From the NCBI RefSeq assembly GCF_014654205.1, contig NZ_BNAW01000013.1:1-64000 (forward strand): 64,000 nucleotides of DNA, in the 5' to 3' direction. Position 1 is the first letter of the stretch. Every line of letters begins with the position of its first letter. The notes beneath the pieces are model-generated. The model saw only the letters and a program-made list of their open reading frames with translations, was not told the DNA's origin and made no database searches. Of the stretch, positions 1 through 64,000 are shown one piece after another. Made by a program: the position numbers and the translations under genes. The DNA comes from Amycolatopsis bullii. Its GTDB lineage: Bacteria > Actinomycetota > Actinomycetes > Mycobacteriales > Pseudonocardiaceae.

Positions 1-792
1 AGTGCGGCGGAACTCGACGCCGCGAAGGCGGCCCTCGACGCGTCGGCCAAGGCGGACCCCGCCCCGGCCGCGGTCAGCGGCTGGCGCGCCGATCCGCGGG
101 CCGGCAGCGTCGTGGTCACCGTGCGGCCGGGGGCGCGCGGCGCCGACGTCGACGCCTTCCTGGCCCGGGCGGCCAAGGCGGGCCCGGTCACGGTGGCCAC
201 TGCACCGGCCGCGGAGCCGTTCTCGGCCGGGACCGTCGGCGGCGACCCGTACTACATCAACGGCAACACCCGCTGCTCGATCGGCTTCTCGGTGCAGGGC
301 GGCTTCGTCAGCGCCGGGCACTGCGGCGGCACGGGCAGCTCGGTCGTCGGCTGGGACGGCTCGTGGATGGGCACCTTCGCCGGTTCCTCCTTCCCCGGCA
401 ACGACTACTCGTTCATCCGCATCGGCGGCGGCTGGTGGACCGCACCGGTCGTGCTCGGCTGGGGCACGGTGAGCGACGCGCTCGTCCGCGGCTCGTGGGT
501 CGCGCCGGTCGGCACGTCGGTGTGCCGCTCGGGCTCGACCACGCACTGGCACTGCGGCACGGTGCTCGGGCAGAACGAGACCGTCAACTACGCCCAGGGC
601 GCGGTCTACCAGATGACCCGCACCAACGTCTGCGCCGAGCCCGGCGACTCCGGCGGGTCGTTCATCACCGGCGACCAGGCCCAGGGCGTCACCTCCGGCG
701 GCTGGGGCAACTGCGGCTCCGGCGGTGAGACCTGGTTCCAGCCGGTCAACGAGATCCTGCAGACCTACGGCCTCTCGCTCGTGACGGCGTAG
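1..792 (+). CDS. S1 family secreted serine protease (5' truncated)
   Basis: C-terminal 263 codons of a chymotrypsin-fold secreted protease of the alpha-lytic/streptogrisin type; the start lies left of the window. The catalytic triad is visible as His107 in SAGHCGG, Asp135 in GNDYSF and Ser217 in PGDSGGS (fragment numbering). Residues 1 to about 75 look like the end of an alpha-lytic-protease pro-region, and the mature enzyme probably begins near GTVGGDPYY. Cysteines at GHC, VCRS, HCG, VCAE and NCG fit the usual disulfides. No C-terminal binding domain follows; the protein ends at LVTA. It should be exported, fold with its pro-region and cleave extracellular protein. Confidence 0.93.
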   Translation, partial: SAAELDAAKAALDASAKADPAPAAVSGWRADPRAGSVVVTVRPGARGADVDAFLARAAKAGPVTVATAPAAEPFSAGTVGGDPYYINGNTRCSIGFSVQGGFVSAGHCGGTGSSVVGWDGSWMGTFAGSSFPGNDYSFIRIGGGWWTAPVVLGWGTVSDALVRGSWVAPVGTSVCRSGSTTHWHCGTVLGQNETVNYAQGAVYQMTRTNVCAEPGDSGGSFITGDQAQGVTSGGWGNCGSGGETWFQPVNEILQTYGLSLVTA

Positions 793-889
793 GCGATCCG
801 GCGGCGGCCGATGAATCCGGCGGCCGCCGCCGGTAGGTACCGGTGCGGCCGCGCCACCGGGGCGCGGCGAAGAGGCACCGGGAGCGATT

Positions 890-1441
890 ATGAGCGTGAT
901 CGTCGTCGAGTTCACCACCCTGGACGGCGTCGTCGAGGACCCCGACGGGTCCGGCGGCACGGCCACCGGCGGCTGGGCGTTCCGCCACGGCCCGGAGGCG
1001 GTGGCCGGGGACAAGTTCCGGCTCGGGTCCCTGCTCGACACCGGCGTCCTCCTGTTCGGCCGGAAGACGTGGGAGCTGTTCGCGAAGCTCTGGCCGGGCC
1101 GCTCGGGCGAGTTCCCCGACCGCCTCAACGCCGCGGCGAAGCTGGTCGCGTCGCGAACCCTCCACGACGTGTCCGCGTGGCAGAACTCCGTGCTGCTGCA
1201 GGGAGATCTCGCCGGTGCGGTCGAGCGGGAAGAACGGGACGTCATCGTCATCGGCTCCGTCGGGGTCGCGCAGGAGCTGGCCCGCCACGGCCTCGTCGAG
1301 GAGTACCGCCTGCTCGTCTTCCCGAGTGTCGTGGGGGCGGGCAGGCGGCTGTTCGACGGCGTCGAGGCCCCCGTGGACTTCGACCTGGCCGCCACCACCC
1401 GGGTCGGGCCGGCGATCCTCAGCACCTACCGGAAGCGCTAG
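890..1441 (+). CDS. dihydrofolate reductase family protein (RibD C-terminal fold)
   Basis: 183 aa. Starts MSVIVVEFTTLDGVVEDP, the first strand and loop typical of the DHFR-like RibD_C family, and has the FGRKTWELF and SRTLHDV segments and the late VIGSVGVAQEL motif that form the NADPH site. These stand-alone actinobacterial proteins are predicted NADPH-dependent reductases of unknown substrate; they are not the folate enzyme. GGGAGCG lies close to the ATG as a ribosome-binding site. It stands alone between the protease and a convergent NAD(P)-binding gene. The family call is firm; the substrate cannot be told. Confidence 0.85.
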   Translation: MSVIVVEFTTLDGVVEDPDGSGGTATGGWAFRHGPEAVAGDKFRLGSLLDTGVLLFGRKTWELFAKLWPGRSGEFPDRLNAAAKLVASRTLHDVSAWQNSVLLQGDLAGAVEREERDVIVIGSVGVAQELARHGLVEEYRLLVFPSVVGAGRRLFDGVEAPVDFDLAATTRVGPAILSTYRKR

Positions 1442-1469
1442 CTTCGCAGGAGGACCGGCAGCGGGTACC

Positions 1470-2102
1470 TCAGGAGGCGACGGTGAAGCGGGTCCGGTGG
1501 TGCCGCGGGTGTTCCGCCTCGTCGAGCAGGGCGATCGCGAAGTCCTCCATCGAGATCGCCGAGCGGCCGTCGGCGTCGGTGAGCAGGTCGTCGCGGCCGA
1601 GGCGGTAGTGGCCGGTGCGCTCGCCGGGCTCCAGGAGCAGGGGCGGGCTGGCGTAGGTCCAGTCGACGGCGGTGTCGGCGCGGTAGACGTCGTGCTGGGC
1701 CACGCAGGCCGCCGCGATCGGCCGCAGTTCGGCGGGGAAGCCCGGCGCGTCGAGCACCGTCGTCCCGCCGGGGGTGCGCAGGCCGGCGGCCCCGCCGACG
1801 GCGAGCAGCCGCACGCCGGTTCCGGCCAGCCCCTTCAGCAGGCTCCGGGTGGTTTCGACGAGCTCGGGTTCGCGGCCCGGGGCCGGGCGGGTCGCGGTGA
1901 TCACGAGGTCCTGGCCGCGGGCGAGGGAGGCGACGTCGCCGGGGTCCGCGGCGTCGCCCGTGCGCACGGTGACCTCCGGTGGCAGGTCCGCGGCGCGGCG
2001 GGGGTCGCGCACGACGGCGGTGACCTCGTGGCCGCGGGCGAGGGCTTCGGCGACGACCCGGCGGCCGACGGCGCCGGCGGCGCCGAACACGGTGATGCGC
2101 AT
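1470..2102 (-). CDS. NAD(P)H-binding protein, NmrA/atypical SDR type
   Basis: 210 aa Rossmann protein. Starts MRITVFGAAGAVGRRV with the GxxGxxG nucleotide loop at residues 7-13, followed by VTAVVRDPRRA (adenine-ribose binding) and GDAADPGDVASLARGQDLVI. It lacks the classical SDR YxxxK and belongs to the NmrA-like/SDR_a5 group, usually a reductase or redox sensor. A near-perfect ribosome-binding site (GAAGGAG) precedes the ATG. Two CTTAGNNCTAAG dyads 20 bases apart sit just upstream, so the gene is probably repressed by a regulator that is not adjacent. Substrate unknown. Confidence 0.85.
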   Translation of the reverse strand: MRITVFGAAGAVGRRVVAEALARGHEVTAVVRDPRRAADLPPEVTVRTGDAADPGDVASLARGQDLVITATRPAPGREPELVETTRSLLKGLAGTGVRLLAVGGAAGLRTPGGTTVLDAPGFPAELRPIAAACVAQHDVYRADTAVDWTYASPPLLLEPGERTGHYRLGRDDLLTDADGRSAISMEDFAIALLDEAEHPRHHRTRFTVAS

Positions 2103-2122
2103 GGAACTCCTTCGATCGATTG

Positions 2123-2154
2123 CTTAGCGCTAAGAATCATAGCTTAGAACTAAG
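2123..2154. promoter_or_regulatory. paired 12-bp operator dyads upstream of the NAD(P)H-binding gene
   Basis: CTTAGCGCTAAG (2123-2134, perfect palindrome) and CTTAGAACTAAG (2143-2154) share the form CTTAG-NN-CTAAG, with centres exactly 20 bp apart. They lie 20-50 bases upstream of the start codon at 2102. Two identical sites two helical turns apart suggest cooperative binding by two dimers of a TetR- or MarR-type repressor. Confidence 0.65.
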
Positions 2155-2185
2155 GAACTCTGGTCGAAGGGTTCGCCCGGATGAC

Positions 2186-2242
2186 GCGGTGATGCCCCGG
2201 GACTTGGCTTCGGGGAAAGGTCGGATCCGGGGGCATCACCGC
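2186..2242 (-). terminator. inverted repeat, possible terminator of the SnoaL-like gene
   Basis: A 13-base perfect arm (GCGGTGATGCCCC, 2186-2198) is repeated inverted at 2230-2242 with a 31-base loop. It lies downstream of the minus-strand gene ending at 2357 and upstream of the promoter of the next minus-strand gene. No T-run follows, so a processing or attenuation role is also possible. Confidence 0.45.
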
Positions 2243-2356
2243 CCGCGGGACGGCTGACACGGTGTCCTGCGGTGGACCCACCCTACGAACCGGCGGTGCC
2301 CCTGACCAGGGCCTCGATGCGGTGTCGAAGGTTTGTCGCCCGGTCGGTCACCGGGT

Positions 2357-2803
2357 CTACCGAGAGTGGGTCACGGTGAGCGTTTCCCCGGTCCCGGGCT
2401 CGTCCGGCGGGCGGTCGGCGTGGCGGTGGACGATCTTCCACTCGCCGTTCTCCCGCCGGTACACGTGGGTGGCGCGCAGGGTGTACGTCGTGGGCCGGCC
2501 GTTGATCGACACCGTGTTGTGCTCGAAGCCGATGGTGTAGGCGAGGTCGCCGCTCGCGCCGGCCGCGACGACCTCGAAGCGGTAGTCGCTCGAGTCCGCG
2601 AACTGCGCCGCGACCCGCTTGAACGCTTCGCCGACTTCGGCCCAGCCGGTGCGGATCGGCAGCCAGGCCCCGAACAGGCTCACCGGGTCGGCCTGCGACC
2701 ACAGCGCGGCGCGCGGCTCCGGGTCGCCGTCGTGGATGGCTCGTTCGGCGGCGGTCTGCCGCGGCAGCATGTCGGCCAGGAAGGCCTCGGTTTGCGTGGG
2801 CAT
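2357..2803 (-). CDS. SnoaL-like / nuclear transport factor 2 family protein
   Basis: 148 aa of cystatin-like alpha+beta-barrel fold. An N-terminal helix (residues 1-30) precedes the strand-rich part with GASGDLAYTIGFEH, TYTLRATHVYRRENGEWKIVHRHAD, the typical end of the SgcJ/EcaC and SnoaL_3 families. Such proteins bind small hydrophobic ligands and sometimes catalyse isomerisation or hydroxylation; the job here is unknown. It is divergent from a TetR regulator, only about 50 bases between starts, and is a likely target of it. Confidence 0.82.
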   Translation of the reverse strand: MPTQTEAFLADMLPRQTAAERAIHDGDPEPRAALWSQADPVSLFGAWLPIRTGWAEVGEAFKRVAAQFADSSDYRFEVVAAGASGDLAYTIGFEHNTVSINGRPTTYTLRATHVYRRENGEWKIVHRHADRPPDEPGTGETLTVTHSR

Positions 2804-2811
2804 GACAACTC

Positions 2812-2840
2812 CAATACAGTCGTGCTGTTTTCAATACAGT
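2812..2840. promoter_or_regulatory. direct-repeat operator in the SnoaL/TetR divergent promoter
   Basis: CAATACAGT occurs at 2812-2820 and again at 2832-2840, 20 bases apart, with an ACAG-N5-CTGT dyad between. The repeats fill the space between the divergent start codons and would let the TetR protein control itself and the SnoaL-like gene. Confidence 0.55.
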
Positions 2841-2853
2841 GAGGATGTATCCG

Positions 2854-3489
2854 ATGAGCGGGCCCGTCAAGCGCCAGTACGACTCGAGTCGCCGCCGGGA
2901 GCAGGCGAGGGAGACCCGGCGGCGGATCCTCGGCGCGGCGCACGAGCTGTTCGTCACGCGCGGTTACGGCCGGACGACCATCGCGGACGTCGCCGCCGAA
3001 GCCGGTGTGGCCCCCGAGACGGTCTACGCGGCGTTCAAGAACAAGCCCGCGCTGCTGCACCGGGTCTGGGACGTCGCCGTGGGCGGCGACGACCGGGACG
3101 TCCCGCTGCTGGAGCGCCCCGAACTGCGCGCCGTGCTCGCCGAACCCGACCTGCGGGCCCGGTTCGCCGCGCTGGCCGTGTTCAACACCGCGGCCATGCG
3201 GCGGACCGCGCGGCTGCACCTGGCGGTGCGCGGAGCCGCGGCGAGTGAGCCCGCGGCGGCGGCGATGCTGGAGGAGATCGACCGCCAGCGGCTGGCGGCG
3301 ATGGCCGAGCACGCCCGGGCCGCCGCGGGCACCGGGCAGCTGGCGGTGCCCGAAGACGAGTGCCGGGACGTGCTGTGGTCCACGACGGACGGCACGCTGT
3401 GGCACCAGCTCGTCGAGCGCCGCGAGTGGTCCGACGAGAGGTACGCGGCCTGGCTCGGCCGGCTGTGGGCGGCGGCCCTGCTGCCTTGA
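2854..3489 (+). CDS. TetR family transcriptional regulator
   Basis: 211 aa from ATG 2854, chosen over GTG 2839 because GTGAGG lies nine bases upstream of it. The N-terminal helix-turn-helix is clear: RRRILGAAHELFVTRGYGRTTIADVAAEAGVAPETVYAAFKNKPALL in sequence order at about residues 20-68. The C-terminal ligand domain is not recognisable. Probably represses itself and the divergent SnoaL-like gene through the 20-base direct repeats between them. Confidence 0.9.
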   Translation: MSGPVKRQYDSSRRREQARETRRRILGAAHELFVTRGYGRTTIADVAAEAGVAPETVYAAFKNKPALLHRVWDVAVGGDDRDVPLLERPELRAVLAEPDLRARFAALAVFNTAAMRRTARLHLAVRGAAASEPAAAAMLEEIDRQRLAAMAEHARAAAGTGQLAVPEDECRDVLWSTTDGTLWHQLVERREWSDERYAAWLGRLWAAALLP

Positions 3490-3517
3490 CCGCCCGCAGG
3501 GGCGCGCTTACCCTTAA

Positions 3518-3531
3518 GTTGAAACTTCAAC
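3518..3531. promoter_or_regulatory. MarR-type dyad upstream of the VOC gene
   Basis: GTTGAA-AC-TTCAAC is a 6+2+6 base dyad 26 bases upstream of ATG 3558. This TTGAANNTTCAA form resembles MarR-family operators controlling aromatic or quinone-responsive dioxygenase genes. No MarR gene is adjacent. Confidence 0.5.
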
Positions 3532-3557
3532 CGATTCGCGCGCAGCACGGAGCCCCG

Positions 3558-4076
3558 ATGTCGATCTTCCGCCTGAACCACGCCGTGCTCTACGTCCGGG
3601 ACCTGGCCGAAAGCGTGGCGTTCTACCGGGACGTGCTCGGCTTCGGGTACATCGACGGCGGTGACGCGCACCGGGGCGCGGCGTTCCTGCGGGCGCCCGG
3701 GTCGGTCAACGACCACGACCTCGGCCTCTTCGAAATCGGCGCGGACGCCGCGGATTCCGGGGCCGGGCGGACCTCGGTGGGCCTCTACCACCTCGCGTGG
3801 GAGGTCGACACCCTCGGCGACCTCGAGCGGCTCGCCGCCCGGCTCACCGAAGCGGGCGCGCTGGTCGGCTCGTCCGACCACGGAACCACGAAGTCCTTGT
3901 ACGCCAAGGATCCCAGCGGGCTGGAGTTCGAGGTCGTCTGGATCATCCCCCGCGACCTGCTGACCGAAGAGGACCGGGCGAAGAGCGCGTCGACCGGTCG
4001 TCTCGACCTCGCGGCGGAACTGGCGAAGTACGGTCCCGACGCGCGCAGCGGCGTCGGGATCTCCCGTCCCTCCTAG
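3558..4076 (+). CDS. VOC family protein (glyoxalase / extradiol dioxygenase fold)
   Basis: 172 aa. Begins with FRLNHAVLYVRDLAESVAFYRDVLGF, the first beta-alpha-beta module, and has the second module with GLYHLAWEVDTL and SGLEFEVVWI. The His in LNH, the His in YHLAW and the Glu in EFEV are the expected 2-His-1-carboxylate metal ligands. This makes it a metal-dependent VOC enzyme, most like catechol-2,3-dioxygenase-type or ring-cleavage proteins, or a resistance protein. Its stop overlaps that of the convergent DoxX gene within CTAG. Confidence 0.85.
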   Translation: MSIFRLNHAVLYVRDLAESVAFYRDVLGFGYIDGGDAHRGAAFLRAPGSVNDHDLGLFEIGADAADSGAGRTSVGLYHLAWEVDTLGDLERLAARLTEAGALVGSSDHGTTKSLYAKDPSGLEFEVVWIIPRDLLTEEDRAKSASTGRLDLAAELAKYGPDARSGVGISRPS

Positions 4077-4498
4077 ACCGTGGCGCTCGCCCGCGTCGGC
4101 TCGGCGGCCCGCTGCCGGACCGAAAGGTTGCCCAGCGCGAAGCGGCCCGGGCCGACGAACGCGACCAGCAGCAGTGACCAGCAGAACAACGCGGCCGCTT
4201 CGCCGCCGTTCTGGATCGGGAACAGGCCGGTCGGCAGGTGGACGACGAAGTAGGCGTAGGCCATCGAGCCGGAGCCGAGGATGGCGGCCACCCGGGTGCC
4301 GAGGCCGACGCAGACGAGCACGCCGCACACGAGCTGGATGACCGCGGCCCACCAGCCGGGCCACGCGCCGACGGGGGCGGCGGACTTCGCGCCGAACAGG
4401 CCGAAGAGCGTCTTGAGGCCGTGGCAGGCGAACAGGAAGCCGATGACGATGCGGTAGAGCCCGACGACGTGTTCGCGGGCTGGGTCCAGGCGATGCAT
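4073..4498 (-). CDS. DoxX family membrane protein
   Basis: 141 aa from ATG 4498, which follows a GGAGG ribosome-binding site; a longer in-frame start at 4531 is less likely. Four hydrophobic helices are visible (VVGLYRIVIGFLFACHG; WAAVIQLVCGVLVCVGLG; MAYAYFVVHL; ALFCWSLLLVAFV). DoxX/SURF4-type integral membrane proteins are linked to thiol or quinone redox, but the role here is unassigned. The 430 bases upstream hold operator-like sequences. Confidence 0.85.
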   Translation of the reverse strand: MHRLDPAREHVVGLYRIVIGFLFACHGLKTLFGLFGAKSAAPVGAWPGWWAAVIQLVCGVLVCVGLGTRVAAILGSGSMAYAYFVVHLPTGLFPIQNGGEAAALFCWSLLLVAFVGPGRFALGNLSVRQRAAEPTRASATV

Positions 4499-4635
4499 GG
4501 TGCCTCCGGGGAGCGGGAGAGGGGGCGGCATCGAACCGGCCGGCGGTGCGGCCGGCCGCGTGCGAATTGCGAGTCACCCAGATATACCGCTCGTGGAGAG
4601 TTGCCACAAGCGGCAAATGTCGTGTAAGCGGGTTT

Positions 4636-4730
4636 CGAAAACGTTTACTCGCTGGTCGCCCTGGCGCTACAACCTTGTGGGGCAAGGGAAAGCCGCCGTA
4701 CGGGTGATCTTCGCCCAGTGGTCCAGACCG
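4636..4730. promoter_or_regulatory. orphan LacI-type and DasR-like operator sequences
   Basis: In the 430-base gap between DoxX and the TetR gene, CGAAAACGTTTAC (4636-4648) has the AAACGTTT core of LacI/CcpA-type operators, and AGTGGTCCAGACCG (4717-4730) differs from the DasR dre consensus (TGGTCTAGACCA core) by few bases. No sugar gene lies nearby; this may be a promoter relic. A TTGCC-N6-GGCAA dyad is also present at 4601-4616. No ORF in the gap looks real. Confidence 0.3.
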
Positions 4731-4873
4731 CCAGATAATCGCGGCCGATCTTTCGCGATTATTTTCGAGTCTTTCGATGTGGCTGCTTAACGGGCGACTT
4801 AACAAAATGGGTGGACCCGAATGCCGTATTCGGCGCGGCCGAATGAGGTGTTGATTTCGGGTTGGTGGCCTGG

Positions 4874-4923
4874 ACGAACATGTTCGTGCCGAACGTGCTC
4901 GTGACGAACATGTTCGCTATAGT
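4874..4923 (+). promoter_or_regulatory. triple phased operator and -10 box of the TetR/TetX cassette
   Basis: CGAACATGTTCG at 4875-4886 and 4905-4916 are perfect 12-base palindromes, and a degenerate copy, CGAACGTGCTCG, sits exactly midway at 4890-4901, giving three sites at 15-base phase. TATAGT (4918-4923) ends six bases before ATG 4930, so the transcript is probably leaderless and the operators cover the -35 region. Confidence 0.75.
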
Positions 4924-4929
4924 GGGGGC

Positions 4930-5619
4930 ATGACTCCGGGAAGCACGTACAACCGCCGGGAGCGCCCGGCGAAGCCCGCGTTGACGCGCGAGGGGATCGT
5001 GGCGGCCGCCGTCGCGGTGATGCGCGCCGAAGGCGTCGAGCGCGTCACCATGCGCCGGCTGGCGAAGGAACTCGACACCGGGCCCGCCTCCCTCTACGTC
5101 TACGTCAAGGACACCGACGAACTGCACGCCGCGGTGCTCGACGAACTGCTCGCCGAGGTCGCCTTGGACGGCGAGGGGGACTGGCGCGACCGCCTGTGGG
5201 CGGTGCTGGACTCCTACCGGTCGGTGCTGTTCGCGCACCCCAGCCTGGCCAGGGTCGCCCTGGTCACCCGGCTGAGCGGTCCGCACTACCTGGCGCTCGT
5301 CGAGGCGGTGCTGGCCCGGCTCGACGAGGGCGGCATGGCACCGGGGCAGGCCGCGTGGGCGGTCGACGTCCTGCTGCTGACCGCCACCGCGGCGGCCGCC
5401 GAACACGGCAGCCGCCGGGAACGGCCCGGCGCCGCCCGCGAACACGAGGCGCTGACGGAGTCCTTGGCCGGCGTCTCTCCGTCGACGCACCCGCACATCG
5501 CCGCGCTGGCCACCGACCTGGTGTCCGGCCCCGGCCCCGCCCGCGCGAGGTGGGCGTTCGACGCGCTGCTGAACGGCGCGCTCGCCACCCCGCGCCCCGT
5601 ACCCGAGGAGACGTCATGA
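4930..5619 (+). CDS. TetR/AcrR family regulator of the TetX-like cassette
   Basis: 229 aa. Helix-turn-helix at residues 18-68 (LTREGIVAAAVAVMRAEGVE ... GPASLYVYVKDTDEL). The C-terminal half resembles the tetracycline-repressor C-terminal class that senses drug-like ligands. Starts at ATG 4930 immediately after a -10 box. The stop overlaps the next ATG (ATGA), so the flavin monooxygenase is translationally coupled and both are probably repressed from the three upstream palindromes. Confidence 0.92.
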   Translation: MTPGSTYNRRERPAKPALTREGIVAAAVAVMRAEGVERVTMRRLAKELDTGPASLYVYVKDTDELHAAVLDELLAEVALDGEGDWRDRLWAVLDSYRSVLFAHPSLARVALVTRLSGPHYLALVEAVLARLDEGGMAPGQAAWAVDVLLLTATAAAAEHGSRRERPGAAREHEALTESLAGVSPSTHPHIAALATDLVSGPGPARARWAFDALLNGALATPRPVPEETS

Positions 5620-6716
5620 CCCCTTCCATCACCATCGTCGGCGGCGGACTGGGCGGCCTCACGCTGGCCCGGATCCTGCACACCCGCGGGATTTCTTCGA
5701 CCGTCTGCGAACTCGAAACCTCGCCGGCCGCCCGCGACCAGGGCGGCACGCTCGACCTGCACGAGGAGTCCGGCCAGCGCGCGCTGGCCGAAGCCGGGCT
5801 GACGGCACAGTTCCGCGCCGTCGTCCGCGAGGAGGGCGAGGCACTGCGCATCATCGACCGCCACGGCACGGTCCGGTTCGAGGAAGCCGACGGCGACGGG
5901 ACGCGGCCGGAGATCGACCGCGGCGAGCTCAAACGCATCCTGGCCGGGTCGCTGCCGGAGGGTGTGGTCCGCTGGGGTGCCAAGGTGGCCACGGTGGCGC
6001 CGGGGCGGCTCACCCTGGCCACCGGCGAAGTCGTCGAGTCGGATCTGGTGGTCGGTGCCGACGGCGCCTGGTCGAAGGTCCGGCCGCTGCTCTCGGACGG
6101 CGTGCCGCGCTACTCGGGACTGTCCTTCGTGGAAGCTCACCTGTCCGATGTGGACACGCGGCACCCGGCCGTGGCGGCGCTGGTGGGCCGGGGGTCGATG
6201 TTCGCGCTCGCGGAAGGGAAGGGGCTGATCGCCCAGCGCACCGGCGGCGGCCGGATCCGCGTGTACGCGGCGGTTCGGACCGCCGACGCCGGGGCGGTCA
6301 CCGAGCTGGCCGACCGGGACCGGCTGCTCGAGGTCTTCGCCGGCTTCGCCGACGGCCTGCGGGCGCTCCTCGCAGACAGCGAGGGTGCCCTGATCCCGCG
6401 GCCGATCCACGCCCTGCCGGTCGGCCACCGCTGGGCCCGGGTGCCGGGCGTGACGCTCCTCGGCGACGCCGCCCACCTCATGTCGCCCTTCGCCGGCGAG
6501 GGCGCGAACCTCGCCATGCTCGACGCCGCCGAGCTGGCCCTCGCCCTGGCGGACCACGACGACGTCGAAAGCGCTCTTTCGGCCTACGAGATCGCGATGT
6601 TCCCCCGGGCGGAAGCAGCCGCCCGGGATTCGGCGGACAACCTCGAAGCCTGTTTCGCCGCCGGCGCGCCCGACGCGATGGTCGAGCAGATGACGCGCTT
6701 CGCCGCCCAGCACTGA
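5616..6716 (+). CDS. TetX-like FAD-dependent monooxygenase
   Basis: 366 aa class A flavoprotein monooxygenase. The ADP-binding GxGxxG is in ITIVGGGLGGLTLARIL (residues 4-20), followed by a TetX-like QGGTLDLHEESGQ segment and EIDRGELKRIL. The second FAD motif is GDAAHLMSPFAGEGANLAM, also TetX-like. Enzymes of this subgroup hydroxylate tetracyclines, polyketides or other aromatic compounds using NADPH and oxygen. Translationally coupled to the TetR gene and followed 31 bases later by a hydrolase. Whether it inactivates a drug or serves catabolism is not shown by sequence alone. Confidence 0.88.
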   Translation: MTPSITIVGGGLGGLTLARILHTRGISSTVCELETSPAARDQGGTLDLHEESGQRALAEAGLTAQFRAVVREEGEALRIIDRHGTVRFEEADGDGTRPEIDRGELKRILAGSLPEGVVRWGAKVATVAPGRLTLATGEVVESDLVVGADGAWSKVRPLLSDGVPRYSGLSFVEAHLSDVDTRHPAVAALVGRGSMFALAEGKGLIAQRTGGGRIRVYAAVRTADAGAVTELADRDRLLEVFAGFADGLRALLADSEGALIPRPIHALPVGHRWARVPGVTLLGDAAHLMSPFAGEGANLAMLDAAELALALADHDDVESALSAYEIAMFPRAEAAARDSADNLEACFAAGAPDAMVEQMTRFAAQH

Positions 6717-6747
6717 CCGGACTGATTCCCTGACGGAAGGAAAACCC

Positions 6748-7410
6748 GTGGACTTCGACCTCCTCGACACCGGCGGCGGCGACCGCGCCGTGCTCGTCCT
6801 GCACGGCGGCGCCGGACCGCGCAGCGTCACCCCGATCGCCGAGCACTTCGCGCCGCGCGCCCGCGTGCTGGCCCCGACGCACCCCGGCTGGTCGGGCACC
6901 CCGCGCCCGGACGCGTTCACCGGCGTCGACGACCTCGCCCTGGCCTACCTCGACCTCCTCGACGACGAAGACCTCGCGGACGTCGTCGTGGTGGGCAGTT
7001 CCTTCGGCGGCTGGGTCGCGGCCGAACTGGTGGTGCGGGACCGCGGGCGGCGCGTCGGCCGGCTCGTCCTGCTCGACGCGATCGGCCCGGAGATCCCGGG
7101 GCACCCGGTGCGGCTGCCGCAGCCACCGCCCGGCGTGCCCGGCCCGGACCCGGCCGACCTGGCCGCGCTGCGGACCTACGCCGGCCCTGACCTGGCCGAC
7201 CCGAAGCTGCTGCGCCGCCTCGCGCGGGTCCGGACCCCGGCCCTGCTGATCTGGGGTGAAGACGACGTCGTCGTCCCGCCGGCGTTCGGCAAGGCCTACG
7301 CGGCCGCATTCGCCGACGCCCGGTTCGAGGTGGTGCCGGGCGCCGGGCACCAGCCGGCGCTGCAGGCGCCGGACCGGACGTTCGACTTGATCGACGAGTT
7401 CCTCGGTTAG
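6748..7410 (+). CDS. alpha/beta hydrolase
   Basis: 220 aa from GTG 6748, with GGAAGGA upstream. The fold is clear: oxyanion HGGAG, nucleophile elbow VGSSFGGW, acid in IWGEDDVVVPP, and His in GAGHQPAL. Small alpha/beta hydrolase of unknown substrate. Third gene of the TetR/TetX-like cassette, where it may hydrolyse the oxidised product, for example after Baeyer-Villiger-type or ring hydroxylation. Confidence 0.88.
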   Translation: MDFDLLDTGGGDRAVLVLHGGAGPRSVTPIAEHFAPRARVLAPTHPGWSGTPRPDAFTGVDDLALAYLDLLDDEDLADVVVVGSSFGGWVAAELVVRDRGRRVGRLVLLDAIGPEIPGHPVRLPQPPPGVPGPDPADLAALRTYAGPDLADPKLLRRLARVRTPALLIWGEDDVVVPPAFGKAYAAAFADARFEVVPGAGHQPALQAPDRTFDLIDEFLG

Positions 7411-7439
7411 CTTGAGGTGCCACCCCCTAAGGTGGCTCC

Positions 7440-8705
7440 ATGGTGGACGAAGAAGTCGTCTCGGAGCGCATCCGGCAGATCGCCGCCACCCTCGAGGGCC
7501 GCGCGGGCGAACTCACCGGTGAACTGGTCCAGCTGTACGCCACCGATCTGCCGCAGCTGGTCAACGACGACGAGCGCATGGTGAGCCTGCTGTCGGCGAG
7601 CGTGTACCAGAACATCGAGACCGCGCTGCAGATCTTCCGGCACGGCATCGATCCGGCCGGTATCGAGCCGCCGGCCGCGGCGATCGAGTACGCGCGCCGG
7701 CTGGCGCAGCGCGGCACCCCGGTGTTCGACCTGATCCGTGCGTACGACCTCGGGCAGGCCGCGATGCTCGACTTCGGGTTCCAGGAGTGCACCCGGCTGG
7801 TCGACGACGCCGCGCTGCTCGGCGCCATGATGCGCCGGCTGCTGCGGGTCGCCTACGAGTTCATCACCCGGGTGGTGCGCCAGCTCGTCGGCGTCTACCA
7901 GGACGAACGCGACCGCTGGCTGCTCAACCGCAGTGCCGCGCGGGCGGCGAAGGTGGCGGACCTGCTCGACGGCAACGGCGGCCCGCCCGACGTCGACGCG
8001 GCCGAGGCGGTGATCGGCTACCGCCTGCGCGGCACGCACGTCGGCATGATCGTCTGGCACGCGTCGGAGGCCTTCGTCGACGACGCCCTGTCGTTGCTGG
8101 AGTCGGTCGCGGGCGCGGTGTTCGAGCGCGTCCGCGGGCAGGGCCGTCCGCTGTTCGTGCCGCGGGACGAGGCCAGCGCCTGGGTGTGGCTCCCGCTCGC
8201 CCCGGGCGCGACGATCGGCCGGGAACACCTCGACGCGGCGCTCGCCGAGGCCGAAGCCGGCGTGCGGGTGACCGTCGGCGACCCGGGCACCGGGGTCGCC
8301 GGCTTCCGCGACACCCACCAGCAGGCCCGCCGGGTGCACGCGCTGGCGCTCGCCGCCGGCGAGCACTGCGACCGCGCGCTGACCTTCCGGGAGGTCGGCA
8401 CGGTGGCGCTGATGACGAGCGACCTGAACGCGGCCCGCCTGTGGGTGGCGAGCACGCTCGGGCCACTGGCCGCCGACGACGAGAACGGCGGCCGGCTGCG
8501 CGAGACGCTCCGGGTGTTCCTCTCCTCCGGCGGCAGCTACACCGCGGCGGCCGCCGAGCTGACCATGCACAAGAACTCCGTGCAGTACCGCGTCCGCAAG
8601 GCACAGGAACTGCTCCCGCGCGGCCTCGGCGAAGGGCGGCTGGACGTCGAGCTGGCGCTGGCCCTGTGCCGCCGGCTGGGCTCGGCGGTGCTGTCCCCGG
8701 CGTGA
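7440..8705 (+). CDS. PucR/CdaR family helix-turn-helix regulator
   Basis: 421 aa. An N-terminal all-helical region (residues 1-160, RsbRD-like, DLIRAYDLGQAAM) is followed by a central degenerate GGDEF-like part (about 170-300) and a C-terminal PucR helix-turn-helix (FLSSGGSYTAAAAELTMHKN ... LALCRRLG, about 360-415). TAAGGT ends six bases before ATG 7440, indicating a leaderless mRNA. It stands alone; target genes are unknown, possibly the adjacent hydrolase cassette. Confidence 0.88.
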   Translation: MVDEEVVSERIRQIAATLEGRAGELTGELVQLYATDLPQLVNDDERMVSLLSASVYQNIETALQIFRHGIDPAGIEPPAAAIEYARRLAQRGTPVFDLIRAYDLGQAAMLDFGFQECTRLVDDAALLGAMMRRLLRVAYEFITRVVRQLVGVYQDERDRWLLNRSAARAAKVADLLDGNGGPPDVDAAEAVIGYRLRGTHVGMIVWHASEAFVDDALSLLESVAGAVFERVRGQGRPLFVPRDEASAWVWLPLAPGATIGREHLDAALAEAEAGVRVTVGDPGTGVAGFRDTHQQARRVHALALAAGEHCDRALTFREVGTVALMTSDLNAARLWVASTLGPLAADDENGGRLRETLRVFLSSGGSYTAAAAELTMHKNSVQYRVRKAQELLPRGLGEGRLDVELALALCRRLGSAVLSPA

Positions 8706-8707
8706 CT

Positions 8708-8734
8708 TTGGTGCCCGGGACCACCGGGACCCAA
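8708..8734 (+). terminator. hairpin after the PucR gene
   Basis: TTGG-TG-CCCGG (8708-8718) pairs with CCGGG-AC-CCAA (8724-8734) around a five-base loop with one internal mismatch pair. It begins two bases after the PucR stop codon and is the likely terminator; there is no clear T-run. Confidence 0.5.
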
Positions 8735-8790
8735 GATCGTTGGGTCGTCGACACGAAGCCCGGGCCTTGATCTTCGCTTACCGTGCTCGC

Positions 8791-9039
8791 ATGGGTGAAA
8801 ACGGTGGAATGCTCGCATTGGTGCGGCTACGCCGAGGCGTCGTCGGCGAGAGCAGACGCGTGTGCCACCTGATCCCCGTGCCTGCCGGACCGGTGCCGGA
8901 GCACCTGACCGCCCTGTGCGGCGAGTCGATCTTCCCGGGGGAAGCCGAAGTGCTGGACGGGCTGCGCGGCATGCCGTGTCACGCCTGCCTGATGCGGAAC
9001 GCGCCGTCGGCACCGGGCTTGCTGGCCAACGCGGGCTGA
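8791..9039 (+). CDS. small conserved actinobacterial protein with HxC/CxxC cysteines
   Basis: 82 aa from ATG 8791; the start is fixed by TACCGT ending six bases upstream (leaderless). Pattern VCHLIPV ... LTALCGE ... GMPCHACL gives four cysteines that could bind zinc or a cluster. I do not recognise a characterised family; similar short His/Cys proteins are common in Pseudonocardiaceae. No operon partner is evident. Confidence 0.7.
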   Translation: MGENGGMLALVRLRRGVVGESRRVCHLIPVPAGPVPEHLTALCGESIFPGEAEVLDGLRGMPCHACLMRNAPSAPGLLANAG

Positions 9040-9082
9040 GCTCACCGCGGGACCCCGCCGCGCGCCGCCGTGGCAGGATGGC

Positions 9083-9712
9083 GTGATCATGGTGATCGAC
9101 GACGAGCCGGTGGTGGTGCTGCTGGCCCACCCGCGGCCCGGCAGCTTCAACCACGCACTCGCCGACCGGGTCGTCGCCGCGCTGACCGCCGCCGGCCGTC
9201 CGGTGCGGTTCCACGACCTGTACGCCGAAGGCTTCGACCCGGTCCTGACCGCGGAGGAGGCCTACACCAGCGGAACGCGGGCGGAGGAGTTCCTCGCCGC
9301 CGAACCGGATCCGCTGGTGCGGCGGCACCGGGAAGAACTGGCCACCGCGGGCGGTCTCGTCGCGATCCACCCGAACTGGTGGGGCAAACCACCGGCGATC
9401 CTCAGCGGCTGGCTCGACCGGATCCTCGTGCCCGGCGTGGCCTACCGCCTCGACGACGCCGGCGGCGCTCCCGAGTCGCTGCTGTCCCTGCGGCGGCTGC
9501 TGGTGGTCAACACCTCGGACACCACCGCGGAGCGGGAGCGCACGCTGTTCGGCGATCCCCTGGACGCGATCTGGCGGCGCTGCCTCGCGCCCTACCTCGG
9601 GGAGCCGGAGGTGGGCCGGCTGGTGCTGCGGGTGGTGGCCGACGCCGACGCGGCGCAGCGGGCCGCGTGGCTCGGCGACGTCGAGGCGGAAGTGCGCCGG
9701 CTCTTCGGCTAG
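9083..9712 (+). CDS. NAD(P)H-dependent oxidoreductase, NQO1/MdaB flavodoxin fold
   Basis: 209 aa. Starts [22 protein letters not shown], the FMN/FAD phosphate loop of the NQO1/KefF/MdaB family, and has [30 protein letters not shown], the typical second motif. Predicted to reduce quinones with two electrons, protecting against redox cycling. Start is GTG 9083 or ATG 9089; neither has a strong ribosome-binding site. It ends tail to tail with the beta-lactamase gene, sharing CTAG. Confidence 0.87.
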
Positions 9713-10617
9713 CTTCCCCGGAGGGCGTCGAGGACGAGCTTCGCCGCCTGCGCGATGAGCCGGTCGTCGTGGTCGGCGTTCTCGGCCTGGCGGCTGGACA
9801 TCACCGCCAGCACGATCGGCGCCCGCCCCGGCGGCCAGACGACGGCGATGTCGTTGCGGGTGGCGTAACTGCCGGTGCCGGTCTTGTCGGCGACGGCCCA
9901 GCCCGCGGGCGCGCCGGCCCGGATCAGGGCCGCGCCGGTTGTGTTGGCGCGCATCATGTCGGTCAGCACGGTCTGCTTTTCGGGGGGCAGCGCGGAGCCG
10001 ATGGCGAAGGCACGCAGGCTGCCGGCCATCGCGCGCGGGGTGCTCGTGTCCCGGACGTCGCCCGGGGCGAGGTCGTTGAGGCCGGGTTCGATCCGGTCGA
10101 CGTGGGTGGTCGTGTCGCCGATCCCGCGCAGCGCGGCGGCCAGCCCTGCCGGGCCGCCGAGCTCCCGGAACAGCAGGTTCGCGGCCGTGTTGTCGCTGTA
10201 GCGCAGTGCCGCGTCGATCGCGTCGCGCACCGGGAGGCCGGTGGCGACGTGCTTTTCGGTGACGGGGGAGTTCGGTTGGAGGTCGGCGCGGGTGTAGGTG
10301 AGGTTCTTCGCGAGCCCGTCGAGGCTGGTGCGCTGCAGGACGGCCGCGGCGGAGAACGCTTTGTGCGTCGAGGCGTAGCCGAAGCGCTCGTCGGCGCGGT
10401 GGGCGATCTCCCGGCCGGAACCGGTGTCGAGGGCGTACACGCCGAGGCGGGCGTCGAAGCTGCGTTCGAGCGGGGCGAAGTCCGGCTGCGGGGCCGGGGT
10501 GGTCGCTGCCGCCGACGTCGTCGGCGGGGCCGGTGCCGGCGCTTGTGCGGCGCACGCGGTGAGCGGGACGGAGGCCAGCACGGCGAGCACGGCCCGGCGG
10601 GCTCGAGGGAACGGCAC
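9709..10617 (-). CDS. blaL: class A beta-lactamase, lipoprotein type
   Basis: 302 aa from GTG 10617, chosen because GGAAGGAAG precedes it. A signal with lipobox LTAC places Cys22 as the lipidated residue. All class A motifs are present: STHK (Ser83, Lys86), SDN (141-143), the omega-loop ExxLN (Glu177 to Asn181) and KTG (245-247). It should hydrolyse beta-lactams on the outer face of the membrane. It is divergent from a LysR gene followed by a second penicillin-recognising-type gene, the same layout as blaL/blaA/blaB of Streptomyces cacaoi; the symbol is given by that analogy. Confidence 0.92.
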
Positions 10618-10726
10618 GGGGACTTCCTTCCGGATCTTGAGCGTCCTCCGCAGTCTCACGACGTTCGTTCATGCTGTCCAAGACGGAAGTGCACTCTTCG
10701 ATGCGGATTCGGCATAAGATGAGCTC
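10618..10726. promoter_or_regulatory. beta-lactamase / LysR divergent control region
   Basis: The 109 bases between the divergent starts should hold the LysR operator and both promoters. TAAGAT (10715-10720) ends six bases before GTG 10727, so the LysR mRNA is probably leaderless. Confidence 0.55.
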
Positions 10727-11596
10727 GTGGACCTGGTCGGCGGCTGCAGGGCGTTCGTGAGCGTGAGCGAAACGGGGAGCTTCACGGCGGGCGCGGCCCT
10801 CGCGCGGATCCCGCAGCCGGTCGCCAGCCGGCGCATCGCCGCGCTGGAACGGCACTTCGGGGAGCGGCTCTTCGATCGCTCCACCCGCCGGGCGCGGCTC
10901 ACGCCGTTCGGCCGGGACGTGCTGCCTTCGGCGCGGCGGCTCGTGCAGCTGGCCGAGGCGATGGAACACGACGCGAAGCGCGCCCGGCTGCGGCCGGTCC
11001 GGGTGGCCGTGCCCGCGACCTGCGGGGTGCGGGAGCTCGCCGGGCTCGCCGCCGAAGCCCGGGCGCTGGAGGTCCACCTCGAGTTCCGTGCGGCGGGGCC
11101 GGGTGAGCGGGCCGAGCTCGTCCGCACGAGCGAGGTGCGGGCCGCGCTCACCGCGGTCCCGGCCGAGGAAGCCGTGTGGTCGGTGCCGCTGGGGGTGGCC
11201 GCGGTGGACCTCGGGCCGAGCCGGGTCGTGCACCTGGAGACGCTGCGGACGGGCCGGTCCGCCGGCGTGCGGCGGCGGGTCTGGATCCAGCCGGAGGACG
11301 ACGTCCCGCACGTGCGCGACCGGGTGCTGCGGGTGCGGGACGCGGTGGGCCTGTCCCCGGCACAGGTGTCGGTGGCCGATTCGTTCACCGCGGCGGCCGC
11401 GGAGGTGTTCGCCTCGGCGGATCTGCTGCTGTGCTCGGTGGCGCAGGCCGAGGAGCTGGGGTTGTCGTGGCGGCCGATCGGCGAGCTCGGCCTGGCGCGC
11501 GGCTTCGGTGTCGCGGCGGCGCTGGCCGAGGACGCGGACCGGCTGCGGACGACCCTGCACGCCGCGGTCGGGCGCTGCCTCGGAGCGGGCCGGTGA
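10727..11596 (+). CDS. blaA: LysR family regulator of the beta-lactamase
   Basis: 289 aa. N-terminal winged helix with AFVSVSETGSFTAGAALARI, the recognition helix in QPVASRRIAALERHFGERLFDRS, then a co-inducer domain. Divergent from the class A beta-lactamase, and by analogy with AmpR and with S. cacaoi BlaA it should activate that gene on beta-lactam exposure. Leaderless start. The stop overlaps the ATG of a 17-codon mini-ORF (TGATG) that leads into the next gene. Confidence 0.88.
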   Translation: MDLVGGCRAFVSVSETGSFTAGAALARIPQPVASRRIAALERHFGERLFDRSTRRARLTPFGRDVLPSARRLVQLAEAMEHDAKRARLRPVRVAVPATCGVRELAGLAAEARALEVHLEFRAAGPGERAELVRTSEVRAALTAVPAEEAVWSVPLGVAAVDLGPSRVVHLETLRTGRSAGVRRRVWIQPEDDVPHVRDRVLRVRDAVGLSPAQVSVADSFTAAAAEVFASADLLLCSVAQAEELGLSWRPIGELGLARGFGVAAALAEDADRLRTTLHAAVGRCLGAGR

Positions 11597-11649
11597 TGGC
11601 CGCCGACGGCGTGGCGCGCCGGCTCGCGGCCCCGGGGGCCGGCCGGTGA
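11596..11649 (+). CDS. 17-codon mini-ORF coupling the LysR and BlaB-like genes
   Basis: ATG 11596 overlaps the LysR stop in TGATG and runs MAADGVARRLAAPGAGR to a TGA (11647-11649), which itself overlaps the next ATG in a second TGATG. GGCCGGTGATGGCCG around both junctions is a 53-base-spaced direct repeat, so the mini-ORF may have arisen by duplication. Its likely role is to pass ribosomes to the downstream gene; the peptide need not matter. Confidence 0.45.
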   Translation: MAADGVARRLAAPGAGR

Positions 11650-12548
11650 TGGCCGAGGCGCTGGTCCGCGACTTGCGCGCGGAACTCGACGAAGGTGGCC
11701 TGCGTGGCTCGTTCCTGGTCCGCGACCTGCGATCGGGCGCCGAGCTCGGGATCGACCCGGACCGCGAATACCCGATGGCGTCCCTGGTCAAGGTCCCGCT
11801 GGCGGCGGCGACCCTCGAGCGCATCCGCCGCGGCGAACTCGACGCGGCGACCCAGCTGGAGGTGGCGCCCGGCCGGGTTACCACCCCCGGGCCGACCGGC
11901 CTGACCCGCTTCCACCACCCGGCCCGGGTGGCCCTCGGCGACCTGCTCTACCTGAGCACGTCCCTGAGCGACGGAACGGCCGCGGACGTCCTGTTCGGAC
12001 TGACGCCGCCCGCGGAGGTCACGCGGATGCTGGGGGAGTGGGGACTGGGCGGGATCGCGGTGCGTCACCTCCTGCGCGACCTCGTCGAGACCCCGGCCGA
12101 GCGGTTCGACCCGGGCGAGGCGGACCTGGCCCACGCGCTCGCGATCGGCGCGTCGACGGCCGGCCGGGGCCACCGCCTCCCGCAGCTCGACGTCACGCGC
12201 GCGAACTCGGCGTCGGCGCGGGCGCTGCTCTCGCTGCTGCAGGCGCTGTGGACACCGTCGAAGATCGACCGGTCGGTGGCCGGCGGCGTGCGCGAGCTGA
12301 TGGCGAACAACCTGATCCGCCACCGCTTGACGCCCGACTTCGCTTCCGACGCGGCCCGGTGGTCGTCGAAGACGGGAACGCTGCTGAACCTGCGGCACGA
12401 GATGGGCGTGGTCGAGCACGCGGACGGCGGCGTGTTCGCGGTGGTGGCGCTGACGGAGTCGAGGGTGCCGGCGGTCCTCCAGCCCGAGGCGGAGGTCCTG
12501 ATGGCCCGGGTGGCCCGAGCCCTGCGCGACAAGGTGCGCGGAGGCTGA
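11649..12548 (+). CDS. blaB: class A beta-lactamase-like serine protein (BlaB-type)
   Basis: 299 aa without a signal peptide. It has SxxK (Ser45, Lys48 in MASLVKV), SDG rather than SDN (107-109) and KTG (241-243) but no recognisable ExxLN loop, so efficient beta-lactam hydrolysis is unlikely. In S. cacaoi the gene after the LysR regulator, blaB, encodes a penicillin-recognising-like protein required for beta-lactamase induction; a sensor or signalling role here is an inference from that layout. Confidence 0.8.
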   Translation: MAEALVRDLRAELDEGGLRGSFLVRDLRSGAELGIDPDREYPMASLVKVPLAAATLERIRRGELDAATQLEVAPGRVTTPGPTGLTRFHHPARVALGDLLYLSTSLSDGTAADVLFGLTPPAEVTRMLGEWGLGGIAVRHLLRDLVETPAERFDPGEADLAHALAIGASTAGRGHRLPQLDVTRANSASARALLSLLQALWTPSKIDRSVAGGVRELMANNLIRHRLTPDFASDAARWSSKTGTLLNLRHEMGVVEHADGGVFAVVALTESRVPAVLQPEAEVLMARVARALRDKVRGG

Positions 12549-12592
12549 GAAAACCGCTTGGGCGGCCGGGATCGGCGACTTACGCTCCGGCG

Positions 12593-12922
12593 GTGTCCTT
12601 CACCAGACCCGAACCGCCGTACTACGCGGTGATCATCACGAGCACCTTGGCCGCGGACAACCTGGACGGTTACGCGGAGATGGACGCGCGGATGGGCGAG
12701 CTCGGCCGCGCCCAGCCGGGCTACCTGGGCCGCGAGTCGAAAACGGACCCGGACGGCCACGAGCTGACGGTGCTGTACTACCGCGACGCCGAGTCCATCG
12801 CGGCGTGGAAGCGGCACCCGGAGCACCGGGAGGCCCAGCGCCGGGGGCGGGAGGAGTGGTACGCGGGGTACCACATCGAGGTGGCCCGGGTGGAGCGCGC
12901 GTACGGCTTCGAGCGGGAGTAA
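12593..12922 (+). CDS. antibiotic biosynthesis monooxygenase (ABM) domain protein
   Basis: 109 aa ferredoxin-like protein: YYAVIITSTL, GYLGRESKTDPDGHELTVLYYRDAESIAAWKRHPEHREAQRRG, with the WxxHPEH motif typical of the ABM/DUF4188-like group. These act as small oxygenases or haem-degrading-type enzymes; substrate unknown. Start is GTG 12593; TACGCT ends six bases upstream, so the mRNA is leaderless. The 160 bases after it hold no gene. Confidence 0.83.
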   Translation: MSFTRPEPPYYAVIITSTLAADNLDGYAEMDARMGELGRAQPGYLGRESKTDPDGHELTVLYYRDAESIAAWKRHPEHREAQRRGREEWYAGYHIEVARVERAYGFERE

Positions 12923-13084
12923 AGGAGCCTGGCGCCCGGCCGCTCGCTCAGGTCTGGCGGCTGGAGCGGCTCGCGGCACCCACCCGCCCGGAGCAGACCG
13001 GTCCGCGGCACCCGGCCACCGCCAGGCTCGCGGCCGGACCAGCGGAGCCTCGCCACCCGCGGCCACCCGCCCCAGCGCACAGCC

Positions 13085-13651
13085 TCAGGCCGGTGCCTCC
13101 ACCCCGAACTCCACCTCCGCCGTCTCCACCGTCCCGGCGGTCCGCCCCGGCGCGGTCTGGTACTTCCAATACAGGTTCGTGTGCGCGATGACCTGCGCGG
13201 GCGGCGGGGCCCCGTACGCCGACAGATCCTCCGTCGAGTGCGCGTCCGACACCAGCGTCACGTCATACCCGCGGGCCAGCGCTCCGTGCAGCGTCGAGCG
13301 GATGCACGCGTCCGTCTGCGCGCCGGCCACCACCAGGGAACCGATTCCGCGGCTCGCCAGGACCTCCTCCAAATCCGTGTCCTCGAACGAGTCGCCGTAC
13401 AACTTGTGCACCAGCGGCTCCGCTTCGCGGCGGACCAGCTCCGGCACGTACTCCCACGTCTGGCTGCCGCGCGGCAGCTCGTCGCTGCTGTGCTGGACCC
13501 ACACCACCTCGGTGCCCGCCGCCCGGGCTTTGTCGACCAGCGTGACGAGGTTGGCGAGGACGGATTCGCGGTCGTGCGCCGTCTCCATCACGCCGTTCTG
13601 CACGTCGATGACGAGCAGCGCGGTGTGCGGACGGTCGGTCAATGTCGTCAT
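13085..13651 (-). CDS. isochorismatase-family cysteine hydrolase
   Basis: 188 aa. Catalytic triad Asp16 (LLVIDVQNG), Lys83 (VHKLYGDSFE) and Cys116 (GAQTDACIRST) with the following helix identify an active cysteine hydrolase of the nicotinamidase/isochorismatase superfamily. The substrate may be an N-carbamoyl amide, nicotinamide-like amide or isochorismate. TAGGGT ends six bases before ATG 13651 (leaderless), back to back with the next promoter. Confidence 0.88.
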   Translation of the reverse strand: MTTLTDRPHTALLVIDVQNGVMETAHDRESVLANLVTLVDKARAAGTEVVWVQHSSDELPRGSQTWEYVPELVRREAEPLVHKLYGDSFEDTDLEEVLASRGIGSLVVAGAQTDACIRSTLHGALARGYDVTLVSDAHSTEDLSAYGAPPPAQVIAHTNLYWKYQTAPGRTAGTVETAEVEFGVEAPA

Positions 13652-13703
13652 GGCGTCACCCTAGCCAGCGGCACCGACAATTTCCGGAAGTAGCATGCGC
13701 CGC

Positions 13704-13994
13704 ATGGACTACGGGATGCTCTTGCTCGGTGTCGTCGCGCTCGTCGCGGTCGTGGGACTGGCGTCGTCGGCCACGGACCGCAGGCTCGCCCGGGTCGATC
13801 GCCGCCTCGCGCGGGTGGAGCGGAAGCTCGACGCGATCGCCGGGCACCTCGGCGTCGCCACCGACGAGCCGGAACTCGCCGAGGTGGCCGAGCTGCTGCG
13901 GCAGGGCAAGAAGATCCAGGCGATCAAGGCCTACCGCGAGCGCACCGGCGCGGACCTCAAAGAAGCCCGCGACGCCGTGGAGCGGCTGGCCTAA
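13704..13994 (+). CDS. small membrane protein with L7/L12 C-terminal-like domain
   Basis: 96 aa. One N-terminal membrane helix (MLLLGVVALVAVVGLA), a short coiled coil with a DRRLARVDRRLARVERKLD repeat, then a helix-strand-helix part (GKKIQAIKAYRERTGADLKEA) resembling the ribosomal L7/L12 C-terminal domain. Start ATG 13704 follows TAGCAT by seven bases; ATG 13695 lies inside that box. The stop overlaps the convergent DUF2795 gene. Possibly a membrane-tethered translation or GTPase contact; function unknown. Confidence 0.75.
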   Translation: MDYGMLLLGVVALVAVVGLASSATDRRLARVDRRLARVERKLDAIAGHLGVATDEPELAEVAELLRQGKKIQAIKAYRERTGADLKEARDAVERLA

Positions 13995-14197
13995 GGTGCC
14001 CCGCCGATGTGCTTGGCGGACACCGCTTCCCACACCGCGTCGAAGTTCTCGTAGCGGTCGGTGTCCGGCAGCCCGCCGAGCGAGCCGAGCACGGAGTCGC
14101 CGCCGCCCGCCGCGGCCGCCCGGCGCAGGAGCTCGTCGCGGCCGCACGGGTACTCGGTCTCGGCCAGGTGCTGTTCCAGGCTGGTCCGGTCGTGCAT
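13991..14197 (-). CDS. DUF2795-like small protein
   Basis: 68 aa. The CGRDELLRRAAAAGGGDSVLGSLGGLP part followed by DRYENFDAVWEAV is the arrangement of the DUF2795 family, small helical proteins of unknown function abundant in actinobacteria. A strong AGGAGGTG ribosome-binding site precedes the ATG. It shares CTAA with the stop of the convergent gene. Confidence 0.75.
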   Translation of the reverse strand: MHDRTSLEQHLAETEYPCGRDELLRRAAAAGGGDSVLGSLGGLPDTDRYENFDAVWEAVSAKHIGGAP

Positions 14198-14253
14198 CGC
14201 CCACCTCCTGATCGTTCTCCGCCTCGCTTACCCGTGGCGGCCGGAGCGGAAAC

Positions 14254-15246
14254 TCACCCCACGACGATCGTGTGCTCCGACCGCGGCTCGAGGGAGCCGA
14301 TCACCGGGTGGCCCGGCAGCTCCCCGGCCACCAGCAGGCCACCGGATGTCTGCGCGTCCGCCAGCAGCAACGCCTCCTCTTCCGGGATCCGGGACAGGTC
14401 CGCGTGCGGGCGAACCCAGTCGAGGTTCCGCCGGGTGCCGCCGCTGACGTACCCGTCGCGCAACGCCTCCCGCGCACCCTCGAGGTACGGGACCGCCGCC
14501 GGATCCACCCGGGCCGTCACGCCGCTCGCGCGCGCCAGCTTGTGCAGGTGCCCCAGCAGGCCGAAGCCCGTCACGTCGGTCGCGCACACCGCCCCGGCGG
14601 CCAGCGCGGCCCGGGACGCCGGCGCGTTCAGCGTCGTCATCGCGTCGATCGCCTGCTCGAACCGTTCGCCGGTGGCCTTGTGCCGCGAGTTCAGCACCCC
14701 GATGCCGAGCGGCTTCGTCAACGTCAGCGGCAGGCCCGCCCGGCCCGCGTCGTTGCGCAGCAGCCGCGACGGATCCGCGACGCCGGTCACCGCGAGGCCG
14801 TACTTCGGCTCCGGGTCGTCGATGCTGTGCCCGCCGGCCAGGTGGCAGCCGGCCTCGCCGCAGACGTCGAGGCCGCCGCGCAGCACTTCGGCGGCCAGTT
14901 CGAACGGCAGCGTTTCGCGCGGCCAGCCGAGCAGGTTCACCGCGACCACCGGCGTGCCGCCCATGGCGTAGACGTCGGAGAGCGCGTTGGCCGCGGCGAT
15001 CCGGCCCCAGTCGTAGGCGTCGTCGACCACCGGGGTGAAGAAGTCCGTGGTGGCGATCAGCGCGGTGTCCCCGGAGATGCGGACCGCGGCCGCGTCGTCG
15101 CCGGTGTCGAGGCCCACGAGCAGCTCGCCCGGCGGCGAAACGGGCGCGGCGCCGGTCAGGCCGGCCACGGCCGCTTCCAGTTCGCCCGGCGGGATCTTGC
15201 ACGCGCAGCCACCGCCGTGCGCGTACTGCGTCAGTCGGAAACCCAC
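14254..15246 (-). CDS. selD: selenide, water dikinase
   Basis: 330 aa. Makes selenophosphate from selenide and ATP for selenocysteine synthesis. The N-terminal glycine-rich motif GGGCACKIPP carries cysteine, not selenocysteine, at the catalytic position. GDDAAAVRISGDTALIATTDFF, NALSDVYAMGG, LAGGHSIDDPEPKYGLAVTG and DVTGFGLLGH are family hallmarks. Start is GTG 15246; CAGGAT on the minus strand ends six bases upstream. It is divergent from tRNA-Sec and selA-selB. Confidence 0.96.
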   Translation of the reverse strand: MGFRLTQYAHGGGCACKIPPGELEAAVAGLTGAAPVSPPGELLVGLDTGDDAAAVRISGDTALIATTDFFTPVVDDAYDWGRIAAANALSDVYAMGGTPVVAVNLLGWPRETLPFELAAEVLRGGLDVCGEAGCHLAGGHSIDDPEPKYGLAVTGVADPSRLLRNDAGRAGLPLTLTKPLGIGVLNSRHKATGERFEQAIDAMTTLNAPASRAALAAGAVCATDVTGFGLLGHLHKLARASGVTARVDPAAVPYLEGAREALRDGYVSGGTRRNLDWVRPHADLSRIPEEEALLLADAQTSGGLLVAGELPGHPVIGSLEPRSEHTIVVG

Positions 15247-15300
15247 CGGTTCATCCTGCCTGCCGGGCGCGGACTTGGCAGGATGGCAGCCATGGTGCAG

Positions 15301-15395
15301 GGAGGCGTATCCGGCCTGGTGACCGGCGCGGTCTTCAAAACCGTCGAACGGCAGGTACTGCCGCTGGCGGGTTCGATTCCCGTCCGCCTCCGCCA
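15301..15395 (+). tRNA. selC: tRNA-Sec (anticodon UCA)
   Basis: Ninety-five bases including encoded CCA. The acceptor GGAGGCG pairs with CGCCTCC at the end; the anticodon loop CTTCAAA holds TCA at 15335-15337. An extended D-arm and a long variable arm with GGCAG/CTGCC are diagnostic of selenocysteine tRNA, and the T-arm has GTTCGATTC. It lies between selD and selA. The A of CCA (15395) is also the A of the selA ATG. Confidence 0.95.
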
Positions 15396-16678
15396 TGCCT
15401 GACCCGCGCCGCGCGATCCCGCGGACCGACGCGGTCCTGGCCGAGCCCCGGATCGCCAAGGCCGCCGGGACGCTCGGCCGGGACCTGGTGAAAGCGGTGG
15501 TCAACGACGTCCAGCGGGCCGCGCGAGCGGGTGAGATCGCCCCGGAAGCCGTCGCCGACGCGGTGCTCGAGCGGCTCCCGGCGAGCGCGTCCTCGCTGCG
15601 GCCGGTGCTCAACGCGACCGGCGTCGTCGTGCACACCAACCTCGGCCGGGCCCCGCTTTCGGCCGCCGCGCTCGAGGCCGTCACCGCGGCCGGCGGCGCC
15701 ACCGACGTCGAGTTCGACCTCGCGACCGGCGACCGGGCCCGCCGGGGCCGAGGGGCCCTCGCGGCGCTGCAGGCGGCCGTCCCGGACGCCGGCGCGGTCC
15801 ACGTCGTCAACAACAACGCGGCCGCCCTGCTGCTCTGCGCCCTGGCGCTGGCCCCGGGCCGCGAGATCGTCGTCAGCCGGGGCGAGCTGGTCGAGATCGG
15901 TGACGGCTTCCGCATCCCGGACCTCCTGGAGTCGGCCGGCGCGCGATTGCGCGAGGTCGGGACCACGAACCGGACGTCGGTCCGGGACTACGCCGCGGCG
16001 ATCGGCCCGGACACCGGCTTCGTGCTCAAGGTCCACCCGTCCAACTACCGCGTCATCGGGTTCACCGCGGAGGCGGAGCTCGGCGAGCTGGCCGGGCTCG
16101 GCGTGCCGCTGGTCGCCGACATCGGCTCCGGCCTGCCGGCCCCGCACCCGCTCCTGCCGGGCGAGCCGGACGCGGCGAGCGCGCTGCGGGCGGGCGCCAC
16201 GGTCGTCACCGCGAGCGGGGACAAGCTGCTGGGCGGCCCGCAGGCCGGGCTGCTCTTCGGCGAGAAGGACGTCGTCGAACGGCTGCGGCGGCACCCGGCC
16301 GCGCGGGCCCTGCGCGTCGACAAGCTGACCCTCGCCGCCCTCGAAGCGACGCTGCGCGGGCCGGTTCCGCCGGTGCGCGCCGCGCTCGAAGCGTCCGTCG
16401 AGGACCTGCGGCGCCGCGCCGACACCCTGGCCGGGAGCCTGCGGGACTTCGGCGCCGAAGCCGTCGCATCGACCGCGGCGGTCGGCGGCGGGGGCGCGCC
16501 CGGCGTCGAACTGCCCAGCGCCGCGGTCAGCCTGCCCGCGCGGTTCGCGGCGGCCCTGCGCACGGGCGATCCGCCGGTCGTCGGCCGGGTCGTGCGCGAC
16601 CGCTGCCTGCTGGACCTGCGGACCGTGCGGCCGGAAGAGGACGCGCAACTGCGGGAAGCCGTCCGCCGATGCGGGTGA
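15395..16678 (+). CDS. selA: L-seryl-tRNA(Sec) selenium transferase
   Basis: 427 aa PLP enzyme that converts Ser-tRNA(Sec) to Sec-tRNA(Sec) with selenophosphate. The N-terminal domain starts PDPRRAIPRTD; NATGVVVHTNLGRAPLS and the PLP lysine Lys277 in SGDKLLGGPQAG are characteristic. Full length for the family. The start codon begins on the last base of the tRNA-Sec CCA and no ribosome-binding site outside the tRNA is available. Overlaps selB by 10 bases. Confidence 0.96.
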   Translation: MPDPRRAIPRTDAVLAEPRIAKAAGTLGRDLVKAVVNDVQRAARAGEIAPEAVADAVLERLPASASSLRPVLNATGVVVHTNLGRAPLSAAALEAVTAAGGATDVEFDLATGDRARRGRGALAALQAAVPDAGAVHVVNNNAAALLLCALALAPGREIVVSRGELVEIGDGFRIPDLLESAGARLREVGTTNRTSVRDYAAAIGPDTGFVLKVHPSNYRVIGFTAEAELGELAGLGVPLVADIGSGLPAPHPLLPGEPDAASALRAGATVVTASGDKLLGGPQAGLLFGEKDVVERLRRHPAARALRVDKLTLAALEATLRGPVPPVRAALEASVEDLRRRADTLAGSLRDFGAEAVASTAAVGGGGAPGVELPSAAVSLPARFAAALRTGDPPVVGRVVRDRCLLDLRTVRPEEDAQLREAVRRCG

Positions 16679-18393
16679 TCGTCACCGCCGGGCACGTCGA
16701 CCACGGGAAGTCCACGCTCGTGCGGCGGCTGACCGGGATGGAGCCGGACCGGTGGGCGGAGGAACGCCGTCGCGGCCTCACCATCGACCTCGGCTTCGCG
16801 TGGACCCGGATCGGCGAGGAGGACGTCGCCTTCGTCGACGTGCCGGGCCACGAGCGGTTCGTGCCGAACATGCTCGCCGGCGCGGGACCGGCCCCGGCGG
16901 TGCTGTTCGTCGTCGCCGCGGACGAGGGCTGGATGCCGCAGTCGGCCGAGCACCTGGCGGCGCTGGACGCGTTCGGGGTCCGCCGCGGCCTGCTGGTCGT
17001 CACCAAGGCCGACCGCGCCGACCCGGCCGCCGCGGCCGCCCTCGCGCGGCGGGAGATCGCCGCGACCTCGCTGGGGGAGGTCCCGAGCGTCGCCGTCAGC
17101 GGGACCACGGGTGCGGGCCTCGACCGCCTGCGCGCGGCGATCGGGGACCTCACCGCCCGGCTGCCGTCACCCGATCCGGACGCCGACGTCCGGCTGTGGA
17201 TCGACCGGGCCTTCACGGTCTCGGGGGCCGGCACGGTCGTCACGGGCACCTTGGCCGCCGGCACGATCGCCGCGGGCGACGAGCTCCTGCTGGGGTCGGC
17301 GCGGGTGAAGGTCCGCGCCCTGCAGGCGCTCGGCGAACCCCGCGACCGCGTCGGCGCCGTCGCCCGGGTCGCGGTGAACCTGCGCGGCACCGCACGGGGC
17401 GACGTCGGCCGCGGCGACGTCCTGCTCACCCCGGGCCGGTGGCGCACCACGGCCGAGTTCGACGTCCGGCTGCGCGGCGCCGGGGCCGCGGACCTGCACC
17501 GCGAACTGGTGCTGCACCTGGGCACGGCGGCCGTGCCGGTGCGCGTCCGTCCACTCGGGACGGACACCGCGCGGCTCACCACGGCCACCCCGCTGCCGCT
17601 GCGCACCGGGGACCGCGGCCTGGTCCGCGATCCGGGCGAGCACCGGATCGCCGCCGGGTTCGACGTCCTCGACGTCGATCCGCCCGCGTTGTCCCGCCGG
17701 GGCGCGGCGCGGGCGCGTGGCCGCGAGCTGACCGAGCCCGACCTCGCGCGGGTTTACCTGCGCCGCAAGGGTTTCGTGCCTGCTGCGGACTTCGCGGCAA
17801 TGGGCCTGCGTCCGGTGGGGGAGCGGCTGGGCGAGTGGTGCGCGGACGAGGAACGGCTGACGGAGCTGCGTGCACAGGCGGCCTCGGTGGTGAGGGCGTG
17901 GGACAGCACGGCGGCGGGCGTGCCGGTGGAGGCGTTGCGTCAGCGGCTCGGACTGCCTGCGGCGGAGCTGGTCGTCCCCGTGGTGCGGGGCACCGGCTTC
18001 GAGGTGGCGGGCGGGCTGGTCCGCCGTCCCGGCGCCGGGCTCGCTCCGGCGGTGGAGAAGGCGCTGGGGGTGGTGGCGAAACGGCTCGCGGAGCACCCGT
18101 TCCGCGCGCCGGAAGCGGACGAACTACGGGCACTGGGCCTCGGCCGCCGCGAGCTGGCGGCCGCGGTCCGCCTGGGCCGGCTGACGGTGGTCGCCGACGG
18201 GGTGGTGCTGGGGGCGGACGTGGAGAAGCGAGCGGTGGAGGAGCTGTGCCGCCTGCCGCAGCCGTTCACGGTTTCGGAGGCCCGGAAGGCTCTCGACAGC
18301 ACCCGCCGGGTGATGATCCCCCTGCTGGAGCGCCTCGACGCCGCTGGGCTGACCGAGCCTCTGGGCGACGGGACCCGCCGCACGACAGGCTAG
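16669..18393 (+). CDS. selB: selenocysteine-specific elongation factor
   Basis: 574 aa. The GTPase domain has GHVDHGKS (about 8-15), DVPGHERF and VTKAD; EF-Tu-like domains II-III follow, then C-terminal winged helices (LSRRGAARARGREL to the end) that bind the SECIS hairpin of selenoprotein mRNA. It delivers Sec-tRNA(Sec) at UGA. It overlaps selA by 10 bases, so both are made from one message. No selenoprotein gene is recognisable in the window. Confidence 0.95.
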   Translation: MRVIVTAGHVDHGKSTLVRRLTGMEPDRWAEERRRGLTIDLGFAWTRIGEEDVAFVDVPGHERFVPNMLAGAGPAPAVLFVVAADEGWMPQSAEHLAALDAFGVRRGLLVVTKADRADPAAAAALARREIAATSLGEVPSVAVSGTTGAGLDRLRAAIGDLTARLPSPDPDADVRLWIDRAFTVSGAGTVVTGTLAAGTIAAGDELLLGSARVKVRALQALGEPRDRVGAVARVAVNLRGTARGDVGRGDVLLTPGRWRTTAEFDVRLRGAGAADLHRELVLHLGTAAVPVRVRPLGTDTARLTTATPLPLRTGDRGLVRDPGEHRIAAGFDVLDVDPPALSRRGAARARGRELTEPDLARVYLRRKGFVPAADFAAMGLRPVGERLGEWCADEERLTELRAQAASVVRAWDSTAAGVPVEALRQRLGLPAAELVVPVVRGTGFEVAGGLVRRPGAGLAPAVEKALGVVAKRLAEHPFRAPEADELRALGLGRRELAAAVRLGRLTVVADGVVLGADVEKRAVEELCRLPQPFTVSEARKALDSTRRVMIPLLERLDAAGLTEPLGDGTRRTTG

Positions 18394-18402
18394 GACTTCG
18401 CG

Positions 18403-18429
18403 GCAGCGCCGGGCATCCGCCGGTGCTGC
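18403..18429. terminator. hairpin between selB and the convergent regulator
   Basis: GCAGCGCCGG (18403-18412) pairs with CCGGTGCTGC (18420-18429), ten pairs with one G-T, seven-base loop, placed between the selB stop (18393) and the stop of the minus-strand gene (18438). Probably bidirectional. Confidence 0.6.
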
Positions 18430-18437
18430 GGCTCGGC

Positions 18438-19274
18438 CTAACGCGGCTGTTCCCCGACGAGCGACTGCGTCCCGATGACGCCCAGCAGGGCCAGCCGGTC
18501 GGCCGCGTCGGTGCCCGGCTCGGCCGAGTAGACCATGAGCCGCAGGTCGCTGCCCGCGACGCTGAGGACGTCGCAGTCCAGGGTCAGCGGGCCGACGTCC
18601 GGGTGGTCGATGGTCTTGCGGGCGGACTCGTGCTGTCCGACGGCCCCCGATTCCCACAGCTCGGCGAACCGCGGGCTGTGCCGCCGGAGGTCGGCGACGA
18701 GCGCTCGGAGCTCCGGGTCGTCGGGGTAATGGCCCGCGGTCCGGCGCAGGTCGGCGACCAGCGCCGCCTGCAGCGCGTCGCGGGACTCCGGGGTGTCGCG
18801 CACCCGGGTGTTCGGGCTCAGGAAAGTGCGCCGGACGCCGTTGAGGTCGTGCCCTTCCCCCATGAGGGCGGTGTAGAGCGAGTTGACCAGGAGCTGGTTC
18901 CAGGCCGCGTCGAAGACGGCGACGGGGGTGCCGTCGAGCCGGTCCAGCATGCGGTGGACGCCGGGCGGGATGTGCCGCGGGACCGTGCCGGGCCCCGGGG
19001 GCGCGAGGCCGGCCAGCCGGAACAAGTGTGTCCGTTCGTCCCGGGTGAGGCGCAGCGCGCGGGCCAGCGCCTCGACGACCTGCGCGGACGGGCTGGTGGC
19101 GCGGCCCTGCTCGAGCCGGATGACGTAGTCGGCGGAGATGCCGGCCAGCTGGGCCAGCTCCTCGCGGCGCAACCCGGCGGCGCGACGGCGGCTGCCCGCG
19201 GGCAGGCCGGCGGCCTGGGGTGAGACGCGGTCGCGCCAGTGGCGCAGCGCCGTGCCGAGTGCGGTGTTCGCCAT
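18438..19274 (-). CDS. helix-turn-helix regulator with MmyB-like ligand domain
   Basis: 278 aa. XRE-type helix-turn-helix at about residues 30-90 (GLRREELAQLAGISADYVIRLEQGR), followed by the MmyB-like PAS-type domain with AVFDAAWNQLLVNSLYTALMG and LTLDCDVLSVAGSDLRLMVYSAEP. Regulators of this type usually control a divergent SDR or similar gene, and here a divergent SDR lies 126 bases away. ATG 19274 chosen over upstream in-frame starts that give no domain sequence. Confidence 0.88.
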   Translation of the reverse strand: MANTALGTALRHWRDRVSPQAAGLPAGSRRRAAGLRREELAQLAGISADYVIRLEQGRATSPSAQVVEALARALRLTRDERTHLFRLAGLAPPGPGTVPRHIPPGVHRMLDRLDGTPVAVFDAAWNQLLVNSLYTALMGEGHDLNGVRRTFLSPNTRVRDTPESRDALQAALVADLRRTAGHYPDDPELRALVADLRRHSPRFAELWESGAVGQHESARKTIDHPDVGPLTLDCDVLSVAGSDLRLMVYSAEPGTDAADRLALLGVIGTQSLVGEQPR

Positions 19275-19400
19275 GCCCTCGATTGTGCAAGCACGGCGGC
19301 CCGTTGTCCTGGTACTGCCGGTCCCAGGAAAACCGGACCACTTCCCGCACCCGGCGGACCGGCCGATCGTGGTGGCAGATCCCGCGAAAGGAACGAAACC

Positions 19401-20174
19401 GTGAACCAGCTCGCTCTCGTCACCGGCGCCACCTCCGGCATCGGCCGGGCCTTCGCCGAACGCCTCGCCGCGGACGGCTACGACCTGATCGTCACCGGCC
19501 GCCGCGAAGACCGCCTCGCCGAGTTCGCCGCCGCCCACCCGGACGTCCGGGTCCGCACGGTGGCCGCCGACCTGTCCACCGACGACGGCATCGACACCCT
19601 CGCCGCCCTCTGCGCGGCCGAGCCGTTGACCATGCTCGTCAACAACGCCGGTGTCGCCCACTACATGCCGCTGGCGCAGCTGCCCGCCGCCAAGGCCGGC
19701 GAGCTCGTCCACGTCAAGGTCGGCGCGCCCACCATGCTCACCCGCGCGGCGGTCGGGGGCATGCAGGAACGCGGCGGGGGGAGGATCGTCAACGTGGCCG
19801 GGATGATCGCGTTCAGCGGCCCTGCCGACGCTTCCGTGCTGCCCCGCCGGGCCGTCTACGCCGGCTCCCTGGCCTATCTCGTCGCCCTGTCCCAGACCCT
19901 GAACGCCGAGCTCGAGGGCACCGGTGTCCGGGTGCAGGTGCTGTGCCCGGGCGTCGTCGCCAGCGAGTTCCACGAGCGCCAGGGCCTGGACCTCAGCGCG
20001 GTGCCCCGCATGGCCGCCGCCGACGTCGTCACCGCGTCCCTGCGTGGTTTCGAGCTCGGCGAAGTGGTGACCGCGCCCGGTGTCGAGGAGGCGGGCCTGC
20101 TCGACGCCGTCTTCCGGGCCGACCTGGCCGCCTTCGGGGGCCAGAGCCCGGAACTCGCCTCCCGCTACCGCTGA
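19401..20174 (+). CDS. SDR family oxidoreductase with altered active site
   Basis: 257 aa from GTG 19401, with GAAAGGAA upstream. The cofactor loop is ALVTGATSGIGRAFAERLA and NNAG is present, so the Rossmann fold is intact. In the catalytic region, however, the expected Ser is in NVAGMIAF (Ala) and YxxxK reads VYAGSLAYL, with Leu in place of Lys. Either it has a different chemistry or it only binds substrate. Paired with the divergent MmyB-type regulator; it ends 10 bases inside the next convergent gene. Confidence 0.85.
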   Translation: MNQLALVTGATSGIGRAFAERLAADGYDLIVTGRREDRLAEFAAAHPDVRVRTVAADLSTDDGIDTLAALCAAEPLTMLVNNAGVAHYMPLAQLPAAKAGELVHVKVGAPTMLTRAAVGGMQERGGGRIVNVAGMIAFSGPADASVLPRRAVYAGSLAYLVALSQTLNAELEGTGVRVQVLCPGVVASEFHERQGLDLSAVPRMAAADVVTASLRGFELGEVVTAPGVEEAGLLDAVFRADLAAFGGQSPELASRYR

Positions 20175-21043
20175 ATCCCGCCGAAGAACTCGCCCAGCGC
20201 GGCGGCGAGGGCCTCGGGGTTCTCCTCGGCCACGTGGTGCCCGGAGGCGATCGCGTGCCCGCGCAGGTCGGTCGTCCACGGCCGCCAGACGGCCAGGACG
20301 TCGCCGTAGAGGTCTTCCATGTCGTCGTCGCTGGACCAGAGCACCAGGGCGGGGCAGGTGATCCGCCGCCCGGCGGCGCGGTCGGCGTCGTCGTGGGCAC
20401 GGTCGACACCCAGGCCCGCGCGGTAGTCCTCGAGCATCGCGGTGACCGTGGCCGGGTCGTGGATCGCGCGATGGAAGTCGGCGAAGTTCTCCGCGCCGAG
20501 CCGCTCGGGGGTGTTCCTCGTGGCGACGTCGTACCAGGCGCCGGGGTCGGCGGTGATCACCCGCTCGGGTTTTTCCGGCTGGGCGAAGAAGAACCAGTGG
20601 TACCACTCGCGCGCGAACCGCGCGTCGCAGCGGTCCAGGGCCTCGGCGATCGGGACGGCGTCGAGGATCGCCGCGCCGCGGACGACGCCGGGGTGGTCGA
20701 GCGCCAGGCGCGTGGCCACGTAGGCGCCGCGATCGTGACCGGCCACGAAGAACCGCTCGTGGCCGAGGTGGCGCATCAGCGCGACGCAGTCCGCCGCCAT
20801 CGCGCGCTTGCTGTAGGGCGTGTGGTTTTCGTCGGTCGGCGGCTTGGTGGATTCGCCGTAGCCGCGGGTGTCCGGGCAGACGACGGTGAACCGCTCGGCG
20901 AGCCGCGGGGCGACGCGGTACCACGTCGTGTGCGTCCGCGGATGGCCGTGCACCAGCAGGACCGGCGGCCCCGAGCCGCCGTGGCGGACCCGCAGCGTCA
21001 CGTCACCGACGTCGACGCGCTCCAGCGTGAAGCCCTCGAACAC
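20165..21043 (-). CDS. alpha/beta hydrolase, fluoroacetate dehalogenase-like
   Basis: 292 aa from GTG 21043, preceded by GGGGGCAGG. The oxyanion HGHPRTHTTW, the nucleophile Asp in VAGHDRGAYVATRLALDHPG and WYHWFFFAQPEKPERVI closely resemble haloacetate dehalogenase/epoxide hydrolase-type enzymes; the catalytic His is in ASGHHVAEE. Such enzymes cleave C-halogen or epoxide bonds through an Asp ester. The substrate is not certain. A very strong hairpin lies upstream and isolates it from csbD. Confidence 0.85.
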   Translation of the reverse strand: MFEGFTLERVDVGDVTLRVRHGGSGPPVLLVHGHPRTHTTWYRVAPRLAERFTVVCPDTRGYGESTKPPTDENHTPYSKRAMAADCVALMRHLGHERFFVAGHDRGAYVATRLALDHPGVVRGAAILDAVPIAEALDRCDARFAREWYHWFFFAQPEKPERVITADPGAWYDVATRNTPERLGAENFADFHRAIHDPATVTAMLEDYRAGLGVDRAHDDADRAAGRRITCPALVLWSSDDDMEDLYGDVLAVWRPWTTDLRGHAIASGHHVAEENPEALAAALGEFFGGIQR

Positions 21044-21065
21044 GTCCTGCCCCCAGACATGAGCC

Positions 21066-21100
21066 CGCTGCCGCGCCCCGGCGTCCGGGGCGCGGCAGCG
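21066..21100 (-). terminator. 16-bp perfect hairpin terminating csbD
   Basis: CGCTGCCGCGCCCCGG (21066-21081) and its exact complement (21085-21100) flank a three-base loop. It begins ten bases after the csbD stop (minus strand) and just upstream of the hydrolase start. Extremely stable; no T-run. Confidence 0.75.
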
Positions 21101-21109
21101 GAACACGGG

Positions 21110-21292
21110 TCACTTCTTGTCCGTGACGCCCTTCACGGCGTCCTTGATCTTCTCGCCGGCCTGCTTGAGCGAGCCCTTGGCCTGCTCGGACTTGCCCTCG
21201 GCCTGCCACTGCTCGTTGTCGGTGGCGTCGCCGACGGCTTCCTTGGCCCGGCCCTTGAGCTCTTCGCCCTTGTTTTCCAGCTTGTCGTTCAT
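21110..21292 (-). CDS. CsbD family stress protein
   Basis: 60 aa, highly charged: KLENKGEELKGRAKEAVGDATDNEQWQAEGK is the CsbD/YjbJ signature. Small helical protein, usually among the most induced in general stress; molecular role unknown. GGAAGG ribosome-binding site. Followed immediately by a 16-base-pair hairpin. Confidence 0.9.
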   Translation of the reverse strand: MNDKLENKGEELKGRAKEAVGDATDNEQWQAEGKSEQAKGSLKQAGEKIKDAVKGVTDKK

Positions 21293-21379
21293 CAGGGTGC
21301 ACCTTCCGTCGCGGCGACATTTCCGGATCGGCCAGTCGCCAAAAGGGCCTCGATCCAGGGTTACCCACTGGTTCGAAAG

Positions 21380-22645
21380 CTACACATCGGCCGGCAGGTG
21401 CCCGCCCGTCCGCTCGATCCGCTGGATCGCCGGCTCGGCGAGGACGCCGTGCACGATCACCGACACCGCGACGGCGAGCGCGCCGACCCGCCACAGGACG
21501 TCCTGCTGCGGCACCGGAAGCCGGTTGAGCGTGTAGGCCAGGTAGTAGATCGTGCCGATGCCGCGGACGCCGAAGAACGCGATCGCCGCGGTGGCGGGGC
21601 GTCCGGGCGACGGCGCCCCGAGCAGGGACAGCCAGGCCACCAGCGGCCGGACCACCAGCACGGCGATGACGGCGAGCACGACTTCGAGGGGCTGCAGCCC
21701 GCGCAGCAGGCCGTCGCCGATGGCCAGGCCCAGCCCCAGCAGGGCGAGCGGGACGAACAGCCGTTCCAGCTGGTGGCCGAAGGCGTGCAGGACGCCGTGG
21801 TACTCGTGCTCGCGTTCCTGCGTGCGCACCGCGACCGCCGCGACGAACACGGCGACGAACCCGTTGCCGTGGACCACTTCCGACAAGGCGTAGGGCACGA
21901 ACGCGAGCGCGAGCAGGACCAGCCCGTCGGCGTACTCGGCCAGCCGCAACCGGTCCGATGGCGTCCGGAAGATCGCCCAGCCGAGCAGCCGTCCGGTGAC
22001 CAGGCCGGCCACGACGCCGATGACCAGCGGCAGCAGCAGGTCCACCAGTACCCACGACAGGTCCATCCGGGGCTGCCCGCTCGCCAGGGCCAGGCCGAGC
22101 ACGATGAACGGCATGGCGAGGCCGTCGTTGAGCCCGGCTTCGGTCGTCAGCGTGAAGCGGATTTCGTTGTTGCGGGCCAGTTCCGGCTCGACGTCGGGGT
22201 GCGGGATGCCGATGTCGCCCGCCAGCACCGGGTCGGTCGGCGCCAGTGCCGCGGCCAGCAGCAGCGCGACGCCGGGGGCGAGCGCGAGCCACCAGTGGCC
22301 GAGCAGGGCGATCGCGAGGATCGACACCGGCATGGTGATGGCGAGCAGCCGCCAGGTCGAGCCCCACCTCTTCAGGCCGAACGAGCGGTCGACGGACAGC
22401 CCCGCCCCGGCGAGCGCCACGAGCATGCCCAGCTGGGCGAAGGATTCCACGCCGTCCAGGTGGGCGGCCGGGTCGCTCCAGCCGTTGCCGTAGGGCTCGG
22501 GCAGCGGCAGCATCCCGAGCACGATCCCGGCCACGAGCATCACCAGCGGCACCGAGAACGGCCGGTCGGCCACCAGCTTCGGCACGATGGCCGCGGCGAG
22601 CGCGAGCACGCCGGCCACTCCGAACAACACCGTCAACGACGACAA
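21380..22645 (-). CDS. cation/proton antiporter, NhaP/CPA1 type
   Basis: 421 aa, about 12 membrane helices. ALAPTDPVLAGDIG and FTLTTEAGLNDGLAMPFIVL contain the conserved acidic transport residues (TDPV, ND) of Na+/H+ exchangers. FFGVRGIGTIYYLAYTL is the late conserved helix. Start is TTG 22645, the codon best spaced from AGGAGGAG; a GTG five codons later is the alternative. Exports Na+ or K+ in exchange for protons, aiding pH and salt tolerance next to csbD. Confidence 0.88.
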   Translation of the reverse strand: MSSLTVLFGVAGVLALAAAIVPKLVADRPFSVPLVMLVAGIVLGMLPLPEPYGNGWSDPAAHLDGVESFAQLGMLVALAGAGLSVDRSFGLKRWGSTWRLLAITMPVSILAIALLGHWWLALAPGVALLLAAALAPTDPVLAGDIGIPHPDVEPELARNNEIRFTLTTEAGLNDGLAMPFIVLGLALASGQPRMDLSWVLVDLLLPLVIGVVAGLVTGRLLGWAIFRTPSDRLRLAEYADGLVLLALAFVPYALSEVVHGNGFVAVFVAAVAVRTQEREHEYHGVLHAFGHQLERLFVPLALLGLGLAIGDGLLRGLQPLEVVLAVIAVLVVRPLVAWLSLLGAPSPGRPATAAIAFFGVRGIGTIYYLAYTLNRLPVPQQDVLWRVGALAVAVSVIVHGVLAEPAIQRIERTGGHLPADV

Positions 22646-22781
22646 CGAACTCCTCCTGCGCACTCGTTCCCGCGCCACTGCGATCGGCCGGGTACCCGGG
22701 AGCCGGGTAGCGTGGCAGGAAGAGGCGCGCCGCGGCCCGGATTCCCGGCGCGCGAGCGGCGAAACCGATGAGGAGGCCGCG

Positions 22782-23126
22782 GTGACGGCGACGAACGGGG
22801 CGGGTGCGCCGTGCCGGTTCTGCGGCAGGCGGCGCGACCCCCGGGTGCCCGGCCGGAACGGGCCGATCTGCGTGGACTGCGTGCGGGCCGGCCTGCGGGT
22901 GGTGCGCGACGGCGCGGACCGGGAGAGCGGCGCGGGTGACGTGCTGGCGGCGGTGACGTCGCCGCTGGCCGCGGTCTGCGACTTCTGCGGCCGCCGGGAG
23001 CGCCGGACGTTCCTCGGGCTCCGGCGCCCGCTGCTGCGGGTGGACTGTGCCGCGCGGGACGCGGTGATCTGCGTCGACTGCCTGGACCACGCCGGGGACG
23101 TGCTGAACGTCGCCCTGCGCGGCTGA
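22782..23126 (+). CDS. tandem ClpX-type zinc-finger protein
   Basis: 114 aa from GTG 22782 with GAGGAGG upstream. Two C4 fingers of ClpX N-terminal type: PCRFCGRRR ... GPICVDCVRAG at residues 11-40 and VCDFCGRRERR ... AVICVDCLDHAG at about 70-107. In ClpX this finger dimerises and binds adaptors or substrates; here it is without the ATPase. May act as an adaptor or decoy for ClpXP or in an unrelated zinc role. Single-gene unit before the P450. Confidence 0.8.
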   Translation: MTATNGAGAPCRFCGRRRDPRVPGRNGPICVDCVRAGLRVVRDGADRESGAGDVLAAVTSPLAAVCDFCGRRERRTFLGLRRPLLRVDCAARDAVICVDCLDHAGDVLNVALRG

Positions 23127-23165
23127 AGGCGTTTCCGGGCCGGCACCCGCGGGTAACCGGGCGCC

Positions 23166-24473
23166 ATGACGTCCACTCGGGAACACCGCACGCACCCGGA
23201 GGCCGCTTCGGTGGCCGAAACCCTGCGTGTCGCGCTCGAAGTGGCCCTGCCCACGCTGGCCGGCGGGGTGATCAAGCGCCGTCCCGCGATGATGGCGGTG
23301 GCCGGGAAGCTGCAGTTCGACCGCCGGGCCGTGCGGCTGCTGCGCCGGCTGCGCGACCGCCACCACGGGCACCCGCTGAAGCTGCGCGTGCCCGGCCGGT
23401 CCGTCGGGCTGGCTCTGTCCGGCGCGGACGTGAAGCGGCTGCTGGCCGGCGCGCCGACGCCGTTCAGTCCGTCCACAGTGGAGAAACGCGCCGCGCTGGG
23501 CCACTTCCAGCCGCACGGCGTCCTGATCTCGGACGCGGCCGAGCGGACGGCTCGCCGCCGGTTCACCGAAGCCGTGCTCCAGCCCGGCCGTCCGCTGCAC
23601 GAGCTGGCGGCACCGTTCGCCCGGGCCATCGCCGAGGAAGCGGCCGTGCTGCCGCAGTCGGCGACGCTCGACTGGGACACCTTCAACGTGACGTGGTGGT
23701 GCCTGGTCCGGCGCGTGGTGCTCGGCTCGGCCGCCCGGGACGACACGACGCTCACCGACCAGCTCGAACGCCTGCGCCTCGATGCGAACTGGGCGTACGC
23801 GCACCCCAAGCGCAAGCAGCTGCGCGAGGAGTTCCGGCGCCGCCTGGCCGAGCACCTGAAGCGCGCCGAGCCGGGCAGCCTCGCCGCCGTGATCGCCGCC
23901 GAAGACGCTGCCGACGCCCCCGATCAGGTGGCCCACTGGCTGTTCGCGTTCGACGCGGCCGGCATGGCGACGTACCGGACGCTGGCGCTGCTGGCGAGCC
24001 ACCCGGCGGAGCTGGAGCGCGCCCGCTCGGAGCTGGACGGCCTCGACCTCACCGAGCCCCACCAGCTGAGCTACCTGCGCGCGTGCGTGCTGGACGCGGT
24101 CCGGCTGTGGCCGACCACCCCGATGATCCTGCGGGAGACGACCGAAGAGACGTCCTGGGGCCCGGCGGGAACGACGGTGCTGATCTTCACGCCGTTCTTC
24201 CACCGGGACCCGGACCTGCCCTACGCGGACCGGTTCGAGCCGGACCTCTGGCTCGACGGCCGGGCGGCGGAGAACCCCGCCCTGGTCCCGTTCAGCGCGG
24301 GCCCGGCGATCTGCCCGGGCCGGGACCTGGTCCGGTTCTGCGCGAGCACGATGCTGGCGAACCTGCTGCGCGAGCACCGGTACGAGCAGGCGTCGGGACC
24401 GGTGCTGTCCCCGGAACGCCCGCTGCCGGCGACCCTGGACAACTTCCACCTGAAGCTCAAGCCGGTCGGCTGA
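23166..24473 (+). CDS. cytochrome P450 with DxxR
   Basis: 435 aa. Haem-ligand motif FSAGPAICPGRD with Cys383; I-helix FAFDAAGMATYRTLALL; the K-helix motif reads D-A-V-R at 310-313, where almost all P450s have ExxR. Substrate unknown; likely a monooxygenase of secondary metabolism or xenobiotics. TAACCG ends six bases before ATG 23166, compatible with a leaderless mRNA. No ferredoxin gene is adjacent. It overlaps the convergent DJ-1 gene by 17 bases. Confidence 0.9.
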   Translation: MTSTREHRTHPEAASVAETLRVALEVALPTLAGGVIKRRPAMMAVAGKLQFDRRAVRLLRRLRDRHHGHPLKLRVPGRSVGLALSGADVKRLLAGAPTPFSPSTVEKRAALGHFQPHGVLISDAAERTARRRFTEAVLQPGRPLHELAAPFARAIAEEAAVLPQSATLDWDTFNVTWWCLVRRVVLGSAARDDTTLTDQLERLRLDANWAYAHPKRKQLREEFRRRLAEHLKRAEPGSLAAVIAAEDAADAPDQVAHWLFAFDAAGMATYRTLALLASHPAELERARSELDGLDLTEPHQLSYLRACVLDAVRLWPTTPMILRETTEETSWGPAGTTVLIFTPFFHRDPDLPYADRFEPDLWLDGRAAENPALVPFSAGPAICPGRDLVRFCASTMLANLLREHRYEQASGPVLSPERPLPATLDNFHLKLKPVG

Positions 24474-25767
24474 GCCGGTTCCGCCGCACCCGGACCACCA
24501 CGACGACGCCCGCGACGCCCAGCAGCACCAGCGCGATCGGCAGCGCCGTCGGCAGCCAGGGCCAGGCGTCACCTTCGAACACGATCCCGTCGGTGGGCAG
24601 TTCCAGCACCTTCGCCGTCCACTGCGCGGTCGCCACGTCGGTGTGGCGGGACAGCCCGCTCACCGCGGTGTCGTAGGGGAAGCCCGGCCGGTCGTGGACG
24701 TACTCGGGGGCCGGCGCGCCGGGTGGCGGCGTGATCCCGCGCGTCGCGCCGGGGACGAGCAGCCGGTCGAGCCGCGCCGAGGCGAGGGCCGCGCGGGGCA
24801 GGAACGTCAGCCCGTGCCGGGACCGGATCGGGCCGCCGTCGATGCCGACCGCGAGGGTGCGCGAGGACAGCGACTGGCCTTCGGTGTCGAACACCGACGC
24901 GAGTTCGACCTCGCCGACGCCGTTCGCGAGCAGCACGCCGATCTCGTCGGGGTGCCAGCGGAACCCGGCGTTGACGATCGCGGCCGCGTCCGGCAGCCCG
25001 GCCGGCGCGTGCACGGGCACCGCGGTGCCGTAGCGGTGCCAGCCGATGGCCGCCGCGGCGTCGGCCGCCACCGCGGGCCCGGCCAGGCGCTCGACCCAGT
25101 GGAGCGTGCCGTCGATGCCGGAGAGGATCCCGGCGGTGGTCACGACGTTCCCGTCGTCGACGAACCGCTCTCCGCGCACCCACCGCACCGCCGGGTACTC
25201 GGCGGCCCAGGCGTCGACCTTCAGCCAGTGCGCGGTGGCCGGCCGTCCGTCGAGCAACCCGGCGGAGGCGAGCACCGCGCCGCCGTTGCAGACGCTCAGC
25301 AGCTTCGAGCCGTGGGCGGCCTGCTCCCGCAGCCACCCGGTCACCGGCTGGGTGGTGGGCTCGCCGACGTCCGGGAACGCGGGCACGACGACGAGGTCCG
25401 GCGCGGCCCCGCCGAGCCGGGCGGCCAGGCCGGCGAAATCGAGGTCGGGCACCACGTCGAGGCCGCCGGTCAGCGGCTTCGGCTCGCGGTGCGACGCCAC
25501 CGTGTAGACGTTGAACCGGCCGGTCGCGGCCAGGATCTCGTAGGGGGCCAGCGCGTCGGAGACGACGGCTCCGCGGTCGCCGATGACGACCACCGCGGTC
25601 GGCTTGGCCGGGTCGTGGGCGACCGGGGCCGCGGCGGGGACGGGCCGTGCCGGGCCGGGGGCGTAGAGGGCGTCGAACGCTCCGAGCGCGGAGACGGTCG
25701 CGCCCACGGCGGGGACCACCAGCACGGCGATCACCGCGGCGAGGAGGAAGGCGATGCGCTTGAGCAT
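24457..25767 (-). CDS. membrane-anchored DJ-1/PfpI family protein
   Basis: 436 aa. Residues 4-28 and about 405-425 are membrane helices, so the central DJ-1/PfpI domain lies outside the cytoplasm. The nucleophile elbow SVCNGGAVLASAGLL and ALAPYEILAATGRFNVYTVA match the GATase1-like part of GlxA-type proteins but no AraC domain follows. Possibly a glyoxalase, amidase or ligand sensor. It starts two bases after the stop of the small membrane gene upstream, so the two are coupled. Confidence 0.82.
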   Translation of the reverse strand: MLKRIAFLLAAVIAVLVVPAVGATVSALGAFDALYAPGPARPVPAAAPVAHDPAKPTAVVVIGDRGAVVSDALAPYEILAATGRFNVYTVASHREPKPLTGGLDVVPDLDFAGLAARLGGAAPDLVVVPAFPDVGEPTTQPVTGWLREQAAHGSKLLSVCNGGAVLASAGLLDGRPATAHWLKVDAWAAEYPAVRWVRGERFVDDGNVVTTAGILSGIDGTLHWVERLAGPAVAADAAAAIGWHRYGTAVPVHAPAGLPDAAAIVNAGFRWHPDEIGVLLANGVGEVELASVFDTEGQSLSSRTLAVGIDGGPIRSRHGLTFLPRAALASARLDRLLVPGATRGITPPPGAPAPEYVHDRPGFPYDTAVSGLSRHTDVATAQWTAKVLELPTDGIVFEGDAWPWLPTALPIALVLLGVAGVVVVVRVRRNRLSRPA

Positions 25768-25769
25768 GA

Positions 25770-26159
25770 TCAGTGCCAGTACTCGGCGCGGCGCCACACC
25801 ATGGCGGCGAGCATCAGCGGGAACATGACGACGTGCCCGGCGACCATCAGCGCCGTCCCGGAGAGCGCGCCCAGCCAGTGGGGCACGAGCAGTGCTGCGA
25901 AGGGCAGGTACATCACGGCGGCCATCTCGGCGATCCGCGGCCACGAGTGCCGTCGCAGCGCCATCGCGAGCACCATCGCGACGGTCATGTTCGTGGCCAT
26001 CACGAGTGCGTCGGCGTCCGGGCGCTCGAGCCAGGCGGCGGGCCACAGCGGGCCGAGCGCCACCATGCCGATGAGCATGGCGGCGACCATTTCGACGTAG
26101 TGGCCGGCGAAGCGGGCGAGCTTGCGGGTGGTGGTCCGCGGGGGTGTGGTGGTGGTCAT
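25770..26159 (-). CDS. small four-helix membrane protein
   Basis: 129 aa from ATG 26159, with GGAGGGA upstream. After a basic Thr-rich N-terminus there are four hydrophobic stretches (MVAAMLIGMVALGPLWPAAW; ALVMATNMTVAMVLAMAL; AAVMYLPFAALLVPHWL; ALMVAGHVVMFPLMLAAMVW). No family is recognised. Stop TGA is two bases before the ATG of the DJ-1 protein, so they probably form a membrane pair. Confidence 0.78.
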   Translation of the reverse strand: MTTTTPPRTTTRKLARFAGHYVEMVAAMLIGMVALGPLWPAAWLERPDADALVMATNMTVAMVLAMALRRHSWPRIAEMAAVMYLPFAALLVPHWLGALSGTALMVAGHVVMFPLMLAAMVWRRAEYWH

Positions 26160-26244
26160 GGTTCCCTCCAGGTTGTTCTGGAAGGAGAATCGCGGGTTCC
26201 GGGCGTGCGGCCAGGTGCCGGAAGTCATGACCGGGGGTCATGGT

Positions 26245-26898
26245 CTACAGCAGGCCGAGGTCCCTCGCCCGCAGAGCGGCCTGGGTGCGGTCGCGCGCCC
26301 CGAGCTTGCCCAGCACGTTCGTGACGTGGTTCTTGACCGTGCCTTCGGCGAGGAACAGCGCCGCGGCGATCTCGCGGTTGCTGCGGCCGTCGGCGAGCAG
26401 GCGCAGCACGTCGAGTTCACGCTCGGACAGCGGCACCACGAGCGGCTGCGGCCGGGGTTCCGGCGCGTCCGGCAGCTGCGCGAACCGGGCGAGCACCTTC
26501 GCCGCCACCGAGGGCTGCAGCACCGACTCCCCACGGGCCGCGGCCAGCACCGCCTCGACCAGCCGCGCCGAGGAGACGTCCTTCAGCAGGTAGCCGACGG
26601 CGCCCGCGCGCACGGCGGCGAAGACGTCTTCGTCGTCGTCGAAGGTGGTCAGCGCGATGACCCGGATGTCCGTGTGCTCGGCCCGCAGCCGCCGGGTGGC
26701 GGCCACGCCGTCGAGGACCGGCATGCGCAGGTCCATCAGGACGACGTCCGGAGCCAGCGCAGCGGCTTGGCGCAAGGCTTCGTCGCCGTTGCCGGCTTCG
26801 CCGACGACGTCGATGCCGTCGTGCGTGGCGAGCAGGGTGGCGAGTGCTTCGCGGAACAGGGCCTGGTCGTCGACGAGCAGGACGCGGACCGGCGTCAT
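26245..26898 (-). CDS. NarL/LuxR-type response regulator
   Basis: 217 aa. Receiver domain with Asp10/Asp11 (LLVDDQ), phosphoryl Asp56 (VVLMDLRMP), switch Thr (ALTTF) and Lys (YLLKDV); LuxR-type helix-turn-helix at residues 155-215 (LSERELDVLRLLADGRSNREIAAALFL). Its ATG overlaps the kinase stop (ATGA). The pair is divergent from the glycosyltransferase cassette and upstream of the small membrane/DJ-1 genes; either could be a target. Confidence 0.93.
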   Translation of the reverse strand: MTPVRVLLVDDQALFREALATLLATHDGIDVVGEAGNGDEALRQAAALAPDVVLMDLRMPVLDGVAATRRLRAEHTDIRVIALTTFDDDEDVFAAVRAGAVGYLLKDVSSARLVEAVLAAARGESVLQPSVAAKVLARFAQLPDAPEPRPQPLVVPLSERELDVLRLLADGRSNREIAAALFLAEGTVKNHVTNVLGKLGARDRTQAALRARDLGLL

Positions 26899-27989
26899 CC
26901 GGGGATCTCCATGGTCAGGGCGCTGCCGCGGCCGGGGGTCGAGGTGAAGGCGAGCTCGCCGCCGAGGTGTTCGGCCCGCTCGCGGAGGCCGACCAGGCCG
27001 AAGCCGGTCGGCGCCGCGCCGTCGCTGCCCCGGCCGTCGTCGCGGACCTCGACCCGGACCGCGCCGGCGGCGTAGCCGAGGACTACGTCGGCCGTCGAGG
27101 CGCCGGCGTGCTTGCGGACGTTCGTCAGGCCTTCCTGCGCGGCCCGGTAGAGCGCTTCGCGCTGCTCGTCGGCCAGCGGGCGTTCGGTGCCGGTCACGGT
27201 GAGCCGGGCCGTGACGCCGGTGGCCGACGTCTCTTCGGCGAGGGCTTTCAGCGCCTCCGGCAGCGGCGGGACGGGCCGCGGTTCCCGCAGCGTCCGCACC
27301 GAGCGGCGCACCTCGGCCAGCGCGGTTTCGGCCTGCTCCTGCGCTTTCGCCAGTACGTCGTCGGCCTTGGCGGGATCGGTCGGCAGCACCGCCCGCGCGG
27401 CCTTCACCTGCATCTGGACGACGGTGAGCGAATGCCCGAGGCCGTCGTGGATGTCGCGCGCGACGCGGTTGCGCTCCTGCGCCGTCGCCAGCCGCTCCGC
27501 CTGGGCGGCGTGGTCACGGAGTTTCGCGTAGGCCTCGGCGAGCTCGCTTCGCGAGCGTTGCTCCCGCAGCGACAGTTCGGTGATGATCGCGGCGAACAGC
27601 ACCGACATGAGCGTGCCGATGCCCTCCCGCAGTCCTTCGCCCAGCGACATCCCGAGGTGCACCAGCGGGATCACGGCGATGACGAGGGCGATCGCGGGCC
27701 GCGGCAGGCGCAGCAGCACGCACTGGCTGACCAGCACGACCAGGTACAGCGTCGTCCCGACCCCGGCGTCGATGGTGAAGAGCACGAAGGCCAGGGGGAG
27801 CTGGACGGCGACGTAGGCCGCACCCCAGGCGAGCTGCTCGTGGCCGCGCACCCAGCCGAAGACCGCGGTGGCGAGCACGGCGAAGACCGCGCCGAGCGCG
27901 AGAGCGAGCCAGGGTTCCCCGGAGCCGAGGACCCCGAGCACGATCGAGAGGAAGGCGCCGCAGGTCAGCACCCCGAGGGCCCGGTTCAT
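26895..27989 (-). CDS. NarL-type sensor histidine kinase
   Basis: 364 aa from ATG 27989. Five to six N-terminal membrane helices (residues 5-140) without a large extracellular loop, a coiled linker, the HisKA_3 phosphoacceptor in ARDIHDGLGHSLTVV and a HATPase domain with GLTNVRKHAGA (N box) and DDGRGSDG (G1). Probably senses a membrane or envelope signal and phosphorylates the coupled response regulator. CACAGT ends six bases before the ATG, possibly a leaderless start. Confidence 0.92.
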   Translation of the reverse strand: MNRALGVLTCGAFLSIVLGVLGSGEPWLALALGAVFAVLATAVFGWVRGHEQLAWGAAYVAVQLPLAFVLFTIDAGVGTTLYLVVLVSQCVLLRLPRPAIALVIAVIPLVHLGMSLGEGLREGIGTLMSVLFAAIITELSLREQRSRSELAEAYAKLRDHAAQAERLATAQERNRVARDIHDGLGHSLTVVQMQVKAARAVLPTDPAKADDVLAKAQEQAETALAEVRRSVRTLREPRPVPPLPEALKALAEETSATGVTARLTVTGTERPLADEQREALYRAAQEGLTNVRKHAGASTADVVLGYAAGAVRVEVRDDGRGSDGAAPTGFGLVGLRERAEHLGGELAFTSTPGRGSALTMEIPG

Positions 27990-28109
27990 GCGGTCACTGT
28001 GGAGGGTGCGGGCGCTCGGGGTCAACCACGAAAGCGTTCACACGGCCGTTCGGCAGCCCCGCGCTTACGCTGGACTCGACGGCCAAGCCGATTCGGGGGT
28101 TTGACATCG

Positions 28110-30677
28110 ATGTCAGTGCTCTGGGGCGTGTCCTTCGACGCCACTCCGCTGTCCGGGGTCGTGGTCGAGTTCCTCAAGACGGCGCGCCGCTTCGCCGCCC
28201 GCGGGCACCGCGTCCACCTGGACCTCGGGTACGACATCAAGGCCGACAAGGGCGCGTTCTTCCGGCCCTACCGCGACGAAGCCGAGCTGCTGCCGGAGTG
28301 GGTCACGCTCGACCGCGTCGAGGGGGTGGCGGAGATCCGCGGCTACGACCGCGAATTCGTCGAAGCGGTGCTCGCCCAGGTCGTCCAGGCCGGTGACGAC
28401 GCGCTGCGGCCCGAACTCGACCGCATCGCGAGCGAGCTGGCGGACCGGATCGTGGCCACCTGGGAACGCCTCGGCGTGACGATGGTGATGGTGGAAAACG
28501 GGACCCTGCCGGAAAACCTCGCCTACACCGAGGCGCTGTACGCCGCGATCGAGCGCTACGGCGCCCGCCACCGGCTCGGCCGGTTCGTCTTCTGGCGCGA
28601 CCACGACCTGATGTGGCAGAGCGAACCCGGGATCGCCAAGTACGGCACGTTCCCGTACCCCGGCGTCCCCGCACCGCGGAACTCCCCGTACATCCACTAC
28701 TTCGCCCTGCACGAAGAGGCGCTGGCGCGGACCCTCGAGTGGGTGCCGGGCCTGGCCACCATCGACGTCCTGCCGAACTCCTTCGCCATCGCGCCCGCCC
28801 GGATCGACGAGCGGAACGCGGGTTTCCGTCGTGACCACGGCATTCCCGACGGCGTCCCGCTGCTGGCCCGGATCACGCGGGTCATCCCGCAGAAGCGGAT
28901 CGACCGCGAGCTCCACCTGCTGGCCCTGCTGCCGGACGCGTGGCTGTTCGTCGCCGGTGACGTCGCCGAGACGCCCACCGAGCACGCCCGGCTCGCCGCC
29001 CTCGCGGACCGCCTCGGCGTGCGCGAGCGCGTCGTGTTCGGCGGCTGGCTGACCCCGTACGACACGAGCGTCCCCGGCCGGTACTCCGTGCGCGATCTCC
29101 TCGCCCACGCGACCGTGGTGTCGTTCCTGACCTCCTACGACTACGAGAGCTACGGCAACCCGGTCAGCGAGGCGATCGCGTCCGGGACGCCGTACATCAC
29201 CAGCGGGTACGAGCTGTACGACGTCGTCTACGGCGGCTTCCGGGCCCCGGTGCTGGACATCCGGGTCCGCGACCTGCCGGACGCGGCGTTCGCCCGCGAA
29301 GTCGCCGAGCTGATCACCGACGAAGGGAAACGGGCGGAAGTGGTGCGGGTGAACTCGGAACTCGGGCAGGCGCGGTTCGGCGCGCGGGTGGTCGACGACC
29401 TGGTCGACCGGCTGTACCCGCCGCCGATGGGCGCGGCGACGCGGCTGAGCGTGGTGCTGCCGGTCTACAACGAAGCCGCGAACCTCCCGGAGGTGCTGCG
29501 GACGCTGCACGACCAGCGCGCGCTGGACAAGGACCGGTACGAAGTCGTGCTCGTCGACAACAACTCCACCGACGACACCGTGGCCATCGCGCACGCCTTC
29601 GCGGCCGAGCACCCGGACCTGGCCCTGCACGTCATCCACGAGCCGGAGCAGGGCGTTTCGTGTGCGCGGCGGGCCGGGATGGACTTCGCCGCCGCGCGGA
29701 GCCGCAACCGGCCCGACAGCGACCCGGGGGAGCGGTTCTACCTCGTTTCCGCCGACGCCGACTGCCGGGTCGACGCGCACTGGCTGAGCGAACTGTTCGC
29801 GGCCATGGAGTCGAGCAAGGCCGCCATCGGCGTCTGCGACTACTACTACAACCCCGCGCACTTCACGGGACGGCCCCGGCTGTGGGATGCGATCCAGCGG
29901 ACGCTGCGCTGCCGCGCCGTCACCTTCGCGCTCTTCGGCGGCTTCCCCGACGGCAAGGGCTTCGCCGTCGAGCGCGACGCCTACGAGCGCGCCGGCGGCA
30001 TCGAGATCTTCTACCAGCTGCAGGACGGCAAGTTCGTCAACCACCTCTCCGACGACTGGGACTTCGGGATCAAGGTGGCCAACGGCGGCGACCCGATCAC
30101 CTACGCGCCGCGCTCGCGCGTCGAGATCAACCCGCGGCGGGTCGACCACGCCATCGACGAGGTCATCGCCGGCCGCGCGTACGGCTCGGACGGCATCATC
30201 GTGATGCGGGACATCCGGCCGTCGGCGCCTTCGGAGCCGGTGGATCTCACCGAAGCCGAGGCGAAGCAGGCGTGGGAGTTCTCGATCAAGGACTTCACGC
30301 CGAAGAACACCGTCCTGCCGGTGCTGCTGACCCCCGCGCTGCTGGAGGACGACGCCGTGATCGCGTTCTTCGGGCCCGATCTCGCCGCGCGGCTGGCCCG
30401 GCGGATCACCGAGATCCGGCACGAGATGCGCGTCGTCGACTTCACGCCGATCCACGCCTACAAGACACCGTCGTACCGGCTGTACTTCGAGTTCGCCGAC
30501 GAGCTGTTCGCCTGCCTGCGGCGGCACGTCGGCGAGGACATCGGCCACCCGCCGCCACTGCCGCCGTGCCTGGCGGAGGTCCCGGCCGCGCGGTTCGCGG
30601 AGTTCGTCCGCTACTACTGCGAGGACCGCGAGTCGGGCGAGGCCCACAACTACTTCGGCAACGGAGGGGTGTTCTGA
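28110..30677 (+). CDS. fused GT4-GT2 glycosyltransferase
   Basis: 855 aa soluble protein with two catalytic modules. Residues 1 to about 435 are GT-B, family 4-like, with LLARITRVIPQKRIDRELHLL and NPVSEAIASGTPYITSGYELYDV (the ExxxxG region). From Met440, LSVVLPVYNEAANLPEVL begins a family 2 GT-A domain with VDNNSTDDT, the metal DxD in SADADCRVD (about 549) and DDWDFG (about 648). A 130-residue C-terminal part is unassigned. No membrane helix. Stop and the next start overlap (TGATG), tying it to the radical SAM gene. TACGCT at 28066-28071 is a likely -10. The two transferases may act in succession on one acceptor. Confidence 0.88.
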   Translation: MSVLWGVSFDATPLSGVVVEFLKTARRFAARGHRVHLDLGYDIKADKGAFFRPYRDEAELLPEWVTLDRVEGVAEIRGYDREFVEAVLAQVVQAGDDALRPELDRIASELADRIVATWERLGVTMVMVENGTLPENLAYTEALYAAIERYGARHRLGRFVFWRDHDLMWQSEPGIAKYGTFPYPGVPAPRNSPYIHYFALHEEALARTLEWVPGLATIDVLPNSFAIAPARIDERNAGFRRDHGIPDGVPLLARITRVIPQKRIDRELHLLALLPDAWLFVAGDVAETPTEHARLAALADRLGVRERVVFGGWLTPYDTSVPGRYSVRDLLAHATVVSFLTSYDYESYGNPVSEAIASGTPYITSGYELYDVVYGGFRAPVLDIRVRDLPDAAFAREVAELITDEGKRAEVVRVNSELGQARFGARVVDDLVDRLYPPPMGAATRLSVVLPVYNEAANLPEVLRTLHDQRALDKDRYEVVLVDNNSTDDTVAIAHAFAAEHPDLALHVIHEPEQGVSCARRAGMDFAAARSRNRPDSDPGERFYLVSADADCRVDAHWLSELFAAMESSKAAIGVCDYYYNPAHFTGRPRLWDAIQRTLRCRAVTFALFGGFPDGKGFAVERDAYERAGGIEIFYQLQDGKFVNHLSDDWDFGIKVANGGDPITYAPRSRVEINPRRVDHAIDEVIAGRAYGSDGIIVMRDIRPSAPSEPVDLTEAEAKQAWEFSIKDFTPKNTVLPVLLTPALLEDDAVIAFFGPDLAARLARRITEIRHEMRVVDFTPIHAYKTPSYRLYFEFADELFACLRRHVGEDIGHPPPLPPCLAEVPAARFAEFVRYYCEDRESGEAHNYFGNGGVF

Positions 30678-32107
30678 TGACCTTGGGCTACGAAGAAGCG
30701 GTCGGCTCGCTGCACGCGATCGACCCCGCGTGGCCGCGGCCCGCGGTGCTCGACGTCCTCGAAGCGCCCGAGAACCGGCACCTCCTGGACTTCGTGCAGG
30801 AGGATCCGTTCGGGGCGCACGTGTTCCCGGGCAACGTCCCCGGATCGCCGTCGGAGTTCCTGCGCGATCTGGACGCGCAGCTCGCGTCGTCCGGTCCGAT
30901 CCACCTGTGGTCCTACATCCCCACCTGCGCCTACCGCTGCCGGTTCTGCCAGTACCCGGTGGTGCTGGTGAAGGGAAAGATGGAGAAGGCGGCCGACTGG
31001 GTCGACCTCAACATCGCCGAGGCGAAGCTCTGGCTGGACGCCGTACCCCACCTGGCCGGCGCCGAGGTGGGGGAGTTCAACGTCTTCGGCGGCACGCCGT
31101 CGCTGCTGCCGGAACCCGAAATCCGGCGGCTGCTGGAGTTCTACCGCGCGAACTTCGGGTTCACCGCCGACACGACCATCCGGTTCGAGGGCGACCCCAG
31201 CACGTTCACCCCGGCCAAGCTCGAGCTGCTGCGGGAGCTGGGCTGCACCAAGCTGTCCAGCGGCGTCCAGTCGTTCGACGACCACGTGCTCGGGCTCTGC
31301 GGGCGCGAGCACACCGCGCAGATGTGCGTCGACTTCGTGCGCAACGCCCGTTCGGCGGGCTTCGAGTGGGTCAGCATCGACCTGATGTACGGCCTGCTCG
31401 ACCAGACGCTCGACAGCGTCCGCCGCGACCTCGACGTCGTGCTGGAGAACGAGGTCACGGCGGTCGTGTGCACGAAGCTGCACCTGGCGTCCTACAGCGA
31501 CACGCGCACCGGCGTCACCGGCGAGAAGCCGGCCGCGTGGCAGCTGCCGTCCTACCGCGACAAGCTCGTGCGCGACGGCCACCGCTGGCCGACGCTCGGC
31601 GAGCAGTACCAGATGCGGGAGCTGCTGACCGAGGGCCTGCGGACGGCCGGGTACACCGAGCACCCGACGATGTACTTCGCGCGCGACGGCCTCGGGCCCG
31701 AGAAGTGGAAGTCGATCATGGTCGACCAGGACAAGCAGGAAGCCGAGGTGGCGATCGGGCTGGGCGGCAGCTCGAGCTGCCGCGCGTCCGAGGCGATCAC
31801 CGACGTGAACTCCCGGCGCTACACCGAAACCGTGAACGCCGGCCGGATCCCGCTGGGGTCGGCGACGCGGTTCACGCCCGAGGCACAGGAGGCCCGGGCC
31901 GTCAAGATGGCGCTGACGACGTTGCAGCCGCTGCGGGATTCCCTCCATCGCCAACGGTTTCCGGGACGTTCGCTGTTCGCGGAACCGTGGCTGGGCAAGT
32001 TCCGTTCGCTGGCTTCGCGGGGCCTGGTCCGGTTGGGGCCGGACGTCGTCGACCTGACCCCGGCCGGGGAGGTGCTCGTCGAGGCGATCATCACCACCGA
32101 ACTTTGA
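30677..32107 (+). CDS. HemN-like radical SAM enzyme
   Basis: 476 aa. The [4Fe-4S] motif is CAYRCRFC (Cys84, Cys88, Cys91); then FNVFGGTPSLL, IRFEGDPSTFTPAKLELLRELG and LSSGVQSFDD, all HemN-family signatures, and a HemN_C-like winged end (SRGLVRLGPDVVDLTPAGEVLV). It lacks the extra Cys of true HemN (CxxxCxxCxC), so it resembles HemW/class C radical SAM methyltransferases rather than coproporphyrinogen dehydrogenase. Coupled by TGATG to the GT4-GT2 fusion, suggesting it modifies the glycan, its acceptor or a shared product. Confidence 0.9.
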   Translation: MTLGYEEAVGSLHAIDPAWPRPAVLDVLEAPENRHLLDFVQEDPFGAHVFPGNVPGSPSEFLRDLDAQLASSGPIHLWSYIPTCAYRCRFCQYPVVLVKGKMEKAADWVDLNIAEAKLWLDAVPHLAGAEVGEFNVFGGTPSLLPEPEIRRLLEFYRANFGFTADTTIRFEGDPSTFTPAKLELLRELGCTKLSSGVQSFDDHVLGLCGREHTAQMCVDFVRNARSAGFEWVSIDLMYGLLDQTLDSVRRDLDVVLENEVTAVVCTKLHLASYSDTRTGVTGEKPAAWQLPSYRDKLVRDGHRWPTLGEQYQMRELLTEGLRTAGYTEHPTMYFARDGLGPEKWKSIMVDQDKQEAEVAIGLGGSSSCRASEAITDVNSRRYTETVNAGRIPLGSATRFTPEAQEARAVKMALTTLQPLRDSLHRQRFPGRSLFAEPWLGKFRSLASRGLVRLGPDVVDLTPAGEVLVEAIITTEL

Positions 32108-32200
32108 AGATCACTGCATCGGGTGACACGAGCCTCGCGGGGAGCGAGTGCGGCAGGCAGCATGGATTCCGGACCTGTTGCCGACGTGATCGGAGCCCGG

Positions 32201-32989
32201 ATGAACCGGACCGTGGCGGGCGCGGCCGCGCTGGCGGTGCTCGCGACCGTGGTGGTCGCGACGCCGGCCCGAGCCGACTACTCCCTGGCGGACACGAACT
32301 ACGCGGGCACCCAGATCGCCCGCCACGAAGGCGTCCACGGGACTCCGCGCGCCGACGCGGCCGAGCAGACGCTCGGCCACGACGTCAGCGGGCACCAGGG
32401 CCCGGTCGACTGGGCCGCCGCGGCCGGGGCCGGCGCGAAGTTCGCCTACGTCAAGGCGACCGAGGGCACCGGGTTCGTCAACCCGCAGTACGGGCAGCAG
32501 TACGACGGCGCGCACGCGGCGGGCATCATCCGCGGCGCCTACCACTTCGCCCGCCCGGACGTCTCCGGCGGCGCCGAGCAGGCGGAGTACTTCATCGCCA
32601 ACGGCGGCGGCTGGCGTCCCGACGGCACGACGCTGCCCGGGGCGCTGGACATCGAATACAACCCGTACGGCGACGTCTGCTACGGCAAGAACCCGGCCGA
32701 CCTGACGGCGTGGATCGCCGACTTCACCCGCACGTACCTGGCGAAGGTCAAGCGCAGCGCGCTGATCTACACGAGCACTGCGTGGTGGAAGCGCTGCACC
32801 GGCAACACCCCCCGGTTCGGCAACACCGATCCGCTGTGGCTGGCGCGGTACGGCCCGGACGTCGGCGAACTGCCGGCGGGGTGGGACAAGCAGAGCATCT
32901 GGCAGTTCGCGCGCAGCGGCGGCCTGCCGGGGGACCAGAACTACTACAACGGCCCCCTCAGCCGGGTGCAGGCGCTGGCGAAGGGTTAG
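32201..32989 (+). CDS. secreted GH25 lysozyme-type muramidase
   Basis: 262 aa from ATG 32201 with GGAG upstream. Signal peptide MNRTVAGAAALAVLATVVVA with cleavage near ARA-DYS. Catalytic GH25 motifs: GHDVSGHQGPVDW, FAYVKATEGTGF and the acid pair in GALDIEYNPYG. Cleaves beta-1,4 bonds between N-acetylmuramic acid and N-acetylglucosamine in peptidoglycan. No binding domain. A short hairpin (GCGCC/GGCGC) follows the stop. Confidence 0.93.
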   Translation: MNRTVAGAAALAVLATVVVATPARADYSLADTNYAGTQIARHEGVHGTPRADAAEQTLGHDVSGHQGPVDWAAAAGAGAKFAYVKATEGTGFVNPQYGQQYDGAHAAGIIRGAYHFARPDVSGGAEQAEYFIANGGGWRPDGTTLPGALDIEYNPYGDVCYGKNPADLTAWIADFTRTYLAKVKRSALIYTSTAWWKRCTGNTPRFGNTDPLWLARYGPDVGELPAGWDKQSIWQFARSGGLPGDQNYYNGPLSRVQALAKG

Positions 32990-33154
32990 CGCCGCCGGTG
33001 GCGCAGGTCCGGCCACGGCGGTCATGTCCGCCATCGAATCGGAATCGGCCGTCGCTGACAAGAACGGACAGAATCCTGTCGCTTCCGTGACCGGCTGCTT
33101 ACGATCGGCGGAGGAACCGTTCGTCGTTCGTCCTTTGTGGACTCTGGAGGCGCC

Positions 33155-34372
33155 GTGCGCAGGACCGTCCTTCTCGCGGTGGTTTCCGCGGCCGTCTTCT
33201 CCTTAGCGCCGGGGGCCGCCGGGGCGGGGCACGCCTGGTTCACCTCGTGGGCGCAGTCGCAGGACGGACGGGCCGACACCGCGGTCACCGGCCGGTCGCT
33301 GCGGATGATCACCCACCTCAGCCAGGGCGGCGACGCGGTGCGCGTCCGGTTCCAGAACACCTTCGGCAGCGGGCCGCTGACCATCGGGCACGCGACCGCC
33401 GGGCCGAGCGCGGGCGGCGCCGCGGTGAGCTCCCTGCGTGACCTGACCTTCGCCGGCCGTCCCGCGGTGACGATTCCCGCCGGTGGCGAGGTCTGGAGCG
33501 ACGAGGCGAGGCTCGTGACGCGCCCGGACTCCGACCTGGCGGTGAGCATGTCGGTCGAGGGCACCGTCGTCCCCGGCCGCCACGGGGTGGCGTTGCGCGA
33601 CAACTACCTCACCCCGCCGGACTCGGGTGACCACACCGCCGACGTCTCCGGCGATGCCTTCACGGCCACGGTCGGCTCGACGTACGTGGTCAGCGCGGTC
33701 GACGTGCACAACGTGGCGCTGCGCGGGGTCGTCGTCCCGTTCGGCAGCTCGGTCGTCGACGGCATCGGCAGCACGCCCGGCGCGAACCGGCGGTGGGCCG
33801 ACGACCTGGCCCGCCGGATCGTGGCCGCGTCCGCACCGCTCGCCGTCGCCAACGCGGGCGTCTCGGGAACGACGAGCGCCCGGTCGTGCCCCGGGATGCC
33901 GCCGTCGGTCGCCGGGCTGGACGCGGCGAGCCGGCTGGACCGGGACGTCCTGGCGCTGCACGGCGTCACGGCCGTCATCTACTACTACGGGACCAACGAC
34001 CTGGCGTACGGCTGCGACGCGGCGACGATCCTCGACAGCTACCGCGCGGTGTTCGCCCGGCTGCGGGCGGCGGGGGTCTCGGTGTTCGTCACGCCGAGCA
34101 CGCCGCGGCCGGGTTACGGCGATCAGGCGAACCTGGCCCGGCACGAGATCGCTCTGTTCGTGAAGCGCTGGAACACCTGCGGCGGCACGTGCTCGGGCGT
34201 CGTGGACTTCGACACGGTGCTGGCGGATCCGCTGAAGCCGAACAGCATCCTCCCGGCGTACGACAACGGCGACGGCATCCACGCGAACGCGGCGGGCCAG
34301 CAGGCCCTCGCGGACTTCGTCTCGGTGCCGATGCTCACCCGATCCGGCCAGGTTGGCCACACGATGGGGTGA
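33155..34372 (+). CDS. secreted SGNH hydrolase
   Basis: 405 aa from GTG 33155, with GGAGG upstream, and signal peptide to about AGAGHA. An N-terminal beta domain (residues 30-190) precedes the SGNH domain: block I is FGSSVVDGIGST (Ser where GDS is usual, nucleophile retained), block III GTND, block V DGIHANAAG with the Asp and His. Acts extracellularly on esters of sugars, lipids or cell-wall polymers. Confidence 0.9.
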   Translation: MRRTVLLAVVSAAVFSLAPGAAGAGHAWFTSWAQSQDGRADTAVTGRSLRMITHLSQGGDAVRVRFQNTFGSGPLTIGHATAGPSAGGAAVSSLRDLTFAGRPAVTIPAGGEVWSDEARLVTRPDSDLAVSMSVEGTVVPGRHGVALRDNYLTPPDSGDHTADVSGDAFTATVGSTYVVSAVDVHNVALRGVVVPFGSSVVDGIGSTPGANRRWADDLARRIVAASAPLAVANAGVSGTTSARSCPGMPPSVAGLDAASRLDRDVLALHGVTAVIYYYGTNDLAYGCDAATILDSYRAVFARLRAAGVSVFVTPSTPRPGYGDQANLARHEIALFVKRWNTCGGTCSGVVDFDTVLADPLKPNSILPAYDNGDGIHANAAGQQALADFVSVPMLTRSGQVGHTMG

Positions 34373-34428
34373 CCCGGCGAGTCGGAGCGGCGGGACTGTG
34401 CGTGCCGGTCAGCAGAGTACGTCCGGTG

Positions 34429-34815
34429 ATGAACGAGTCGATGGACGACGCCGGGTGCTGCCTGCTGTCGGTGGCCTGGAACGTCGCCCCGCTGGCCGAA
34501 GGACCACCCGGTTCCCGCCGCGCCGACCTGCGGCGCACGGTGGTGGCGGTGTGCCGGACGGCGGGCCACGGCGCCCGCGACTGGGCCGCGCGGCACGGGG
34601 CGGGGACGGAGGCGGAGTACCGGCCGTTCCTGCAGCTGGCGGACGTCGCGTACGAGATCGCGACGCTCTTGTTGCTGGTGGAGGACTTCCTGGTGCCGGA
34701 CCTGGAGCGCGAGCACCGCCGCTGGGCGGAGATCGAGGAGCTGACCGGTCGGCTGACGGAGCTGGCCGAGTGGACGGCAGCGTTCCTCTTGTCAGGCGCA
34801 CCCTTACGTCTGTAA
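34429..34815 (+). CDS. uncharacterised small helical protein
   Basis: 128 aa from ATG 34429 (GTG 34426 also possible). Rich in Ala, Arg, Glu and Leu, mostly helical: ADLRRTVVAVCRTAGHGARDW and WAEIEELTGRLTELAEWTAAFLL. No motif is recognised. It ends within the promoter dyad of the next gene, whose expression it may influence by read-through. Confidence 0.6.
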   Translation: MNESMDDAGCCLLSVAWNVAPLAEGPPGSRRADLRRTVVAVCRTAGHGARDWAARHGAGTEAEYRPFLQLADVAYEIATLLLLVEDFLVPDLEREHRRWAEIEELTGRLTELAEWTAAFLLSGAPLRL

Positions 34816-34830
34816 GGTCAAACCTGACAA
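34789..34830 (+). promoter_or_regulatory. 42-bp concentric dyad covering a promoter
   Basis: TTGTCAGG (34789-34796) and CCTGACAA (34823-34830) enclose CCTTAC-GTCT-GTAAGG (34802-34817); both dyads share the same centre at 34809.5. TTGTCA (34789-34794) and TAAGGT (34813-34818) form -35 and -10 boxes 18 bases apart, so bound repressor would cover the promoter. ACGGAGG and ATG 34843 follow. Confidence 0.7.
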
Positions 34831-34842
34831 CGGAGGTGTTCC

Positions 34843-35181
34843 ATGGTGATCGCGCGCTGTTCGTTCTGTGCCAAGCCGAACACGGAGGTCGACACCCTGA
34901 TCGGCGGCCCGGGTGTCTTCATCTGCGACGGCTGCGTCCAGCTGTGCGTGTCGGCGATCGAAGGCAAGCCGGCGGACGTGCCGATGATCGCGCCGTGGGA
35001 GCACGACCTGCCGCTCGAGCAGGTGCTGCAGAACCTCACCCCGGTGTCCGCGGCGAGCACCCAGGTCCAGGAGAACCTGGCGGCGTGGGTGGGGAAGGCC
35101 CGTTCCCTCGGTGGCACGTGGTCCCAGATCGGCGAGGCGCTGGGGATGACCAGGCAGTCGGCGTGGGAGCGGTTCGCCTAG
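34843..35181 (+). CDS. ClpX-type zinc finger plus helix-turn-helix protein
   Basis: 112 aa. Residues 5-37 form a C4 ClpX-like finger (RCSFCAKPN ... [10 protein letters not shown]). Residues 85-110 ([22 protein letters not shown]) form a helix-turn-helix. The mix suggests a DNA-binding or adaptor protein without the ATPase. It may bind the nested dyad over its own promoter. Its last bases overlap the convergent methyltransferase gene. Confidence 0.8.
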
Positions 35182-35981
35182 GGTTTCCGGCCCACCCCGG
35201 CGTAGAGGCCGTCTTCCTCGGGATCGACCACGGCGGAAAGCCGGTCCGGTCGCCAGTTCGCGGAGGTCGTCAGCCCGGGTTCGACGAGCTCGAACCCCTC
35301 GAAGAGCGCGAGCACTTCGTCCTTGGTGCGCGGGTAGATGTGGTCCTGGGTCTTGCGCATGGTCTCGGCCACGCGCGGATCGCTCAGGACGGCGAAGTCG
35401 TTGGTGAGGTGGCTGAGGGCGAGGTAGCTGCCTTTGCCGAGGGCGTCGCGATAGGTGGCGAAGACCCCGCGGACCTCGGGCAGGTAGTGCCCGAGGGTGA
35501 TGGCGAGCAGCCCGACGGGCTCGTCGAGATCCAGCAGTCGCTGCACCGGTTCGGACTTCAGGACGGCGTCGGCGTTCGTGGCGTCGGCTTCGAGCGCTTC
35601 GGCGTGCGGGTTGCCGTCGAGCAGCATCCGGCTGTGCGCGACGGCCACCGGTTCGTAGTCGACGTAGACGACCTTGGCCTGCGGATCCACCGCCTGGGCG
35701 ACCTCGTGCACGTTGCCGACCGTGGGGATGCCGGACCCGAGGTCGAGGAACTGCCGGACGCCCTGGTCGAGCATGAACCGCACCACCCGCCGGAGGAACG
35801 CCCGGTTCCTGCGGGCGACGGCGGCCACCTGCGGCTGGATGGCCTCGAGCTTCTGGGCCACCTCCCGATCGGGAGCGAGGTTGTGCGCCCCGCCGAGCAG
35901 GTAGTCGTAGATCCGGGCGGCACTGGGCCGCGAAAGATCGGCTCCGGCCGGGATCCAGTCGGCACCTTCCTGATCGGTCAT
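35178..35981 (-). CDS. SAM-dependent methyltransferase, DUF574 type
   Basis: 267 aa from ATG 35981, with GAAGGGGGAA upstream. [21 protein letters not shown] is the diagnostic start of the DUF574/methyltransf_19 family; [18 protein letters not shown] is the SAM motif and [14 protein letters not shown] the acidic residue binding the ribose. Abundant in Streptomyces and relatives; in Streptomyces SCO members are linked to secondary metabolism. Substrate unknown. Confidence 0.9.
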
Positions 35982-36246
35982 GGCGTTCCCCCTTCGAGTC
36001 GGCGCGTCCACCTTACTGCGCATGGCGCCCGGAACCAGGACGGTGGGCGGCGACAGCGCCGGCTGTCTCCAAGACGCGCGACTCGCACGAACGAGTCAAC
36101 GAGGCCGCGGTCGGCGGGCCGGGGACGGACACGATGGTGTTCCGAGGTGGAGCACCGGACGGACGGCCCAGTATTTTCTGCTCGCGCGCGGCGAAACACC
36201 GTCGCAGTCCCCTCGTCAAGCAATTCCCTTTGAGGAGTTTCCCCGC

Positions 36247-36549
36247 ATGCTGAAGAAGATCTTCGTCGTGACCACGGCCCTGGGAGCCGGCGCCTTCCTG
36301 GCCGGTGGCGTCGCCGCCGCCGACACCGCGTACGACTCCACCGGCCAGTTCAGCCTGCTGAACCTGAACAACACCGACGCGCTGCACAACGTCAGCGGAA
36401 CGGTCGGGTTCTGCGACAACAACGTGAACGTCCTGGGTGTCCAGGTGCCGGTCCAAGACGTGGCGAACGGCCTCGGCGGCGAGGGACGCAACCCGGACAA
36501 CTGCGCCGGCACCGGCCAAGCCGACGGCGGTAGCGGTCAGGGCCACTGA
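36247..36549 (+). CDS. small secreted protein with chaplin-like features
   Basis: 100 aa. Signal peptide MLKKIFVVTTALGAGAFLAGG to about AAA; mature region NNTDALHNVSGTVGFCDNNVNVLGVQVPVQDV is Asn/Val-rich like chaplins and related surface proteins, but only two cysteines, far apart, are present and the chaplin signature is incomplete. GAGGAG ribosome-binding site. Could be a surface-active or spore-coat component. A strong hairpin follows. Confidence 0.7.
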   Translation: MLKKIFVVTTALGAGAFLAGGVAAADTAYDSTGQFSLLNLNNTDALHNVSGTVGFCDNNVNVLGVQVPVQDVANGLGGEGRNPDNCAGTGQADGGSGQGH

Positions 36550-36564
36550 GCCGAGCGCCTCACC

Positions 36565-36606
36565 GCGCACCGCGAGCAGGCGCACGGGCGCCCGTTCGCG
36601 GTGCGC
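36565..36606. terminator. bidirectional terminator
   Basis: GCGCACCGCGA (36565-36575) is repeated inverted at 36596-36606 around a 20-base loop that itself contains GGGCGCCC. It lies between the small secreted protein (+) and the 30-aa peptide gene (-). Confidence 0.65.
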
Positions 36607-36647
36607 CTGACCTGCAGCGAGTCACTGATCGTGGCACCTTTCCGGGA

Positions 36648-36740
36648 TTAGGCGCAGTAATTGCCCGGTGTGCCCGATCCCAGGAGAAGGACCGACGCCG
36701 CGAGCACGATGGCGACCAACGCCGAAACGATCTTTCTCAT
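36648..36740 (-). CDS. 30-aa secreted or membrane peptide
   Basis: ATG 36740 to TAA 36648. A strong GAGGAGGG ribosome-binding site stands seven bases before the ATG. The peptide starts MRKIVSALVAIVLAASV, a complete Lys/Arg + hydrophobic signal, and ends GTPGNYCA. If cleaved after LLLGSG only about seven residues (TPGNYCA) remain. It could be a peptide signal or a one-helix membrane peptide. Too short for standard gene finders; divergent from phoD by 218 bases. Confidence 0.6.
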   Translation of the reverse strand: MRKIVSALVAIVLAASVLLLGSGTPGNYCA

Positions 36741-36958
36741 CGCAAGCCCTCCTCGTTGTGAAAAGGGAGTCTTCCCGCTGAGGGCCACCCAGTCCCGAGA
36801 ACGGCAGTGCGGCAGCTCGACGGCACGCCTTGAACTTCAGAAGCCAGATCCCTACCTCATCCGGGTGTACACCGCCGGGTCATCGCGATGTCGCACCGTA
36901 GTCATCCTCCGAACTTAGCGTGTGCGGGCCATAACGGTCTTTTCGGAAGAGGTGACAC

Positions 36959-38527
36959 ATGGCTCGTCCCTTCGACCCCGCCGCGGGGTCGGCGCCGTCC
37001 CGCCGGCAGGTCCTCCTGGCCGGTACCGCCGCGCTCGGCGCCGCCGCGCTGTCGGGCATCCCGGCGGCGGCCGCCGAAGGCGCGGGGCGCGCGCCGGTCC
37101 GGGCGCCGTTCACGCTGGGGGTCGCCTCGGGCGACCCGCTGCCCGGCGGCGTGGTGCTGTGGACGCGGCTGGCGCCCGAACCCCTGGCCGCCGACGGGGG
37201 GATGCCCGCCCGGCCGGTCCCGGTGACCTGGCAGGTCGCCGAGGACGAGCGGTTCCACCGCGTGGTGGCGGCCAGCGCCGAGCTCGCCCGCCCCGAGCAG
37301 GCGCACGCGGTGCACGCCGAGGTGTCCGGACTGCGGCCGGGGGCCGAGTACTTCTACCGCTTCCGGGCCGGAGGCGAGCTGAGCCCGGTGGGCCGGACGA
37401 AGACCGCGCCGCGGCCGGGCGCGCGGACCGACCGGTTCGCGTTCGCCTTCGCCAGCTGCCAGAACTACCCCGAAGGTTTCTACACGGCCTACCGGCACCT
37501 GGCCGACGAGGATCTCGACCTCGTCGCGTTCCTCGGCGACTACATCTACGAAGGGGGCGCGCAGGGCACGATCGGCCGTGCGCACGCGCCGGCGGCCGAG
37601 ATCTGGACGCTCGCCGACTACCGCACCCGGCTCGCCCAGTACAAGAGCGACCCGGACCTGCAGGCGGCCCACGCGGCCTTCCCGTGGGCGGTCGTGTTCG
37701 ACGACCACGAGGTGGAGAACAACTGGGCGGGCGACATCTCCCAGCCCGACACCGAACCCGACCAGGACCCGGCGGTGTTCCGGCAGCGCCGCGCGGCCGC
37801 GTTCCAGGCGTACTACGAGCACATGCCGTTGCGGCGCGCCCAGCGCCCGTCCGGCCCGGACATCCGGATCCACCGGCGGCTGACGTTCGGCGACCTGGTG
37901 GACGTGCACCTGCTCGACACCCGCCAGTTCCGGGACGACCAGGAGGTGACGCCGGCGGAGCGGCTCGACCCGGCCCGCACGATCCTCGGTTCCGCGCAGC
38001 GGGAATGGCTGCTGCGCAACCTGGCCGGCCGCACCGCCCGCTGGAACATCCTGGCCCAGCAGGTGTTCTTCTCCGCCCGCGACTTCACCGCGGGCCCGGA
38101 GACGAGCTTCAGCGACGACGCGTGGGACAGCTATCCGGTCGAGCGCGACCTCGTCCGCGACCACTTGGCGAAGGCGAGCAACCCGGTGGTGATCACCGGT
38201 GACGTGCACGCAAGCTACGTCGCCGACATCAAGGCCGACTTCTCGAACCCGGCATCGGCGACCGTGGGCACGGAACTGGTGGGCACGTCGATCACCTCCG
38301 GCGGCGACGGCGTCGACCAGAACGCGGGCGACGCCGTGCAGCTGAAGGAGAACCCGCACATCAAGTTCGTCAACCGCAAGCGCGGTTACGTCCGCAACGT
38401 CGTGACCCGGACGGAGTGGACGGCGGACTATCGCGTGGTCGACTACGTTTCCCGGCCCGGCGCACCGGTCACGACCCGCGCGAGCTTCGTCATCACCGAC
38501 GGCGAGGCCGGCGCCGTTCCGCGGTAG
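36959..38527 (+). CDS. phoD: PhoD-type alkaline phosphatase/phosphodiesterase
   Basis: 522 aa. Twin-arginine signal SRRQVLLAG (about 14-22) followed by a hydrophobic stretch. The PhoD N-terminal domain (FTLGVASGDPLPGGVVLWTRLAPEPL) and metallophosphatase core (FASCQNYPEGFYTAYRHLA, LGDYIYEGG, FDDHEVENNWAGD, TGDVHASYVADI) are all present, so the Ca/Fe site is complete. Releases phosphate from diverse esters outside the cell. The usual Pho-box was not identifiable in the 218 bases upstream. Confidence 0.95.
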   Translation: MARPFDPAAGSAPSRRQVLLAGTAALGAAALSGIPAAAAEGAGRAPVRAPFTLGVASGDPLPGGVVLWTRLAPEPLAADGGMPARPVPVTWQVAEDERFHRVVAASAELARPEQAHAVHAEVSGLRPGAEYFYRFRAGGELSPVGRTKTAPRPGARTDRFAFAFASCQNYPEGFYTAYRHLADEDLDLVAFLGDYIYEGGAQGTIGRAHAPAAEIWTLADYRTRLAQYKSDPDLQAAHAAFPWAVVFDDHEVENNWAGDISQPDTEPDQDPAVFRQRRAAAFQAYYEHMPLRRAQRPSGPDIRIHRRLTFGDLVDVHLLDTRQFRDDQEVTPAERLDPARTILGSAQREWLLRNLAGRTARWNILAQQVFFSARDFTAGPETSFSDDAWDSYPVERDLVRDHLAKASNPVVITGDVHASYVADIKADFSNPASATVGTELVGTSITSGGDGVDQNAGDAVQLKENPHIKFVNRKRGYVRNVVTRTEWTADYRVVDYVSRPGAPVTTRASFVITDGEAGAVPR

Positions 38528-38560
38528 GCCGGTGCCGGCCCGGGGCGGGGCACCCCCGGT

Positions 38561-38934
38561 TCAGCGCAGCGACCAGACCTGGTTGGCCCGGGTGCCGCTG
38601 CCGTAGCAGTCCCAGATCTGGATGCGGGTGCCGTTGGCCGTGCCCTGACCACTCGCATCCAGGCACTTCCCGGACTGCGGGTTGGTGATGGTGCCGTTCC
38701 CGTTGACCTGCCAGTTCTGGGCTCCGGAGCCGTTGCAGCCCCACAGCTGATTGCCCTGGTCGGTGCAGTCCCACAGCGGGACGGGAGTGCCGTCGTTCGT
38801 TCCGTTGCCCTGGAGGTCCAGGCAGCGGCCGCTGCCCTGGCCGACCCTGGGCGTTGCTGCGCGGCGCTGACGGCCGGTGCGACGAGACCGGCGAGGGCGA
38901 GTGTCGCCACGGACAGGGCATGCCTCAGCTTCAT
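38561..38934 (-). pseudogene. frameshifted secreted ricin-type beta-trefoil lectin
   Basis: ATG 38934 encodes a good signal peptide (MKLRHALSVATLALAGLV). About 25 codons on, at roughly 38855-38865, the frame shifts by one base. In the shifted frame the sequence reads VGQGSGRCLDLQGNGTNDG, then WDCTDQGNQLW, GAQNWQV, GKCLDASGQG and ANQVWSLR to a stop at 38561. Three QxW motifs show the ricin B fold; about 100 residues remain. Only one lectin domain and no enzyme part. Either a true pseudogene or a base-calling error in a G/C run. Confidence 0.75.
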
Positions 38935-39127
38935 TGCTGTCTTCACGTCGATCGGCGCCGCCGCAGGTCCCCGAGACGGCGCACGCACGCGCTCGTCTTC
39001 GGCACAGTGGCCTTCGCCGCCGTGGCTTGTCGCCCCACCCCCGGCGTTCGGCGCCGACATCGCCTGTTCGGTCACCGTCCCCGCGGGAATCCGGCGTTGT
39101 CCGATCGCGACGGAAGCCCGGTGATGA

Positions 39128-39895
39128 TCAGTGCCTGCAGGGTGTTCCGTTCAAGGCGAACCCCGTGGGCGCGGGGTTCGTGGCGGCGTACGAGCCGTTG
39201 AAGCCGATGTTGGTCGTCGCAGACGCCGCTATGGCCGGGTTGTACGACGCCGGGTGGACCGTCACCCGGTCGCCGGACTGCGTGTATTCACCGTCCCAGC
39301 CGTGCGTGACCTGCTGGCCCGCGGTGAACGTCCAGGTGAGCGTCCACGGGGAGACCGCCGAACTGCCGGTGTTGGTGATCCCCACCGAAGCGGTGAACCC
39401 GCCGGGCCAGGAATCGGTGATCGTGAACCGGACGGTGCAGGAAGCCGCCCGCACCGGAACGGGGACGACGGAGGCGGTGGTCGGCGCCGCCGGCCGGGGC
39501 GGCTCGGGCGCCGGGGTGGAAACGGGCACGGCCGTGAAGGTCACCGGACTCGTGGCGGAAGCGGACGCCGGTGGCGCGGGCGGGGTGTCGGCGAAGGTCG
39601 GGGCCGGCGGCTGCAGGGACAGGGGCGGCGCCGCGACCGGCTCGGGCGAAGAGGGTTTCGGCGTCGCAGCGATCGCGGTGGCGCACACGGCCGCGACCAC
39701 GGCGGCCGCTCCGACGCTCAGTCGCAGAACGTCCCGCGTGCTCCGCTTTTCCCGGCCTCCGGCGAGCCCGGCCCGGTTTCCGGGATGCAGCCGGTGCCGG
39801 ACGGCATGGTCCGGCACGGCGTCGGCGCCCGTCATGCGCACCAACAGTTCGTCGACGGTCACCCGCCGGCGCTGTTGCCGTGGGGAGGGAGACAC
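39128..39895 (-). CDS. type II membrane protein with extracellular CBM2 domain
   Basis: 255 aa from GTG 39895 (GGAGG upstream). A basic cytoplasmic segment of about 55 residues (QRRRVTVDELLVRMTGAD) precedes one membrane helix (about 58-77), a Pro/Ala-rich linker and a C-terminal family 2 carbohydrate-binding domain (about 153-253) with the disulfide Cys pair and the aromatic residues in TDSWPGGF, PWTLTWTF and THGWDGEY. No catalytic domain. It may tether the cell to cellulose or chitin, or sense a polysaccharide. Confidence 0.82.
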   Translation of the reverse strand: MSPSPRQQRRRVTVDELLVRMTGADAVPDHAVRHRLHPGNRAGLAGGREKRSTRDVLRLSVGAAAVVAAVCATAIAATPKPSSPEPVAAPPLSLQPPAPTFADTPPAPPASASATSPVTFTAVPVSTPAPEPPRPAAPTTASVVPVPVRAASCTVRFTITDSWPGGFTASVGITNTGSSAVSPWTLTWTFTAGQQVTHGWDGEYTQSGDRVTVHPASYNPAIAASATTNIGFNGSYAATNPAPTGFALNGTPCRH

Positions 39896-40379
39896 GCGGG
39901 TACCTCCTCGGCTCCCGATCGTTCAATCCGCCGAAGCCGCTGCTGCCGGTTGCGGATATGCCGGAAAGGGATTCACTTGCGAAGGCGCCAGCGTACCCTT
40001 TCCGCTCATCGGGCACACTCGTTCAACCCCACGCGGGTGATATCCGGCACTGAGCGAATATGTCGAAACCGCGTGAGATGGGGATGTCGAGTGTTTTCGC
40101 TTCTCGCCGGCGCCGAGAACCACACGGGAAAGGGTCCTCGCGGCGGGTCACTCCGCGGTCGGCTGTTGTCCAGTGCTGCCGGATTCCTCGCAATACGTGA
40201 AGCGGATCGTGGTTGCGAACGTGTATCGGAATTGGCGGCCTTCGGCGATTCGAAAGATTCGAACGTGCCCCGGTGATCGTGGAGCGCAGTTCGCCCGCCG
40301 CCGCGGCCGGCCCGGCACCATGGTCTCCCCTGAGGCGGGGAACCCGGAACGGGCGTGGCGGCAAAGAGGCGGTGACACG

Positions 40380-40769
40380 GTGTACTTCGACCTGTCGCCG
40401 TTCAGCGATCCGTCGTCCGGCCACTATGGACAATCAGTGGCGGACTTGGCCGAAACCGTGCTGTACCGGGGAGACGAGCGGATCGGCGGCCAGCCGTGGA
40501 CGGGCTACCACGAGTTCGACGTGCCACCGGGGGAAAGCCGGTACCGGCTGCACAGCGAGTCGGCGCGGAGCAGCTCGGCCGGGCTGTCCACGAAGGTCAC
40601 CGCGGACTGGACGTTCCGGTCGGGCACCGTGCCGCGAGCGCAGGTGCGGCCGATCCCCATGATGGCGGTGCCGCCAGGGCCCGCCTTCGTGTCGCTGCGG
40701 GCCACCGCGACCGACGGTGCGGGCAACACCGTCGACCAGACGATCATCCGCGGGTATCGGCTGAGGTAG
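40380..40769 (+). pseudogene. C-terminal relic of an S8 subtilisin-like protease with internal deletion
   Basis: VYFDLSPFSDPSSGHYG, YRLHSESARSS and LSTKVTADWTFRSG match the C-terminal part of long actinobacterial S8 proteases, where IPMMAV is normally followed by about 100 residues before the ending AFVSLRATATDGAGN ... QTIIRGYRLR. Here the two ends are joined directly, with no catalytic domain upstream. The 480 bases before it (39896-40379) contain no gene. Confidence 0.7.
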
Positions 40770-41763
40770 CGCGGCAGCTGTGCGGTGCCCGGGTCGTCGT
40801 CGAGGTTGTCGTGGGGGCCGGGTGTCCGGCGGTGAGGCGGACGGTGAAGCCGGTGTCGTCCCGGTGGAGGGTGACTTGGCTGCAGATCTGGTGGGTGATC
40901 CAGAGTCCGCGGCCGCCGATGTGGCGGTTGGCCGGCAGCAGCCCGGCGAACGGGTCGCTGAGGCCGGTGCCGGTGTCGTGGACGGTGACGACCATGTGGT
41001 CGGCGTCGGCCCAGATCCGGAACCGGACCGGTGGGCGGCCGTGGCGCAGGGCGTTGTCGACGATTTCGCTCACCGCCAGGACGAGGTCGTCGATGTCGGC
41101 GGCGGGCAGGTCGGTCTTGTTGAAGTCGGTGACCGCGCGGCGGGCGGCCGGCGGCTGGGGGTTGGTGAGGTCGACCAGCGGGGCGGTGCGCTCGATCGGA
41201 AAGGGCGTCATCGGCCGGGGAGCGGCGAGGAAGGCCGGTGGGTCGACGTAGCCGGGGTTGGTGTGGTGGCCGCCGGGGGTGGCGAGGTAGGGGTGGGTGC
41301 GGGCGACGTCGTCGAGCACCTGCCGCGGCGTGGTGCGGGTGTCGTAGGCGCACATGCTGCGCAAGGGGAATTCGTCGTAGGCGTGGTTGACGGCGGCTTC
41401 GTAGCGGGCCCACCAGTCCCAGGAGGTGTCGATCGCAGCCGGCGGGATTTCGCCGAAGATGCGGATCCCGGTGGCGCCGTCGGCGACGAGCCCGGCCATC
41501 AGGTCGCGGTAGGACTTGATGGCGGACGCGGGCCGGACGTACACGTCGTCGATGGTCAGGAACTGCGTGTCCGCGGACGAGGGGAGCGCGTCGCGGACCA
41601 GCTCGGCTCGCTCCGGTTCCAGGGACACGACGGTCGGCTCACCCGCGGCGATGCCGGCGGTGAGGAACGGCACGGCGACGGCGAGCAGTTCTTCATCGCT
41701 GGTGTAGTGGACAGCGGCGTGGTCGTAGCCGCGCTCGGCGGTCTCCGGGTCTCTGCTGTTCAC
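40744..41763 (-). CDS. MEDS sensor domain fused to anti-sigma-type HATPase
   Basis: 339 aa from GTG 41763, whose codon overlaps the upstream stop (GTGA). Residues 10-190 form a MEDS/DcmR sensory domain (HYTSDEELLAVAVPFLTAGIA, IRIFGEIPPAA, SMCAYDTR). Residues 200-320 form an RsbW/SpoIIAB-like ATPase (VLAVSEIVDNALRHGRPPVRF, VHDTGTGL, GGRGLWITHQIC). No histidine phosphoacceptor is present, so it probably acts as an anti-sigma or anti-anti-sigma kinase. Confidence 0.85.
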   Translation of the reverse strand: MNSRDPETAERGYDHAAVHYTSDEELLAVAVPFLTAGIAAGEPTVVSLEPERAELVRDALPSSADTQFLTIDDVYVRPASAIKSYRDLMAGLVADGATGIRIFGEIPPAAIDTSWDWWARYEAAVNHAYDEFPLRSMCAYDTRTTPRQVLDDVARTHPYLATPGGHHTNPGYVDPPAFLAAPRPMTPFPIERTAPLVDLTNPQPPAARRAVTDFNKTDLPAADIDDLVLAVSEIVDNALRHGRPPVRFRIWADADHMVVTVHDTGTGLSDPFAGLLPANRHIGGRGLWITHQICSQVTLHRDDTGFTVRLTAGHPAPTTTSTTTRAPHSCRATSADTRG

Positions 41764-42584
41764 ACGCGCTCCACGCGGACGTTGGTCAGGCCGAACAGCT
41801 CGAGCAGCCGGGCCGGTGTGCTCAGCCGGGTGCGCAGGACCACCGTGGTGTCGTTGTCCTCGGCGTAGCCGGCGATGTCGAACAGGCTGCGGTGGTCGAT
41901 GAAGGTCAGGTCGGTGGCGTCGATCGCGATCGAACCTCCGGCCGGCCGAAGCCGGGCGCGCTGCAGCGCCAGTGGCCACAGCGGGCGGGCCTGCATGTCC
42001 AGCTCCCCGGCCAGCGCGGCGGTGCTTCCGTCGCGGGTGTGGCCGTGCAGGTGGAACGGTGCCGGCACCTGCCGGGCTTCGGGATGCATGCAGGCCAGCT
42101 GCGCGACGGTTTCGTCGCCGAGTTCGGCGGTGTCGTAGCCGCAGATCGCCGACATCGGGTGGGCGGCCATGAAGTGGTCCACGAGGTGTTCGTAGCGGGC
42201 GAAGGCGTCCAGCTGGGCAGGGGTGCGCACGAGTGGGGTGACGTCGGCCGCGACCCGCAGCCCGGTGTACCCCTCGGCCAGCGCCTGCGCCGTCGCGGCG
42301 GCGTAGAGCTCCACCTGGCCGGCGGGGTCGACCACGGCACCGGTGGCGTAGGTCGAGTCGGCCGAGGAGATCCGGACCGCGCCCGTGCGCAGGCCTTCGT
42401 CGAACGGGCCGGCCGCGCGCATCTGCGCCGCGATGAGCTCGGGGTCGCCGGGAGCGACGTAGAGCACCCGTTCATGTGCGGCGAGGCCGTCGGCCAGGAA
42501 TTCCCACGCCGGTACCGTGAACTCGTCCCGTCGCTGGTAACCCCAGCAAACGTGGTCGTGAACCGGTGCGGTCTGCATGTGCAC
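41760..42584 (-). CDS. MEDS sensor domain fused to STAS domain
   Basis: 274 aa. MEDS domain at residues 8-180 (DHVCWGYQRRDEFTVPAWEFLADGLAAHERVLYVA, MSAICGYDTAELGD) and C-terminal STAS domain (GGSIAIDATDLTFIDHRSLFDIAGYAED) with the Asp/His region of anti-anti-sigma factors. Start GTG 42584 lies seven bases after TACTCT (leaderless). Coupled to the MEDS-ATPase, giving an anti-anti-sigma/anti-sigma pair with the same sensor. Confidence 0.85.
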   Translation of the reverse strand: MHMQTAPVHDHVCWGYQRRDEFTVPAWEFLADGLAAHERVLYVAPGDPELIAAQMRAAGPFDEGLRTGAVRISSADSTYATGAVVDPAGQVELYAAATAQALAEGYTGLRVAADVTPLVRTPAQLDAFARYEHLVDHFMAAHPMSAICGYDTAELGDETVAQLACMHPEARQVPAPFHLHGHTRDGSTAALAGELDMQARPLWPLALQRARLRPAGGSIAIDATDLTFIDHRSLFDIAGYAEDNDTTVVLRTRLSTPARLLELFGLTNVRVERV

Positions 42585-42713
42585 GCGGCCGAGAGTACGC
42601 CGTTGACCTTCATGACGTGCCGGGCAGTGGACGACCGCGGATGCCGGGCGTTGTCCTGACGCGTTACTGCCGTTCACCGGCGCTGGTGCCGGTGCTGGTG
42701 GTGCACACGAGAC

Positions 42714-42749
42714 GACCCCGCCGGCCCTGGCTTTAGAGCCGGCGGGGTC
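42714..42749. terminator. 12-bp perfect hairpin in an intergenic gap
   Basis: GACCCCGCCGGC (42714-42725) and its complement (42738-42749) flank a 12-base loop. It lies in a 365-base gap between divergent genes, with no gene ending near. Could be an attenuator, small RNA end or terminator of a lost gene. The rest of the gap shows no ORF. Confidence 0.5.
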
Positions 42750-42949
42750 TAGGTCCGCGCGGAACTCGTACGAGTCAACCAGACCTAGCACCCCCGTTAC
42801 CCAGCTCGCGCCCGTCGAAACCTGCCACTCGTCGACCGGTGCTGCCGTCGCGCCGGATTGTTTGGCGGGTTGTGTCGGATGCGCGGTCGCTCGTTCGTGG
42901 CAGTGATGAGCTCGGCGCCAGGCCGGGCAGTGGGGAAAGGGGCTTCACC

Positions 42950-43777
42950 ATGGCGGGTACTTCTGCACGCGAGATCAAGCCGTTGCGGTTCGGGGTCGTG
43001 GCGCCGGTCACCGTCGGCCTGCCGGCGTGGCGTGACCAGCTGCGTGTTCTGGCCGACACCGGTTATTCGACGATCTTGATGCCCGATGTGCCGCAGTGGC
43101 AGCCGGCACCGGGTCCGGCGCTCGCGATGGCGGCGACGATCACCGGCTTGCGGGTGGGCACCTGGGTGTACGCGTCTCCGGTCCGGCCCGCGTGGATCAC
43201 CGCGTGGGAGGCCCACTCGCTGTCCGTCCTCACCGAGGGTCGTTTCGAGATGGGCATCGGCACCGGCCGGCCCGGGATCGCCGGCCAGCTCCGTGAGCTG
43301 GGCCTGCCGGCCACTCCGGCGGGCCGGCGGTTGAGCCAGGTGCGTGAGGTGGTCGCGGCTCTGCGCGACCTCGACGGCCCGGACCGCCACACGCCGGTGG
43401 TCATGGCCGTGGGCGGCCCGAAGGCACAAGCGCTCGCCGCGGAAGTCGCCGACTCGGTCACCTTCGTGATGCCCCAGGTGGAGACACGGGCCGAGACGAT
43501 GCAACGGGTGGAACAATTCGAGAACCGCCGCGGCGTGGAACTGGCGTTGCATGTGCCGGTGGTCGGCGATTCGGTCGCTGCGTTCATGGCGGGACCTGAC
43601 ACCGACGCCGCCGCCGTCCGAGCCGCGGACTCGCTGGCGTTCCTGCCCAGTGATCCTTCTGCCGCTGCTGAGGAGATCCAACGGCGACGGGAGGAGATCG
43701 GGTTCTCCTACTTCGTGGTCGGCGCCGAGGCCGCCGGTGCTCTGGCGCCGGTCGTTGCCGAGCTGGCTGGACGGTGA
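42950..43777 (+). CDS. LLM class F420/FMN-dependent oxidoreductase
   Basis: 275 aa TIM-barrel protein: FGVVAPVTVGLPAWRDQLRVLADTGYSTILMPDV, LRVGTWVYASPVRPAWITAWEAHSLSVLTEGRFEMGIGTGRPG and FSYFVVG are luciferase-like monooxygenase signatures; the GRFEMGIGTG segment is typical of F420 users. Single gene. Substrate unknown. Ends before a convergent bidirectional terminator. Confidence 0.88.
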   Translation: MAGTSAREIKPLRFGVVAPVTVGLPAWRDQLRVLADTGYSTILMPDVPQWQPAPGPALAMAATITGLRVGTWVYASPVRPAWITAWEAHSLSVLTEGRFEMGIGTGRPGIAGQLRELGLPATPAGRRLSQVREVVAALRDLDGPDRHTPVVMAVGGPKAQALAAEVADSVTFVMPQVETRAETMQRVEQFENRRGVELALHVPVVGDSVAAFMAGPDTDAAAVRAADSLAFLPSDPSAAAEEIQRRREEIGFSYFVVGAEAAGALAPVVAELAGR

Positions 43778-43787
43778 CCGCGAAGGC

Positions 43788-43875
43788 ATGCGCCCTGAGT
43801 GCGGCACACTTGATGATCTGATTGTGCTGGTCGCCACCGCGGTGTTCCTGGTGTGCTGGGTGTTCGCCCCACGGC
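43788..43875 (+). pseudogene. possible relic of a metal ABC-transporter permease end
   Basis: After the LLM gene the plus strand reads DDLIVLVATAVFLVCWVFAPRHGILA, a hydrophobic helix ending FAPRHG like the C-terminus of manganese/zinc ABC permeases. Nothing upstream in frame is homologous and the ORF runs through a terminator hairpin. Low confidence. Confidence 0.25.
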
Positions 43876-43888
43876 ACGGCATCCTCGC

Positions 43889-43920
43889 GGTTCCGCCCCG
43901 GAGGTGCCCGGGGCGGAACC
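43889..43920. terminator. 13-bp perfect bidirectional terminator
   Basis: GGTTCCGCCCCGG (43889-43901) pairs with its exact complement at 43908-43920 around a six-base loop, between the LLM gene (+) and the ESX-like cluster (-). Confidence 0.75.
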
Positions 43921-43957
43921 GGCGAAGGGACGTCAGCTGCCGTCCTGCACTCCAGCT

Positions 43958-44344
43958 TCAGTTCCGGTGGCCGGCCATCCCGTGGGCGATCGTGAGCCCG
44001 ATGAGTCCGAGGAGGCCGAGGCTTCCGAAGAGAACGACGGCGGCGGCGCCGTTCATCGGGATGTCGTAGGTTCCGCTGCGTGCGTGGCAGGTCACGGAGA
44101 TGGCCGAGCGGAAGGTGACTTCGGCCCAGCCGGCACCGGCTGAGCCGAGACCGCGGGTGCAGGCGCGGGCGGCTTCGACGAAGTTGAGGACCGCGCCGGT
44201 GACGACCGCGACGAGCATGGCGGCCGTCCACACCACTCCGGCCACCCGGAGCGCCCGGCTCCGATCCACCCGCGGCCGGCGCGGGCGCGAGCCGGGTGCG
44301 GCGCTGTCGGAGTCGACGGTGTACTCGCGGGGTTCGTCGTTCAT
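43958..44344 (-). CDS. two-helix membrane protein of the ESX-like cluster
   Basis: 128 aa. A basic N-terminus is followed by two hydrophobic helices (VVWTAAMLVAVVTGAVLNFV; AAAVVLFGSLGLLGLIGLTIAHGM) with an extracellular loop containing two cysteines (ARACTRG, SVTCHARSG). It starts four bases after the YbaB-type stop, so it belongs to the same transcript. Not recognised; could be a chaperone, immunity or anchor for the secreted partners. Confidence 0.7.
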   Translation of the reverse strand: MNDEPREYTVDSDSAAPGSRPRRPRVDRSRALRVAGVVWTAAMLVAVVTGAVLNFVEAARACTRGLGSAGAGWAEVTFRSAISVTCHARSGTYDIPMNGAAAVVLFGSLGLLGLIGLTIAHGMAGHRN

Positions 44345-44348
44345 CGGC

Positions 44349-44777
44349 TCATCCCAGGGGATTGAAGCCGCCGAAGAACTCGTCGTCGTCCTCCGGCCCG
44401 CGGCGTCGGCGGTCCCGCTCGGTTTGCTGTTCGGTGGCGGTGCGTTCGACGCGTGCCTTCAACGCGGGTGCGTTTTCCAGTTCTGTGGCGAGCTCGGCGA
44501 CGTCGAAGTCGAGCAGGGTGGCGGCTTTCCGTGCTGCTGTGGCCGCGGTGGCGATCTCCTCGGTCAGCCATTGTTCGCCGCCTTCGTGGAGCACGCCCGG
44601 CGCGAGGTGCACGCGTTTGAACCGGCCGAGCATGTCGACCGAGACGGTGACGCCGCCACCGCGGGACGTTCCCTTGAATTCGCTAAACAACGCCAGTTCC
44701 GGGTTTTCTTTGATCTTGCCCAGCCGGCTCTTCATCTGCTCGGCGGTCTGCGCCGGGTCGACTCCGGGTTCAGGCAC
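44349..44777 (-). CDS. YbaB/EbfC-family protein
   Basis: 142 aa from GTG 44777, the best position relative to GAGGAGG (six bases); ATG 44783 is too close. The YbaB fold is seen in GGGVTVSVDMLGRFKRVHLAPG and WLTEEIATAATAARKAA. In actinobacteria such YbaB-like proteins sit beside WXG100/ESX secretion substrates rather than recombination genes. An acidic/Arg-rich C-terminus ends DDDEFFGGFNPLG. Confidence 0.75.
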   Translation of the reverse strand: MPEPGVDPAQTAEQMKSRLGKIKENPELALFSEFKGTSRGGGVTVSVDMLGRFKRVHLAPGVLHEGGEQWLTEEIATAATAARKAATLLDFDVAELATELENAPALKARVERTATEQQTERDRRRRGPEDDDEFFGGFNPLG

Positions 44778-44813
44778 GGCCATCCTCCTCGATGTCGCGT
44801 CCGCGTGCGGTGA

Positions 44814-45464
44814 TCACGGCTTGCCGGCGTTGGCCGAGTTCATCGTCTGGTCCGCCTGCGCGGAGGCGGTCTCGAGCGCTTCGATCTTGGCTTGTTCGTT
44901 GCTGTGGATGGTCCACCAGATCGAGACCGCGCCGACGATGATGCTGATGATCCCGATGATCAGCCCGACGATCGCGCCGACGCCGGTGACGCCGACGATG
45001 ATGGCGGCGATCACGCCGATGATCGACAGGATGAGGCCGATGATCGCGAGGATGTCGGCGAAGCTGCTGCCGAAGATCTGGTCCCACGCGTCGGCGATCT
45101 TGACCAGGGCCTGGCCGACGTCCTGCGCGGGACGTTCCATGTCCAGGAGCGCTTTCTTCGTCTGGTTCACCCGGTGCACGTAGGCGTTGTTGGCGTCACC
45201 GGTCCACGCCGCGGTCTGTTCGGCGGCCTTGGACAAGCCGCCGATACCGGCGTTGATCGAGGTGCCGACCAGGTCGGCGCCGTCCTCACCGCCCACGCCC
45301 CAGACATCCTTGCCGACCGAGCGCAGCCGGTCGGTGTCGATGTCGCGGACCAGCCGCAAGGTGTGTTCGAGTGAGGGCAGCGACTGCCCGTGGTCCCGGG
45401 CGAACGCGTCGATCTTGCGTGCGTCCGCGAGGACGGAGTCGTCGATCAGCTCTTTCAAGGCCAT
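44814..45464 (-). CDS. helical protein with glycine-rich hydrophobic core, ESX-like
   Basis: 216 aa. Residues 1-115 are helical (DDSVLADARKIDAFARDHG, ... AAWTGDANNAYVHRVNQTKKALLDME) with the spacing of WXG-like helical hairpins. Residues 140-185 are extremely hydrophobic Ile/Gly-rich repeats (ILAIIGLILSIIGVIAAIIVG, GIISIIVGAVSIWWT), enough for two membrane passes. No enzymatic domain. Could be a secreted channel-forming or membrane-inserting protein. Confidence 0.72.
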   Translation of the reverse strand: MALKELIDDSVLADARKIDAFARDHGQSLPSLEHTLRLVRDIDTDRLRSVGKDVWGVGGEDGADLVGTSINAGIGGLSKAAEQTAAWTGDANNAYVHRVNQTKKALLDMERPAQDVGQALVKIADAWDQIFGSSFADILAIIGLILSIIGVIAAIIVGVTGVGAIVGLIIGIISIIVGAVSIWWTIHSNEQAKIEALETASAQADQTMNSANAGKP

Positions 45465-45513
45465 TTCGAGCTCCCCTCTCGTTCCGAAGCGGCGGAAAAC
45501 GTGGCGGACCGGC

Positions 45514-45876
45514 CTACTTCGGTTCGTGCTCCTTCATCCACTTCTCGACCTCGTCCTCGGTGGCCTGGTACTTCTCACCTGCCTTGGCGACGCCTTCGGC
45601 CGTGCCGATGATGGTGACGTGCGCGCGCGCGAGGAACCGGTCCATCGCGTTCACGACGCCGGGGTACTTCGTGTTGCAGAATTCGGTGAGCTTGAGGACC
45701 TTTTCTTCGACGGTGTCCTCGACGTTGCCGTACGAGGCGACTTCTTCCACCGTCAGGAACCCTTCCAGGGTCGCCTTCTGCCGGAAGTCGGTCATGTCCA
45801 GGCTGTCGCTGGCGGCTTCGAGAAGTTTCTTCAGCCGGGGAATTTCGTCCGGATCGAGCCCATAACCGCCGCCCAT
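45514..45876 (-). CDS. EspC-like/WXG100-like small protein
   Basis: 120 aa from ATG 45876 with GGAGGGGAC upstream. All helical, acidic: LDPDEIPRLKKLLEAASDSL, VEEVASYGNVEDTVEEKVL, AMDRFLARAHVTIIGTAEGVAKAGEKYQATEDEVEKWM. The last helix resembles the C-terminal half of EspC/WXG proteins exported by type VII systems. First gene of the four-gene minus-strand cluster. Confidence 0.65.
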   Translation of the reverse strand: MGGGYGLDPDEIPRLKKLLEAASDSLDMTDFRQKATLEGFLTVEEVASYGNVEDTVEEKVLKLTEFCNTKYPGVVNAMDRFLARAHVTIIGTAEGVAKAGEKYQATEDEVEKWMKEHEPK

Positions 45877-45965
45877 TGCCGTCCCCTCCCGCGTGCCGGT
45901 CGCCACTACGACGCGATGCCGTGCGGCACGGTTCCCTCGATCGCACCATGCCACAATCCAGCCCG

Positions 45966-46232
45966 ATGCGAAAGTCGACGTTGTTCGCCATTCGCTGCGG
46001 TAAATGCGCGTGGATGTTTTACCTCGCAGCGCTGCGCCGGGCGACGGCGCCGGTGGCCGAAGTCGACGTGACGTGGGCCCTGTTCACGGTGTTGTTCACT
46101 GACGGGCAGCGGGCGAGCCTGCCGGCGTTGCGGGAGGGCCGGCGGCTGTCGGGGCGGGCGCTGGGGCTGGTGCTCGGCATCGCCGTTCCGGCGCTCGTCA
46201 CCGTGGCCTGGCCTGGCCTGGCCTGGCCGTAG
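45966..46232 (+). pseudogene. doubtful ORF in decayed region
   Basis: Frame starting MRKSTLFAIRCGKC... has a hydrophobic end (LGLVLGIAVPALVTVAWPG) and closes in a short tandem TGGCC repeat. No homology recognised. Part of the 45.88-46.97 kb stretch that looks degraded. Confidence 0.2.
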
Positions 46233-46321
46233 CGGCCCCGCTTCAGCTCCGGTGCGCGGAACGCGAACAAGGCGTTGAGGCCGAAGACCACCAGCCCGGC
46301 ACCGTCACCTGCCCGTTCGCG

Positions 46322-46743
46322 TTGACGGCCTTCGTGTCCGCGTGCACCTGGGAGTACGCAATGATCTGCGCCGCCACCATCGCGAACCGGACCGGGTACG
46401 CGCACAGCACGGCCAGCAGCAGGGACGCCGACGTCCGGCGACTGCAGTACATGCAGCGGCTGATCGACCGCGGGGATGCGGGCCAGCTGAGCCCGCTGCC
46501 GACCTCCCGCGGCGGCGCCCAACCCGTCCTCGACACCCTCGCCGCGTACTTCGCCGCGGGGGAGAACACGACCGAGACCGCCCGGAAGCTGTTCCTGAGC
46601 GTCCGGGCGGTCACCTACCGGCTCGACCGCGCCAAGCGTCTGACCGGCTACGACCCGCGGGATCCGGCGCACCGGTTCACCCTGGAAGCCGCGGTCCTCG
46701 GCGCGCGCCTCCTCGGCTGGCCGGCGCGCCCCTTGCAGTCGGC
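46322..46743 (+). pseudogene. C-terminal relic of a PucR-family regulator
   Basis: TLAAYFAAGENTTETARKLFLSVRAVTYRLDRAKRLTG ... RFTLEAAVLGARLLGW (in order) is the PucR-type helix-turn-helix end of such regulators. Nothing upstream matches the rest of the family and the frame continues far past a normal end without its stop. The N-terminal two-thirds are gone; a likely non-functional fragment. Confidence 0.6.
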
Positions 46744-46974
46744 CGGCGCGCGCCGAATCGCAAGGTATTCGTCAGGTTCGGCGCCCCGGATCTCCGGCAT
46801 GCTGTGGACGGCCCGCCGGCATGAACGGCGGGCGACGCTCCGCGACGACCGGGTGCGAGCGGGGAAGCAACGGCCCGCACGCGGTCGCCGGCGCATGGGC
46901 TCGTACGACGGCGGCGCACAGTGCCGTGCACGTCGTCGTACGGCACAGCTTTCGCAGCAGAAGAGAGGAAGCAG

Positions 46975-47385
46975 GTGCTGCAGCGCGGACCTCGGTCCTG
47001 GGAGGTCGGCTTGGCCGGTTACCTGCGTGCGGTCTCCGCGGCCGTCGGCGTGCTCCCGGGTGGTGTCGGCCGGGACTTCGACCCGCCCGCCGCCTACTTG
47101 GCGCTGGACCGTCGCTGTGCTCTGGCCCCGGAACGTGACCTCGTGCTCGTCTGGTCGGCGGAGTCCGGCTGGGAACTGGTGCTCGAACACGCCGAGCTGG
47201 GACCGGGAGAGGTGCTGGGCCGGTTCGGGGACCCACTCGTCCCCGAACCCGCTGAGGTGGCGCGCTTCGTCGACGAGGTCGCGGCGGGGCGGCGGCAAGG
47301 TGGGCGACCGGCATGTGGTGCCGTATCCGACCTCGCCGACCTGCTGCAGCGTTACACGGTCCTGGCCTTGCCGCCGCGACCGTGA
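46975..47385 (+). CDS. DUF6292-like protein
   Basis: 136 aa from GTG 46975 (GAGAGG upstream). GLAGYLRAVSAAVGV, AAYLALDRRCALAPERDLVLVWSAESGWELVLEHA and VARFVDEVAAGR match a family of actinobacterial proteins of unknown function, commonly found singly and in many copies. Alpha/beta, soluble. Ends 20 bases before the convergent ccdA gene. Confidence 0.65.
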   Translation: MLQRGPRSWEVGLAGYLRAVSAAVGVLPGGVGRDFDPPAAYLALDRRCALAPERDLVLVWSAESGWELVLEHAELGPGEVLGRFGDPLVPEPAEVARFVDEVAAGRRQGGRPACGAVSDLADLLQRYTVLALPPRP

Positions 47386-47405
47386 CGATGATCAAGCAGC
47401 GTGTG

Positions 47406-48290
47406 CTACGCCGAAACGTCATCCGACGCGGCTCGGGAGCGCCGCCGCGCGCGTCGCCGGGCCAGCAAGCTGCCGGCGACGACGAGGACGACCAAACCGG
47501 CCACCAGTGGCGCCGGTCCGATGTGGTCGATCCCTTCGGCGAGCCACCCTTGCAGCTTGCCCGCGCCGTCCGTGATCGGATCCTCCGCCGAGCCGGTGCC
47601 GTGGAACAGGCGCAACTCGTAGATCCCGTAGTAGCCGATGTAGAGCCCGGCCAGTACGAGAATCGCTCCACCGATGCGGTGGACGTACGGCAGTACCCGC
47701 CGGACTCCGGTCATCACCGCGCTGCTCGCCAGGGCGACCGACACCGCCAGCACGCCGACCACGAGCGTCATTCCCAGCCCGTACACCAAGTACGCGGCGA
47801 CGCCGGTCAGTACCGAGCCGCTGCGGAACGTCGCGCTCGTCACGGCCAGGAACGGCCCGATCGTGCAGGACAGCGACACGACCGCGTACGCGGTGCCGTA
47901 GCCGAACATCGAACTCAGCCGCGCGGTCGGCGCGCCCGTGCGGGGTTGCGGGATCAGCAGCGTGATCTCCTTGCCCGCCACCATCCACGCGCCGAGCCCC
48001 GCCATGACGGCACCGACCACGACCGTCACGGCCGGCAGGTACTCCTGCACCGACGAGCCGAGCGGCGCCACGACCAGCCCGAAAGCGCCGAACACCACGA
48101 GGAAGCCCAGCGCCATCAGACCGGTGACGGCCAGCGCCCGCCACACCGCGGCCATCGTGGCCCGTTGCTCGCCCGCGACCACCAACGTCAGGTACGCGGG
48201 CAGCATCGCGAAGCCGCACGGGTTGACCGCGGCGACCATTCCGGCCGCCAGCGCGAAGCCGAGCGCGTCCAGGTCCAGCACGCCCGTCAC
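47406..48290 (-). CDS. ccdA: CcdA-type cytochrome c biogenesis/thiol transporter
   Basis: 294 aa from GTG 48290, overlapping the TlpA stop (GTGA). Six-plus membrane helices; the two redox cysteines are in AAVNPCGFAMLPAY and VSLSCTIGPFLAV. Passes electrons from cytoplasmic thioredoxin across the membrane to extracytoplasmic thioredoxin-like proteins. The coupled TlpA-like gene is the likely partner. Confidence 0.9.
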   Translation of the reverse strand: MTGVLDLDALGFALAAGMVAAVNPCGFAMLPAYLTLVVAGEQRATMAAVWRALAVTGLMALGFLVVFGAFGLVVAPLGSSVQEYLPAVTVVVGAVMAGLGAWMVAGKEITLLIPQPRTGAPTARLSSMFGYGTAYAVVSLSCTIGPFLAVTSATFRSGSVLTGVAAYLVYGLGMTLVVGVLAVSVALASSAVMTGVRRVLPYVHRIGGAILVLAGLYIGYYGIYELRLFHGTGSAEDPITDGAGKLQGWLAEGIDHIGPAPLVAGLVVLVVAGSLLARRRARRRSRAASDDVSA

Positions 48291-48862
48291 GCCTTGCTCA
48301 GCGTGCCGACCCGCTCGGCCAGCGCCGGCTCCGACAACTGCTCCTTGACCACGTCGACGGTCCCGTCCGGCTTGATGAACGCGTAGGCCGGCTGGTACGT
48401 CACGCCGAACCGGGTCCAGATCGAGGCGTCGACGTCGGCCAGGTGGACGAACCCGCCCAGTGCGTGGTCGGCGACGAACTCCTTCATCGCGGGCAGTTCG
48501 TCCTGAGCCGCGACACCCACGAACGTGACCCGGCCCGCGGCGGCGCGCGCCGAGGCCGCGACCCGTGGCGCCTCCGCACGGCACTTCGGGCACCACGGCG
48601 CCCAGAACCACAGCACGGCAGCCTTTCCGGCCAGGCTTTCGCCCGCGAAGCGCCCGCCGTCCACCGTCTGGGCGGTGAACTTCAGCTGTTCCGGCACCGC
48701 AGCGGCCGTCGGCGGGGTAGTAGCGGCCACAGACGTCGACGTGCTGGTGGCCGTGGGTGAGGCGCCCGCTCCCGCGGGCGAATCCGTCGCTGCGCCGCAC
48801 GCTGCGAGCGGAGCTGCCAGGACCAGGGCGAGAAGGCCGGCTGCGGTCCGACAACGGTACAT
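48287..48862 (-). CDS. TlpA/ResA-like thioredoxin lipoprotein
   Basis: 191 aa from ATG 48862 (GGAAAGGAAG upstream). Signal and lipobox LAAC, then a Ser/Thr/Ala-rich linker to about residue 60. The thioredoxin fold carries the active site WFWAPWCPKCRAEAP and cis-Pro region TYQPAYAFI. Extracytoplasmic thiol reductase kept reduced by the coupled CcdA; may serve cytochrome c maturation or repair of oxidised proteins. Confidence 0.92.
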   Translation of the reverse strand: MYRCRTAAGLLALVLAAPLAACGAATDSPAGAGASPTATSTSTSVAATTPPTAAAVPEQLKFTAQTVDGGRFAGESLAGKAAVLWFWAPWCPKCRAEAPRVAASARAAAGRVTFVGVAAQDELPAMKEFVADHALGGFVHLADVDASIWTRFGVTYQPAYAFIKPDGTVDVVKEQLSEPALAERVGTLSKA

Positions 48863-49035
48863 CGGTTGCTTCCTTTCCACGGTGGACGCCGATCGTGGCA
48901 CACGTCCCCTGCGGAAGAGGATGTTTCGGACATTACGGAGTTGTGACGGGCTGCGTCGCCGCCTTCGGTCACGCCGCGGTGGGCTCGTCGACGGGATCGA
49001 TGTCCTTGTGGCCGTGGTGAGGGATCACCCGCTAA

Positions 49036-49082
49036 GCGTTGCAAAACGCAATAGTGTCCTCAGCTGACAGTGTGACTGTCAG
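49036..49082. promoter_or_regulatory. two dyads in a gene-free region
   Basis: GCGTT-GCAA-AACGC (49036-49049) and CTGACAGT-GTG-ACTGTCAG (49064-49082). They lie in 48863-49356, a 490-base gap between the TlpA and MarR genes in which no ORF is convincing. The second is a 19-base operator-like dyad; no downstream gene on the plus strand is evident. Confidence 0.4.
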
Positions 49083-49356
49083 GCGTGTCCCGCTTCCGGT
49101 CAGGCAGCCGATCGGCAGGTGGCTGCGGGAGAGCCGCTCCGGTGCGTGCGGGGTGCTGTTCACCCGGGTGGGCTGCCTTCGATGACCGCCTCGTCGATGC
49201 GGCCACCGAACCGCTACCGGAACTTCTTGCCGCGGAGACGGCACTGGACCGCGCCGCGTACGCGCCGGCGGTATCCGGGCACGGGGTTCTGCCGGTCGAC
49301 GCGCGGCCTGGACGCCCGGCTCGTCGCCGTCGGCCGGCTGTGGTGATCTCCCGGTG

Positions 49357-49851
49357 TCAGGTCCACACGGCCTCGGGAGCGACGGCGGATGCGGGTGGCT
49401 CGCCGCCGGCTTCGGCGAAGGCGGTGAGGACGTCGACCAGGCCGCTGCGGGCGTCGTCGGGCATCCGGGCGACGATCTTCGCGATCTCCTTGCGCCGCCG
49501 GGCGGTGACCTGGCGGACCACCTTCGCGCCTTCGCGGGTCAAGGCGAGCACGATCTCGCGGCGGGAGACCGGGCTGTGCTGCCGGTCGACCATGCCGACG
49601 GTGACGAGCCGGTCGACCATCCGGCTCGCGGTCGACGGCGTGACCTGCAGGTGCTCGGCCAGGTCGGCGTGCTTGAGCGGGCCCCGGGTGTGCAGCACCA
49701 CCAGCAGCCGGAACTGCGGCAGCGTGATCAGGTCGCCGGCCGCGGCGATCGACCGGGCCGAGACGGCCACCAGCAACCGGGACGCGGTCAGCACGGCGTC
49801 GGTCACGGCGTCGACGTCCGTCGTGTCGAGGGCGGGAGTGCTCCGAGGCAT
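49357..49851 (-). CDS. MarR family transcriptional regulator
   Basis: 164 aa from ATG 49851 (GGGAGAC upstream). Winged helix: LITLPQFRLLVVLHTRGPLKHADLAEHLQVTPSTASRMVDRLVTVGMV ... SRREIVLALTREG in order at about residues 38-105. Follows the HxlR gene by 48 bases on the same strand. Targets unknown. Confidence 0.9.
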   Translation of the reverse strand: MPRSTPALDTTDVDAVTDAVLTASRLLVAVSARSIAAAGDLITLPQFRLLVVLHTRGPLKHADLAEHLQVTPSTASRMVDRLVTVGMVDRQHSPVSRREIVLALTREGAKVVRQVTARRRKEIAKIVARMPDDARSGLVDVLTAFAEAGGEPPASAVAPEAVWT

Positions 49852-49899
49852 GTCTCCCAGTGTGCCGCACCGCCAGCAAGGGACGGTGTGCGGAATCAT

Positions 49900-50580
49900 T
49901 CAATTGGTGGGGAAAGACTTCGGCGGATCGGTGAACCGGTTGCGGCCGAGCCAGCCGATCGTCTTCCGGACGGCCTCGCGAGTGCCGTCGAACCTGATGG
50001 CCCGATCGGCGAGTGCTTCTTGCCACGTCCGGTGCCCCAGCCACACGCCCGCGAGAGCGGAGACCGTGCAGTCGATGCGGGCCACGGTCGGCAGCCGGGG
50101 GTCGTTCTCGGTCGAAGAAGCTCCTGCGGGCGAGAGGACCAGCCACCACCAGCGCGGCGGGGGCACCTCGCTGAACCGCAGGTGCAGCGCGATGCGTTCG
50201 CGGGGGAGCCGGGCCGCGTCGATGCCCCGGCAGATGTCCAGGAGGAGCAGGCGCGGTTCCAGGTTCCCGCTGCGCGGTGGTGGCATCCAGCGGCGGCCCC
50301 AGTACCCGAGGTGCTCGACCACCGGGGCGAGGTCGCGGCCGGCGGGGGTCAGTGCGTAGCGGACTTCGCCGGTGGCCGGCAGCCGGGTCACCACCCCGGC
50401 GTCGGCGAGCTGCTTGAGACGCCGCGCCAGCAACGCGGTGGACATGCCGGGCACGCCTTCGGCGATCTCGCCGGTGCGGCTGCTGCCGTGCAGGAGTTCA
50501 CGGACGATGAGGAGTGTCCACGATGGATCGAGCACCTCGGCTGCGGTGGCCACCGGGCAGTGCTGTCGATAGGCGGTCAC
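49900..50580 (-). CDS. HxlR-type regulator with C-terminal SCP2-like domain
   Basis: 226 aa. HxlR start YRQHCPVATAAEVLDPSWTLLIVRELLHGSSRTGEIAEGVPGMSTALLARRLKQL, wing TGEVRYALTPAGRDL. Cys8 is the conserved redox-capable HxlR cysteine. Residues 120-226 form a second, SCP2-like helical-sheet domain (LHLRFSEVPPPRWWWLVLSP) found in many actinobacterial HxlR proteins. GTG 50580 overlaps the upstream stop. Confidence 0.87.
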   Translation of the reverse strand: MTAYRQHCPVATAAEVLDPSWTLLIVRELLHGSSRTGEIAEGVPGMSTALLARRLKQLADAGVVTRLPATGEVRYALTPAGRDLAPVVEHLGYWGRRWMPPPRSGNLEPRLLLLDICRGIDAARLPRERIALHLRFSEVPPPRWWWLVLSPAGASSTENDPRLPTVARIDCTVSALAGVWLGHRTWQEALADRAIRFDGTREAVRKTIGWLGRNRFTDPPKSFPTN

Positions 50581-50792
50581 GAACGCTCGAGGGTGCGCAG
50601 GACGCGGAACCGGGCCAGCCGGTGCAGCATCTCGCCCATGGCTTCGGGCACGATCTGGCCTTCGAGATCACTGCGGGCCGACCGGACGATCGCGGTGATG
50701 TCGGCCGCCGGCAGCAAGGAAGCGAACTCGCCGGTGAGCCAGCTGTCGACCTCGGCGGTGATGTCGTCGGCCTGGGAGGTTTCGACGGTCAT
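50577..50792 (-). CDS. small helical protein DUF3562-like
   Basis: 71 aa: AEVDSWLTGEFASLLPAADITAIVRSARSDLEGQIVPEAMGEMLHRLARFRV in sequence, a three-helix bundle common in actinobacteria and resembling DUF3562. GAGGAC upstream; CACAAT ends six bases before the ATG. Coupled by GTGA to the HxlR gene. Confidence 0.65.
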   Translation of the reverse strand: MTVETSQADDITAEVDSWLTGEFASLLPAADITAIVRSARSDLEGQIVPEAMGEMLHRLARFRVLRTLERS

Positions 50793-50796
50793 GTCC

Positions 50797-50997
50797 TCAT
50801 TGTGCGGGCGCCGGCGTGGGCTGCACCTGACGACTGGCTGACGATTCGGGCGGGCACGGCGACGGCGGGGCGGGCCTGCTCGTCACCGTCGGGGTCGCCG
50901 TGAGCACCGGGGTGGTGATCGGCTCCGGCTCGTCTTCCGTGGTGACACCACAGCTCGTGACGCACAGCAGGGTCAGCAGCGCGAGGGCGGGTTTCAC
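50797..50997 (-). CDS. small Pro/Thr-rich lipoprotein
   Basis: 66 aa from GTG 50997, overlapping the kinase stop (GTGA). Signal KPALALLTLLCVTSCG with lipobox Cys; the rest is Pro/Thr/Ser-rich and probably unstructured. The position after the kinase suggests an extracellular accessory of the sensor, though no domain is seen. Confidence 0.65.
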   Translation of the reverse strand: MKPALALLTLLCVTSCGVTTEDEPEPITTPVLTATPTVTSRPAPPSPCPPESSASRQVQPTPAPAQ

Positions 50998-52358
50998 GTC
51001 GTGGCCTCCGGGAGTTCGACGACGAAGCGGGCGCCGCCGCCGGGCCGGTCCTCGACCCAGACGTGGCCGTCGTGGCGGTGGACGTGGTCGGCGACGATGG
51101 CCAGGCCGAGACCGCTGCCGGTGTCCTGGTCGCGGCGGGCGGCGTGCAGGCCGCGGGCGAAGCGTTCGAAGATGCGTTCGCGCAGTGCGGGCGGGACGCC
51201 GCTGCCGGCGTCGTCGACTTCGATGCGGGCGCGGTCGCCGCGTCGGCGGACGGTGACCGCGACCGCGCCGCCGCCGTAGTGGTCGGCGTTGTCGAGCAGG
51301 TTGGCCACCACGCGATCGATCCGGCGGCGATCCGCCGAGACGAGAGGCGGGTCGGCGTCGATCTCGAGCCGGACGTCGGACGGCGGGCGGCTGTCGACGA
51401 CGTTGCGGACGAGCTCGCCGAGGTCGACCAGTTCGACGGCGCCGCCGGCCTCGTCCTGGTCGGCGCGCGAGATCTCCAGCAGGTCGACCACCATCCGCTG
51501 GAACCGCCGCAGTTCCGAGCGCAGCAGCCGCAGTGCTCGCTGCGCCGGTTCCGGCATGGCGTCCTGCCGACGTCCGAGCACTTCGCTGACGTTCACCATC
51601 GTCGTCAACGGTGAGCGCAGTTCGTGGCTGACGTCGGAGGCGAACCGCGCGTCCCGGCGGACGCGTTGCTCGAGCTGCCCGGCGGTCGTGTTGAAGCTCG
51701 CGGCCAGCGGGGCCAGGTCGGGGTCGGCCTGATCGGGGAGGCGGGCCGAGAGGTCGCCCCGCGCGACGCGTGACGCCGCTGCGTTGAGCGCGGTGAGCGG
51801 GCGGAGCGCCCGGCGGGCGGCCCAAGCGCCGAGGCCGACGCCGAAGAGCGCGGCGACGACGGTACCGGTGATGAGCAGCGTGCTGAGGTAGCGGAACGCG
51901 CGGTCCAGTTCCACGAGCGGATAGAGTTCCACGTAGATGCTGCCGTCGCGGCCGACCGGCGTCGCGACGCCGAGCACGGGGATCCCGTCGGCGTTGAACC
52001 GCTGTCGCGCCGCCACGCCGTGGTGGGCCCGGTCGACCAGGGCGTCGGGCACGGCCGCGGGATCGATCGCGCGGCCGCTCGTGAGCCATCCGGACGGCCG
52101 GGACAGCAGGACCGACGAATCCGGGCCGGTGGCCAGTCCGGTGAGCAGCTCTTCGAGGCCCTCCGAGTCATCGGCCAGTGCGGCGTCGACGAGGCGGACG
52201 TTGACCTCGGACTGGCGGGTGACGCTCTGCTCGCGCTGGTCGAGCATGTAGCCGGTGGTGAGGTTCCAGGTGGCCACCGCGAGCACGGTCATCACCAGTG
52301 CCAGGCCGATTCCGAACGCGGCGGCGACGCGCCAGCGCAGGGACAGCCGGCGGATCAC
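50994..52358 (-). CDS. OmpR-type sensor histidine kinase
   Basis: 454 aa from GTG 52358. Two membrane helices (AAAFGIGLALVMTVLAVATW; TLLITGTVVAALFGVGLGAW) enclose an extracellular sensor of about 120 residues. HAMP (RRALRPLTALNAAASRVARGDLS), phosphoacceptor FASDVSHELRSPLTTM, N box NLLDNADHYG and G boxes DDAGSGVP, TGSGLGLAI are complete. Overlaps both the regulator upstream and the lipoprotein downstream. Confidence 0.94.
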   Translation of the reverse strand: MIRRLSLRWRVAAAFGIGLALVMTVLAVATWNLTTGYMLDQREQSVTRQSEVNVRLVDAALADDSEGLEELLTGLATGPDSSVLLSRPSGWLTSGRAIDPAAVPDALVDRAHHGVAARQRFNADGIPVLGVATPVGRDGSIYVELYPLVELDRAFRYLSTLLITGTVVAALFGVGLGAWAARRALRPLTALNAAASRVARGDLSARLPDQADPDLAPLAASFNTTAGQLEQRVRRDARFASDVSHELRSPLTTMVNVSEVLGRRQDAMPEPAQRALRLLRSELRRFQRMVVDLLEISRADQDEAGGAVELVDLGELVRNVVDSRPPSDVRLEIDADPPLVSADRRRIDRVVANLLDNADHYGGGAVAVTVRRRGDRARIEVDDAGSGVPPALRERIFERFARGLHAARRDQDTGSGLGLAIVADHVHRHDGHVWVEDRPGGGARFVVELPEATT

Positions 52359-53035
52359 GGCTCGGGGGCGATGCGGTAGCCGCTGCCGCGGACGGTGAGC
52401 ACCAGGCTGGGGGAGTCGGGGTCGGGTTCGACCTTGCGGCGCAGCCGTCTGATGTGGACGTCGAGCAACCGGGTGTCGCCGAAGTAGTCGTGGCCCCACA
52501 CGCGCTGCAGCAGCTGCTCGCGGGTGACGACCTTGCCTTCGGCCGCGGCGAGTTCGGTCAGCAGGCGGAACTCGGTGCGCGTGAGGTGCACGGGGACGCC
52601 GTCGCGGTGGACGGCTTCCTCGTCGGGCCGGATCTCGAGCCCGCCGAGGCTGAAGCCGGCCGGACGTGCCGGCGCGGCCCGGCGCAGGAGGGCACGAATC
52701 CGGGCCGCGAGCTCGCCCGCCACCAGTGGTTTGGTGACGTAGTCGTCGGCGCCGGCCTCGAGCCCCGCGATCACGTCCTGGGTGTCGGTGCGGGCGGTGA
52801 TCACGATGATCGGCAGGTCGCCGCGCTCGCGCACGGACCGGCAGACGGTGAGCCCGTCGATGCCCGGCAGCATCAGGTCGAGCAGCACCACGTCGACAGC
52901 GGTGGAGTCCAGCAGATCAAGGCCGTCCTCGCCGGTGGCGGCCGCGAGGACGTCGAAGTCCTCGTCGGCCAGCGCGAGGCTCAGCGCTTCGCTGATCATG
53001 GCGTCGTCCTCGACGAGCAGAACACGCGTGGGCAC
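52355..53035 (-). CDS. OmpR/PhoB-type response regulator
   Basis: 226 aa from GTG 53035. Receiver with Asp53 (VVLLDLMLPGIDG) and Lys102 (YVTKPL), winged-helix output (TRTEFRLLTELAAAEGKVVTREQLLQRVWG, VDVHIRRLRRK). TAGAGT ends seven bases before the start (leaderless). AACTGTTG occurs twice 16 bases apart upstream, a possible autoregulatory binding site. Confidence 0.94.
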   Translation of the reverse strand: MPTRVLLVEDDAMISEALSLALADEDFDVLAAATGEDGLDLLDSTAVDVVLLDLMLPGIDGLTVCRSVRERGDLPIIVITARTDTQDVIAGLEAGADDYVTKPLVAGELAARIRALLRRAAPARPAGFSLGGLEIRPDEEAVHRDGVPVHLTRTEFRLLTELAAAEGKVVTREQLLQRVWGHDYFGDTRLLDVHIRRLRRKVEPDPDSPSLVLTVRGSGYRIAPEP

Positions 53036-53042
53036 CTGCAGA

Positions 53043-53081
53043 ACTCTAGCAGTAACAAACTGTTGCGCTGACGAACTGTTG
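53043..53081 (-). promoter_or_regulatory. response-regulator promoter with direct repeats
   Basis: TAGAGT (minus strand, 53043-53048) is the -10 box. AACTGTTG at 53058-53065 and 53074-53081 are direct repeats 16 bases apart in the -20 to -40 region, suitable for OmpR-type dimer binding. Confidence 0.5.
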
Positions 53082-53192
53082 TGCCGGCGTGAGGTCACTG
53101 GACAGGGCGATCGTAAGGCAGTCGTCAGTTGAAACCTCCGCTTCCCGTGTCAGGGTGGAACCCCAACGAGGAAGAAGGACGGTGAGCACGAC

Positions 53193-53651
53193 ATGAGAAC
53201 CGACTTCGCGGTGAAGGAGACCTCCGGAACCTGGGTGCTCCCGGAAGTCAGGCGGTTGCGCCTGGACGCGGAACGGGTCCGGGAAGTCGCGGGGGCGCAC
53301 CGCAACCTGGCGGCCGAGCTGGAGACCGGCACCGAACCCGACGGCCGGAACCGGGGCAAGGCGCAACGCGTGCTCGCGGAAGTCGCCTCGTGCCACGCGA
53401 TGGCGTATCAGGAACTCGCCGCGGCCGCCGAAGCCCGTGGCGAAGCACGGCGACACCCGCGTCACACTCCACAGTGGACACGGTTGGTGGAGGAGTCGTT
53501 CGCGGCGATCCGCCGAGCGGAAGCCCACCACGAACGCGCTGCGGCCCAGTCGGCGAGCGCGGCCGGCGACGAGGCGGCAGCCCGCCGGCACTCGGCAGCC
53601 GCGGAACACGCGGACCGGCGTGCCTCGGCACCGATGCAGCCGCGCGCCTGA
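53193..53651 (+). CDS. uncharacterised coiled-coil protein
   Basis: 152 aa, Ala/Arg/Glu-rich and almost entirely helical (AHRNLAAELETGTEP, SAAGDEAAARRHSAAAEHADRRAS). No known domain. GAAGGACGG upstream; TTGAAA and CAGGGT 16 bases apart form a possible promoter at 53129-53156. Divergent from the two-component operon and a possible target. Confidence 0.6.
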   Translation: MRTDFAVKETSGTWVLPEVRRLRLDAERVREVAGAHRNLAAELETGTEPDGRNRGKAQRVLAEVASCHAMAYQELAAAAEARGEARRHPRHTPQWTRLVEESFAAIRRAEAHHERAAAQSASAAGDEAAARRHSAAAEHADRRASAPMQPRA

Positions 53652-53749
53652 CCGCAGGATGCGGCGTTCCCCGAGTCCGTGCAGTCCTGGGGGACAGCTG
53701 TGCCCGGATACCGGTGTGGCGACTGGTCGTCACTCCGCCATCCAGGTGA

Positions 53750-57754
<4,005 letters not shown>

Positions 57755-57789
57755 GAAGCCCGGGTGCAGGGAGCTTTCGCTCCACCGCC

Positions 57790-59082
57790 TCAGCCTAAGA
57801 CGAAGTAGCGCAGCCACAGGTACGGCGCGGCGATCAGCACCGTCAGCAGCGTGACCTGCGCGCCCTTGCGGGTGAACTCCCAGAACGAGATCGGGCTGCC
57901 CGCCCGGGCCGCCATGCCCAGCATCACCACGTTGGCGCTGGCGCCGATCGCGGTCATGTTGCCGCCGAAGTCCGCGCCCAGGGCCAGCGACCACCACAGG
58001 GCCTCCGAGTGCGCCGGATCCGGGATGTCCTGGGTCAGCGCCAGCACCAGCGGGCTCATCGTGGCCACGTACGGGATGTTGTCGATCACCCCGGACAGCA
58101 GCGCCGACACCCCGAGGATGAGCATCACCGCGACCAGCGCGTTCCCGCCCGTCGCCTGCGCGGCCAGCTCGGCCAGTCTGCCGATGACGCCGGTCTTGAC
58201 CAGTGCGCCGATCATGACGAACAGCCCGGCGAAGAACAGCAGCGTCTCCCATTCGACGCCGGCCAGGTAGTCCCGCGGTTCCACCCGGGAGAGCAGCACC
58301 AGCACCCCGGCACCCAGCAGCGCGACGACCGACGGCTCGACGTGGATCAGCGAGTGGCCGACGAAGGCGGCGAACACCGCGAGCAGCACGACACCGCACT
58401 TGAGCAGCAGGCGGGGGTCGCGGATCGCTTCGCGTTCGTTGAGCCGCATGACCGACGCGGCGCGTGCCGGGTCGACGGCGAACGAGCCGCGGAACACCCA
58501 GCGCAGCGCGAGGGTGAACGCGACCAGCTCGATCGCGACGATCGGGGTCATGTTGAGCAGGAAGTCGTTGAACGACAGGCCCGCGCGGCTGCCGATGATG
58601 ATGTTCGGCGGGTCACCGATCAGGGTGGCGGCGCCGCCGATGTTCGAGGCCAGCACTTCGGCGATGAGGAACGGCGTGGGCCAGATGTCGAGCCGGTCGC
58701 AGACCAGGAGGGTGACCGGCGCGATCAGCAGCACGGTCGTGACGTTGTCCAGGAACGCCGACGCGACCGCCGTGATGACGACCAGCAGGACCATGATCCG
58801 CAGCGGCGAGCCCTTGGCGCGCTTGGCCGCCCAGATGGCGACGTACTCGAACACGCCGGTGCGGCGCAGCACGCTGACGATGACCATCATCCCGAACAGC
58901 AGGAAGATGACGTCCCAGTCGATGCCGGTGTCGTGGGAGTAGAACGCGTCCGCCGAGTCGGTCACCCCGAACGCCAGCACGATCCCGGCGCCGGCGAGGG
59001 CGACGGCGGTCTTCGGCAGCTTCTCGGTGGCGATGAAGACGTAGGCGATGACGAACACCGCGATGGCGAGGACGGTGCTCAT
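57790..59082 (-). CDS. ArsB/NhaD-type ion permease
   Basis: 430 aa with 10-12 membrane helices. [47 protein letters not shown] and its second-half echo [36 protein letters not shown] are hallmarks of the ArsB/NhaD/YbiR ion-transporter superfamily with two inverted repeats. The ion may be Na+, arsenite or an anion. It follows the CBS gene by 16 bases. Confidence 0.9.
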
Positions 59083-59098
59083 CGCACCGCCGTCGCGG

Positions 59099-59545
59099 TC
59101 AGCGGGGGGTGAGGGCCAGTTCCAGCAGCCGGGACGCGGAGATCACGCCGAGCAGCCGCTTGTCCTCCATGACGGCGACCAGCGGGCAGCGCAGGCGCGC
59201 CATGATGGCCGCGACCTCCACGATCGTGTCGTCGGCCTGCACCCGCGGCAGCTCCGAGGGCTTCTCGGGCAGCAGCGTGCGGACGGTCTTGCCGCTCAGC
59301 TTGTCCGCGACGCGGTCGGCCATGGACTCGTCCAGCACCCCGGCCAGGGACGGGTCGTCGCGTACGTAGCTGGGCACCAGGAACTGCACAACCTGCGACG
59401 CGGGCAGGATCGACTGCGGGCACCCCGCGGCGTCGGTCACGACGATGCCCGGCAGCCGGCGCTCGGCCAGCATCCGCGCCGCGTCCAGGGCATCGGAGTC
59501 CAGGTCGACGACCGGGTACTCCTCGGCCATCTCCACAGCATGCAT
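59099..59545 (-). CDS. CBS-domain protein
   Basis: 148 aa with two CBS motifs: [33 protein letters not shown] (about 20-55) and [33 protein letters not shown] (about 110-145). CBS pairs bind adenine nucleotides such as ATP, AMP or c-di-AMP and gate transporters. TACGCT ends six bases before ATG 59545 (leaderless). Cotranscribed with the permease it probably regulates. Confidence 0.9.
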
Positions 59546-59997
59546 CCGCCCAGCGTACGACCCTGCGGCGTGGTTCGTGGCGCACCAGCCGGTCCTCCTG
59601 TCGGTTTCTTGACGCCCGGTGGACAGGGTGTCCGGCGGTTCGAACCACTCCACGCGCCAAGATGCCGCAAAGATCCACGCGAAGCAAACCGCCGACCGCG
59701 TCATCGCACGAGCGAGCTCGACGACGTGCGGCACGGATCGCCGGACGGCCGGCGAGGTTGCCCGTTGATGGCCGTGCAGCGAGACCTCGGGCGAGACGCT
59801 GGAGAGCTCTGCCCAGAGCGTGCCGGCCGCACGTCTCGCGGCGGCCCCGGACGGCTCGGTTCCGCCCGGCCGGGCTGAAATGCCGGGCAATGCATCTGGG
59901 GCCACTACGTCGAGCAGCTGGGCGCGAATGCGGGTTTCGCGCTTGCGCGGTGTCACCGAGCGCTGTGCTGGACCGGAACGACACCCACGACCACAGC

Positions 59998-60039
59998 AAA
60001 AAGCGGGCCCCCCGCAGCTGTGAGCTGCGGAAACCCGCT
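59998..60039 (-). terminator. rho-independent terminator of the tRNA-Pro
   Basis: On the minus strand AGCGGG...CCCGCT (60039-60034/60007-60002) with an inner CCGCAGCT/AGCTGCGG stem and three-base loop is followed by TTTTT (60002-59998). It directly follows the tRNA-Pro 3' fragment and is a textbook rho-independent terminator. Confidence 0.85.
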
Positions 60040-60043
60040 GTCC

Positions 60044-60087
60044 GGTCGGGCTGACTGGATTTGAACCTGCGACCCCTTGACCCCCAG
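60044..60087 (-). other. tRNA-Pro 3' half: attachment site of an integrated element
   Basis: On the minus strand, from about the anticodon loop (CTGGGGGTCAAGGGG, anticodon GGG) through GGTTCAAATCC and CAGCCCGACC, the sequence equals the 3' part of actinobacterial tRNA-Pro(GGG). The 5' half is missing and one T-stem base is changed, so it cannot be a working tRNA. It is followed by its terminator. CCCCAG-TAT-CTGGGG (60082-60096) lies at the break. This is the expected trace of tRNA-site integration, with the intact copy to the right. Confidence 0.75.
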
Positions 60088-60229
60088 TATCTGGGGCCCG
60101 AACGCTGTGCTCACCGGTGTTTTTCCAGTTCAAGTAGGAGCATAGCATATCAGGTTTTGAAGTCTAGTTGAATGGCTGTTCTGACACCGCTCGACTCCGT
60201 TTAGTAAAGTGACTTTCGGCCGGTGGACG

Positions 60230-60541
60230 CTACTTCTGCTGCCGGAGCCGTGACTGGTGTCGACGGTTACGTTCATAAGCTGAGTGGGCGATGCGGCACA
60301 AGGTGCATCTACAGCGGTGCTTGCTGTACCGGGGATTGGTTCCGTGAGACGGCAGGATACGGACAGCATCAGTTCCCGCTATCTGCTCACGTTCGTCCGG
60401 GGATAGCCCTCCCCATAGTCCCCATGGATCGTGATGGGTCAGGGCTGACGCCAGGCGAGGTTCTCGGACTTCGCAGCCGGCGCAGACGGCGCGACAGCAT
60501 GCAAGTTGCTCTGGATCGGGTGGAGTGCCAGTCGATGCCAC
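60230..60541 (-). CDS. degenerate WhiB-like protein with CRCxxC tail
   Basis: 103 aa from GTG 60541 (GAGG five bases upstream). CAGCEVREPRLASALTHHDPWGLWGGLSPDERE is the WhiB core, with the CxxC pair (20,23) and WGG turn, but the fourth Fe-S cysteine (usually six residues after CxxC) is Arg. The C-terminus NPRYSKHRCRCTLCRIAHSAYERNRRHQ has a CRCxxC/H motif seen in small mobile-element proteins. May bind DNA without an intact cluster. Confidence 0.65.
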   Translation of the reverse strand: MASTGTPPDPEQLACCRAVCAGCEVREPRLASALTHHDPWGLWGGLSPDEREQIAGTDAVRILPSHGTNPRYSKHRCRCTLCRIAHSAYERNRRHQSRLRQQK

Positions 60542-60569
60542 TGGGCCTCGTTGTCGTCCATAGGGCGTG

Positions 60570-60850
60570 TCAGTTGTTGGTTCCCCTGCGGCGTGCACGG
60601 GAGCTGAGCAGCGCCAAGCGTTGAAAGTGCGCTCTCTTCGCGGCATCTGCGCGCTGCCTCCGGGTCACTTCATCTAGGACGCCGTCGGGGTCAACCAAGC
60701 GCTCGAATTTCGCCAGCGCGGCTCGGCGTGCTGGTGCCGTTCGCTCTGTCCGGTCTTCGGTGCGGGACCAGGATGTGTGTGCGGCGATACGTGCTCGAAT
60801 GGATCGCTGGGCCGGGGTCAGCCCTTCGTCCTTAGACGACTGGTTTCCAT
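60570..60850 (-). pseudogene. frameshifted small mobile-element protein
   Basis: ATG 60850 overlaps the upstream stop (TAATG) and reads METSRLRTKG then TGA. In the next frame, from 60821, LTPAQRSIRARIAAH, TAPARRAALAKFERLVDPDGVL and RADAAKRAHFQRLALLSSRARR form an 83-residue protein resembling hypothetical proteins of actinobacterial integrative elements, ending at 60570. A one-base shift joins start and body, so it is damaged, mis-sequenced, or frameshifted on purpose. Confidence 0.6.
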
Positions 60851-61074
60851 TATTCGCTCCCGCTGATGTCGATCAACCCGGGGGGAGGACGCTCGTCGGC
60901 CCCTGAACGGAGTTTACGTTGCTTATCTACCGCCGCGAGGTCGGCGCGGTTACAAGGGACTCCCAAGTTCGGTAAATATTCGACTTCTATGCGCCTGGCA
61001 GCTTTCGGTGCCAATGCGGCATGGAATCGGTTGAATCTTTCATATTTGGTAGGGGCATGGAGACGGAGGGTCAT
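60850..61074 (-). CDS. uncharacterised 74-aa protein in the element
   Basis: MTLRLHAPTKYERFNRFH... IEVEYLPNLGVPCNRADLAAVD ... IDISGSE. Codon use is AT-richer than the host. Its stop forms TAATG with the next gene, evidence that it is translated. No family recognised; it may be the end of a longer lost gene. Confidence 0.45.
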   Translation of the reverse strand: MTLRLHAPTKYERFNRFHAALAPKAARRIEVEYLPNLGVPCNRADLAAVDKQRKLRSGADERPPPGLIDISGSE

Positions 61075-61269
61075 GCTGGCGAGCTTGTCACTTTGTGGAT
61101 CGCTCTTCGGCCGACGCTACCCGACCCCGGAGATGCCGCGGGTGCGTACCGGGACTTGCGCGACCTCGGGGCATGAGCGGGTAAGCCGGCGCTTCTCGCA
61201 GCAGCCACACCGGCCGCCTACCTGCTTGGGATTATGTCGCTGGGGGTCACGCGCTCGACACCACCCTAA
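61057..61269 (+). pseudogene. small ORF interrupted by in-frame TGA
   Basis: ATG 61057 gives a 39-residue ORF (METEGHAGELVTLW ... YRDLRDLGA) ending TGA at 61174. The frame then stays open with protein-like sequence (AGKPALLAAATPAAYLLGIMSLGV) to TAA 61267. Probably a decayed gene just before the membrane protein; overlaps the divergent gene start by 18 bases. Confidence 0.25.
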
Positions 61270-61340
61270 CGCCGATTCTTCGCCGCTCGGATCGATCGCT
61301 CGTTTCGCGGCTGGAACCTAGCTTCCGCGGTCGGCGTCGG

Positions 61341-62039
61341 GTGATGGACGCGCTCCGCGACGCAGCGGTGAACAAACTCTGCGCCCGATTCCTCGAAGAC
61401 GAGGATTTCCGGGAAGCGGTGGTCCACCATGTCAGCGTTCTGAAGGGCGAGACGCAGCGCTACGGGGGCCGGCTGCCCCGGGTCCTGGGCAACGCGCGAG
61501 TAGACGAACTTCGGCGCGGCGCTACGGACGACTATCTGTCGCGATGGAATTTGCTGAGCACAATCGCGCGACTCGACGGCTACGTGGATTCAGTCAAGGA
61601 GGATTTGGACTACCTCGGGCCCCGTCTTCTCGGCAAGGAGGAGCAACTCTACGGCGAGTATGACCGGCTGAACGCCGAAGGCTCCTTCCGTGTAGGCATG
61701 TTCCTGCCGCTGGCCGCACTCGCGGTCGTTTTTAGCCTAAGATTGAGTCCTTGGTGGCTGGCCGGACTGGCCTTGCCGGTCACTCTGCTCTATCTCGGCT
61801 CGGGTTCATGGGCTGAGGCCGAAAAGAACCTGGCGGTCGCGCTGGCAGCGGAACGGGTCGACAGTCCAACGCTGGAACGGCTCCGGACGGCTCGCATCGA
61901 GTTCCTTCCGTACCACGAAGTGGTGCTAAACGTGCCTTGGTCGTACCACGTGTGGACTCGAGGGGCCGAGTACCTGACGGTGAAGCCAGAACGAATCGCC
62001 AAGGTTGCCCCGAGGTCGACCAGTTCAAAGTCAAGGTAA
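61341..62039 (+). CDS. uncharacterised protein with two membrane helices
   Basis: 232 aa from GTG 61341 (or ATG 61344). Helical N-terminal 110 residues (LARFLEDEDF-type, VDSVKEDLDYLGPRLLGKEEQLYGEYDRL), two membrane helices at about 118-155 (GMFLPLAALAVVFSL; WWLAGLALPVTLLYLGSG), then a 70-residue cytoplasmic end with NVPWSYHVWTRGAEYL. No family recognised. An open frame extends about 155 bases upstream without a start, so the N-terminus could be lost. Confidence 0.65.
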   Translation: MMDALRDAAVNKLCARFLEDEDFREAVVHHVSVLKGETQRYGGRLPRVLGNARVDELRRGATDDYLSRWNLLSTIARLDGYVDSVKEDLDYLGPRLLGKEEQLYGEYDRLNAEGSFRVGMFLPLAALAVVFSLRLSPWWLAGLALPVTLLYLGSGSWAEAEKNLAVALAAERVDSPTLERLRTARIEFLPYHEVVLNVPWSYHVWTRGAEYLTVKPERIAKVAPRSTSSKSR

Positions 62040-62093
62040 GTCAAGCGCCATGCTGCCTGTATGTCCAAGCGGTGACGGCAAATATGCTGATTG

Positions 62094-62507
62094 TCAAGGG
62101 AAGTCAGCCGTCACCTGGGAGAAGACCATGGCGCTGTTCGGCAGGAATCGATCCGACACTGAGAAAGATGCCGTTGCCCCCCCGCTGATCCCGCATAAGG
62201 AGCTGCCGCGGCCGGACGAGCCAGTCCCGTTCTTGAGGCCGGTGGCCGTCGAGGCATCCCCGGCTTTGTCTTCTTGTGTCGGAACACCGACGCCGGCGCC
62301 GAACCATGTGGCGTCGGCGTAGAAGAGTAGTGACGGCACGGCGAACGGCTGGTCGAGGTGGTAGGTGAAGACCTGGCCGAGCAGGAGATTGTTGTTGTCG
62401 TCGGTGATCTTGGCGAAGATGTGCCAGTAGTCGAGCAGCACGTGCATCTTCGGCGCACGCAACGCGGCCACAAGCGCCAGCGCGCCGGAACGGCGGCGAA
62501 GACCCAC
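62094..62507 (-). CDS. uncharacterised, probably truncated protein
   Basis: 137 aa. The central part VLLDYWHIFAKITDDNNNLL, GQVFTYHLDQPFAVPSLLFYADATWFG has strongly host-like codon use (C/G third positions) and looks coding. The C-terminal 50 residues read through low-GC DNA shared with the opposite-strand ORF and are probably not native, so the gene seems cut at about 62.28-62.32 kb. No family recognised. Confidence 0.4.
   Translation of the reverse strand: MGLRRRSGALALVAALRAPKMHVLLDYWHIFAKITDDNNNLLLGQVFTYHLDQPFAVPSLLFYADATWFGAGVGVPTQEDKAGDASTATGLKNGTGSSGRGSSLCGISGGATASFSVSDRFLPNSAMVFSQVTADFP
62128..62322 (+). CDS. uncharacterised small ORF, probably 3' truncated
   Basis: ATG 62128, 64 aa: MALFGRNRSDTEKDAV, LIPHKELPRPDEPVPFL. 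Ordered, acidic/Pro-rich start, but its last third lies on the non-coding strand of the minus-strand gene. Two gene fragments seem joined near 62.27 kb. Low confidence. Confidence 0.3.
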   Translation: MALFGRNRSDTEKDAVAPPLIPHKELPRPDEPVPFLRPVAVEASPALSSCVGTPTPAPNHVASA

Positions 62508-62902
62508 AGCGCGCGACGCCGAGCCGAGGCGCGGAAGGGCGCGGGCCTTCGTGGTCGTGCCCGGGATCGGGTGCGGTGACGTCCGGGGCGTCGAGCGCGA
62601 TTTGAGGCATGGGTCTCGTGCCGAAAGGCTGCATGAGGTCCGGCGACGGCGGACCGGCAGTGATCGTAGCCGGTGAGCCCTCGTCGGCAGAGGGCGGTGA
62701 CCAGGGCTAATACCGGATCAGTCACCGGCCGGCAACTGTGTGCTTCATCTCACTCGGCGGTGTAACGACGGTGTGAGGTTCCGCCGATGCAGGGTGCGGG
62801 CGAGGGACGAGAATTCCCGAACCTGGGGCGACCCGGGCACGACGTGCGCGGAGTGCCCGGCAGTATCCCGCGGCGGCAGTCGTGCTCCGCGGGCCATTGG
62901 GG

Positions 62903-64000
62903 GTGGCCGTGGCGGATGCCGGGTCGCCGGGGGAGGAACTGGCCGTGCTGCGGTTGTCGCGTCCTGTCCATCTGGTCCGCTGGGTCAGAGCGATCGTGCT
63001 CGCCCTGACGATGACGCTGCTCGTCGGCAGTGCCGAAGCCGTCGCGACTCCGCCGGCCGGGCCGAAGCCGATCGATCCGCGCGACGTCGGGCTGCTGTCG
63101 TCGGCCGCGCCGGCTCCCGTCGTGCCGCAGGCGCCGTCGAAGGCGGATTTCGCCGCGTCGAGCCGGTTGGACGGCGGCGCGGGAACGCACTTCGATCCAC
63201 AACGGTCGACGCCGGTGTCGCGGTCGATGTTCGTCACCGAATACGCCAACCCCGACGGCACGCATTCGGTGCGGCAGTCGAACCAGCCGCTGAACGTCCA
63301 GGACGAGAAGGGCCAGTGGCAGCCGGTCCAGACCACCCTGGCCACCGACCCGGCGACCAAGCGCGCCGACGCCGACAACCACCCGCTGAGCCCGTCGCTG
63401 GCCACCAAGGCCGACGACGGCGCGGTGCTGCAGGTCGAATCCGGCGGCCACACCGCCGGCCTGGCCCTCGACCAGGCCGCTCCGGCGACCGCCGCGGTGA
63501 AGGGTGATTCGGTCACCTACCCGGAGGTCGCGGCCGGGACGGACCTGGACTACGAGGTCACGCCGGGCGCGGTGAAGGAGACGATCAAGCTCAAGCGCCC
63601 GCCGGCCGACGGCCGCTCGTCGTGGAAGTTCAAGCTCACCACCGGTGACCTGACGCCGAAGCTGGAGAAGAACGGCTCCGTCACCCTGGCCGACAAAGCG
63701 GGCGCGGCGAAGATCGTGCTGCCGCCGATCGAGACCTGGGACTCCGCGGGCCACGGCGACACCGCCCCGGCGATGACCGGCGGTGTCTACACCCTCGACA
63801 AGGCCGGCGCGGACTGGTGGCTGACCGTCGCGGTCGACCCGAACTGGTTGCGCGACCCCAAGCGCGTGTACCCGGTGTTCGTCGATCCGACCTTCACCTA
63901 CGGCGTCACCGAGTCGCACTCCTACCGTTCCGACGGCACCGTCTGCGACGCCTGCGGTCTGCGGATCGGCAACAGCCAGGCCAACGGCGACACCTACAAC
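62903..64000 (+). CDS. N-terminus of a large secreted RHS/WapA-type protein (runs off window)
   Basis: Open from GTG 62903 to the window edge, 366 codons. A signal/membrane region (AIVLALTMTLLVGSAEAVA, about 34-52) precedes a Pro-rich stretch and repeated beta-rich segments typical of the start of DNRLRE/RHS wall-associated proteins: SVRQSNQPLNVQDEKGQWQPV, YPEVAAGTDLDYEVTPGAVKETIKL, KRVYPVFVDPTFTYG. Such proteins are usually several thousand residues with a variable C-terminal toxin and a following immunity gene, which would lie beyond the window. Confidence 0.75.
   Translation, partial: MAVADAGSPGEELAVLRLSRPVHLVRWVRAIVLALTMTLLVGSAEAVATPPAGPKPIDPRDVGLLSSAAPAPVVPQAPSKADFAASSRLDGGAGTHFDPQRSTPVSRSMFVTEYANPDGTHSVRQSNQPLNVQDEKGQWQPVQTTLATDPATKRADADNHPLSPSLATKADDGAVLQVESGGHTAGLALDQAAPATAAVKGDSVTYPEVAAGTDLDYEVTPGAVKETIKLKRPPADGRSSWKFKLTTGDLTPKLEKNGSVTLADKAGAAKIVLPPIETWDSAGHGDTAPAMTGGVYTLDKAGADWWLTVAVDPNWLRDPKRVYPVFVDPTFTYGVTESHSYRSDGTVCDACGLRIGNSQANGDTYN

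What the first reader, a model, noticed from the sequence alone, without database searches (positions are those of the whole stretch)
28110..32107. Two-gene cassette: fused GT4-GT2 glycosyltransferase with a HemN-like radical SAM enzyme
Seen: an 855-aa protein with a complete GT-B family 4 module and a complete GT-A family 2 module, its stop overlapping the start (TGATG) of a radical SAM protein with CxxxCxxC but not the extra Cys of HemN. Known: HemN-like class C radical SAM enzymes include methyltransferases of natural products. Inferred: two sequential glycosyl transfers plus a radical modification of one product, perhaps a cofactor, glycolipid or storage glycan. A divergent NarL-type two-component system could control it. 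I know of no described pathway with this pair.
Basis: partly seen in the sequence, partly recalled or inferred. Interest (0 to 1): 0.72.

Follow-up and report, generated by a model that had tools for sequence, protein, structure and literature searches.

The report
Sugar-transferase and radical-enzyme gene pair
Two overlapping genes, one for a double sugar-attaching enzyme and one for a radical enzyme of the HemN type, form a compact unit shared by soil actinobacteria and by plasmids of nodule-forming and plant-associated bacteria, and probably make an unknown modified sugar compound.

Summary
Window 28110-30677 encodes an 855-aa GT4-GT2 fusion and 30677-32107 a 476-aa HemN-fold radical SAM protein; stop and start overlap. 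The pair is a real conserved unit: both GT modules lie upstream of the radical SAM gene in 58 of 61 related loci, the GT has the radical SAM gene beside it in 30 of 30 genomes of the family that carry it, and the same 10 plasmid records hold both. The radical SAM proteins form a clade outside HemN and HemW, with W, Y and K fixed in 32 of 32 where HemN/HemW have Y, H and R. The two-component system is not part of the unit. New here: distant orthologues lie on plasmids of rhizobia (two within 10 kb of nodSU), and the Paraburkholderia phymatum pair falls about 17- and 32-fold in nifA-mutant bean nodules (table of PMC8305402). Two proteobacterial lineages carry the unit directly behind trehalose- or Thu-type sugar-uptake genes. 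Best reading: a three-active-site pathway builds a small oligosaccharide and modifies it by radical chemistry. Product, donor sugars and reaction are unknown; the searches made found no described pathway.

The parts
28110..29420 (+). GT4 (GT-B fold) module of the fused glycosyltransferase, aa 1-437
   Evidence: Pfam PF00534; AF2 model aa 1-438 aligns with HepE, BshA, PimA, TreT, SenB at Z 23-31
29145..29171 (+). E-x7-E type GT4 motif (E346..E354); E354 invariant in 17 of 17, E346 replaced by D in some relatives
   Evidence: motif meaning recalled
29421..30677 (+). GT2 (GT-A fold) module with a helical C-terminal extension, aa 438-855
   Evidence: Pfam PF00535; secondary structure
29754..29762 (+). 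DxD of the GT2 module (SADADC, D549-D551), invariant in 14 of 14
30051..30068 (+). DDWDFG, probable catalytic-base region of the GT2 module, invariant in 14 of 14
   Evidence: role recalled
30621..30674 (+). C-terminal tail EDRESGEAHNYFGNGGVF of the GT2 module: near-invariant but low model confidence (mean pLDDT 58 and 43 in the last two blocks); possible docking or lid segment
   Evidence: role inferred
30675..30679 (+). TGATG: stop/start overlap of one base (suggests translational coupling)
   Evidence: same overlap in 47 of 54 loci
30677..32107 (+). HemN-fold radical SAM protein, 476 aa
   Evidence: VIA-align to HemN 1olt Z 34.9 over 412 residues
30926..30949 (+). CxxxCxxC cluster motif (C84, C88, C91); no fourth Cys
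26245..26898 (-). NarL-type response regulator: neighbour, not part of the unit
26895..28025 (-). HisKA_3 histidine kinase: neighbour, not part of the unit
32123..32989 (+). GH25 lysozyme-like protein: neighbour, found only in Amycolatopsis loci (13 of 61)

Best explanation
The unit is a self-contained biosynthetic cassette with three active sites made from overlapping genes. The GT4 site puts one sugar on a small acceptor, the GT2 site adds a second sugar (or attaches the product to a second acceptor), and the HemN-fold radical SAM enzyme, probably holding two SAM molecules, carries out a radical reaction on the resulting small oligosaccharide (C-methylation, or H-abstraction leading to decarboxylation, dehydration or epimerisation). 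The product is most likely a soluble sugar compound of the osmolyte or rhizopine type, perhaps exported by an MFS transporter in some lineages, not a polymer or surface glycan. Shown: the modules, motifs, folds, gene overlap, co-inheritance and the separate rSAM clade. Inferred: order of steps, shared substrate, two-SAM chemistry, nature of the product.
For: Adjacency: both GT modules upstream of the rSAM in 58 of 61 loci, rSAM beside the GT in 30 of 30 family loci (20 of these 30 are the same sequence as one of the 61), same 10 plasmid records for both. One-base overlap in 47 of 54; correlated distances. Where GT4 and GT2 are separate genes (Duffyella, Cupriavidus, R. jaguaris, Pseudochrobactrum) the order GT4-GT2-rSAM is kept, so the three activities belong together. 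No polymerase or lipid-carrier gene turned up as conserved at a fixed place across genera within 10 kb, and no conserved small peptide ORF was found within 1.5 kb in 64 regions, which argues for a small product. The one repeated close neighbour that I followed up outside a single genus is a divergent MFS transporter in 8 of 61 loci (6 Streptomyces, 1 Amycolatopsis, 1 Nonomuraea), fitting a small exported molecule. Full HemN architecture (Z 34.9, 412 aligned; next entry Z 15.4); NocN Arg171 and Asp196, which contact the SAMs, correspond to R210 and D235, 32 of 32. Sugar context: treB-treC (treR divergent) ahead of the unit in Duffyella, TreR, TreB and TreC above NCBIfam cut-offs, and a solute-binding protein-permease-permease-ATPase-ThuA-Gfo/Idh operon ahead of it in Pseudochrobactrum, gene order as in Sinorhizobium medicae and Agrobacterium.
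Against: No substrate or product is known. Tyr56 of HemN (stacks on SAM II, paper) is Trp78 in 32 of 32, Arg153 of NocN is Lys192 in 32 of 32 and Tyr96 of NocN is Asn135 in 31 of 32, so the second SAM site is altered and two-SAM chemistry is not proven. Trehalose/Thu context occurs in 2 of 6 proteobacterial genera; in the stretches seen of the other four no such gene is listed (gene tables incomplete), and in actinobacteria I did not look for it gene by gene. [quoted passage not shown] Microseira has GT4 and rSAM without GT2, so GT2 is not always needed. The rSAM could act on something other than the sugar product.
Confidence: 0.5

Rival explanations
1. The unit modifies an envelope or exopolysaccharide building block: the GTs act on a lipid carrier or surface glycan and the rSAM edits one sugar.
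For: The GT2 module's most frequent curated match is the polysaccharide transferase HpsE (14 of 14 members, in the window's module only over residues 8-91); the GT4 fold matches lipid-sugar enzymes such as PimA and WaaG as well as HepE and BshA.
Against: No polymerase, flippase or priming gene turned up as conserved beside it across genera; the unit travels as two or three genes. Scores for envelope transferases are far below curated cut-offs (and for the first member).
Confidence: 0.2
2. The product is a trehalose-based or trehalose-related compatible solute: trehalose is the acceptor, or the product is taken up and recycled through the neighbouring uptake genes.
For: treB-treC directly upstream in Duffyella, Thu-type operon directly upstream in Pseudochrobactrum; GT4 module matches the mannosylglucosylglycerate synthase profile in 9 of 17 members, best 2.2e-12, over positions 78-425 of 431; TreT appears among structural neighbours at Z 23-24.
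Against: Only 2 lineages; the profile match is far below its cut-off (46 of 640 bits) and not reached by the window protein itself; TreT is one of many GT4 neighbours and not the best; P. phymatum's upstream LacI protein is not TreR by cut-off (52.6 of 357 bits); trehalose unchanged in nifA nodules.
Confidence: 0.25
3. The two proteins only share a transcript; the rSAM does a tetrapyrrole-related or housekeeping job.
For: HemN fold, 24% identity to E. coli HemN over the structural alignment.
Against: Own genome carries a separate HemW-like protein (L113); HemN, HemW, HutW and STM4012 profile scores are 87-106 bits against cut-offs of 205-400; no fourth Cys; close co-occurrence with the GTs in the sets searched.
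Confidence: 0.07

Closest known systems
HemN (oxygen-independent coproporphyrinogen III oxidase, PDB 1olt)
   Same: Whole-chain fold, CxxxCxxC, GGTP and GVQ motifs, residues for SAM I
   Different: Below the family score cut-off, no fourth Cys, SAM II Tyr56 replaced by Trp, Arg by Lys; different gene context
Class C radical SAM methylases (NosN/NocN, TbtI, C10P)
   Same: HemN-like core; equivalents of NocN Arg171 and Asp196
   Different: Tyr34, Tyr96 and Arg153 of NocN not kept; partner genes are glycosyltransferases
Mycofactocin MftC/MftF (recalled; PMC7491314 seen as the start of its abstract in a listing)
   Same: A radical SAM enzyme working with a GT2 glycosyltransferase in actinobacteria
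   Different: No precursor peptide found here, different rSAM subfamily, GT4-GT2 fusion instead of MftF
Mannosylglucosylglycerate synthase MggS (NF041101), BshA, MshA, TreT
   Same: GT4 module shares fold (BshA, MshA, TreT) or weak profile similarity (MggS, BshA, MshA)
   Different: MggS cut-off missed (46 of 640 bits); as far as I recall none is fused to a GT2 or paired with a radical SAM enzyme
Rhizopine genes mos/moc (recalled)
   Same: NifA-linked expression in nodules, symbiosis plasmid, uptake and MocA-type genes beside the unit in one lineage
   Different: Enzymes unrelated as recalled; no evidence that the product is catabolised

Membership tests
HemN (TIGR00538) | score over curated cut-off 324.95 | tested here: not met
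   100.2 bits
HemN (TIGR00538) | fourth Cys two residues after the third cluster Cys | tested here: not met
   Tyr in 28 and Phe in 4 of 32
HemN (TIGR00538) | HemN fold over the whole chain | tested here: met
   1olt Z 34.9, 412 aligned, rmsd 2.7
HemW (TIGR00539) | score over curated cut-off 205.4 | tested here: not met
   87.1 bits; separate branch in the tree
STM4012 (NF006067) | score over curated cut-off 380 | tested here: not met
   106.4 bits, best curated match
ChuW/HutW (TIGR04107) | score over curated cut-off 400 | tested here: not met
   97.1 bits
Class C radical SAM methylase | Tyr stacking on SAM II (HemN Tyr56, NocN Tyr34) | tested here: not met
   Trp78 in 32 of 32 (residue role from PMC12871812, passages); still aromatic
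Class C radical SAM methylase | Asp contacting both SAMs (NocN Asp196) and Arg171 | tested here: met
   D235 and R210, 32 of 32 (NocN numbering counted by me)
Class C radical SAM methylase | two SAM used per turnover, C-methylation activity | not testable with these tools
   needs biochemistry
Glycosyltransferase family 4 | Pfam PF00534 over cut-off and GT-B fold | tested here: met
   37.1 over 26.4 bits; Z up to 30.7
Glycosyltransferase family 2 | Pfam PF00535 over cut-off, DxD | tested here: met
   85.2 over 23.3 bits; D549/D551
Mannosylglucosylglycerate synthase (NF041101) | score over curated cut-off 640 | tested here: not met
   best 46.4 bits; 9 of 17 members match at E<=0.001, window protein not among them
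RiPP pathway | conserved precursor peptide gene nearby | tested here: inconclusive
   none found within 1.5 kb in 64 regions; a remote or very divergent one is not excluded

The most novel reading that the evidence does not exclude
The cassette makes a new class of radical-modified oligosaccharide that soil actinobacteria and nitrogen-fixing nodule bacteria share by gene transfer: in beta-rhizobia it is switched on with the NifA regulon inside legume nodules and acts as a symbiosis metabolite (osmolyte, rhizopine-like nutrient, or signal), with trehalose as building block.
Probability: 0.2. Interest if true: 0.85.

Novelty: new variant of a known kind. Interest (0 to 1): 0.62.

Why it matters
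A two-gene unit of this size is small enough to express whole, yet it joins two sugar transfers to a HemN-type radical enzyme whose substrate would be a sugar, a substrate class I recall for no characterised HemN relative. Its presence on plasmids of rhizobia, with lower transcript levels in nifA and rpoN mutant nodules, turns an orphan actinobacterial gene pair into a testable question about what bacteroids make.

Tried and rejected
Rejected: regulation by the adjacent two-component system (genome G239 carries the GT, but no match to the kinase at E<=1e-60); HemN/HemW identity; RiPP precursor (the first, unmasked run gave a 16-genus cluster; rerun with low-complexity masking it dissolved, and the largest remaining cluster was the GT's own N-terminus); phage records (no match) or viral contigs (none) as carriers. 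A correction made on rechecking: I had taken the 3-genus cluster ahead of the GT (L043 5840-7220) for shadow frames only; its minus-strand frame is an MFS transporter, present divergently upstream in 8 of 61 loci. It is unlike the MFS gene behind the Duffyella unit (no cross match at 1e-10).

Led nowhere: direct NifA/sigma-54 site upstream of the pair. A strict -24/-12 pattern within 700 bases gave none in P. phymatum, P. phenoliruptrix, R. jaguaris, Duffyella or Microseira, one in S. garamanticum, two in C. taiwanensis and one in Pseudochrobactrum; background 27 of 415 windows; a NifA-type upstream element only in R. jaguaris and Microseira. So the NifA effect may be indirect. Wider sampling gave almost nothing: 1 of 242 genomes of the Microseira class, 1 of 297 of the Pseudochrobactrum order, both at E<=1e-50, and 1 of 396 of the window's phylum at E<=1e-60; each hit was the query's own genome. 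TreT, SenB, MshA, BshA and others lie in one broad band of structural neighbours of the GT4 module and do not choose a substrate. NocN (9p2u) is not among the 50 rows shown; I drew nothing from that. Papers: searches listed no paper that describes a function of the pair; the two papers that name the P. phymatum genes do so in lists and tables (passages). Passages of PMC5789663 and PMC4101177 do not mention the pair. The library lacks most subscription journals. The HemN-like review PMC10114718 was not held.
Full report
WHAT IS THERE. The window is contig 13 of a 9.38-Mb genome; the nearest named relatives of its rSAM protein are Amycolatopsis. At 28110-30677 lies an 855-aa protein with a GT4 module (Pfam PF00534) and a GT2 module (PF00535), at 30677-32107 a 476-aa radical SAM protein (PF04055). 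The stop of the first and the start of the second share one base.

IS IT A UNIT. A scan of one genome per species (genome contigs) with the radical SAM protein gave 61 loci under 18 genus or group labels, among them Amycolatopsis, Lentzea, Kibdelosporangium, Streptomyces, Frankia, Kineosporia and Nonomuraea, one MAG labelled Solirubrobacteraceae, one Pseudochrobactrum and one cyanobacterium, Microseira. One label, Rhodococcus (L063), looks wrong: the same contig is placed in the window's family (G093, same coordinates as G252). Both GT modules lie upstream of the rSAM in 58 of 61; exceptions are L089 (rSAM fragment, no GT), L092 Microseira (GT4 only) and L093 Kibdelosporangium (GT2 only). Started from the GT, 30 of 249 genomes of the family carry it (5 of 17 listed of the genus), and 30 of 30 have the rSAM next to it (L034 lacks the GT4 half). 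The two sets overlap: 20 of the 30 contain an exact 400-base stretch of one of the 61, so about 71 distinct loci were seen. The one-base overlap is found in 47 of 54 loci measured. GT and rSAM distances correlate (r 0.90 in 21 actinobacteria, 0 of 2000 permutations as high).

WHAT IS NOT PART OF IT. Among open-frame families within 10 kb that lie outside the cassette, the widest reach 7 and 6 genera at scattered positions. The one at a fixed place in more than one genus that I followed up is a divergent MFS transporter just upstream of the GT in 8 of 61 loci: six Streptomyces, A. antarctica and Nonomuraea. The two-component system flanks the pair only in Amycolatopsis (11 of 61). In the genus, 11 of 11 loci with a kinase of 77% identity or more have the GT beside it, but 13 further loci keep the system at 53-65% without the GT within 1.5 kb; six of those genomes (G015, G054, G085, G107, G124, G231) had no GT match at all, and G239 has the GT without a kinase match. 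So the pair is the unit, with an optional transporter.

BEYOND ACTINOBACTERIA. tblastn of each protein against 72,556 plasmid records gave the same 10 records, at 46-49% identity for the rSAM and 45-49% for the GT: plasmids of Paraburkholderia phymatum, P. phenoliruptrix and P. sabiae, Cupriavidus taiwanensis, Rhizobium jaguaris and Sinorhizobium garamanticum, three Duffyella gerundensis plasmids, and Pseudochrobactrum sp. XF203. I looked at 7 of the 10 stretches. In P. phymatum and P. phenoliruptrix the unit starts about 9 kb behind nodU, in R. jaguaris it lies near genes annotated rhiA and rhiC. GT4 and GT2 are one gene in P. phymatum and S. garamanticum and two genes in Duffyella, C. taiwanensis and R. 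jaguaris and in Pseudochrobactrum L090, in the order GT4-GT2-rSAM. In Pseudochrobactrum XF203 (L110) GT2 and rSAM are not annotated as complete genes and match in several pieces, so that copy may be damaged. In P. phenoliruptrix the GT is annotated as two overlapping pieces that divide it elsewhere. The split genes show that three activities, not an accidental fusion, are kept together.

EXPRESSION ELSEWHERE, FROM PRINT. Table 1 of PMC8305402 (passages seen) lists the P. phymatum orthologues BPHY_RS38025/Bphy_7707 (glycosyltransferase) and BPHY_RS38020/Bphy_7706 (radical SAM protein) at log2 fold change -4.98 and -4.07 in bean nodules of a nifA mutant against wild type; the next gene BPHY_RS41080/Bphy_7704 is at -5.92. 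PMC5979394 (passages) gives -3.6 for Bphy_7707 in rpoN mutant nodules. A search for these locus tags found only these two papers, and the passages assign no function. I found no convincing sigma-54 site ahead of the genes, so control may be indirect: nodules that do not fix nitrogen differ in many ways.

WHAT THE RADICAL ENZYME IS. The AF2 model (26 sequences, mean pLDDT 90.5) matches HemN over nearly its whole length: Foldseek TM 0.74, VIA-align Z 34.9, 412 residues, 2.7 A, the next entry at Z 15.4. Yet the curated cut-offs are missed: HemN 100 of 325 bits, HemW 87 of 205, HutW 97 of 400, STM4012 106 of 380. In a tree, 32 family members form one clade (100/100) apart from E. coli HemN and HemW and the window genome's own HemW-like protein (the branches to HemN and HemW are very long, so how they join is unsure). 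The SAM-binding residues reported for NocN (PMC12871812, passages) map as follows: Arg171 to R210 and Asp196 to D235, 32 of 32; the SAM II-stacking Tyr to W78, 32 of 32; Arg153 to K192, 32 of 32; Tyr96 to N135, 31 of 32 (alignments; NocN numbers counted by me). The enzyme is HemN-like in build with a remodelled second-SAM site. Two-SAM chemistry is likely but not shown.

WHAT THE TRANSFERASES ARE. The fusion model (pLDDT 84.1) shows a GT-B half whose structural neighbours are HepE, BshA, PimA, sucrose-phosphate synthase, TarM, TreT and SenB at Z 23-31. By profile, 9 of 17 GT4 modules match mannosylglucosylglycerate synthase (best 46 bits of 640), 8 VpsD, 7 BshA and 3 MshA; the window's own module matches no family at E<=0.001. 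The GT2 half has DxD and DDWDFG intact in 14 of 14 and a C-terminal extension without a Pfam match, ending in a near-invariant tail to which the model gives low confidence; I read this as a docking or lid segment (inference).

SUGAR CONTEXT. In Duffyella the unit follows treB-treC, with treR divergent before them; the three proteins pass their NCBIfam cut-offs. No terminator-like site lies between treC and the first GT, and the top-listed one lies behind the last of three further genes (16 sites found against 12 expected, so this is weak). In Pseudochrobactrum (L090 and L110) the unit follows solute-binding protein, two permeases, ATPase, ThuA and a Gfo/Idh oxidoreductase, the order seen in Sinorhizobium medicae and Agrobacterium, which I recall as the Thu trehalose/maltose/sucrose system of S. 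meliloti. These are two of six proteobacterial genera. They suggest a link to trehalose or a similar soluble sugar. Against it: no such gene is listed near the unit in the stretches seen of the other four genera (incomplete gene tables), I did not look for it gene by gene in actinobacteria, and the nifA paper reports unchanged trehalose.

HOW IT MOST LIKELY WORKS. GT4 forms a first glycosidic bond on a small acceptor, GT2 a second, and the HemN-fold enzyme edits the product by a radical step. The absence of a conserved carrier, polymerase or peptide gene and the optional MFS transporter favour a small compound. Confidence 0.5 for this frame, 0.25 for trehalose as a part of it, 0.2 for an envelope glycan instead.

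NOVELTY. The folds and families are known; the combination, the rSAM subfamily and the product are not described in anything I could find (searches listed under Tried and rejected; most subscription journals are not held). I therefore rate it a new variant of a known kind, with interest raised by the symbiosis link.

Noticed in passing
L105 15965-16525 (P. phymatum plasmid pBPHY02): A hemerythrin-domain protein (Pfam) follows the pair in P. phymatum and P. phenoliruptrix; in P. phymatum it is strongly down in nifA nodules (Bphy_7704, -5.92, there called an AraC-family regulator).
   Followed up: partly
L043 5870-7090 (-), and L044, L045, L046, L049, L050, L051, L094: A divergent MFS transporter gene (62-82% identical to that of L043 in the aligned parts) lies just upstream of the GT in 8 of 61 loci; possible exporter of the product.
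   Followed up: partly
L106 15441-16244 and 17550-18350 (Duffyella): Two paralogous proteins of 267 and 266 aa (56% identical) without a Pfam or NCBIfam match flank an MFS transporter directly behind the unit.
   Followed up: partly
L093 (Kibdelosporangium; same sequence as L034): The GT4 half is missing while the GT2 half and the radical SAM gene remain: a decaying or reduced form.
   Followed up: no
L092 8456-11431 (Microseira wollei): A cyanobacterial form has GT4 and rSAM; no GT2 module matched in the genome at E<=1e-8. A UbiE-like methyltransferase lies next to it.
   Followed up: partly
L063 (record titled Rhodococcus rhodnii NRRL B-16535): A 12.4-Mb genome whose contig is placed in the window's own family (G093): the record's species label is probably wrong.
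   Followed up: partly
L105 25409-28180: A gene annotated queE and a methyltransferase gene lie near the pair on the rhizobial plasmid and are also strongly NifA-dependent (Bphy_7690 -4.11, Bphy_7688 -6.25).
   Followed up: no
window 24457-26241 (-): A 594-aa frame with a DJ-1/PfpI domain in its middle only; may be a real regulator.
   Followed up: no
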